Shown here one piece after another: positions 1 through 31,746 of a stretch of 31,746 bases of DNA. Each line of letters begins with the position of its first letter. Position 1 is the first letter of the stretch. The notes below the pieces were generated by a model. It had not been told where the DNA came from. It saw only the letters and a program-made list of their open reading frames with translations, and ran no database searches. The translations under genes and the position numbers were made by a program. The DNA is from a virus, in IMG/VR virus record IMGVR_UViG_3300031772_000179, positions 1 to 31,746 of that record, one strand, 5' to 3'.

Positions 1-203
1 CTAATCTCTCTGTCCTTACTTATATCAATGCTCGTCTTTGTTACTTGGTATTTATATGGTTTATGAACTCTAACTTTTAAGTGTTCGCAAAGAGCATTAA
101 ATCTATCCATTAAATCTCTGAACTCTACCCAACCAACAGTTCTTTCCACCTCACATTTATCCCCACATTCTTTTAACGTATGTTTTCTTCTAAATAAACT
201 CAT
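1..203 (-). CDS. Hypothetical protein, N-terminal part (cut by window edge)
   Basis: This reading frame starts at an ATG (203-201) and runs off the left edge after 67 residues, so the C-terminus is missing. The start is well supported: a GGGGGGTGAG Shine-Dalgarno lies six bases upstream, one of the strongest in the window, as expected for a gene that follows an untranslated gap rather than being coupled to a neighbour. The visible protein begins MSLFRRKHTLKECGDKCEVE and continues with WVEFRDLMDRFNALCEHLKV, a mixed-charge, probably helical sequence. It contains three cysteines but no recognisable domain. It follows a 148-base intergenic segment that holds a long hairpin. Function unknown. Confidence 0.6.
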   Translation of the reverse strand, partial: MSLFRRKHTLKECGDKCEVERTVGWVEFRDLMDRFNALCEHLKVRVHKPYKYQVTKTSIDISKDREI

Positions 204-253
204 TTTTTCTCACCCCCCAATCTCTCTTTCTTAATCTCTTAAAGACTTGTCAT

Positions 254-310
254 GGTCGGGGAGCGTCTCAACACCCAGGATTGCCCTAGTTGTTTGCGTA
301 TTCCCCGACC
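254..310 (-). other. Long two-part RNA hairpin in the intergenic gap
   Basis: A perfect 9-bp inverted repeat (GGTCGGGGA at 254-262, TCCCCGACC at 302-310) encloses a second small hairpin, CAAC 269-272 with GTTG 289-292 plus AGG 277-279 with CCT 285-287. It is clearly more GC-rich than its surroundings. No U-tract follows on either strand, so it is not a standard intrinsic terminator. It lies in the 204-351 gap between two minus-strand genes, so it would be in the leader of the gene at 203. Its role is unknown; a processing site, leader control element or small RNA are all possible. Confidence 0.4.
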
Positions 311-351
311 AAGATAAATCTTCAAAAGTGCTACCTTCTTACCCACCAAAT

Positions 352-516
352 TTATCCAAAAATAAGATTAAGCAAACCCATTGAAAATAATATAAATGTT
401 CCCAAAATTACCGCAATAATTATAAATTCTATCCACTTTCTCTTTAGTGGTTCGACATAATAACAACCAATAAGAATAAGGATTGTTAAGGGTAGCATCA
501 TTAATATATTCTTCAT
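352..516 (-). CDS. Small membrane protein, 54 aa
   Basis: A 54-residue protein with two hydrophobic stretches, roughly residues 4-19 (ILMMLPLTILILIGCY) and 31-53 (FIIIAVILGTFILFSMGLLN), separated by a short basic loop (EPLKRKW). It is probably a two-pass inner-membrane protein. Its ATG overlaps the TGA of the upstream small gene by four bases (ATGA), which supports that both are translated as a pair. The family is not recognised. Phages often carry small membrane proteins for superinfection exclusion or lysis control, but nothing here assigns either role. A 148-base untranslated gap follows it. Confidence 0.5.
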   Translation of the reverse strand: MKNILMMLPLTILILIGCYYVEPLKRKWIEFIIIAVILGTFILFSMGLLNLIFG

Positions 517-602
517 CTTTGTTTAATTACAAACCAAATTGTCCATACAAGTAAGGCTACCGAGAGCCAGAATAGGTATTTACTTATTTTGTAATTGTTC
601 AT
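513..602 (-). CDS. Very small single-pass membrane peptide, 29 aa
   Basis: A 29-residue peptide, MNNYKISKYL followed by a hydrophobic core (FWLSVALLVWTIWFVI) and KQR. It has the look of a single membrane helix with a basic end on the cytoplasmic side. It starts one base after the TAA of the HNH gene and ends in a 4-base ATGA overlap with the next membrane gene. The tight packing on both sides is the main reason to accept so short a frame. Function unknown. Confidence 0.4.
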   Translation of the reverse strand: MNNYKISKYLFWLSVALLVWTIWFVIKQR

Positions 603-603
603 T

Positions 604-978
604 TTAGATTGATATTTTCCTGCACAGATGACAAATGTATTGTCGAGTTATACCTCCGCAATTTTTACACTTATGTTCTACTTCCCACTCTGCCTTTTTA
701 CCTTTTGTTTTTTTATTCTTCGGATCCCCCATATTGTCCCTTTCATTATGACACTTCCTACAAACCCAATCTATATTTTTACTTTCGTTAGATCCACCCT
801 GACCTCTTTTTTTCTTGTGATCCGGATCCAACTCTTTCCATTCTCTACAATCTTCACACGTTCCAACTATTCTCTTATTTTCTAACTGTATCCTTCCTGT
901 CAAAACCGCCTCTTTAATTAACTTGGTTCTGTCTTTTAGCCATTGTTTGCCTTTTTTACCTATTTGATCAATTCCCAT
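604..978 (-). CDS. HNH endonuclease with C-terminal zinc ribbon
   Basis: A 124-residue protein with an HNH (beta-beta-alpha metal) nuclease core. Visible are C41-x2-C44, the DPDH motif at 51-54, then the second cysteine pair and histidine in WVCRKCHNERDN (C73, C76, H77). A separate zinc ribbon follows at the end (C104-x2-C107 and C116-x2-C119). The N-terminus is basic and helical. Such nucleases cut or nick double-stranded DNA and in phages act as packaging co-factors or as free-standing homing endonucleases. Here the gene sits in the replication/recombination operon rather than beside a terminase, so a homing or DNA-processing role is more likely. It overlaps the end of the RlpA-like gene by 19 bases. 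The family call is firm; the target is not predictable. Confidence 0.75.
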   Translation of the reverse strand: MGIDQIGKKGKQWLKDRTKLIKEAVLTGRIQLENKRIVGTCEDCREWKELDPDHKKKRGQGGSNESKNIDWVCRKCHNERDNMGDPKNKKTKGKKAEWEVEHKCKNCGGITRQYICHLCRKISI

Positions 979-1448
979 CGGATTTTAATAATTCCCTTAT
1001 TAGGATCAGCCAAAGCCCCAAAGGTAGCAGGGCTAAAATCAAATTCCCGGTTAAGACGCTTGAAATTTCCTCGGTCATTACATACCGCAACAATACACTT
1101 ATCCATATAACAAAACTTAAACCTACTGCCAAGCCGAAAAGCACTAGAACACGCAAGAGTATATTTTGTTTCATCGAATATCTCGCCATTCGCCGTTTTG
1201 CAACTAACGCCATATATCCGGTCAGCACAGGCTGATCGGTCATACCACGAAGCGATTGCCGTATTAACTTCCGGCGTAGGTGTGGGCGTATTCCTGTCCG
1301 GATATATAGATTCCACTTGAACATCTGGCTTGGGTTCAGACCTGTTCCCTGGTAATTGTTTGTTGCTGTATCCATAAATTAAAATTCCTAAAGCTAATAA
1401 AATCAACGCTTTATTTTTAAGTGTTGCACTTTTCGCAAATGGTTGCAT
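960..1448 (-). CDS. RlpA-like double-psi beta-barrel secreted protein
   Basis: A 162-residue protein with an N-terminal hydrophobic signal/anchor (about residues 13-27, KALILLALGILIYGY), a Pro/Thr-rich linker, then a double-psi beta-barrel of the RlpA type. Visible motifs are ASWYD (66-70), TANGEIFD (85-92), the NDRG turn (124-127) and FDFSPATFGAL (136-146). RlpA proteins are envelope lytic transglycosylases or peptidoglycan-binding proteins. The usual AH pair before the LPLG-like segment reads AC here (YTLAC, residue 100), so the typical active-site His is absent; six cysteines suggest disulfides after export. It may be a non-catalytic wall-binding barrel. The ATG at 1448 lies inside the SWIM gene; a TTG at 1406 that overlaps the SWIM stop would give a more compact signal peptide and is a real alternative. 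Confidence 0.65.
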   Translation of the reverse strand: MQPFAKSATLKNKALILLALGILIYGYSNKQLPGNRSEPKPDVQVESIYPDRNTPTPTPEVNTAIASWYDRSACADRIYGVSCKTANGEIFDETKYTLACSSAFRLGSRFKFCYMDKCIVAVCNDRGNFKRLNREFDFSPATFGALADPNKGIIKIRWELIK

Positions 1449-1573
1449 TTTTTACCTGTTATCGTATTTCTCGGACAACTACATCTCCATTCTCCATCCG
1501 GCATTTTCCTGACGACATACTTTTTGCCCCTAGTCGTAAATGACGGGACTTCGTAAAAAATTGCTCTGTTCAT
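1403..1573 (-). CDS. SWIM zinc-finger miniprotein, 56 aa
   Basis: A short frame overlapping both neighbours: 44 bases with the winged-helix gene upstream and 46 bases with the RlpA-like gene downstream. The 56-residue product contains a complete SWIM motif, C31-x-C33-x9-C43-x-H45 (EWRCSCPRN...GKKCNH), matching the CxCx(n)CxH family signature, preceded by a typical lead-in YVVRKMPDGEW. SWIM fingers bind DNA or protein and occur in transposases, SWI2/SNF2 helicases and small phage or prophage proteins, sometimes as single-domain proteins like this. The intact motif, spaced correctly, is strong evidence that the overlapping frame is translated. It probably acts with the recombination or regulatory proteins of this operon, but the partner is unknown. 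Confidence 0.65.
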   Translation of the reverse strand: MNRAIFYEVPSFTTRGKKYVVRKMPDGEWRCSCPRNTITGKKCNHLRKVQHLKIKR

Positions 1574-1847
1574 AGTTTTCATTCTTCTCTACTTTCCAGT
1601 ATATAACTCTCTTGCCGGTACGCCCACAAAGCCCCCTGTGATCCTCTGTAACGATTCCTAAGCCCACCAACTCGTTCATCCGGGGGGTTATCCTGTTTAT
1701 AGGTAAATTCAAGCGTTCCGATACATCCAAGTTACAAGCCGTTTTTAATTCTAAAAGTGCCTTATAAACTCTCATTCTGCGATCTGGCAAGCTGTCTATT
1801 ATATCGTGATAACTCTGGATTGCCGTACTTCGCTGTTTAATTCTCAT
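1530..1847 (-). CDS. Winged-helix DNA-binding protein
   Basis: A 105-residue protein with a helix-turn-helix and wing: RRMRVYKALLELKTACNLDVSERLNLPINRITPRMNELVGLGIVTEDHRG followed by a beta-hairpin GKRVIYWKV. The order (helix, TACNLDVSERL turn, recognition helix RITPRMNELVGLG, wing) is that of MarR/LexA-like phage transcription or replication proteins. The last ~15 residues (SNFLRSPVIYD) fall in the overlap with the SWIM gene and may be dispensable. The ATG overlaps the upstream stop as ATGA. It is probably a regulator or origin-binding protein; its target is unknown. Confidence 0.65.
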   Translation of the reverse strand: MRIKQRSTAIQSYHDIIDSLPDRRMRVYKALLELKTACNLDVSERLNLPINRITPRMNELVGLGIVTEDHRGLCGRTGKRVIYWKVEKNENYEQSNFLRSPVIYD

Positions 1848-2092
1848 TTAGTTATATATCTTATCCCCTTTGACATTCCAACTTCTCCTGTTTTGATATA
1901 CTTAAATAAACTTTTAGGCCAATATCTCCAATCTGGAATAAAAAAAGAATCACTCATTAAATCGTTTGCTTTTTTCAAAGAACAAAATTTTACTGGTAAT
2001 TCTGTAAAACTTTTTACATAACAATAGAACTGGTGGATATGTAATCCGTGTAAATTTTTATACTTGTTTTTACAAAAGGGACATTTTTTCAT
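1844..2092 (-). CDS. Small zinc-finger protein (C2H2/C2HC-like)
   Basis: An 82-residue protein beginning with one zinc-finger-like unit, CPFC (4-7) then about 12 residues to HGLHIHQFYC, giving Cys/Cys/His/His(or Cys) ligands. The rest (KSFTELPVKFCSLKKANDLMSDSFFIPDWRYWPKSLFKYI) has no motif I recognise. It is coupled on both sides by ATGA overlaps, upstream to the PD-(D/E)XK nuclease and downstream to the winged-helix gene. It probably binds nucleic acid, as one of several small zinc proteins in this operon. Specific role unknown. Confidence 0.6.
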   Translation of the reverse strand: MKKCPFCKNKYKNLHGLHIHQFYCYVKSFTELPVKFCSLKKANDLMSDSFFIPDWRYWPKSLFKYIKTGEVGMSKGIRYITK

Positions 2093-2727
2093 AGAAAATT
2101 ACAATTGGCCAAGTCCGAATAACGATCCATATTCCAAAAGCAACCCAGACATTTCCCTGACTCATCTAAACCGCCGGTGAAGTCCCCTTTTTCCAAAATG
2201 GCTATACCTTTCATTATCCACTCTAAGGCCTCGTCTCTATCCTTCTGGGTAAGCGACACGCTATATAATTTAGGTGGTTCTTTTTCCCAAACTGCCGGAT
2301 CTTTGCTCCCGGTAATTAAATACGCATCTGTAAATTCTGGGTGTGCTAAAGCATAGATTTTTCTCTGCATAGCATCCCTGAATTGCACCATACTCCAAGG
2401 TTTGCTTGAAGTTTTTATTTCAAGAAACCTTTTATTTCTCTCATCAAGGCCATCTACAAAACCGGACACCGAATACTTATCACTTATAGAGATAGTAAAT
2501 TTGCATCTTTCGTCAAAATCTTTTTCTTCAACTACTGGAAAGTTTATTTCTATATGCTTTAGAAAATTGTTTTTAATCTTGCCACTTACATGAGCTTGTA
2601 TTATTGAATGTGCCTCTTTGCCTTCTTGAAGAAAACTATATGGGGGAACTGGTATCCCAAGTTGACGGTTTAGCCAAGCGTGTCCATCGTGCAAATCTTT
2701 TATACTGGAATAAGATAACTTTATCAT
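2089..2727 (-). CDS. PD-(D/E)XK exonuclease, RecB/Cas4-like
   Basis: A 212-residue nuclease with the motif series of the PD-(D/E)XK superfamily: S-S-I-K-D-L at the N-terminus, GKEAH (36-40, His40), the catalytic Asp in GFVDG (Asp92), ExK in LEIKTS (Glu103, Lys105), and motif IV MQRKIYALA (Gln121, Tyr125). The C-terminus carries three cysteines (C193, C196, C209), reminiscent of the Fe-S cysteines in AddB/Cas4 relatives, though a matching N-terminal cysteine is not obvious. Encoded in the same operon as a RecT/Bet annealase, it most likely supplies the 5'-3' resection that makes single strands for annealing. It is coupled to the HNH gene upstream and the zinc-finger gene downstream by 4-base overlaps. 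Confidence 0.8.
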   Translation of the reverse strand: MIKLSYSSIKDLHDGHAWLNRQLGIPVPPYSFLQEGKEAHSIIQAHVSGKIKNNFLKHIEINFPVVEEKDFDERCKFTISISDKYSVSGFVDGLDERNKRFLEIKTSSKPWSMVQFRDAMQRKIYALAHPEFTDAYLITGSKDPAVWEKEPPKLYSVSLTQKDRDEALEWIMKGIAILEKGDFTGGLDESGKCLGCFWNMDRYSDLANCNFL

Positions 2728-3161
2728 ATAAATCTTCCCCCATTATCTCTTACTCTCTTTTCAGCCTCTAATCTTAAATGATTTTCTTTCGTCATTAACT
2801 CTAAATTTTCAATTGAATTATTTGAGCGATCTCCGTCAATATGGTGTATATGTTCATTTGTATCCAAATCTCTCCCCAGTTTATTTTCTAAAATTACTCT
2901 GTGTTTATAAACCTTACCCCTATATGTATTTAGGACGATATATCCCCCTGCGGTTTTACTTTCTCCATTTTTCCAATGCCAATGATTTTCTGCTCTCTGG
3001 TTTATTCCAACGTAAACCCTAGTACAACTAAAACACCTTTTAGCGTAATCGCCTATTTTTTTACCGCAATCTTCACAAAAGCCAGAACCCTTAACTATAT
3101 CAAAGTTAGTTTTCTTAAACCAACCTTTGTTTATTCCGTTTTTAGGTATTCCTTTGGGCAT
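2724..3161 (-). CDS. HNH homing-type endonuclease with N-terminal zinc ribbon
   Basis: A 145-residue protein. Residues 29-46 form a zinc ribbon (C29, C32, C43, C46). Residues 72-90 (GGYIVLNTYRGKVYKHRVI) and 104-120 (HIHHIDGDRSNNSIENL) are the beta-hairpin and active site of the HNH_3-type homing endonucleases, with the double His, Asp and Asn all present, followed by the usual ELMTKENH helix. These enzymes are often mobile on their own in phage genomes. It follows a 26-residue reading frame by three bases and overlaps the PD-(D/E)XK gene by ATGA. The family is clear; whether it is an active homing gene or domesticated cannot be told. Confidence 0.8.
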   Translation of the reverse strand: MPKGIPKNGINKGWFKKTNFDIVKGSGFCEDCGKKIGDYAKRCFSCTRVYVGINQRAENHWHWKNGESKTAGGYIVLNTYRGKVYKHRVILENKLGRDLDTNEHIHHIDGDRSNNSIENLELMTKENHLRLEAEKRVRDNGGRFI

Positions 3162-3164
3162 TAT

Positions 3165-3245
3165 TTAATAATTTTCTACCGCATCATCCTCAAAATTCTC
3201 CGGATGCGCTCTTTTCTCTATTATGTAATCGTGGTTGGGTATCAT
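3165..3245 (-). CDS. Acidic microprotein, 26 aa
   Basis: A 26-residue frame, MIPNHDYIIEKRAHPENFED and DAVENY, that exactly fills the gap between two accepted genes. It begins in an ATGA overlap with the upstream stop and ends three bases before the HNH start (TAA-ATA-ATG). This junction style is the same as for the larger genes, which is the only evidence for translation. It could instead be a coupling leader that keeps ribosomes moving into the HNH gene. No family recognised. Confidence 0.35.
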   Translation of the reverse strand: MIPNHDYIIEKRAHPENFEDDAVENY

Positions 3246-3535
3246 TGTTTGACAATCTTTAATCCGCACCTTAAACCCTTTTGTTTTAGTTGGGCATCAA
3301 AATTTGTTTTGTAAAGCCATCTCACTATTTTGAATTTGATAAAAGGAATAAAAAGAAGTTTAAACCACAAATGTAAAGTGCTAAAAGTCCTTTCTCTCAA
3401 ATCTGGCTCAGAAACTATATTCCAATTGTGGATTGTAAAATCTTTTACTTTGCCTATTTTTATTCCAATATCAGGTTTCTCAACAAAAGTTACTCCCTGC
3501 GAACTAATATAAGTCCCCTTATTTTTCTTGTTCAT
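3242..3535 (-). CDS. Hypothetical protein, 97 aa
   Basis: A 97-residue basic protein overlapping the upstream gene by 17 bases. The first half (VTFVEKPDIGIKIGKVKDFTIHNW) looks beta-rich; the middle holds an aromatic, hydrophobic stretch (STLHLWFKLLFIPFIKFKIVRWLY) that could be an amphipathic or membrane-associated helix. The C-terminus is basic (LKQKGLRCGLKIVKQ). No motif is recognised. Its place in the recombination operon is the only functional hint. Confidence 0.5.
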   Translation of the reverse strand: MNKKNKGTYISSQGVTFVEKPDIGIKIGKVKDFTIHNWNIVSEPDLRERTFSTLHLWFKLLFIPFIKFKIVRWLYKTNFDAQLKQKGLRCGLKIVKQ

Positions 3536-3878
3536 CTTGGCTGATTCTCCTGACCGACAAATAAATTGTTATCTCTGTCCCCGGTATTTTAATGCCCTTC
3601 TGGTGTAACTTACGAAGTGCTGTGGTATCCACGGCCTGTTTGATAGCTCCCAACTCCTGTGCTTGCTCTAGGGTGGTCTTAAAATTGATTCTAGAGGCTT
3701 TGGTAACAGAATACTCGCCGATTAGACATCCATCAATTTTTTCTTCTTCGAGTCGGGCTAAAATTTCTGTCCGGATCATCACCATCGAGGCCATAATTTG
3801 CTCCTCTTGAAGATTGAACTCTTGAAGTTTATCTACTAACTTTTCTTTGGATAGTTTGATTAAATCTTCTGGGTTCAT
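3519..3878 (-). CDS. Coiled-coil phage protein next to RecT (Gp157/Gam-like in shape only)
   Basis: A 119-residue protein. Residues 1-48 are a charged helical segment (EDLIKLSKEKLVDKLQEFNLQEEQI...ILARLEEEK) likely to form a coiled coil. Residues 49-112 form a compact domain (GEYSVTKASRINFKTTLEQAQELGAIKQAVDTTALRKLHQKGIKIPG and a final beta strand ITIYLSVRRIS). Small helical proteins beside phage annealases include Gp157-like and Gam-like proteins. The shape fits, but I do not see diagnostic residues, so the function stays open. The ATG follows the zinc-ribbon stop with one spacer base (TAA-T-ATG), implying coupled translation. Confidence 0.55.
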   Translation of the reverse strand: MNPEDLIKLSKEKLVDKLQEFNLQEEQIMASMVMIRTEILARLEEEKIDGCLIGEYSVTKASRINFKTTLEQAQELGAIKQAVDTTALRKLHQKGIKIPGTEITIYLSVRRISQDEQEK

Positions 3879-3879
3879 A

Positions 3880-3996
3880 TTATTTACTAAATCTACAGTC
3901 GGGACATATTACTTTTCCAAACCAAACTCCGCCTGTTGAAATTTTAGTATTTGCTTTTTTCTTTTTACAAACAAAGCACCTTCTTAATTTTGCCAT
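3880..3996 (-). CDS. Zinc-ribbon microprotein, 38 aa
   Basis: A 38-residue basic protein with two CxxC knuckles, RCFVC (C7, C10) and ICPDC (C31, C34), spaced as in a minimal rubredoxin-type zinc ribbon. The loop between is lysine-rich (KKKKANTKIS) and suits nucleic acid binding. It sits between recT and the coiled-coil gene with identical TAA-T-ATG junctions on both sides. The intact zinc motif and the matching junctions make it a convincing gene despite its size. Confidence 0.65.
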   Translation of the reverse strand: MAKLRRCFVCKKKKANTKISTGGVWFGKVICPDCRFSK

Positions 3997-3997
3997 A

Positions 3998-4750
3998 TTA
4001 TTTTTTGGTTGATAATTCGTTTATGTATTCTGCCGCTTCTTGCTTGGTTAATTTATTATCGCCAGTTTTATCGTCTGTAAATCTTTTCAGTCCACCAAGA
4101 GATTTAATAGTTGCCAGTTGTTCTTCAGTTGCCGGCTTTCCGCCATCGGCCAGTTCTAAAACCTTTGGTGCGACCGCTTCACTTATAATCTCTTTTTCCA
4201 TTTCTTCCGGGGCATATACTCCATTAACATTGAAAGCCTTGCGAAGCGCCATAGATTCAGCAACTTTTTTGATCATAGTTTTGGGTTTTGATTTCCAGAG
4301 AGGATTTCTGTCGGTTGTGTATTCTGAAAAATCCGCTTCCTGATAAACCGGAAACTTGAAATCTTTGTGATAGACTTTGGCCCAACCGTTTATAATGGTC
4401 GTACCATCTTCACTCATATTTATACCTGATTCAAGTCCGGCAAACTTCCCGGATCGGTGAGCAATAGTCAAAAATCCGTCTCGCATAACCTGAATTGACA
4501 TTTTCTTTTCGTATGTTCCATCCGGTTGTTTGGTTTTGTAAGTAATGGCGGCAATTTCGTTCAAAAGGGGATTAAGTCCGAGGGCTTGCGCGGTATAGAA
4601 AAATATGTTTGTTTGGGGAGCATCCAAAGTCATCGCCACAGTTCTTTTAATGGTTTCTTTTTCCGCTTCCGAGAAATAAATTACCGCTTTCGGTTGGGCT
4701 TTCTTTCTATCTCTAAGGGTTATTTTTTTATCTTTCTGAGTATTTTCCAT
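3998..4750 (-). CDS. recT: RecT/Bet-family single-strand annealing recombinase
   Basis: A 250-residue protein of the RecT/Red-beta superfamily. Diagnostic segments are ALGLNPLLNEIAAITYKTK (56-74), the MSIQVMRDGFLTIAHRSGKFAG block (84-105) and WKSKPKTMIKKVAESMALRKAF (152-173), then the VYAPEEM segment. These proteins anneal complementary single strands and promote strand exchange during phage recombination and concatemer formation. Length is normal for the family. The C-terminal ~50 residues (ATEEQLATIKSLGG...TKQEAAEYINELS) resemble the small helical tail that in several annealases binds SSB. A PD-(D/E)XK exonuclease in the same operon completes the pair. No clear Shine-Dalgarno precedes the ATG; it lies 12 bases after the HTH gene, so translation is probably coupled. 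Confidence 0.85.
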   Translation of the reverse strand: MENTQKDKKITLRDRKKAQPKAVIYFSEAEKETIKRTVAMTLDAPQTNIFFYTAQALGLNPLLNEIAAITYKTKQPDGTYEKKMSIQVMRDGFLTIAHRSGKFAGLESGINMSEDGTTIINGWAKVYHKDFKFPVYQEADFSEYTTDRNPLWKSKPKTMIKKVAESMALRKAFNVNGVYAPEEMEKEIISEAVAPKVLELADGGKPATEEQLATIKSLGGLKRFTDDKTGDNKLTKQEAAEYINELSTKK

Positions 4751-4762
4751 ACCATAAAAAGT

Positions 4763-4948
4763 TTATTCCCTAGGCAACCGCTTGTCAAGGGGCAAAATAG
4801 CCTCGTTTTTTATTAATTGATGGACTCTTTGAAAACTTATCTTGAAAATTCTTGATAAAGAACGGGTCGTATATTTACCGGTAGAATATAACTCGATTAT
4901 CTTGTTGTTTCTCTTAGTTTCAGGAGTTTCTTGAAATGGTACGCCCAT
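4763..4948 (-). CDS. Small helix-turn-helix regulator
   Basis: A 61-residue protein dominated by one HTH: KRNNKIIELYSTGKYTTRSLSRIFKISFQRVHQLIKNEA. The turn (TTRSLSRIFKIS) and recognition helix (FQRVHQLIK) resemble sigma-70 region 4 or resolvase-type HTH domains. I take the ATG at 4948; a TTG two codons upstream (4954) is the only other start. The ATG lies six bases after a consensus -10 box, so the mRNA may be leaderless. The promoter is embedded in a 29-bp palindrome, as expected if the protein represses its own promoter. As first gene of the recombination operon it is the likely early switch regulator. Confidence 0.7.
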   Translation of the reverse strand: MGVPFQETPETKRNNKIIELYSTGKYTTRSLSRIFKISFQRVHQLIKNEAILPLDKRLPRE

Positions 4949-4950
4949 AG

Positions 4951-4979
4951 ACAAATTATAACAGAGGTTATAAATTTGT
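4951..4979. promoter_or_regulatory. Palindromic operator overlapping the early promoter
   Basis: ACAAATTATAAC (4951-4962) and GTTATAAATTTGT (4967-4979) form an inverted repeat around a 4-base AGAG centre, perfect except for one extra base in the right arm. It covers the -10 box and spacer and touches the -35 of the minus-strand promoter, so a bound dimer would exclude RNA polymerase. The adjacent small HTH protein is the natural candidate to bind it. Confidence 0.6.
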
Positions 4980-4982
4980 CAA
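4955..4982 (-). promoter_or_regulatory. Consensus sigma70-type promoter of the recombination operon
   Basis: On the minus strand, TTGACA (4982-4977) and TATAAT (4960-4955) are both perfect and separated by 16 bases. The expected start of transcription falls at or next to the A of the HTH gene's ATG (4948). The -35 overlaps the stop codon of the upstream gene. This should be the strongest promoter of the early block. Confidence 0.8.
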
Positions 4983-5164
4983 GTCGCGCCGTTTTTCTCT
5001 AAAATTTCACTCTTGTCTTTAATAAAAGTCTCAACTCCTAAAACATAGTCCTTGATCTTTGGAAGCAACCTTGCCTTAATCCGGCAAATTAAAGCCAGAT
5101 CCCACTCGGAAGGCTTTTTATTCTCCAGAAACTCAAAACCTTTTAGAATTTCATCTCTTATCAT
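4979..5164 (-). CDS. Hypothetical helical protein, 61 aa
   Basis: A 61-residue charged, probably all-helical protein (MIRDEILKGFEFLENKKPSE, then WDLALICRIKARLLPKIKDYVLGVETFIKDKSEILEKNGAT). I choose the ATG at 5164, preceded by a CGGGGA ribosome site at suitable spacing; a TTG at 5185 would add seven residues. Its stop codon lies inside the -35 of the promoter for the HTH operon. It follows the long structured non-coding region. Function not recognised. Confidence 0.5.
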   Translation of the reverse strand: MIRDEILKGFEFLENKKPSEWDLALICRIKARLLPKIKDYVLGVETFIKDKSEILEKNGAT

Positions 5165-5185
5165 AATTATTCCCCGGTTGTTCAA

Positions 5186-5472
5186 GAATGGTGAGGTCTC
5201 CCCCCGTTAAAAGTTATTATAAACGGATTTTTCCTTGTTTTCTCTCAAGTCCTCCGCTAGTGTCTGTGAAACCTTAGCCTTTCTCATCTAAGGTACGCCA
5301 CCCATCCACAACTTTGATTTACGGTGGTGTTTAGACCTTCCCCGTTTTGTTTTCCCGATATGCTGTCGGGAACGCATCAGGTTTTAGGCTCTGGGACTTG
5401 TTCTGTGAACCAGCGTTTCCCCAGATTTAACTCCCCAGCTGGTCAAAGAAAATGAAGAATTTAGCAGAACAC
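5186..5472. other. Structured non-coding segment with many inverted repeats
   Basis: No convincing gene lies between 5186 and 5578. This part holds several base-paired elements: ACCTTAG 5271-5277 with CTAAGGT 5288-5294 (7 bp); TTCCCGA 5352-5358 with TCGGGAA 5366-5372 (7 bp); CCACC 5298-5302 with GGTGG 5323-5327; CCGTT 5204-5208 with AACGG 5222-5226; and a long-range AGGTCT 5194-5199 with AGACCT 5333-5338 that would close the branches into one domain. GGGAACGC (5368-5375) can alternatively pair with GCGTTTCCC (5413-5421, one bulge), competing with the second hairpin. It could be a regulatory RNA, a leader or a replication origin; the sequence alone does not say which strand is used. Confidence 0.4.
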
Positions 5473-5501
5473 TTGACAGAGTACCAAATAAGTGATATAG
5501 T
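5473..5501 (+). promoter_or_regulatory. Plus-strand consensus promoter
   Basis: TTGACA (5473-5478) is perfect, the spacer is exactly 17 bases, and the -10 is TATAGT (5496-5501, one mismatch). It points right, against every protein gene in the window, and an intrinsic terminator follows only about 50 bases after the expected start point (about 5506-5509). Confidence 0.7.
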
Positions 5502-5505
5502 CTGT

Positions 5506-5579
5506 ACCGATTAGTTCCAGTTACTCTAATCATAATAAAAGTTGATCTTTTAGGGCGTTTTTCTAGGAACGCCCTTTTT
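5506..5579 (+). ncRNA. Candidate phage small RNA with own promoter and terminator
   Basis: The predicted transcript is about 70-75 nt. It folds into three consecutive hairpins: GATTAG 5509-5514 with CTAATC 5526-5531; TAAAAG 5536-5541 with CTTTTA 5547-5552; and the terminator stem GGGCGTT 5553-5559 with AACGCCC 5568-5574 followed by five T. A consensus promoter ends at 5501. It contains no significant reading frame. It would be antisense to any minus-strand readthrough transcript of this intergenic region. Possible roles are a trans-acting regulator, an antisense control of the adjacent leader, or a replication primer. Promoter, compact structure and terminator together make this the best RNA-gene candidate in the window. 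Confidence 0.6.
5553..5579 (+). terminator. Intrinsic terminator, plus strand
   Basis: A 7-bp stem, GGGCGTT/AACGCCC, with an 8-base loop is followed directly by TTTTT on the plus strand. On the minus strand the stem is followed by TAAAAG, so it would not terminate leftward transcription. It therefore serves the plus-strand RNA that starts near 5508. Confidence 0.75.
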
Positions 5580-5875
5580 CATTTTTGGTTATATTTTTTA
5601 TACTTACTAGATAAAAATTCCTTAGTTAAGTAGTCCTCCAAAAAACACACGAGCGTATAAAGTAAATATCGTGCGTCTAGCGACACGAGAGTTTCATTCA
5701 GTAGGCCATCTGGATACTTTACAACGATTGACAATTTTTCCTTCAATGGCCGTGCGTAGATTCGCCTTTCAATTAGATTGTAGCAAAGGGTTGCGTCTTT
5801 TCTCCGGCTTGGTGTCTTTCCAAAGGACACGCTCCATTTTTCGTCAGTCTTTGGTACGGTTACTTTTATTCTCAT
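5579..5875 (-). CDS. Hypothetical beta-rich protein, 98 aa
   Basis: A 98-residue basic protein starting MRIKVTVPKTDEKWSVSFGK. Predicted strands alternate with charged turns (KLSIVVKYPDG, ETLVSLDARYLLYTLVCFLEDYL), and it ends in a lysine-rich tail. No family recognised. The ATG has no Shine-Dalgarno but follows a short possible leader peptide through a TAA-ACC-ATG junction. Upstream are a consensus promoter and two hairpins, so it is probably regulated on its own. Its stop codon shares bases with the T-tract of the plus-strand terminator. Confidence 0.55.
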   Translation of the reverse strand: MRIKVTVPKTDEKWSVSFGKTPSRRKDATLCYNLIERRIYARPLKEKLSIVVKYPDGLLNETLVSLDARYLLYTLVCFLEDYLTKEFLSSKYKKYNQK

Positions 5876-5878
5876 GGT

Positions 5879-5950
5879 TTATTCTGTAGTTTTCAAGTAG
5901 GGGAGTGAAAGGAGGTGATCCGAAAACTCCCCTGTGGCAACCGAGATCAT
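5879..5950 (-). CDS. Possible leader peptide, 23 aa
   Basis: A 23-residue frame (MISVATGEFSDHLLSLPYLK then TTE) lies in the leader of the 98-residue protein gene and ends three bases before its ATG (TAA-ACC-ATG), a junction also used elsewhere in this genome. GAAGGT just upstream could serve as a weak ribosome site. The frame runs through the hairpin that carries the anti-Shine-Dalgarno copy, so translating ribosomes would unfold it. Evidence for translation is only positional. Confidence 0.25.
   Translation of the reverse strand: MISVATGEFSDHLLSLPYLKTTE
5899..5933 (-). promoter_or_regulatory. Hairpin exposing a copy of the 16S rRNA 3' tail
   Basis: An 8-bp perfect stem (AGGGGAGT 5899-5906, ACTCCCCT 5926-5933) has a 19-base loop. 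Read on the minus strand, the sense of all genes here, the loop contains GGATCACCTCCTTTC (5921-5907). This is identical to the end of 16S rRNA in many bacteria, including the CCTCC anti-Shine-Dalgarno. Read on the plus strand it is a 15-base perfect Shine-Dalgarno, but no start codon follows at usable distance. The minus-strand promoter at 5984-6013 would transcribe it. C-rich loops that pair with ribosome sites are known in Gram-positive small RNAs; use as such here is inference. Confidence 0.55.
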
Positions 5951-5976
5951 ACCTTCATGGGTTAGGTCAAGGTTGC
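5937..5976 (-). other. 5' hairpin of the leader RNA
   Basis: GCAACC (5937-5942) pairs with GGTTGC (5971-5976), with a nested ACCT/AGGT pairing (5951-5954 and 5964-5967). The outer stem begins where transcription from the promoter at 5984-6013 is expected to start, so this would be the first structure of the leader, directly ahead of the anti-Shine-Dalgarno hairpin. A 5' stem of this kind often protects a small RNA or leader. Confidence 0.4.
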
Positions 5977-5983
5977 ATAATTA

Positions 5984-6013
5984 AATATAGAACCTTTCTT
6001 GTTAGGGTGTCAA
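5984..6013 (-). promoter_or_regulatory. Minus-strand promoter of the hairpin leader and 98-aa gene
   Basis: On the minus strand, TTGACA (6013-6008) is perfect, the spacer is 18 bases and the -10 is TATATT (5989-5984, one mismatch). The start should be near 5976-5978. It lies between the C39-like peptidase gene (ends 6031) and the leader hairpins, with no other likely purpose in the 155-base gap. Confidence 0.65.
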
Positions 6014-6030
6014 GGGGAATTTTTCAGTTC

Positions 6031-6462
6031 TTACCTTTTATAAACAACCAACGCCCACCTATTTACCCGTTTGCCATCTTCAATATCGTACCAATTCTTC
6101 TCAAAATCTGGTATCGGTATTGTTGCGTCATTTAAGTAAACTATTCCATTTTCAACCTTATCAATTAGTGCGTAATGTCCGTCATCGGCGTCATTCGGCC
6201 CAGACATCCAATTTACAATTACATGATAATCTTTTAGAAGAATCCCCAATTCCCCAATCCTTAATCCTTCCAAGGGAAACCCCTTTAATCCAATATATTT
6301 AAGTCCCTCTACCATCTGTTCGTGGGATGTTCCGTCTTTAACTGACGTGTTCATTACCTCTGCTAATTCGGATTGGGTAAAGGATAATCCTTCTTGCTTT
6401 GCCACCCATTGTAATACGCCTGGCCCGCACCATCCTTCCGCCTCCTGTAATCTTTCTTTCAT
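6031..6462 (-). CDS. C39-like cysteine peptidase, stand-alone
   Basis: A 143-residue protein with the papain-like C39 layout. The catalytic Cys12 is in EGWCGPGVLQWV, the helix TQSELAEVMNTSVKDGTSHEQMVEGLKYIG matches the family's substrate-side segment, His96 is in DDGHYALIDKV and Asp112 is in YLNDAT. C39 proteases cleave double-glycine leader peptides when fused to ABC transporters; stand-alone phage and bacterial members are thought to cut peptides or cell-wall links. No signal peptide is present. The ATG overlaps the phosphoesterase stop (ATGA). The fold assignment is good; the substrate is unknown. It is the second C39-like gene here, distinct from the one in the lysis cassette. Confidence 0.7.
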   Translation of the reverse strand: MKERLQEAEGWCGPGVLQWVAKQEGLSFTQSELAEVMNTSVKDGTSHEQMVEGLKYIGLKGFPLEGLRIGELGILLKDYHVIVNWMSGPNDADDGHYALIDKVENGIVYLNDATIPIPDFEKNWYDIEDGKRVNRWALVVYKR

Positions 6463-7391
6463 TTCATCATTTCTATTCCCTCTTCAATCGGTACTGCGGT
6501 AAAGTATTTTTTATCTGTCCTGCACATTAAGGCTATACCCATCTGTTGCCCTCTTTTGGCGATACCGTGTATTCGGGCATATCTATCAGTAGTTTTAGCC
6601 GTACCTGGCCTGATATACAAAACCTCTCTGCCGTCAACCATTTCTTTCATATAACCCCAAATATGCTGGTGTCCGACAATAAATACGTCTGCTTCAGGGT
6701 ATTCGTTTTCTCTTAACCTAACACAACAATTATGGATATTTATTTTACTTTTTCCCCAATAGTCATGGGCCATAGCAATCTTATACTCCTGATTTCCTGC
6801 TTTTAAGTGTAAAAGTCCCATTCCTGGGAAGATAGGGGCTTCCAAGTTTTCGGCAAACATATACTCTGGCTCGATTCCGGCATTGGCAAACATCCATTCG
6901 GGATGATTTCCGATTACACAAGCCGCAAACTTATTTCCTAGCTCTCTAGCCATATCCTTAACAGTAAAAGCCTGTAAGTAAGGCGGAATAACATCCTCAT
7001 ATTGAAGTCCGCCCCATATTCCGTTATTAAATGAGTCGCCATCGTCAATTAAATAAGAGTTGGGGGTCTGCATCACTTTATCAATTAAATCTCTGATTAG
7101 TTTGTGGTCTGACTGATAAGTCCCAATATGGGCATCTGAAAAGACTAATCCCATTGTCCAAGGAATATCTGGTCGGTCTATTTTAACTTTATAATCACCC
7201 TCGTCTTGACAAATATCGGCTTCTTTAATTATTTTGGAGATACTTTCTATTCCTTCAAAAACTCTACGCCAGCCAACATTTATTCTTTTGTGGGGCGTTT
7301 CAATTATATTTTCTTCGGGGATATTAGGAGTATAAGGAGATTCTATTTTCTTTGTAGTTCCTTGCGAGTCTATTATAAGTTCATGGCTCAT
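6459..7391 (-). CDS. Calcineurin-like metallophosphoesterase
   Basis: A 310-residue enzyme with all five metallophosphoesterase motifs in order: SDAHIG (85-90; Asp86, His88), DDGDS (116-120; Asp119), GNHPE (161-165; Asn and His), AHDYWG (208-213; His209) and GHQH (240-243). These residues bind two metal ions and hydrolyse phosphodiesters or monoesters. The first ~75 residues (helical, after a linker) are extra to the core fold. Phage relatives are proposed to act in DNA repair, nucleotide turnover or removal of host defence nucleotides; none is shown here. It starts inside the end of the previous gene (11-base overlap) and is coupled to the C39-like peptidase gene by ATGA. Confidence 0.85.
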   Translation of the reverse strand: MSHELIIDSQGTTKKIESPYTPNIPEENIIETPHKRINVGWRRVFEGIESISKIIKEADICQDEGDYKVKIDRPDIPWTMGLVFSDAHIGTYQSDHKLIRDLIDKVMQTPNSYLIDDGDSFNNGIWGGLQYEDVIPPYLQAFTVKDMARELGNKFAACVIGNHPEWMFANAGIEPEYMFAENLEAPIFPGMGLLHLKAGNQEYKIAMAHDYWGKSKINIHNCCVRLRENEYPEADVFIVGHQHIWGYMKEMVDGREVLYIRPGTAKTTDRYARIHGIAKRGQQMGIALMCRTDKKYFTAVPIEEGIEMMK

Positions 7392-7629
7392 GGTGATTTT
7401 TTGTCCATTCTTCCATAACTATTTTATCGTGAACAACCTTTTTCAATTCTTCTCTTAATCTAAGCAACCTCTCCTCATCATCCTCTTCAGCGTATCCTTT
7501 AATTTTCTGCCAGGTTTCTTCTATTAGTTCTCCAACATCCTTTCCCTCCTCGTCAAGCGTCAGAAGTGCTGCATAAAAATTAAGGGCTTGTTCACGCTGG
7601 CTATCGTAGATTATGTTTTCTTTTCTCAT
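7381..7629 (-). CDS. Acidic helical hypothetical protein, 82 aa
   Basis: An 82-residue, strongly charged protein with an acidic middle (EETWQKIKGYAEEDDEERLLRLREELKK) expected to be one or two long helices. No motif is recognised. It overlaps the phosphoesterase start by 11 bases and the small membrane gene upstream by 29 bases. It may be a binding partner or regulator of the phosphoesterase, judged only from position. Confidence 0.55.
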   Translation of the reverse strand: MRKENIIYDSQREQALNFYAALLTLDEEGKDVGELIEETWQKIKGYAEEDDEERLLRLREELKKVVHDKIVMEEWTKNHHEP

Positions 7630-7729
7630 GTTTTTTCAAGAATTTCTCCAACTTTTCCTCGCCCCAGAATAATTTAAGATACACAAAATTCAGTAAGATT
7701 ACAACTAACAAAATGAGCAGGATTTTCAT
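7601..7729 (-). CDS. Small single-pass membrane protein, 42 aa
   Basis: A 42-residue frame with an N-terminal hydrophobic helix (MKILLILLVVILLNFVYLKL) followed by a very basic, charged tail (GEEKLEKFLKKHEKRKHNLR). The topology is that of a short inner-membrane anchor or small regulatory peptide. It starts nine bases after the stop of the 96-residue gene and overlaps the next gene by 29 bases. No ribosome site is visible, so coupling to the upstream gene is assumed. Function unknown. Confidence 0.4.
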   Translation of the reverse strand: MKILLILLVVILLNFVYLKLFWGEEKLEKFLKKHEKRKHNLR

Positions 7730-7738
7730 AAGGCAAAA

Positions 7739-8029
7739 CTAAAGTGACCGACTATACTTAAATTCTCTTTCGCCGGATTTATCAACCTCATTTAGTTTCC
7801 TGAGCATCATTTGTTGAAGCCTGTTCATGCCAATACCCATAGATATTGCACACATTCTGAAAGTTCCCGATTTACCCCTAACCCACTCCCTGACATCTTG
7901 TTTTTCCTCCGGGGAGGTAACATAGTCTTTGATTGCTTGGATGATAATTGACTGGAACACCTTTCTTTCGGGAACAGGTTGATTCTCTTCCCAGAGATTA
8001 TATCCACTATAGGCAGGATAATCCTCCAT
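7739..8029 (-). CDS. Conserved-looking phage protein, 96 aa
   Basis: A 96-residue protein with the pattern VFQSIIIQAIKDYVTSPEEKQDVREWVRGKSGTFRMCAISMGIGMNRLQQMM. It resembles a widespread small phage family in which a helix is followed by a short spacer, W-(V/L)-x, F-x-x-(C) and a final helix; the function of that family is not established. It is not obviously DNA-binding, though the last helices could form an HTH-like unit. The ATG sits six bases after a near-consensus -10 box, so it may be translated from a leaderless mRNA. Confidence 0.6.
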   Translation of the reverse strand: MEDYPAYSGYNLWEENQPVPERKVFQSIIIQAIKDYVTSPEEKQDVREWVRGKSGTFRMCAISMGIGMNRLQQMMLRKLNEVDKSGEREFKYSRSL

Positions 8030-8035
8030 ATCTTA

Positions 8036-8065
8036 ATTATTGTAACAATTTTACCCACTTGTCAA
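8036..8065 (-). promoter_or_regulatory. Minus-strand promoter after the lysis genes
   Basis: TTGACA (8065-8060) is perfect; after 18 bases comes AATAAT (8041-8036, one mismatch), six bases before the ATG at 8029. TACAAT at a 15-base spacing is a less likely -10. A short palindrome, ATTGTAACAAT (8039-8049), overlaps the -10 and could be an operator. The gap 8030-8077 holds nothing else. Confidence 0.55.
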
Positions 8066-8077
8066 GGGTATCTTTCA

Positions 8078-8329
8078 TTAGAACGGCATAATTCTAGCGA
8101 TAGTAGAATCAGCATCGTATCCAAACTTTTTGTCCAACCATTCCCTCAAAAATTTACCAAAGGCAACCACAAACCCTGTCGCAAATGCCATCGCTACGAC
8201 CTGTAGGGCTTTCTGTGGATCACTTAAATCAATTTTGAGTAATAGAACGGCGGCGACACCGGCAGTAAGACCAGCACGAACACCACGATATAAAGTTTTA
8301 ACCCATTCAGGAAATTCTTTTTTAACCAT
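8078..8329 (-). CDS. Holin-like small membrane protein
   Basis: An 83-residue protein with two hydrophobic segments (GVRAGLTAGVAAVLLLKI and ALQVVAMAFATGFVVAFGKF) joined by a short polar loop (DLSDPQK) and charged ends (MVKKEFPEWVKTLYR, EWLDKKFG). Small size, two membrane helices and position directly behind a cell-wall peptidase fit a class II-type holin. I start at the ATG 8329, nine bases after GGGGGTGA; a GTG at 8341 within that ribosome site would add four residues. Holins form membrane lesions at a set time and release the endolysin. The role is inferred from context. Confidence 0.6.
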   Translation of the reverse strand: MVKKEFPEWVKTLYRGVRAGLTAGVAAVLLLKIDLSDPQKALQVVAMAFATGFVVAFGKFLREWLDKKFGYDADSTIARIMPF

Positions 8330-8337
8330 ATTTTTAC

Positions 8338-9273
8338 TCACCCCCTTTTAATAAGAAAATCATATACGAATTTTTTCCACCCGGAGAATACCGGCTGATT
8401 ACATTGTTCTTTCAAAGTTTTTAATTCCCCAGAAAGGATTTTATTGTCATCGGTGGCCTTTTGCGCTCTATCTGTCAAGGCTTTAAGATCTTTTGTTAGT
8501 TTTTCTAATTCGCCAGCCTTATCATCTACCTGCTTTTGTAATTTACCAATCTTGTCCTGGGCTTCTGTCAATAACCTATCTTTCTCAACAACAATATCTT
8601 CATAGGCAATAAGTTTGTCTAATTCCGGCATAATGATTGCTTCGTTTAATCCAACACCTATTTTCTGTGCGGTCTTTTCTGCAATGGAAGCCTTGCGTTT
8701 TAGTTCATCAAGTTCACTCACCCCGATTACAACTGTCGGGATATTCAGTTCTTTTTCAAGAATCTTATCGTAACACCGCCATTCATAGACCGCTCTCCGG
8801 ACACCGCCATAGACATCCAATGGGATTGAAGTACCAGTCCAGCTATCTATTGCATAAAAGACTTCTGGATCATCATACCCATAAATTAAAATCCAATGCT
8901 GGTCATCATCGGGATCTCGCGGATCAAAGTCTATGTGGCATATTAAAGGTTGTCCGGCATCAAGAAGTTCCTTCATCTTAGTAATACCCTGTCCACTAAC
9001 CGGATCGGAATAATAAGGGGATCTATAGAGTTCCTTGAGTCCTAGTGCCGGACACTTAGCCCAGACAAAGTTGCCGCCACCTGCGGTGAATCCTGTATTA
9101 TCCTTGAGGATCTGATTTACTTCTAATGGAGTCTTACCGATGTAGTTACCAAAAGAAGTAATTAAGCATCCGTACTGACCGATACTGTACTGTTTGTCTG
9201 TATTATAACCAAGAAGTACCGAAGTCCACCGGGGATCTCGTTGTGAATAAAACTCTGGTAATTTTAGTTTCAT
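8338..9273 (-). CDS. C39-like cysteine peptidase with coiled-coil tail (putative endolysin)
   Basis: A 311-residue protein. Residues 1-180 form a C39-like (papain-fold) peptidase: FYSQRDPRW at the start, catalytic Cys36 in IGQYGCLITSFGN, His126 in DDQHWILIYGYDD and Asp143 in YAIDSWTG. Residues ~215-285 are a charged heptad-like coiled coil (KDRLLTEAQDKIGKLQKQVDDKAGELEKLTKDL...). The end is basic (GWKKFVYDFLIKRG). No signal peptide is seen, so release would need a holin, and holin-like genes flank it on both sides. I place the start at the ATG 9273, which overlaps the upstream stop by one base, rather than fourteen codons earlier. Peptide-bond cleavage in peptidoglycan is the likely job, but a virion-associated role is possible. 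Confidence 0.7.
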   Translation of the reverse strand: MKLKLPEFYSQRDPRWTSVLLGYNTDKQYSIGQYGCLITSFGNYIGKTPLEVNQILKDNTGFTAGGGNFVWAKCPALGLKELYRSPYYSDPVSGQGITKMKELLDAGQPLICHIDFDPRDPDDDQHWILIYGYDDPEVFYAIDSWTGTSIPLDVYGGVRRAVYEWRCYDKILEKELNIPTVVIGVSELDELKRKASIAEKTAQKIGVGLNEAIIMPELDKLIAYEDIVVEKDRLLTEAQDKIGKLQKQVDDKAGELEKLTKDLKALTDRAQKATDDNKILSGELKTLKEQCNQPVFSGWKKFVYDFLIKRG

Positions 9274-9536
9274 TAAGTGTTCTGGTCTTTTTTTATTAAC
9301 TGTTTGAGCAAACAATTAATAGATTTATTCAAATTTTTCAAAACTGCGGTTTCTTTTTTTGATTGGTCAGTTTCGTGGACTATGTGATTGTTAATCGTTT
9401 CGTTAAAAGAAGAAATCATTACGGTAATTTGAGCATCCTTTTTATCAATGGATTTAGTAAAATACTGAACAATAACCCAAATAAGAGCAAGCGCTCCCAA
9501 CCCAAAACCAAGTTGTGTAAGGTCTGGTATATCCAT
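9273..9536 (-). CDS. Membrane-anchored coiled-coil protein (holin or spanin-like)
   Basis: An 87-residue protein with one N-terminal membrane helix (about residues 7-26, LGFGLGALALIWVIVQYF) and a long polar helical tail (DKKDAQITVMISSFNETINNHIVHETDQSKKETAVLKNLNKSINCLLKQLIKK). This layout matches BhlA/UviB-type holin-like proteins and also resembles an inner-membrane spanin. It directly precedes the cell-wall peptidase gene, with which it shares a base (TAATG). The lysis assignment rests on topology and location only. Confidence 0.55.
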   Translation of the reverse strand: MDIPDLTQLGFGLGALALIWVIVQYFTKSIDKKDAQITVMISSFNETINNHIVHETDQSKKETAVLKNLNKSINCLLKQLIKKDQNT

Positions 9537-9570
9537 ATAGGTTTATTTTCCCATATTAGGTAGTTAATAA

Positions 9571-9756
9571 TCAAATAATATCAGTTAGGTTTCTGGTATA
9601 TGATGTTTTTTTATAAATAGCATATAAAGGAAAATAGACAAGTAATCCAATCCAAAAAAAGGTTTCAAACAAATAGATCAGACAGACTGTAATAAAAAAT
9701 ACAATCGGTAAACAAACTAAGATAGGAATACCATTTTTTATGATTGAAAATTTCAT
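9571..9756 (-). CDS. Small two-pass membrane protein
   Basis: A 61-residue, very hydrophobic protein (GIPILVCLPIVFFITVCLIY, then FFWIGLLVYFPLYAIY) with a basic C-terminus. It probably spans the membrane twice. Its ATG overlaps the stop of the giant protein gene (ATGA), so it is translated after it, and it leads into the lysis genes. It could be a holin, antiholin or ejection-related membrane protein. No family recognised. Confidence 0.55.
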   Translation of the reverse strand: MKFSIIKNGIPILVCLPIVFFITVCLIYLFETFFWIGLLVYFPLYAIYKKTSYTRNLTDII

Positions 9757-12700
9757 ATTTTCCCTAACTCCTTTTTTCGTTTATCTGATAACCATTCATC
9801 CGGTGCGGCTACCCAAGCATCCCAATTACCATTAAGATCATAAAGAATTTTTGCCATTTTGATATTATTCTCTGGATCTAACATTTTATCCCACGCTTCC
9901 CTAGCCATTTTTGGTGTAATGTCCTTATAGTTTCGGTAACTCTCATCCAGTATTCCAGCGTCTATCATCATTAGTCTTTCTTTTGCGCCACCTAGTAATC
10001 CATTCTCTCCAAACAATCTGACATTATTGATTCTGAATAATCCTCTATCTGTGTTTTCTTCTATCTCACCAGTAAACTTATTTTTGAAAGTAGCGATAGG
10101 TTTAGTGCTATCCCATTTACCATTCTCATCTAATCTATTACCTATATCCACTTCTTTGCCGCTTTTTAACTGAACATTCTCCCCTCTGATAACTCCATCA
10201 GCATCGGTTCGTTTTAATACCTTAGTTGCCTCTACCCATTTATCGCCAAACACTTCTTTAATAGTGTCATTGTAGGGTGTTTCGGTTGCCTCTGGTTCAG
10301 TAATAGTCGGCACTGGTTTAGTCTTGATTTCCGCCTCTTTAATTAAAGATTCTCTAAATACTTTTTCACTCCCCAGATCAAACCCTAGTATTCTTTTCTC
10401 CACCTTATTGCCGACATTCTTATAGTACCAATCCGGATCTGCTTTTCGTAAAGAGAGCATGGAGGTGTAGTACATCCTCTTTTCTTCAGTATTTAATTTT
10501 TCGACAGTTATTCCTTCAATCGGTTTTTCCAATCTCTGTTCTCCAGGGATCATATCTTGTACCTTACCTAAGAATTTCTCCCATCCGGTTCTAATGTCCT
10601 TAGTCCAGACAAGTTTCTTCGCCGTATCCTCCAACCCATCTGAAGCATAAACTTCTCCAACTAACTTGGGTAATTTAATACTAGCAATTCCAGATTTAAC
10701 AGTTTCAATAAAAGGATTGAAACTGATTTTATTTTTTTCAATTATGGAGTCTAATTTTTCCAATTGAATAAGGATTTTCTCTCTTAATCTCGCCGCTTTT
10801 TTGGGTTCTTTTTCAATATCCAACTTCCGGTAATCACTCAACAAATCGGAGATATTATCTGTTTGGTTTTTAATCCTTTTAACCTTTAATTTCTCCGTTA
10901 AGGGCGCTTTTCTTATTACCTTGCCCTTTTCGTTTGGAATAATCTCTTTATAAATTTGATCGTTCTTCTCTTTCAGGTCGTAATAGTTACTTATTCTTCT
11001 CCCGGAGCTAAAATAGTAATTTCTGATAACACTACTGAATGGGTTATAAACTCCCTTTTTACCCATCAGGAATCCCGAAGCGCGGCCAAAATATCCGGTA
11101 ACTAAGTAGTCAATTTTAATCGGAGAAACATTCAGTTTATCTCCTAGTAGCTTCGCAAACCACGAAGTAGATTCGGTATATCTGTATTTGGGTGGTAAAT
11201 TTCTTAATGTCTGGCTTTCCATCGGAATAACCTTTGGATAATCTTTAATTCCGGCAATCGTCATAATCGCCGGTTTTAGTATCTGTGGAATCCAACTCAT
11301 CAGGGCTCTGACGGGGTTTGTTATATTAAATTGTTGTGGCAAAAATGAAGTCCCAGCTTCTACGAAATCCCCAAAAGTATAATTGGCGTTTAGTATTTGA
11401 TTAGCCAATGTCATATTTATTATCAATCCAATAATTCCCATTTGTTCCGGGATTCTTATTTTTATCAATTGCTCTTTATTTAGTGGATTAGGAAACCATA
11501 TATATTTCGACAATTCGTCTGCTTCAAGATCGGTGTATAACTCTTTTTGTTCCTTACTCCCTTTCTGCATAAGCAAAACAAAAGAGGAGATTAGTGCCGC
11601 AGTTACCGCGAGGACAACAAAACCATATCTTTTTCTTCCGGTTGGAGATTGAATCATTCTCAAACCTTGATCTAAAACTTGTATCGCAGGATTGAAAAAC
11701 GGAATTGATTTGACAAATGTTTGACCTATTCTTCCGCCGCCAAGCCTGCCTATGTGGTGGAATGGCGCAGTAACACGGCCAGCTTCTTCTAGGGCAACAA
11801 TTTGCGGTTTTCCGGATTGTCTGGACTTAATAAATTCAGAAGCTCTTGTGGCAATTTCGGAATACTTGGAAGGAATTGCCAAAATATCTGTCCCTTTGTT
11901 TATAAGATCAAGGACTTTTATTAAACCATTCTTTTCTTTGGCTATTCTCGAAAATAATTCGTTCGGAGATAAATCCTGCCAACCTACAAATGTCTGTTTT
12001 TCGCCACCCAAAACCATATACTCAATAAAGAATTTACTTGTATCTCCGCCTCTGTCTTGAACCGCCTTCGATAATTCCTTCAACGGCGTATATATCGGAA
12101 TATAGTTATTCATTGTTTGAGCTGAAGCAGTAGTCTGGTCTACCGCATAATTTGCAAGGGCAAACTGTGGGAATAGTCCGGTTGTTCCTTTGGTAAAGAA
12201 TCTACTTGTCCCTAAAAGTAGTTGTTCAAAAACGCTTATATTCTGGTGGGTTAAAACCTCGTCAATCGTTCTTTTAATAACATTGTCAGATAAGATAGGA
12301 ACTCTTTTATAATCAACCCTTGCCATAATGATATTCGGATCTTTCTCTTGCGGAAATGTAAGCATACCGTTATCCTGCGGAACGACCTTAAGTTGAAGCG
12401 TCTGGAATAATTCCGGGAAAAATGCAGAATTGGCAATTTTGCCTATTTTGTTATAAACGATTTGTTTGAGTCCTTTTTTGGTCGCTTCGGCATGGTTGGT
12501 AATTGCGGAATAGACTGGATTGATAATTATTCTCGAAGATCCCTTTCTCCTGAAAAGTGCGGATACCTTAGTTTTGCCGACTCTTGCCGCGCCAGTATAT
12601 TCGATTTCTCCAACAATTTCGTCATAAAATTGTCTTTTGAGCGATGCGTAACCTTCCTTGTTGAGCAACCTATCTTTATTTTCCAGAGTTACGAGTTGCA

Positions 12701-15700
12701 CTTCTTCAGAAGATAGGAAATTTATATCTTCCCTAACAAGCGAATCATACATTTTTTCTTCACCAATAAATCTATCCTTGTTTTCTAGATACGCGCTATC
12801 AACTTCCGGTTTGGTGAATCCGTTATTCTGAAGCTGGGTTTTTAATCCGAGATAGTCATTTTTAACTTCTTTGTATTCTTTCAGTAGCTCAAAGTTCCGC
12901 TTATTATGCTTAACCTGTTGGGCTAATTCTTTTACTCTTGTTTCTAAATTATCTAATTCCTGATAATTAAAATGTTGATCCCTTGCCACCAAATAATAAG
13001 AGAAGCTGTCCATCGTCTTTTCTTTAACCAATCCGTCAATTAGGGTTTTGAAATTATAATCGTAAATCTTTGTAACCTCTCCGTTCCTGAATCCCCAAAA
13101 ACCCTTTTTACCATAGATATTATTGAAAATAATCTGGTTGCTATTGTTGTAAAACCTCACCCAAAGCGAAGGATCATTCTTGGTAAAATGAACCCCGGCT
13201 CTTTTGGCAAGTATTTCAACCGGATATATATTGTCCGCGATGAAGGTTCTTACCTTTTCCCCCAAACTCAAAAAGTCTTTTTTGTTTATATTTACACTGT
13301 TGCTTGTTACTCTTGCGCCAATTTTATCTAATGAATCAAGCCCCTGATACTCTTTTACTATATCTTTAAGGTCTGTTATTATTTCCCCCATCACCGGTTT
13401 ATAATACTTTCCGCCAACCTCAAGAAATTCTTTAACCAAGCCCGGATATTCATTTTTAATTGTTGTCGGCATCTCTGTATATTTCTGAAGAAGCGTTGCC
13501 AACCCCTCTGACATTCTTACTTTCAACTCTTTTGTTTGCCTCGCGCCCGGATAATACTTCATATAAAGATCCGTTAGCTCTTTTCTTATTGGAAGGGTTG
13601 CTCTTTCGTAAATTGGATTACCATTTATGGCTGTTCCGACTACCTTCATCACTTCTTCGGAAATACTATAATGGTGATCCAAGAAATGTGTAATTTCGTG
13701 GGTTGCAACCGAAAGGTTGTTCATTCCGTTTATGCGCAGGTTTGTGGTATCTGGATAATAAACTCCAAGCGCTCCTCTTGGGGTATAGCTTTCACCAACA
13801 ATCTTAGCATATTTGTCGGTAAGGACTTTTACTTTATCGAATAGTTTGAAGTTGTTTGCCTCACTTCTTTCCGGAGCAACCTTCTCAAAATCACCTATCT
13901 TTGCCTGTCCAGTTGTGGCATACGGGGAAACTCTCGGTTTTACACCACCCGGTTTAAGGGAAACAGGTTCAGGAGCTTTCGGGCTTGGCTTTTCACCTTT
14001 GATTTTAGGCTTAACTTCAACAGGTTCGCCAGGTCGTTTGGCGTAAGTCGGCCTTGTCGCGATGATGTCTGCAAATCTTTGTTTGAAACTTTCATAATCA
14101 GCCCCGTCAATATCTCCTGACTTAATACTAGCATATATTTCGTTAAAAGTCTTGTCAAATTTGTAAGCCAATACCTCCATATTCTTTGAAAATCCATCAA
14201 TATCCGTGCTGAAAATAAGATTATCTAACGCCTTTGTCTGGTCGCCCCCAACGGTAAGTTTTAATCCTTGCGGCGTAGTATATGTTCTTTCTCTGCCTGT
14301 AATTTTGAATAAAGACTTAGGTGCTTTGAAATGTTTTCCGAGTCTGGTTGCTATATCCGCCAAAATTTTATTTGGATTATCCGAAAGCAGGGAGGCAGTA
14401 TCGCCCAAACTACTTTTAACTGATGACAATTCATTTTCCTGATAAGTTTCTATTTCGGATTTGATACTTTCAAATGAGGGTTTCTCTCCCTCTATGTCTT
14501 TATACAAAGCCTTAGCACCTGCTTCGTCATTAGAAAAGAGGGCTTCTTTCACCAAGTCTAATTCCGGTGATGGGGGAGTGGGCTTTCGTGCCTGAACAGG
14601 AGACACCTTCTTGGTAGGGGATGGGGGAGTGGGCTTTGCGGAAATAGCCTTTATACCAACTAAGACTTTATCAATCGCACCCTCTATCAATTCATCTCTA
14701 CCAGACTTCGCAGTTATGCCCATCGCAACTTCTTTGTTAATCTCTGCTTTTGTTCGTTTGTATTCTTCAATAATGTCGTTTTTTATTTCCAGAAGGGTCG
14801 GTTTAGTATCATAAGTCTGAGTAAGTATGTCGCCACCTTGTTCACCCAAACTTTCTTGTAATCCTATCTCTACTTCCCATTCTGGATTTTCCTCTGTTGG
14901 TTCTTTGATTGTTCTTATTTGGGCATCGAGTTCTTTAATATCTTGTTTCTCTTTTACTTCTACTCCTTTAGTAACTTGGGTGTAGAAGTCGGTTAGTTTT
15001 TCTTTTATTAGTTGCATACTTTTCTTTGCCCTTTCTCCTACAACATTGGAAATTGCCTGTTTTTCCAGTCTGGCCTTATTGCTACTTAATGGTTTCTTTG
15101 CCCATTGATAACCAGCCTCTTGTCCTCTTTTATAAAGTCTTTTTATTTCTTCTTCTATCAAAACTTCGGCTTCTTTAGAAGATAACTCCTCTGGTTTCAA
15201 TAATTTAGATAAATCCCTCATCCTTCTTTCAGTCATCGCTTCTGGAGTATCACTCAAAATACCCCAAGCTCTAGCAAAATCCTCCTTTGCGGTAGGTGAA
15301 GTGCGAAGTGTTATTTCTAACCCTTGTGCGAGTTTTCCACTTTCCCAAGCCCCTACAAATTCTTCTACACTTTTATATTTCCTTGCTTCTTGGGCGAGGG
15401 GTTCAAGTTCTTTAGGAATAGCTACTTTTTCAGCTTTAGGAGCTTTTGTTATCCCAAATCCTTTTAAGACTCCCGCTTTTGCTTCCTCCGTAACCGTGTA
15501 TGGTTTTAATTCTTCCGGCTTGAAAGTTGCCGGCGATAGCGCGTTTTTGTGAATATAATTACCCAAAATGTTTCCTTCTGCATCTTTTCCTTGAATAATA
15601 ATTTTATTTGCTTCTGGCTTGCCAACTTGGGTATAAACTTCACCAACCTCAAACTTGCCAGTTCCGGATTTCATGCCCTGAAGCATTTTAATTTGTTGCC

Positions 15701-17222
15701 CTTGCGTAAAAGGCTCTGTAATCGGTTTTAAGGGGGGTTTCTTCTCCGAGATGGCTACTTGTACCTTTTCTTTGGGTTTTGTAGGCACTATTTCTTTCCC
15801 TGTGGGTGCGATAATAGTTGTAGATGGCTCTACTGGTTTGACCGGCTGTTGTGGCACGATTGCTTTTTCTTCTGATGGTAGTGTCGCATTTTTCTCAACC
15901 AATGTAGCATTGATGTTTATTCCCTCCGGTTTGTTTAAGTTTAATGCTTTAGATGCAAAGGTTTTCTGCATCGCCGTCATGTCTATATTGATATTTTTAC
16001 CTGACGACTCCGCTTCCTTTGCTAAGTTAAGAAGATAATCGCCAAACTTTGTACCTTCATATTTCGTGGAATGGACTATGTTCCTTATTTCTTCCGGAGC
16101 GAATGTCTGATTACCGGTTTTAACTTTGCTGTTTAAGATCTCATCCCCTAAAAATCCCATCGCTGATCCGGTGATATGGAAGAGCGACATGATAAGCGCC
16201 TGATATGCTACCATCTCCGCTATTTTCTTCGGATCTCTCTCACCTTCAATCAAAGTATTGGCGATTGTTTGTCCTGATACGACACCAGTAATTTTTGACA
16301 ATCCTTTTAATGCCGTAGGATTAAATCCACGAAGTTGAGGAACTTTAGAGAATAGATACCCTGCAATCACATCAACCGGAATTTTTTCTATCCTTTGAGC
16401 AATAGTTGTTTCTGGAGGGGCAGAAGTCTGTCCGAGTGTAGCGAAAAGTACCGGCAGAGTCGCCTTTGCAAATCCTAGTGATTTCAATTCAATGCCCCCG
16501 GCAACATACGAAAGAAGTCCACCGATAACCTGCCCGACTGTTTCAAAGGTTTTCCCATACCAAGTAACTGAATGATTGAGCCGTTTATCAAAAGTATCTT
16601 TAGCCTGCTGACTAGATCCTAAGAATGTATCGGCAACACCTTTGGTAATGCCGCGAGTGAGAGGGTTTTTGTTTATTCCCACCAATGGTGTTTCTTCAGT
16701 AATCTGTTGCGCTACTGCTAATGTATTTAGCATCATCGGATGATAGGTAAGAAAATCTCTGGTTGCATTGAGAGAATTATCAATCGGGGCAGACCAGAAC
16801 TTTTGTACCGCATCTCTACCAGCCGGGGTCATTTGAGCGCTAGGCATCGCTTCCTGTGGCTGTGCAAAGTCCGGATTAGGGAAAAAACTTGGGAACTTCA
16901 GGTAAGAATCTTGTGCTTGCTTAAAAGTTTCTGGTATTTGGACAGTTGGTAGAGTAGGTTCAGCAGGTTTAGCAAAAAAACCAGTAACCACTTTTGTAAC
17001 CGGAGCAACAAACTGTTTAACTTTTTCAAGAAAGGTTTGTTTCTTGGGTTCTATCGGAGTAACCGGTGCTTCAACTTTTCTAGGTTTATAATCAGAAAAG
17101 TCAAAAATCTGACCAGAAATCTTTTTTTTTTGAACTTCGGTAGCGACCTCTTCTTTTGCTATTTGAGAGGGTTTCTTTTTTTTCTTTTCTTCGTCATAGT
17201 CTGTAAAATCAAAGATTGCCAT
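9753..17222 (-). CDS. Giant polyvalent virion/ejection protein with metalloprotease and lysozyme-like domains
   Basis: One uninterrupted 2489-residue frame. The N-terminus has two copies of IFDFxDY (3-9, 39-45) in a Lys/Pro-rich region. Hydrophobic helices lie near 200-380. A Pro/Lys-rich linker follows, with two KPTPPSP copies near 870-885. A zincin-like site HEITH is at 1175-1179 with a likely third ligand Glu1239 (SEGLA). A long helical region comes next, then a segment resembling the large polyvalent protein-associated (LPD38-type) domain, with a membrane helix at about 1862-1883 (YGFVVLAVTAALISSFVLLM). The C-terminus (about 2300-2489) is lysozyme/SLT-like: DRGLFRINN (2392-2400) and DPENNIKMAKILYDLNGNWDAWV. 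Such giant proteins are packaged in the head and ejected with DNA. The SLT catalytic Glu is not obvious. It starts two bases after the upstream stop (TAA-AT-ATG). Confidence 0.75.
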   Translation of the reverse strand: MAIFDFTDYDEEKKKKKPSQIAKEEVATEVQKKKISGQIFDFSDYKPRKVEAPVTPIEPKKQTFLEKVKQFVAPVTKVVTGFFAKPAEPTLPTVQIPETFKQAQDSYLKFPSFFPNPDFAQPQEAMPSAQMTPAGRDAVQKFWSAPIDNSLNATRDFLTYHPMMLNTLAVAQQITEETPLVGINKNPLTRGITKGVADTFLGSSQQAKDTFDKRLNHSVTWYGKTFETVGQVIGGLLSYVAGGIELKSLGFAKATLPVLFATLGQTSAPPETTIAQRIEKIPVDVIAGYLFSKVPQLRGFNPTALKGLSKITGVVSGQTIANTLIEGERDPKKIAEMVAYQALIMSLFHITGSAMGFLGDEILNSKVKTGNQTFAPEEIRNIVHSTKYEGTKFGDYLLNLAKEAESSGKNINIDMTAMQKTFASKALNLNKPEGININATLVEKNATLPSEEKAIVPQQPVKPVEPSTTIIAPTGKEIVPTKPKEKVQVAISEKKPPLKPITEPFTQGQQIKMLQGMKSGTGKFEVGEVYTQVGKPEANKIIIQGKDAEGNILGNYIHKNALSPATFKPEELKPYTVTEEAKAGVLKGFGITKAPKAEKVAIPKELEPLAQEARKYKSVEEFVGAWESGKLAQGLEITLRTSPTAKEDFARAWGILSDTPEAMTERRMRDLSKLLKPEELSSKEAEVLIEEEIKRLYKRGQEAGYQWAKKPLSSNKARLEKQAISNVVGERAKKSMQLIKEKLTDFYTQVTKGVEVKEKQDIKELDAQIRTIKEPTEENPEWEVEIGLQESLGEQGGDILTQTYDTKPTLLEIKNDIIEEYKRTKAEINKEVAMGITAKSGRDELIEGAIDKVLVGIKAISAKPTPPSPTKKVSPVQARKPTPPSPELDLVKEALFSNDEAGAKALYKDIEGEKPSFESIKSEIETYQENELSSVKSSLGDTASLLSDNPNKILADIATRLGKHFKAPKSLFKITGRERTYTTPQGLKLTVGGDQTKALDNLIFSTDIDGFSKNMEVLAYKFDKTFNEIYASIKSGDIDGADYESFKQRFADIIATRPTYAKRPGEPVEVKPKIKGEKPSPKAPEPVSLKPGGVKPRVSPYATTGQAKIGDFEKVAPERSEANNFKLFDKVKVLTDKYAKIVGESYTPRGALGVYYPDTTNLRINGMNNLSVATHEITHFLDHHYSISEEVMKVVGTAINGNPIYERATLPIRKELTDLYMKYYPGARQTKELKVRMSEGLATLLQKYTEMPTTIKNEYPGLVKEFLEVGGKYYKPVMGEIITDLKDIVKEYQGLDSLDKIGARVTSNSVNINKKDFLSLGEKVRTFIADNIYPVEILAKRAGVHFTKNDPSLWVRFYNNSNQIIFNNIYGKKGFWGFRNGEVTKIYDYNFKTLIDGLVKEKTMDSFSYYLVARDQHFNYQELDNLETRVKELAQQVKHNKRNFELLKEYKEVKNDYLGLKTQLQNNGFTKPEVDSAYLENKDRFIGEEKMYDSLVREDINFLSSEEVQLVTLENKDRLLNKEGYASLKRQFYDEIVGEIEYTGAARVGKTKVSALFRRKGSSRIIINPVYSAITNHAEATKKGLKQIVYNKIGKIANSAFFPELFQTLQLKVVPQDNGMLTFPQEKDPNIIMARVDYKRVPILSDNVIKRTIDEVLTHQNISVFEQLLLGTSRFFTKGTTGLFPQFALANYAVDQTTASAQTMNNYIPIYTPLKELSKAVQDRGGDTSKFFIEYMVLGGEKQTFVGWQDLSPNELFSRIAKEKNGLIKVLDLINKGTDILAIPSKYSEIATRASEFIKSRQSGKPQIVALEEAGRVTAPFHHIGRLGGGRIGQTFVKSIPFFNPAIQVLDQGLRMIQSPTGRKRYGFVVLAVTAALISSFVLLMQKGSKEQKELYTDLEADELSKYIWFPNPLNKEQLIKIRIPEQMGIIGLIINMTLANQILNANYTFGDFVEAGTSFLPQQFNITNPVRALMSWIPQILKPAIMTIAGIKDYPKVIPMESQTLRNLPPKYRYTESTSWFAKLLGDKLNVSPIKIDYLVTGYFGRASGFLMGKKGVYNPFSSVIRNYYFSSGRRISNYYDLKEKNDQIYKEIIPNEKGKVIRKAPLTEKLKVKRIKNQTDNISDLLSDYRKLDIEKEPKKAARLREKILIQLEKLDSIIEKNKISFNPFIETVKSGIASIKLPKLVGEVYASDGLEDTAKKLVWTKDIRTGWEKFLGKVQDMIPGEQRLEKPIEGITVEKLNTEEKRMYYTSMLSLRKADPDWYYKNVGNKVEKRILGFDLGSEKVFRESLIKEAEIKTKPVPTITEPEATETPYNDTIKEVFGDKWVEATKVLKRTDADGVIRGENVQLKSGKEVDIGNRLDENGKWDSTKPIATFKNKFTGEIEENTDRGLFRINNVRLFGENGLLGGAKERLMMIDAGILDESYRNYKDITPKMAREAWDKMLDPENNIKMAKILYDLNGNWDAWVAAPDEWLSDKRKKELGKI
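14569..14637. repeat. 18-bp direct repeat within the giant gene
   Basis: An identical 18-base sequence occurs at 14569-14586 and 14620-14637, 51 bases (17 codons) apart, and encodes the duplicated KPTPPSP element of a flexible linker. The in-frame period suggests a simple duplication of linker sequence and not a mobile or regulatory element. Confidence 0.7.
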
Positions 17223-17224
17223 AT

Positions 17225-18472
17225 TTATTCGTTAGTTATTAAATTACCATCCTTATCATAGATCTGGTATTGTTCTAGGTTATATGGATCACGATACCCT
17301 CTAAATATCTCATCAAAATCGGCTGGTTTTCCTCCGGTTTCTGCTACCCATTTATTTCTAGCATAAATATAAGTGCTACCTCCAATATGACCGGAATCAT
17401 TTGCCTGTCCGGAAAGGAAGGTACTCATTTCTTTTTGAGCGGCCTTATTCTGTTCTGCTTCAGTCAATTTACCACCACTCTTCCTAAGTCCAGTATTGAT
17501 AACTTTCATTTCTCCATTATCTCCAAGAATCATAGCTTGTGTCTTATCTTCGCTAAACGCCAAGATTTTATCCTTCGGAGCAATCTGTAGGTTGCTAACA
17601 AATCCTATCGGCATACCCGATTGAACTTCTAACTTAGAAACCATTAACTTCTGGTCGCTGGACATAGATGAATAATTCAAATTGCCGGCACTAATAGCGT
17701 TCATATACATCTGTAAATTAGTAGTAGCAATCGCCTGATCTTTGTACCATTGATCTACTTTAAGTTTCTCCTGATCCAAAATAATGCCATACATAGAGAG
17801 GTTCTGTTGAAATTCAGTATTGTATCTAGTAACCGCATCTTGATAATCCAAACTATAAAAGTTCATATAGGTATTGATGACATTGTATTTCGTATTCAAT
17901 TCATCAACTACCCTAGACTTCTGGCGGCCTAGATAATCCTGTTGCTCTAAATATGTCCGTTCCTCTTCACTAATCCTGCCCTCAATAACATTCATCGGTA
18001 CAGTCTTACCTCGCTCTGCGGTTTTCTGTTGCCTGAACTGAGCGTTTAACTCATCCTCTTGAGCTTTGAGATCGGTTAAGGTAGTTTCCAATTCCTCTAC
18101 GCCTTGAGATAGTCTTAATTCTTCAAACTTCTGGACTCTGTTTAATGGTGTGGGTTCTCCACCTGCCGGAGCTACAATACCTTTTAACTCTTCCATTGTT
18201 GGCACTTTTACTTCCGGTTTGTTGGCATTGGCGAATAAATCTGATTGAAACTGGTTGAGGTCTTGGGTGACACCTTCGGTAGAAGTGGCTTTTAATGACT
18301 GAACATAGGCTACATTAGCCGGATTGGTTTGGGCGATTACCTCATTAGAGGTCATTTTGCCGGGTTCATATTCTCCAGCAGGAAGAAGTTTACCCCCCAT
18401 ATAGCGTTGTCCGGAATACCACGCACCTTCAACTGGTTTACCACCTGTTGTAGAATAAATATTTTCTGCCAT
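17225..18472 (-). CDS. Coiled-coil internal virion (ejection) protein
   Basis: A 415-residue protein, mostly helical. Residues ~115-200 are rich in Glu, Gln and Leu heptads (RVQKFEELRLSQGVEELETTLTDLKAQEDELNAQFRQQ), followed by a second helical block (VINTYMNFYSLDYQDAVTRYNTEFQQNLSMYGIILDQEKLKVDQWYKDQ). The C-terminal ~100 residues end in DPYNLEQYQIYDKDGNLITNE. It has no enzymatic motif. Position between fibre genes and the giant ejection protein, and the coiled-coil content, fit an internal core or ejection protein of a podovirus. The assignment is by context. Its stop and the next ATG form the TAA-AT-ATG junction. Confidence 0.5.
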   Translation of the reverse strand: MAENIYSTTGGKPVEGAWYSGQRYMGGKLLPAGEYEPGKMTSNEVIAQTNPANVAYVQSLKATSTEGVTQDLNQFQSDLFANANKPEVKVPTMEELKGIVAPAGGEPTPLNRVQKFEELRLSQGVEELETTLTDLKAQEDELNAQFRQQKTAERGKTVPMNVIEGRISEEERTYLEQQDYLGRQKSRVVDELNTKYNVINTYMNFYSLDYQDAVTRYNTEFQQNLSMYGIILDQEKLKVDQWYKDQAIATTNLQMYMNAISAGNLNYSSMSSDQKLMVSKLEVQSGMPIGFVSNLQIAPKDKILAFSEDKTQAMILGDNGEMKVINTGLRKSGGKLTEAEQNKAAQKEMSTFLSGQANDSGHIGGSTYIYARNKWVAETGGKPADFDEIFRGYRDPYNLEQYQIYDKDGNLITNE

Positions 18473-18508
18473 AGTTTATTTTACCATTTATTGATAAGTG
18501 TTCTCAAT

Positions 18509-19624
18509 TTATCCAATAGTAACATCACCCGCGACTGTTACTGTATGGCCTCCTATAATCATTGTACTAGCTTCTGTTTCAAGCCTTCCAGTTGCTCCAC
18601 CAAATCGAGCTACGACATCGGTGTTATCACCATTTTTATAAAAAATATAATCAGAAGTTGGAGCATAAAATCTCAAATCATTATAACCATTAATAAAATC
18701 TACGTTATTTATACTTCCTTCATTCTGCGGACTTCCCCCTCCAATACTTAAATCAATACCTGTAACGTGGAGGTGTTGATAAAGGTTCACATTACTTGCA
18801 CCTAAAAACATTACTTCGGTATTATTAAGGTAAAAATACACTTCGCCACCAATAGCATTGAAACCCATTTTTGCACTTGTATCCTCCCAAATCTTAGATC
18901 CACCAGACCATTGAATTTTCGCTCCCGTTCCAGTTCCTCCAGCTATTTGAGCGAGATTAAGACTGCTTGTACCTGTGATATAGGCATTATTACAAGTAAC
19001 ATCACCGGCAGTATTCACCCTAAAAGGCGCAGTTGCCCGATTAGAATAAGTCGCTCCAGCCCAGAAAGGATAATCTCCAGGGGAAAGTCCAACAGTATTC
19101 GTACCTGTACCCGCGTAGAGGTAAGTAGTAATCGTAAATCCACCGATTGTTCCGGCATTGGCATAAATTGTTCCGGTGATAGTCGCACTTGTGGCTAATA
19201 AAGCACCACCCTTAGTTACACTAAACGCCGCATCTCCGGCAGTCGCATCTCCAATCCATAGTCTGTATGTCGTATTAACCGAACTAAGAATTGCCACATC
19301 ATCAGTTGTTCCGAGAGTGATCTGTCCGGCGCTGTCTAAGGTAGCATTGTTTTTGAAGATTGTCGTTGCATTGATTGACCAACCTGCTATCGTTCCAGAA
19401 GTCGCTATAATCGCACCCGCCATACTAACCGAGAATGGAGCATCAACAAACTTAAAAGCTCCCAACCACAACCCTTGGTCATCTGTGCGTAATGCTTTAG
19501 CTCCCAAACCGCCAACTTGCAAAGCCCCGAATTGTCCAAAAGAATTAGAATCCTCCCCTTCTTGCGGAGTTCTCAAAGGTACATCCGGTGTGTCGTTGAA
19601 AGCATCGTCAATTATGTCGTTCAT
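18509..19624 (-). CDS. Tail fibre-like protein with repeated beta modules
   Basis: A 371-residue Gly/Thr/Ala-rich protein. After an acidic N-terminus (MNDIIDDAFNDTPDVPLRTP) it contains repeated fibre modules of the type AAFSVT-GGALLATSATITGTI-AGTIGGFTI and GAIIATSGTIAGWSI, interspersed with strands such as RLWIGDATAGDAAF. Such repeats form trimeric beta-structured shafts in phage fibres. The C-terminus (FYAPTSDYIFYKNGDNTDVV, then a short ATGRLETEAS segment) may be a small tip domain. No intramolecular chaperone motif is visible. It starts two bases after the upstream stop (TAA-AT-ATG). Confidence 0.6.
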   Translation of the reverse strand: MNDIIDDAFNDTPDVPLRTPQEGEDSNSFGQFGALQVGGLGAKALRTDDQGLWLGAFKFVDAPFSVSMAGAIIATSGTIAGWSINATTIFKNNATLDSAGQITLGTTDDVAILSSVNTTYRLWIGDATAGDAAFSVTKGGALLATSATITGTIYANAGTIGGFTITTYLYAGTGTNTVGLSPGDYPFWAGATYSNRATAPFRVNTAGDVTCNNAYITGTSSLNLAQIAGGTGTGAKIQWSGGSKIWEDTSAKMGFNAIGGEVYFYLNNTEVMFLGASNVNLYQHLHVTGIDLSIGGGSPQNEGSINNVDFINGYNDLRFYAPTSDYIFYKNGDNTDVVARFGGATGRLETEASTMIIGGHTVTVAGDVTIG

Positions 19625-19626
19625 AT

Positions 19627-21708
19627 TTATCTTAGAAATACCCCTGCGCTATCTAAAATAGGGGAATCGTTAGAATTAGTTGTTAAAGTAAATTTTAATT
19701 GCAAAACATTACAAGTGAGGCCTTCCCCATCGGCATCAATAATCTTTCTACTAGTATCCGTTGTAGTTGTGGCGGCGGTATAAGATCCGGTGTAGTTTTT
19801 ATCGTAACTTATTCCGACTGCGGTACTGGCCGGCAGACTGGCATAAGCGACTATAATGTTAGCGATATTCTCTTCTTTTTCCCGTTCAACAGTCATTACT
19901 CTCGTTTCAATATAAGCACCAGAAAGTTTATTCAATGCGTCAATCTTATCTATTCCTACAGTTGCGGCGGTATGGACTCCTGGCTGTGTACCGGTAGTAT
20001 CTACCCGGCCAGTAGCCCCACCTGCAACTGCATAAGCGGCTGTGTCATAGATGTTCAATGTATTAGTGCCGGTAGATCGGGCAAAATAAACAGTTCCCGA
20101 AGTAAGACCGGTCGGCAAAGCCCCTGTCGTGGTAAAAACGATTGCATCGCCGTTAGAAAGTCCATGCGCCGTATAAGTAACAACACCCGGAGTAGCGATT
20201 GAAATGGTAACAGTTGTACTTCTCTTCCAAGCTACATAAACATTTTGACCTTTGACCAGAATTGAACCGATCTCAATGCCGGTTAAGACAAAATCCGATC
20301 CTGACCGTAGGGAAAGGGGATAGGGGAGATCCATAACATATTTGAAATCTCTTGAGTGCCTTGCTACCTGATACACACCCTGATCTACGGGGTTGCCGGT
20401 TATGTTGGACATTCCGAATAAGACATTCCCATTTATACTTCCCACCGCGTTAGGATTGATTGTCGCTGTAGCCGTTGAAGAGTAACTGCCCGGCACTTTG
20501 CGGTATAACTCTAACTTCACTCCATCGTAAAGATAGATATTGCCGGCCACTCCTGCACTCACTAAGGTAAAATTATCCATTGGCAGGAAGGCGTTGATCC
20601 CTACCTCATCAATCTCATCGGAATTAGTAAAGGATACCGACCAAGTATTCCATCTGATAATTTGAGTCTTGTTTACATTGTCGTCAATATAAGTTCCCAG
20701 AAGAACATCGGTAGAAATCTTGCCTAATGACTTAATCCTAAGAGGAGGTGAAATATCAAGAGCTTTATTAGTAAAAGTTCCGGCATCCACCTGATGCAGG
20801 AAATGACCATCGCCGATATACAAGACAAGATTTTGTTCTATCATCGGGTGGAAGTCATCATCTGAAGGACTAAAAATACTTACTTGCGCCCCTTCAAAAT
20901 CATTATTAACAACAGTATCAGCCGTTGGAGTTCCGGTGGTAGCCGAAGCGTAAAGATGAAGATGATATGTAGATCCGGGTGTTACTGTTAAAGGAGTAGC
21001 AAAAGTAAAATAGATCAAACCTGCCGCTATACCTGCACTAGCAACTGTCTTAGTTCCTATTACAGTATTTGCGGAGTCGTGGAGTACAACAGTCCAATCA
21101 ACTGCTGTGCCTGTAGCAACACACTTTACCCTGACACCTTCTATAAGTGTACCTTCGGGAATAAAAGTCTGTTTATGAGTTGCCCCTTCATTGACTGCGT
21201 TTGTAAGTGAATACGCTGTTGCGCCTGTACCTCCGATGGTAGCTTGATCCAAATTCAATTCAGCCCAATTCAAAGCCTTGTTAGTTCCCCATTCTGTCGC
21301 TCCCTCCGCATCGGTGGCTAAAATCCGGTGTAACCTAGATTGAGTCGCCCAATAAATAAAACCCTGATATTCGTATGCTCCTAAACATTTAACCTCACCA
21401 GCCGTTGCCGTAGTCGTTAAAACTAGAGTATATGTTCCGCCAGTTTCTTCCCAGATTTTGCCCGTATCAGCGCTGAAGTGATAAGTCCTGCCATTCGTGG
21501 AAGCCACCTGACATTTAATAAACTCTGTTGGTGGGGTAGTTTCTCTAACGAGTCTTTGTGCCGCCTTGAGGATACCCGGTTCACTGTGTAAATCTAGACC
21601 ACAAAGTTTATAAAACGAGTCTTTGTTACCACTATAGCGACTGTAGGATAAACCCGAAGCGTTAAAATTACCAATTAAAATTACTCCTTCTCTTGATTTT
21701 TTAGCCAT
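19627..21708 (-). CDS. Large tail protein, probable beta-structured
   Basis: A 693-residue protein beginning MAKKSREGVILIGNFNASGL. The first ~170 residues have repeated short strands with aromatic turns (TYHFSADTGKIWEETGGTYTLV, LGAYEYQGFIYWATQSRLHRI) as in propeller-like proteins. A central lectin-like beta-sandwich follows (KQTFIPEGTLIEGVRVKCVATG...TPGSTYHLHLY). Near residues 498-560 is a module seen in many phage tail proteins, VVTYTAHGLSNGDAIVFTTT. The C-terminus carries a further strand-rich domain. It likely forms part of the tail hub or a fibre base. No catalytic motif is visible. Confidence 0.55.
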   Translation of the reverse strand: MAKKSREGVILIGNFNASGLSYSRYSGNKDSFYKLCGLDLHSEPGILKAAQRLVRETTPPTEFIKCQVASTNGRTYHFSADTGKIWEETGGTYTLVLTTTATAGEVKCLGAYEYQGFIYWATQSRLHRILATDAEGATEWGTNKALNWAELNLDQATIGGTGATAYSLTNAVNEGATHKQTFIPEGTLIEGVRVKCVATGTAVDWTVVLHDSANTVIGTKTVASAGIAAGLIYFTFATPLTVTPGSTYHLHLYASATTGTPTADTVVNNDFEGAQVSIFSPSDDDFHPMIEQNLVLYIGDGHFLHQVDAGTFTNKALDISPPLRIKSLGKISTDVLLGTYIDDNVNKTQIIRWNTWSVSFTNSDEIDEVGINAFLPMDNFTLVSAGVAGNIYLYDGVKLELYRKVPGSYSSTATATINPNAVGSINGNVLFGMSNITGNPVDQGVYQVARHSRDFKYVMDLPYPLSLRSGSDFVLTGIEIGSILVKGQNVYVAWKRSTTVTISIATPGVVTYTAHGLSNGDAIVFTTTGALPTGLTSGTVYFARSTGTNTLNIYDTAAYAVAGGATGRVDTTGTQPGVHTAATVGIDKIDALNKLSGAYIETRVMTVEREKEENIANIIVAYASLPASTAVGISYDKNYTGSYTAATTTTDTSRKIIDADGEGLTCNVLQLKFTLTTNSNDSPILDSAGVFLR

Positions 21709-21711
21709 AGT

Positions 21712-21852
21712 TTAATACTCCCATACTCTTGTCCATGTTGCGGTCGGTTTAGCTGTACGAGTCCAAGTAGCCGTCAATTCCTCAACAGCCTCCCAGAGAA
21801 GCGTAAACACTCCTGCGAAATGTGGACAAGCGAAAAAATTATATCCAAACAT
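21712..21852 (-). CDS. Small Trp/Thr-rich tail-associated protein, 46 aa
   Basis: A 46-residue protein with an AAGGAG ribosome site five bases upstream. It contains a duplicated element, TATWTRTAKP then TATWTRVWEY, preceded by a hydrophobic segment (FACPHFAGVFTLLWEAVEEL). Short Trp/Thr repeats of this type are found near phage tail genes, but their function is not established. It ends three bases before the large tail protein (TAA-ACT-ATG). The strong ribosome site and the tight junction support it as a real gene. Confidence 0.6.
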   Translation of the reverse strand: MFGYNFFACPHFAGVFTLLWEAVEELTATWTRTAKPTATWTRVWEY

Positions 21853-21877
21853 ATTTTCTCCTTAATTTATTATACAA

Positions 21878-22546
21878 CTACACCACCGGATTTCTTGCGC
21901 TTGCAAGAGTTCTGGTAGCTGCAGTTTCAACCAAAGTCATAGAATTAACGTCCCACCATGCATCTGAAACATTACCCGGAGCAAAGTTATACAAATTAAA
22001 TACTAACCAAACATCACTCGCCCCAGTGGTAAAGGTAACCGTTATGAGTGTCCAATCGTGATCCCCCGCACTCAATTTATTTGATATTGCCCCAATTGAT
22101 CTTGCACCTGCCGCAGTGAAATAATATGTGGGGATAAAAACGCCATTAACGACAACATTGACCGTTTTAGCATAACAACTTAATGTGTATTCTGTTGCTG
22201 GTTTAACTGGAATACCATATTTACGAAGCACGGAAATAGTAAGAGTTCCTGGCGGAATTGTGTTATATCCGAAAGTAGCACCTACCCTGCCTGTCGTATC
22301 GGTTGTAGATAATTTTAATGTTTTTGCTCCAGTTCTTGTAACCGCAGTATCAAATTCAGCACTAACTGCCGTAGCTGTCCGGTACATATAAATTCCGTAC
22401 GTTTCACTCTCTATCCAACCAGACACAGTAATTGCCACATCCCCTGTAGCCCCCCCAATGCTCTTAGCACCCCTCATATACACTCCACCGACTAAATTAT
22501 AGGGATAAGTAGGATTTGATCTGGTACTTGCTACGATTCTAGGCAT
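21878..22546 (-). CDS. Carbohydrate-binding-like tail protein
   Basis: A 222-residue beta-rich protein. Segments such as SESYGIYMYRTATAVSA-like strands and LSAGDHDWTLITVTFTTGASDVWLVFNLYNFAPGNVSDAWWDVNSMTLVE resemble the jelly-roll of family 4/9/22 carbohydrate-binding modules, in which an aromatic-rich face binds glycans. It could bind host surface sugars as part of the tail. I choose the ATG at 22546, with AGGTGA eight bases upstream; a GTG at 22558, inside that site and overlapping the previous stop, is the alternative. The binding assignment is by resemblance only. Confidence 0.55.
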   Translation of the reverse strand: MPRIVASTRSNPTYPYNLVGGVYMRGAKSIGGATGDVAITVSGWIESETYGIYMYRTATAVSAEFDTAVTRTGAKTLKLSTTDTTGRVGATFGYNTIPPGTLTISVLRKYGIPVKPATEYTLSCYAKTVNVVVNGVFIPTYYFTAAGARSIGAISNKLSAGDHDWTLITVTFTTGASDVWLVFNLYNFAPGNVSDAWWDVNSMTLVETAATRTLASARNPVV

Positions 22547-22554
22547 ATTAATTG

Positions 22555-22914
22555 TCACCTATAGCTTATAGTAACTGCCACATCATTTGTCGTTGTAAAT
22601 CCAACATATAGGCCAGTAGCAAATTTTACATCCAAAATAACTGTAACCGGAACTAAAGCTGCTGCCGGAACATAATAAGTAAATAAAATTGGTACAGCTT
22701 CAGTTGTCTGGTCATAGATAATAATTGAACCTGCCGTAGCTGCTGCATCAGTCGGACTAATCGTTACGGAATGTAAAAATCCTGCTCCTGCTTTTACTTG
22801 AGTATCGGCAGTACAATACGCCCAAATAAACTGTCCTTCTACTTTTAAGACATCGTTTGTTTGATCCTCACCGGCGATCAAAGTTGCAAGACTAATATCT
22901 TTTATGTAAGCCAT
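22555..22914 (-). CDS. Small beta-sandwich tail protein, 119 aa
   Basis: A 119-residue protein with regular strands (GSIIIYDQTTEAVPILFTYYVPAAALVPVTVILDVKFATGLYVGFTTTNDVAVTISYR). It resembles small phage tail proteins that end in a T-x-x-D-V-x-V-x-Y motif. It carries the strongest Shine-Dalgarno of the window, AGAAAGGAGG just ahead of the ATG, so it should be made in large amounts even though it lies within the tail operon. That suggests a structural, multi-copy product. Confidence 0.55.
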   Translation of the reverse strand: MAYIKDISLATLIAGEDQTNDVLKVEGQFIWAYCTADTQVKAGAGFLHSVTISPTDAAATAGSIIIYDQTTEAVPILFTYYVPAAALVPVTVILDVKFATGLYVGFTTTNDVAVTISYR

Positions 22915-22927
22915 ATTTCCCTCCTTT

Positions 22928-25900
22928 CTAAATTATAAACCAATTCGCATTATTATTAATGATAGTTATTGAACTATATTGATAATTTATAACAACATTT
23001 AATGCTCCGTCTATAGTTTCTGCCGCATTACCTTCTATGGTAACTGTATTTACTGTACTGTCTGTTTTTTTAATCGTAAATTTTGCAGTATTGCCGACTG
23101 CTGTTGGCAAATTAACTGTAATTCCTGCGGCAGTTGCATCACATAAGATAACTACATCTCCAGTTGTTGCGGCTTCATTCCTCACTGCATCTGTTTGGGT
23201 TGCTACTGTATAGACAGTTGCCAGAGTTCCGGAAGTCGGAAGTGTAACGGCAGTATTATTGGATAAAGTTAATCCTAAAGTAAAGTTTCCGGTGAAAGTT
23301 ATTGTGTTGTTTACTCCGTTGGATACTCCCGTACCGCCGTCTGCCGGTAATATATCCGTTCCTCCTGCTCTACTGATATATGCACCCCCAATAGTAACTG
23401 CTGTCGGAAGATCCGTACCCCATGCAGGGTTAGTACCTGCCCCACCACCGACAAGAATTTGAGTTGTTGCGCCGACTGCTAAGGCTTCAATCGCTCCTGC
23501 CCCCGCTCCGACCAAAAGACCACCATCGGTAAAGGTACTTGCACCAGTTCCTCCATCGGCTACCGATACATCCGTACCACCGGCGCGATAGATATAAGCT
23601 GATCCTATGGTAACTCCCGAAGCTAAATCACAAAGGTCTGTCGCACCGGTTGTAAAGGTGATAAATGTTGTGTCGTTTGCCGCCAAGAGCATCGTATCCG
23701 CATTGGTAGAACCGGATTTAATGACTCCCGCCGCTCCTATTTCTATTGTCGTTCCATCAGAAAGAATAATCCCTCCTACAATCTCAATTCCACCATCATC
23801 AATTCTTAGAATCTCCGTACCATCTACATTGAATTTGAATTGGCCTCTGTCTGCTGTCGCCGAAGCTACATCGGTTTGGAAAAGAACATAGTTAAGTGTC
23901 TGCGCTCCAGCATCATAAACCGATTGGATATGCAATTCTTCTGCATCTACCGCACCGATTCTTATTTCCGGACTGGCATCATTAACCGGATTGTATAGTT
24001 TCAATCCATAGAGAGAGGGGATAGCATCAGTCGTAAGATCCTGATTGATAACACTTGCTGTTCCATCTATGGTAAGAGTGGCGGCGACATTACTGGCGTT
24101 GACGATTTTAGTGAGTTGTATGGCTGTACCCTCACCCTCAACCTCAAAGTTTTGTTCATCAAGGGTAATTTCTGCGGCGGCATCCTGAACAGTTAGAGTA
24201 ATTCCATATCCTGCTGTAACAGTTAAGTTATCATTAATATCAACAACTTTTCCTGCGGCGACATCCAAACTGGCAGTACCAGCCGTTAAAGAAAAAGTGT
24301 TTGATCCACCGAGTAATGCTAGTGTAGTGCCACCTACGGTCAATGTAGTGGCGGCATTGGCGCTATTTATCAGTTTGAATAGTCTGGTTGCCGTTTGTTC
24401 GCCTTCTACTTCAAAAGTCTGTTTATCCAAAACGATTGATCCTGCCGCACCTTCGGCGGTCAAGGTGAAATCATACCCATCACCAACAACTAAGTTTTCA
24501 TTCAGAGTAATGCTTCTATCCCCACCTGCTACCAGAAAATTCAAAGTTCGGTTTGAGGTATCGTTTTCATTCCAAACTAAAGACAAGGCATGAGAATCGT
24601 TTGTATCATTAATTTTCAAAACATCAAAAGTACCAGACATTGTGGGATCATTCCCGGCAGTTAAAGTCAAAAGAGGAATATAAGCTGTACCATTGACATC
24701 ATACGCACTAAGCGAAAAGGTATTACCGGAAGTTATATTAGTCTGTATTGCTTCCCCTGTTGGAAGTACGAATCCCGAATGTCTATAATCACCGAAGTTA
24801 TGACCGACTTCATTATTTGTTCCCGCATCTATGATTTGAGCTGTTGTATTTCCATACGCTCTACACCCGACAAGATTGTTATTTTCCGTTGCGTTATTGA
24901 GATTAAATCCATACTTTTGAACATAAGTTCCTGTTCCGTCATCATACGCCACACAATTTATGAATGTGTTATTTTTAACCCCTACTAAATAGAAACCTGA
25001 CAGAGAGGCATTGGTCTGATTATTGGTAATCGCCTGACAATTAGTAAAGGTATTATAATTTACATAATCGGGTACACCGAAATAGAATCCCGTCGCACCA
25101 TTTAAGTAAGCGATACAATTTGTCCAGTTATTATAGTTTCCTCTTTTTATATTGAAACCGTCATTACCATTAGAATAGCAGTTGATATTGCTAAAATTAT
25201 TTCTGTCTGTCGTAAGGGTAGTACCGCCTATATCAATAAAGAATCCGTCTAGTGTATTATCGTGGGCAATTAAATCGGAAACATCATTTCTCTTACATCC
25301 ATAAAGCCTAAATCCATTTTCCGTATTATTTTTAGAAGTAATATGACTAAGAACGGAATCATAAACTCGGTCAAACTTCAGTCCATCATAACAGGAGTCT
25401 ATGTTTATATTCTCAAAAATGCTGTCGTAAACCCTGATGTAGTAAATGGCGTGGTTAGAAGTAGTTGTACCGACATTTGAAACATAGATATTAGACAGTC
25501 TGTGATGGTAGGTATCCTTTATAATGACTGCGGAATGTGCCAAATCGTATCCCCAGATATTTTGGACAACGATGTTGTCTGATTCTGTCCCCACACCTCC
25601 GATCATTTCTATTCCCGACCACGCCCCTGCTGTTTGATTCGCCTTATTCCCATCCAACTTCATATCGCTGACAATGATATTTCTATTCGTATTCGGAGGA
25701 ATTGAATAATTTGAGTTTCGTATTATTGAAGCATTGATAGAATTTCCAAGTTTCAATATCGTTGCAAAACCCAATCCTTTTAACCACGCATTATCGGGAA
25801 CTAAAATTGTGGCCGTAATATCGTAAGTCCCCTCTTTAATAGAAACCATTCCACCACCTGCGGGTAACGCGGCAATAGCCGCTTGAATCTGAATATCATC

Positions 25901-26449
25901 GGCTGTACCATCACAAAGATAATCAACCGGTTCTACCATACCAACCGTTATGAATGGTTTAACCAGTTTTTTTCCATGGCTAGTGATATTACCAGTAATT
26001 GTAGCTGTCATCGCGAAAATATCTTGCCAGCGTTTTATAGCTGATCCAATATCCCAACTATTATCCGCAGAAGGGATCAAGTCTGCCGGCCATCCACTTA
26101 CGCCTGTTATCATATCCTCAATATCAGTTAGACTTTTTGCGGTGAGTGATCCTACAATGGTATCTCCGACCTGTATAGTCCTCGCTGTGGTACTTTCAGT
26201 CGCTCTGGTGATAGTGAGAGTGTCTGAAGATTTAGCGGTGATCCTGACGATTTCAGCGTTTGCAGGAGTCGGCATAATCCCTGTGGGGAAAACTGTGGCA
26301 TTGTACGCCCCGTAAGTAGCCGGATCTGGAAAACGAGTACCCTGACCACTCTGTAAGACCAAAGAAGTACCACTCACCGCCGGACTTGGAGCGGTTATGA
26401 TCCTGCCTAGTGCTAGATTTTTATGTGGGTCAAATAAATTTGTTGGCAT
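22928..26449 (-). CDS. Tailspike/fibre with pectate-lyase-like beta-helix
   Basis: A 1173-residue protein. Residues 1-160 are an N-terminal attachment region ending in DNSWDIGSAIKRWQDIFAMTATITG, a common fibre-shaft motif. CDGTADDIQIQAAIAALPAGGG (179-200) marks the start of a pectate-lyase-like parallel beta-helix that runs to about 560 with many Asn-rich turns (NNFSNINCYSNGNDGFN). Three similar beta modules follow (for example SIVLDKQTFEVEGEQTATRLFKLINSANAATTLTVGG). Near residues 960-1040 come two GGAYISRAGGTD...ADGGTGxS fibre repeats, then a C-terminal cap ending NNNANWFII. This is a receptor-binding spike that may degrade or bind a polysaccharide. No catalytic residues can be assigned. It starts two bases after the adaptor stop (TAA-AT-ATG). 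Confidence 0.75.
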   Translation of the reverse strand: MPTNLFDPHKNLALGRIITAPSPAVSGTSLVLQSGQGTRFPDPATYGAYNATVFPTGIMPTPANAEIVRITAKSSDTLTITRATESTTARTIQVGDTIVGSLTAKSLTDIEDMITGVSGWPADLIPSADNSWDIGSAIKRWQDIFAMTATITGNITSHGKKLVKPFITVGMVEPVDYLCDGTADDIQIQAAIAALPAGGGMVSIKEGTYDITATILVPDNAWLKGLGFATILKLGNSINASIIRNSNYSIPPNTNRNIIVSDMKLDGNKANQTAGAWSGIEMIGGVGTESDNIVVQNIWGYDLAHSAVIIKDTYHHRLSNIYVSNVGTTTSNHAIYYIRVYDSIFENINIDSCYDGLKFDRVYDSVLSHITSKNNTENGFRLYGCKRNDVSDLIAHDNTLDGFFIDIGGTTLTTDRNNFSNINCYSNGNDGFNIKRGNYNNWTNCIAYLNGATGFYFGVPDYVNYNTFTNCQAITNNQTNASLSGFYLVGVKNNTFINCVAYDDGTGTYVQKYGFNLNNATENNNLVGCRAYGNTTAQIIDAGTNNEVGHNFGDYRHSGFVLPTGEAIQTNITSGNTFSLSAYDVNGTAYIPLLTLTAGNDPTMSGTFDVLKINDTNDSHALSLVWNENDTSNRTLNFLVAGGDRSITLNENLVVGDGYDFTLTAEGAAGSIVLDKQTFEVEGEQTATRLFKLINSANAATTLTVGGTTLALLGGSNTFSLTAGTASLDVAAGKVVDINDNLTVTAGYGITLTVQDAAAEITLDEQNFEVEGEGTAIQLTKIVNASNVAATLTIDGTASVINQDLTTDAIPSLYGLKLYNPVNDASPEIRIGAVDAEELHIQSVYDAGAQTLNYVLFQTDVASATADRGQFKFNVDGTEILRIDDGGIEIVGGIILSDGTTIEIGAAGVIKSGSTNADTMLLAANDTTFITFTTGATDLCDLASGVTIGSAYIYRAGGTDVSVADGGTGASTFTDGGLLVGAGAGAIEALAVGATTQILVGGGAGTNPAWGTDLPTAVTIGGAYISRAGGTDILPADGGTGVSNGVNNTITFTGNFTLGLTLSNNTAVTLPTSGTLATVYTVATQTDAVRNEAATTGDVVILCDATAAGITVNLPTAVGNTAKFTIKKTDSTVNTVTIEGNAAETIDGALNVVINYQYSSITIINNNANWFII

Positions 26450-26451
26450 AT

Positions 26452-27183
26452 TTAATATGAAAATCCATCATCGCCTCTAGCCGAAGCCGGAGGAAGATGA
26501 CCGATAATTTCACGATCTAAATTACCATGCGTTAATGTCTGTAAGGCTGTGCGTTTATCAAGATCGTACCGCAATTCTCTTTCAGTAAGAGGAATAGGTT
26601 TCTCCCGGCTACTCTTGAAGTCTATGATGACTCCTCTTGACCAGATCTCATGTAATTCTCTTGGGATTCCATGCGTATAAACTGACGGATCAACGCTCAT
26701 GTCTGTCGTGGCTTCGGTTAAATCTCCGATTGCTGTCGGGAAAGTGTTAATCCACATCCGGAGGCCATTAGTTACATCAACAATCGTACCTGAATAGATC
26801 GTGATAGCTTTCCGCATGATGTCAAAATACGCCTCGCCTTCGTTATTGGTGAAGTATTTAGTTATGTCTGCCTCCAAAGTAATCGGATAATCGTGTTGCG
26901 TGATGTCCAATTCATTGAGTTTAATCCAGTTTACAGAATCCAACTTAGCCTCAATTCTTTTTACTCTAGATAACATATCACTCGGAAAAGGATATTCCCT
27001 TTGGTCAGCCACAAGAGAGGTGAATTGGGGAATTAACAGAATGTCCTCATCCACCTTCAAAATATCAGCCGCCAATTCATCTTGCCTTGCCGACATATAA
27101 ACTAACATCTCCGAATCTGTGAAGCTGGTACTATTGGTTCTTGTCTTGTACCTAGTGATTGTTGCGAATTTTTCTGGTGTCAT
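26452..27183 (-). CDS. Head-tail adaptor protein (P22 gp4-like)
   Basis: A 243-residue protein resembling podovirus gp4-type head-tail adaptors. It has an N-terminal helical bundle (FATITRYKTRTNSTSFTDSEMLVYMSARQDELAADILKVDED), the typical Q-x-E-Y-P-(F/L)-P-S-D-(M/L)-L segment (DQREYPFPSDMLSRVKRIEAK), and a C-terminal helical arm (RGVIIDFKSSREKPIPLTERELRYDLDKRTALQTL). It should form the ring that joins the portal to the tail. I use the ATG at 27183, with GGAGG upstream, not a start 33 bases earlier that would lie in the terminator. It is the first gene after a promoter-terminator pair and opens the tail operon. Confidence 0.75.
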   Translation of the reverse strand: MTPEKFATITRYKTRTNSTSFTDSEMLVYMSARQDELAADILKVDEDILLIPQFTSLVADQREYPFPSDMLSRVKRIEAKLDSVNWIKLNELDITQHDYPITLEADITKYFTNNEGEAYFDIMRKAITIYSGTIVDVTNGLRMWINTFPTAIGDLTEATTDMSVDPSVYTHGIPRELHEIWSRGVIIDFKSSREKPIPLTERELRYDLDKRTALQTLTHGNLDREIIGHLPPASARGDDGFSY

Positions 27184-27193
27184 GGTTCCTCCA

Positions 27194-27226
27194 TAAAAAA
27201 AGCACCTCCCAATCAAGGGTGATGCT
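27194..27226 (-). terminator. Intrinsic terminator just before the adaptor gene
   Basis: On the minus strand AGCATCACCC (27226-27217) pairs with GGGAGGTGCT (27210-27201) with one mismatch and a 6-base loop, followed by seven T. It ends only ten bases before the adaptor ATG and lies downstream of a promoter. It can end the head operon and could also attenuate transcripts begun at the promoter 27249-27278. Confidence 0.8.
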
Positions 27227-27248
27227 CGGTTTTTCCGTTGCTAAAACC

Positions 27249-27278
27249 ATTATAGCATTTGTGGAATCGTTATCTCAA
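27249..27278 (-). promoter_or_regulatory. Extended -10 promoter of the tail operon
   Basis: On the minus strand TTGAGA (27278-27273, one mismatch) is followed after 18 bases by TATAAT (27254-27249), which is preceded by TGC, making an extended -10. It lies right after the stop of the upstream gene. The start should be near 27242, giving a leader of about 60 bases that contains an intrinsic terminator. Confidence 0.65.
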
Positions 27279-27282
27279 TATC

Positions 27283-27825
27283 TCAGACAACCGTAAGACA
27301 ACTATCTTCTGAAAGTGGATAGTAAGAAACATAGAACCTCATCGCGCCGGTTGTTGGCGTTCCGGTTGAAGTGTAGTTATAACTAACAGTAGTAACTACA
27401 GCCGTCTTTTTGACTAAGATAATCGGAGAAAAACTCATTGTCTGAAGAGTAGTCGGTTCTTTAATTGCTCCGGCGACATTGTCAATCTTCGTTAATGCGG
27501 CGGCAACCAAACCATCTTTTAAGATAACTGATCCTACTTTGAGAGAAGAAAGAGCAGTGCCGCCAACTGAAGTAAGATAAATTGTCGCTCCGGCTGTTTC
27601 TACCAAACTAAATGAAGCGGCAGTATGATTGGCGGCTATATTAGTCGTTACCACTCCCCATATTCTCGTAACCATAACTGCACCGGTTAAGGTAAAAAGG
27701 GGAACAACGGTTGTAACTGCACCAGTCGCAACAAAGGTATGGTCTTTAATCACTCGAAAAGGAGAATCGCCATAAATGGGGATACCATTACCATCCCGGT
27801 CAACAAGCTCATCAAATGTGCTCAT
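27283..27825 (-). CDS. Probable head structural/decoration protein
   Basis: A 180-residue beta-rich protein with no charged clusters and many Thr/Val/Ala strands (GAVTTVVPLFTLTGAVMVTRIWGVVTTNIAANHTAASFSLVETAGATIYL). The N-terminus (MSTFDELVDRDGNGIPIYGDSPFRVIKDHTF) is polar. It resembles small phage virion proteins but no family is recognised. TATAAT lies six bases before its ATG, hinting at a leaderless start, with no good -35. It is the last gene of the head block, before the promoter-terminator unit. Confidence 0.5.
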   Translation of the reverse strand: MSTFDELVDRDGNGIPIYGDSPFRVIKDHTFVATGAVTTVVPLFTLTGAVMVTRIWGVVTTNIAANHTAASFSLVETAGATIYLTSVGGTALSSLKVGSVILKDGLVAAALTKIDNVAGAIKEPTTLQTMSFSPIILVKKTAVVTTVSYNYTSTGTPTTGAMRFYVSYYPLSEDSCLTVV

Positions 27826-27841
27826 ATAATTATTATACCTC

Positions 27842-28030
27842 TTATTCTTCTGGTAAATCCAGTTTTTTCAGGATCTTCTTAATTTTTGTTTTAATCCAAC
27901 TCAAATATTCTACTAAAACTGTAACATCAAGAATAGCAGACGAAGAAACTATATATCCTGTATTATCACAAGAGGGGCATCCTACTCCATCACAGACACT
28001 ACACTTTATTTTAGAAATTAAAGTATCCAT
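27842..28030 (-). CDS. Small protein with DnaJ-like cysteine motif, 62 aa
   Basis: A 62-residue protein with CSVCDGVGCPSCDNTG (10-25), a CxxCxGxGCxxC pattern like one repeat of the DnaJ zinc finger. A hydrophobic helix (AILDVTVLVEYLSWI) and a basic tail (KTKIKKILKKLDLPEE) follow. Single zinc units of this kind occur in small phage and bacterial proteins and may act in protein or nucleic acid binding. Its place between structural genes suggests an accessory or assembly role, which is only inference. Confidence 0.55.
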   Translation of the reverse strand: MDTLISKIKCSVCDGVGCPSCDNTGYIVSSSAILDVTVLVEYLSWIKTKIKKILKKLDLPEE

Positions 28031-28063
28031 ATTTGATAAAGGAATCAGAAGTCAAAGGAGTTA

Positions 28064-28225
28064 TTATTCCGATTTCAGTTTTCTGGGTCTAACTTTTCCG
28101 GGTTTAACTTCTTTGACTTCTTCCTTCGGTTTTTCTTCGACTGGTTTAGGTTCTACCACTTCAGGTTTAACCGAAAGTTCCGGTGCTACTTGAGGTTTAG
28201 CCATTTCATCTTCGTAATTATCCAT
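28064..28225 (-). CDS. Pro/Lys/Glu-rich small protein, 53 aa
   Basis: A 53-residue low-complexity protein (MDNYEDEMAKPQVAPELSVK followed by Pro/Glu/Val/Lys repeats and a basic end RPRKLKSE). It is expected to be disordered. Its ATG follows the upstream stop through TAA-AAAT-ATG, the same junction as the two genes before it, which supports translation. It may be a linker, assembly factor or decoration peptide; no family recognised. Confidence 0.55.
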   Translation of the reverse strand: MDNYEDEMAKPQVAPELSVKPEVVEPKPVEEKPKEEVKEVKPGKVRPRKLKSE

Positions 28226-28229
28226 ATTT

Positions 28230-29186
28230 TTATGTTTCTATAACTACTGCTCCGCCAGCTAATGCATCTCTATTGTCCACAAAGGATCGGTCAGGTAATC
28301 CACCGGCAATCGCAGTTCCACTTTGTAAAGCAAACCTATTACCGATAAGACAACTTGTTGGATTCGCTTGAATCCCTGCAGTAAAAGTTCCCAATCCACC
28401 GCAGTCCATAATAACATTATCCATAACTATTGTTTGACCAGATGAACCAACATTTATTCCAGTATCTACAGTTCCAAGGGAATTAGAGATTAAATTATTA
28501 CTAATCACAATAGAGCTTCCACCGGCAATTAGAATGTGTGAGGTTAATGCTCCAGAAAACCAAGTCGAAAATCTGTTGTTGCAAATAAATCCATGCGACA
28601 TACCAGAACCCGCACAAGCAATAATACTGGCAGCAGCGCCCTGAACTACATGGAAATAGTTATGGTGGACATTTGCTCTCCACTTCGCATCGGCCATTGT
28701 GATTGCCGAATAACCGGATTTGTTTATAAACTGGAATCCGGCTACTTCATCATAGGCTTCCAGAATTAGATTTTGATATGCTCCTGTTTGCTGTAATAAA
28801 GCCGCGCCGACACATCCTACTCCAACTCCGCCACCATTTACTCCAATTAAATGAAGGGATGATTTACCTACCATTGTTAGGGCTGTAGTTAATTGATAAG
28901 AACCCGGCATAACCAGAATATAATCACTTCTTCCGCCATAAGAGGCGGTTATAGCAGCCTGAATACCTAAACCATTTCCGGTATCCACTTGAACGGCCAT
29001 AGTGCCATCGCTATACTTCTGTTGATATTTATTGAGGAAATCTGTGAGGTAGGCTTTAGTAGATAAAATAACATAATACACATTACCGGTTAAACCGATT
29101 CCACTTTCACCGGCTAGTTCTTTTAAGACTTTTTCAAGAGGAAAATTGCTGTGTGTTACTTCTGAATTGATTTTGTTTGTGTTCAT
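28230..29186 (-). CDS. Right-handed beta-helix protein (head fibre or spike)
   Basis: A 318-residue protein. An N-terminal helical part (NFPLEKVLKELAGESG...AYLTDFLNKYQQKYSDG) is followed by a parallel beta-helix. The entry GIQAAITASYGGRSDYILVMPGSYQLTTALTMVGKSSLHLIG is the pectate-lyase-like start, and Asn/Gly-rich coils follow (HHNYFHVVQG, ICNNRFSTW, VISNNLISNSLG, VMDNVIMDCGG). It is encoded among head genes, far from the large tailspike, so it may be a capsid spike or surface fibre. No catalytic residues are evident. Confidence 0.6.
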   Translation of the reverse strand: MNTNKINSEVTHSNFPLEKVLKELAGESGIGLTGNVYYVILSTKAYLTDFLNKYQQKYSDGTMAVQVDTGNGLGIQAAITASYGGRSDYILVMPGSYQLTTALTMVGKSSLHLIGVNGGGVGVGCVGAALLQQTGAYQNLILEAYDEVAGFQFINKSGYSAITMADAKWRANVHHNYFHVVQGAAASIIACAGSGMSHGFICNNRFSTWFSGALTSHILIAGGSSIVISNNLISNSLGTVDTGINVGSSGQTIVMDNVIMDCGGLGTFTAGIQANPTSCLIGNRFALQSGTAIAGGLPDRSFVDNRDALAGGAVVIET

Positions 29187-29190
29187 ATTT

Positions 29191-29523
29191 TTATCCCATT
29201 GCTATCCAACTTAATTGTTCGTTGGTGATATTGACATCTGTATTGACTTCTACAGTAAATCCATAGCTTAAAATCTCAATTCCATCTGTGCTAATGGACA
29301 TAGTTCCGTTAGTAATCGTTAAAAGTGCGGTTCCATCAGCCATTCCTTCCCACCACTCTAACTTTGCCAACCCAGTTGCTCCAACATTGACCACCTGAAC
29401 ATATCTAGGTTTGAATCCGGTTGTGATAGTAAACTCTGCTGCTGGACTATCATCAAGATACCTTCCAACTGCTACATTATTTACGCTTGCCGGGTGCATT
29501 GATTGTGATTGTGTTATTGCCAT
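29191..29523 (-). CDS. Small virion protein, paralogue 2
   Basis: A 110-residue protein closely similar to the preceding gene: MAITQSQSMHPASVNNVAVGRYLDD versus MAVTQSQSQHPASVTNIAVGSYLDD, then GFKPRYVQVVN versus GFTPRYVLVLN, and WWEGMADGTALLTI versus KWEGMAAINTLKT. The predicted fold is an all-beta sandwich. Position after the major capsid gene fits a head decoration or head-completion protein. It is joined to both neighbours by identical TAA-AAAT-ATG junctions. The pair probably arose by tandem duplication. Confidence 0.6.
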   Translation of the reverse strand: MAITQSQSMHPASVNNVAVGRYLDDSPAAEFTITTGFKPRYVQVVNVGATGLAKLEWWEGMADGTALLTITNGTMSISTDGIEILSYGFTVEVNTDVNITNEQLSWIAMG

Positions 29524-29527
29524 ATTT

Positions 29528-29854
29528 TTAACCTATTGCCATCCAGCCATATTGTTTGTTTTGAATAGTCAATGCTTTAAGAAAAACGAATCCCATAGAA
29601 TTGATTAGAATCGCACTATCTACTGCAACTGTAATATCTCCAGCCGTAGCAGTTTTAAGAGTATTGATAGCTGCCATGCCCTCCCACTTCTCAACTTTTG
29701 ACAAATCGGTCGCATTTAGAACTAATACATATCGTGGGGTAAAACCGAGAGTAATTGTCATGGCTTCTGGGGTTGCTGCATCGTCTAGGTATGATCCAAC
29801 AGCAATATTAGTTACACTTGCGGGATGTTGTGATTGTGATTGTGTTACAGCCAT
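29528..29854 (-). CDS. Small virion protein, paralogue 1
   Basis: A 108-residue beta-rich protein, the first of two tandem related genes directly behind the capsid gene. It has an AAGGAC ribosome site, whereas the second copy has none and relies on coupling. Capsid-adjacent proteins of this size are often decoration proteins that stabilise the shell. The central segment GFTPRYVLVLNATDLSKVEKWEGM is the best-conserved block between the copies. The function is inferred from position. Confidence 0.6.
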   Translation of the reverse strand: MAVTQSQSQHPASVTNIAVGSYLDDAATPEAMTITLGFTPRYVLVLNATDLSKVEKWEGMAAINTLKTATAGDITVAVDSAILINSMGFVFLKALTIQNKQYGWMAIG

Positions 29855-29886
29855 ACCTTGTCCTTTCCTAACTAATAATCGTAACT

Positions 29887-30873
29887 TTAACTTACTGCGT
29901 GATAGATACAGACAATCCAGTTGGCATTTAGAACCTTAGCAACATAAGTTGCTTTCCAACCGGAGGTCGTTCTCTGATCTAGAGGATCTGCTGTTCCAGC
30001 CGATCCAAGTGGTTTGACGATATTTTTTAAACTTTCGCCGGAGATTCTCGTCTGTGCGACTGCGTTCTCACCTAAGATCAAAGTTCCATAGACTGTCGTT
30101 ACCAAAAGTCCACCTGTGGTATAAGCATTTGTGGATTCAACGAACCTCACTCCTGCTAACGATCCGACTTCGTTTGGCATGACATCACTCTTATTCGGAT
30201 ATTTCTCTACCGGAATCCAACCAGTCGCATCATCCAAATCATAAGTCGTATAAGGATGAACGATACCTACATAACAAGCGTTCAAAGGTGTGGTATTATA
30301 CCCGGTTGAAGGATTAATCATGCTGGTTAATGGCCGGGCATTGTTATTCTTCAGAGTCCGGACTGCTTCTTTGACTTCTGCGCGATCCAATTTCATTCCC
30401 GGCCCGACTGTCACTGCTGTAGTAGAAGTTGAAGCCCACTGTGCGGATGCTCCGGCAACCATGACTGCTTTTGCTAACTGATCCAATGAATCTCCTGCCT
30501 GAACTCCCAGAATCTCTGCGGTTTCAGTCAAGATAGGATCATAAGTTTCCATTAAGACTACATCGCTAAGAGTTACATAGTCGCCATATTGAGAAACTGT
30601 TGCCACCATGTCGGTTACTGAAAGTGAAGAACCGGCTGGTGTAACACCCTCACTAAGAGCGGTTGTCGTGGCTGTCAAAAGTCCATATCTGCGGAATTTA
30701 ACGATATTAGTACCTGAATTTCGGGGAATATCTCTTACTTGGCAAAATCTGTTATGAACAAATGCCGGAATTGCTTTATCCAGAAGAACTTTATCATAGA
30801 AGTTATTGACCTCGCGGGCAATAGTACCTGTGGTTGTACCTGTTTGTGTTGCTGATCTAATTGTATTAGCCAT
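29887..30873 (-). CDS. Major capsid protein, N4-gp56 family
   Basis: A 328-residue protein that follows the N4-gp56 capsid pattern: VNNFYDKVLLDKAIPAFVHNRFCQVRDIPRNSGTNIVKFRRYGLL, then LSEGVTPAGSSLSVTDMVATVSQYGDYVTLSDVV, then ETAEILGVQAGDSLDQLAKAVMVAGASA. The middle GYNTTPLNACYVGIVHPYTTYDL and the C-terminal domain agree with an HK97-type fold. It assembles the icosahedral head. The ribosome site is weak (AAGAGAAAAT before ATG), surprising for the most abundant virion protein. A promoter pair and an intrinsic terminator lie in its leader. Confidence 0.85.
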   Translation of the reverse strand: MANTIRSATQTGTTTGTIAREVNNFYDKVLLDKAIPAFVHNRFCQVRDIPRNSGTNIVKFRRYGLLTATTTALSEGVTPAGSSLSVTDMVATVSQYGDYVTLSDVVLMETYDPILTETAEILGVQAGDSLDQLAKAVMVAGASAQWASTSTTAVTVGPGMKLDRAEVKEAVRTLKNNNARPLTSMINPSTGYNTTPLNACYVGIVHPYTTYDLDDATGWIPVEKYPNKSDVMPNEVGSLAGVRFVESTNAYTTGGLLVTTVYGTLILGENAVAQTRISGESLKNIVKPLGSAGTADPLDQRTTSGWKATYVAKVLNANWIVCIYHAVS

Positions 30874-30892
30874 ATTTTCTCTTTTTGTTCAA

Positions 30893-30922
30893 TAAAAAAA
30901 GCGCTCACCTTTCGGTAGCGCT
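30893..30922 (-). terminator. Intrinsic terminator in the capsid gene leader
   Basis: On the minus strand AGCGCTACC (30922-30914) pairs with GGT-G-AGCGCT (30909-30900, one bulge) around a GAAA tetraloop, followed by seven T. It lies between the tandem promoters and the capsid start, about 20 bases before the ATG. It could end transcripts from the upstream genes, attenuate the capsid transcript or serve as a processing site. Confidence 0.8.
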
Positions 30923-30948
30923 TCTGTTTTTCAGTAGCTTACTAATTA

Positions 30949-30993
30949 ACTATACTAAATACATTATACCATTGTCAAATATACCAATGTCAA
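30949..30993 (-). promoter_or_regulatory. Tandem overlapping promoters of the capsid operon
   Basis: Two TTGACA boxes (30993-30988 and 30978-30973) begin two tandem copies of a 15-base sequence, TTGACATTGGTATAT and TTGACAATGGTATAA. The first pairs with TATAAT (30968-30963) at 19 bases, the second with TATAGT (30954-30949) at 18 bases. Two start points about 14 bases apart are predicted, around 30942 and 30956. The repeats may be a binding site as well as promoter boxes. Confidence 0.6.
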
Positions 30994-31012
30994 GTCCTGT
31001 TTTTGTGCCTAT

Positions 31013-31531
31013 TTAAGTGAGTTGTTTTGATACCTGTTCTCCGGTTTCCGGTTTCACCCTGTCAATCTTCCATCTATCTCCGGCATGGGTTGTTTGATGA
31101 TATTCCTGTTCAATGTTATCGGCAATCGCTTCCGGAACAGTCCAATACTTGCCTTTCGGAATCGTAACCCGATAGCCATTGAATGTTTTACTCCAGACTG
31201 CACCGCTTACTGCCACCATTTCTCCGTTTACTTCTCTTACTTCTCCGGGTTTCTCGCCTTCATCTAAAGGAATCAGTACCCGGACTGTCGGCTGTGATGC
31301 AAGAAATTTCTTCATCCGTTCCACTTTGGTTTCCCACCTGCGGTCATCTGCTTCTCGTACCTGTGTAGATTCAACCGGTTCAAGAGTCTTTACTGGTTTA
31401 GCACTTTGCATGGCTCTGATAGTAGTAATAAGAGGGGCTTTCGTAGTAAAATTCTTTAATTCCTCTTCCGGAATACCCAATGTAACGGCTTTTTCTTTTA
31501 ATTGTGCGAGTGTAAGTTCTTCTAATTTCAT
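31013..31531 (-). CDS. Head-associated protein with SAP/HeH-like N-terminus
   Basis: A 172-residue protein with a GGAGGAATT ribosome site. The N-terminus (LEELTLAQLKEKAVTLGIPEEELKNFTTKAPLITTIRAM) has the helix-extended loop-helix pattern of SAP/HeH domains that bind nucleic acid. A charged linker follows, then a beta-rich domain (PTVRVLIPLDEGEKPGEVREVNGEMVAVSGAVWSKTFNGYRVTIPKGKYWTVPEAIADNIEQ). The second half resembles small phage head proteins encoded near capsid genes. It lies where a scaffold is often found, but its composition is not typical of one. Confidence 0.55.
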   Translation of the reverse strand: MKLEELTLAQLKEKAVTLGIPEEELKNFTTKAPLITTIRAMQSAKPVKTLEPVESTQVREADDRRWETKVERMKKFLASQPTVRVLIPLDEGEKPGEVREVNGEMVAVSGAVWSKTFNGYRVTIPKGKYWTVPEAIADNIEQEYHQTTHAGDRWKIDRVKPETGEQVSKQLT

Positions 31532-31540
31532 AATTCCTCC

Positions 31541-31746
31541 TTAACTATTATAACCGAATATCTTAGCTTTTTGAGCGGCTATATCTTCTTTGCTTGCCTT
31601 GCTCCAATCCTTGCCGCCACTTCCTGTCGGTCTGACAGATGATCCGCCAGTACGAGTAGCCTCTGCCTGTTCTCTCGCTTGGCGTTCCTTCTCTGCTCCG
31701 ATCTTCTCTAAGTCATCACCGGCGACTATCTTAAATATAACATGGG
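31541..31746 (-). CDS. C-terminal end of a larger protein (possibly portal), cut by window edge
   Basis: The last 68 codons of a gene entering from the right edge, ending at a TAA (31543-31541) ten bases before the next ATG. The visible part is a charged helical stretch (DDLEKIGAEKERQAREQAEA), a Gly/Ser/Thr linker (TRTGGSSVRPTGSGG) and a final helix (SKASKEDIAAQKAKIFGYNS). A flexible, charged C-terminus upstream of the head genes would suit a portal protein, but there is not enough sequence to identify it. Confidence 0.55.
   Translation of the reverse strand, partial: HVIFKIVAGDDLEKIGAEKERQAREQAEATRTGGSSVRPTGSGGKDWSKASKEDIAAQKAKIFGYNS

Follow-up and report, generated by a model that had tools for sequence, protein, structure and literature searches.

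Leader hairpins that stabilise phage mRNAs or attenuate their expression precede the first gene and occupy the 5′ end of the transcript. Other hairpins act on Shine-Dalgarno (SD) sequences. The C-rich hairpin loops of RNAIII from S. aureus and the anti-SD loop of CyaR from E. coli dock on SD sites (PMC2837412), and in the mRNA of the type I toxin aapA3 of H. pylori a short anti-SD stretch forms hairpins and masks the mRNA's own SD (PMC6733600).

Here, we present the analysis of a hairpin from a virus (IMG/VR record IMGVR_UViG_3300031772_000179), the whole record with a length of 31,746 bases being referred to as the window. The loop of this hairpin contains the 15-mer GGATCACCTCCTTTC, which we take to be identical to the common bacterial 16S rRNA 3′ tail.

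Results

Structure of the locus

Essentially all long genes of the virus record are encoded on the minus strand. Between the genes at 6031 and 5875 is a gap with a promoter, two hairpins and about 24 nt of open sequence, followed by an ATG. The features of the locus and the best pairing partner of the loop are:

5984-6013, minus strand: sigma-70-type promoter TTGACA-18-TATATT, 11 of 12 consensus bases, intergenic
5937-5976, minus strand: hairpin 1 (GCAACC...GGTTGC), a predicted fold that starts where the 5′ end of the transcript is predicted
5899-5933, minus strand: hairpin 2, 8-bp perfect stem AGGGGAGT/ACTCCCCT with a 19-nt loop containing GGATCACCTCCTTTC
5907-5921, minus strand: 15-mer GGATCACCTCCTTTC, inside the loop of hairpin 2
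5879-5950, minus strand: upstream ORF of 23 codons, MISVATGEFSDHLLSLPYLKTTE, spanning hairpin 2 and ending TAA-ACC-ATG at the next gene
5579-5875, minus strand: orphan 98-aa gene downstream of the leader, without SD
22915-22936, minus strand: leader of the gene 22555-22914, containing GAAAGGAGG, with which the loop pairs better than with any other start region of the window (-15.7 kcal/mol)

In plus-strand orientation, positions 5899-5933 read AGGGGAGT-GAAAGGAGGTGATCCGAAA-ACTCCCCT, with the two arms at 5899-5906 and 5926-5933. The sequence thus reads as stated in a preliminary description of this DNA, which had reported an 8-bp stem, a 19-base loop and the 15-mer on the coding-sense strand. 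The copy of GGATCACCTCCTTTC at 5907-5921 is the sole match in the window when up to two mismatches are allowed, and 3 of 100 dinucleotide shuffles gave a match at this threshold. An 8-bp stem enclosing the 15-mer occurred in 0.7% of flank shuffles, and 1.2% of shuffles gave a GC-rich inverted repeat of 8 bp at any position of the 155-nt gap. Since the enclosing stem is this rare, hairpin 2 is unlikely to represent noise; it is real and beyond chance. Across both shuffle tests, the stem exceeds chance (about 0.7-1.2%).

No family of Rfam 15 matched at the gathering score. An intrinsic terminator was rejected: on the minus strand no U run follows 5899, and the terminator scan did not return hairpin 2. 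The identity as tRNA or tmRNA was rejected as well. An integration site copied from a 16S gene was also considered; no integrase was seen among the proteins searched (a part of all proteins), and the match ends at 15 bases.

The minus-strand leader including hairpin 2 is probably transcribed, as judged from the promoter, for which a transcript start at about 5977 is predicted. This is in line with the placement of hairpin 2 on the coding-sense strand in the preliminary description, the hairpin being located about 45 nt downstream of the 11/12-consensus promoter. In a 3-kb region, the consensus scan found 15 promoter-like sites versus 7.5 expected. On the minus strand, hairpin 2 starts 3 nt after hairpin 1, and the leader folds more stably than its own shuffles (z -2.9 and -3.5 in two computations); at the latter value, only 2 of 302 tiled minus-strand windows are more extreme. 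The upstream ORF, the stop of which lies 3 nt before the start of the 98-aa gene, shows a coding-like codon usage: 3.9% of off-frame windows score as high and 24% of coding windows score lower. The 98-aa gene has the start context AATAAAC-ATG, like other genes of this SD-poor phage. A weak promoter-like site, CAGAAT-AAACC-ATG, was also noticed downstream of hairpin 2.

Two elements elsewhere in the window were recorded separately. A possible plus-strand small RNA at 5473-5580 combines a promoter (TTGACA-17-TATAGT, 5473-5501) with a terminator (5552-5575) and a fold z of -3.6. In a gene-poor stretch, positions 253-311 contain a GC-rich inverted repeat of 10 bp, TGGTCGGGGA/TCCCCGACCA, around a 39-nt loop and have the lowest fold z (-4.0) among the tiled minus-strand windows.

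Background of natural Shine-Dalgarno sequences

The complement of the 15-mer, GAAAGGAGGTGATCC, is a full-length, optimal SD. For this reason, uniform-chance arithmetic is misleading and natural SDs form the realistic background. The preliminary description, which considered a chance 15-base match in 32 kb to be unlikely, ignored this SD-complement nature and overstated the case. The 50 related records (1.43 Mb summed) contain two exact copies of the 15-mer, both of them SD-like in coding-strand orientation; the copy in L216 precedes an ATG and that in L211 a terminator. In IMG/VR, at least 120 stretches carry the 15-mer. Inspected by eye, the matches listed are mostly SDs before starts, conserved coding sequence (KEVI and KGGDP readings) and SD-like sites before terminators. 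None of the 119 other IMG/VR stretches listed has a comparable Watson-Crick stem close on both sides of the 15-mer.

Among the listed 15-mer matches, a recurring arrangement was GAAAGGAGGTGATCC, then ATCT at the distance of a start codon, then a terminator. The pattern AAAGGAGGTGATCC-N0-4-ATCTA was found in 55 contigs, part of them representing conserved coding sequence, versus 2 for a control with ATCTA permuted to ACTTA. About ten distinct phages (counted by eye), for example L023, L043, L046, L333, L347, L353, L358 and L365, show AAAGGAGGTGATCC, 0-4 nt, ATCTA(G/C) and then a hairpin resembling an intrinsic terminator. Several of these elements are located right after a stop codon and lack an ATG.

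Predicted fold of the loop and pairing with SD sites

In the predicted fold, the GGA of the 15-mer pairs with its UCC over 3 bp, giving an inner helix in which the unpaired probabilities of U, C and C are 0.09, 0.01 and 0.01. The anti-SD core is accordingly predicted to be mostly paired and the 19-nt loop not to be open. The earlier view that the 19-base loop displays the 16S copy is at odds with this prediction, in which the GGA/UCC pairing buries the core.

The pairing with GAAAGGAGG before 22914, also part of the preliminary description, holds on paper. It comprises 9 perfect base pairs at -15.7 kcal/mol, the best of all start regions in the window, and the SD of the gene at 31531 pairs over 7 bp at -11.1 kcal/mol. 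The loop can thus pair with the strongest SDs that this phage has. Complementarity to SD sites, as expected of an anti-SD antisense RNA, is therefore present at both genes. On the opposite strand, a reading as plus-strand SD had been noted to lack a start codon. No start is present 5-10 nt downstream; the nearest GTG (5934) lies 18 nt after GGAGG.

By a simple core test, 7 of 30 phage genes have an SD core, in agreement with the earlier remark that many internal genes of this phage use coupled starts without an SD. Many genes show AATAAA(C/T)-ATG start contexts, and SDs seem to be of minor importance to the phage. Several minus-strand promoter-like sites are located 5-6 nt before an ATG (18507-18478, 8065-8036, 4982-4955), which suggests leaderless mRNAs. 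At 4948-4982 on the minus strand, a perfect TTGACA-16-TATAAT lies within an inverted repeat, and an ATG follows the -10 box at a distance of 6 nt; the corresponding gene looks like a leaderless, autoregulated HTH gene. Taken from the sequence, the promoter-ATG spacing, the start contexts and the low share of SD cores hint at non-SD or leaderless translation in the host.

Related phages and possible hosts

Capsid protein relatives reach up to 78% identity, and several structural genes match related contigs. For the early region around hairpin 2, no relative was detected among the 50 related records. RecT gave short or weak matches in 3 of these 50 records and no relative in a single-protein scan of viral contigs, a method that finds close relatives only. 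Neither the 98-aa nor the 143-aa protein had a relative in the viral-contig scans (again close relatives only) or in phage records; for the former, the 50 related records likewise contained none, and a fold search gave no convincing match. The C39-like protein had no match in the related records, and a DNA search of phage records with the leader gave none.

The preliminary description had proposed a search of related phages for the stem and loop. None of the phages examined has hairpin 2, and none shares the early region: the hairpin was absent from the 50 related records and from the results of an IMG/VR stem-loop search, and none of these shares the neighboring genes, so that the absence carries little weight. 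Hairpin 2 was found in this one virus only. The scan of related loci, which used shorter cores, returned only the window and L238. The latter, the sole contig found when searching for this stem together with the loop, has a 12-bp self-complementary repeat after a capsid-like gene and was rejected as unrelated, about one match being expected by chance according to our estimate.

The nearest capsid relatives in genome bins were from a Parcubacteria MAG (59%), a Rhizobiales MAG (55%) and a Syntrophobacterales MAG (52%), where the contigs may be misbinned phages. No exact copy of the 15-mer was detected in these three bins, and the Parcubacteria bin gave no 16S tail at up to two mismatches.

Discussion

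We tentatively favor, at somewhat less than an even chance, that hairpins 1 and 2 make up a structured 5′ leader that precedes one phage operon and act in cis. Transcription would start directly ahead of hairpin 1, at about 5977, hairpin 2 would follow 3 nt on, and about 24 nt of open sequence would lead to the start of the 98-aa gene. Both hairpins could protect the 5′ end of the mRNA or control entry to this gene. Translation of the upstream ORF, ending 3 nt before the 98-aa gene, might melt hairpin 2, and the 16S-tail match would be an incidental or secondary use of the loop. The near-consensus promoter, the predicted start at the base of hairpin 1, the unusual stability of the leader, the stem beyond chance and the AATAAAC-ATG context argue for such a leader. 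On the other side, no homologous leader was found and thus no covariation, promoter-like sites also arise by chance, and the DNA carries the inverted repeat as well, as a possible binding site for a protein. If the loop has no role as a decoy, the locus represents an ordinary structured leader, and the case illustrates that 16S-tail matches in phage genomes need to be judged against the natural SD background.

Among the other explanations, it is possible, though we consider it rather doubtful, that the loop pairs with the SDs of phage or host mRNAs and blocks their translation, from which SD-less phage genes would escape. The exact 15-mer with its enclosing stem, the paper pairing with the SDs of 22914 and 31531, the small number of phage genes with an SD core and the precedent of RNAIII and CyaR (PMC2837412) are consistent with this idea, whereas the pairing predicted for the core inside the loop speaks against it, as does the lack of such a hairpin in the related loci scanned and in the 119 other IMG/VR stretches listed. 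For a possible anti-SD role in trans, the SD of the gene 22555-22914 would be the best target. Less probable is the more far-reaching version in which the leader RNA, through its copy of the 16S tail, would compete with the ribosome for SDs and thereby favor the phage's own SD-less mRNAs. If true, this would be a novel strategy for gaining control of the host's protein synthesis, in which a phage skews translation by mimicry of rRNA itself.

We judge it similarly improbable that the inverted repeat is a DNA operator that binds a dimeric regulator beside the promoter, the SD-like match being a coincidence. A further inverted repeat of this phage, GACAAATT...AATTTGTC at 4950-4980, covers a promoter, overlapping TTGACA-16-TATAAT, and the minus strand has additional GGGGAG half-sites at 5436 and 5203. 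However, the arms are 27 bp apart from start to start, which is a non-integral number of helical turns, the repeat follows the predicted start by about 45-80 nt, and no second copy of the whole repeat was found. Still less weight is given to the explanation that the 15-mer belongs to a translated ORF of 23 codons that is coupled to the 98-aa gene, with the hairpin and the rRNA match as side effects or parts of an attenuator. A stop 3 nt before the next start is seen in other gene pairs of the phage, and the codon usage falls within the coding range; against this stand the mere 23 codons, the lack of an SD and of a homologue, and the reliance on a single test of a short stretch. An SD site or relic on the plus strand, or plain chance, appears just as remote. 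Most occurrences of the 15-mer in other viral contigs read as SD or coding sequence, and two exact copies occur in the related records, but the plus strand offers no start at SD spacing, the long genes are on the minus strand, and the stem is unlikely by chance.

Compared with the leader hairpins of other phage mRNAs, hairpins 1 and 2 are similarly located at the predicted 5′ end before the first gene. We know of no homologue of this hairpin among them, and its loop differs in carrying 16S-tail sequence. With aapA3, the phage locus shares an anti-SD stretch that is part of the mRNA itself and lies in a hairpin, whereas the gene downstream in the phage has no SD that could be masked. RNAIII and CyaR are separate regulatory RNAs with proven targets, in contrast to the phage hairpin, which is part of a putative mRNA leader in one phage, has candidate targets only and a core that is predicted to be paired. 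Like them, it carries a C-rich anti-SD sequence in a hairpin loop that could dock on SDs, and its match to the 16S rRNA is longer than theirs.
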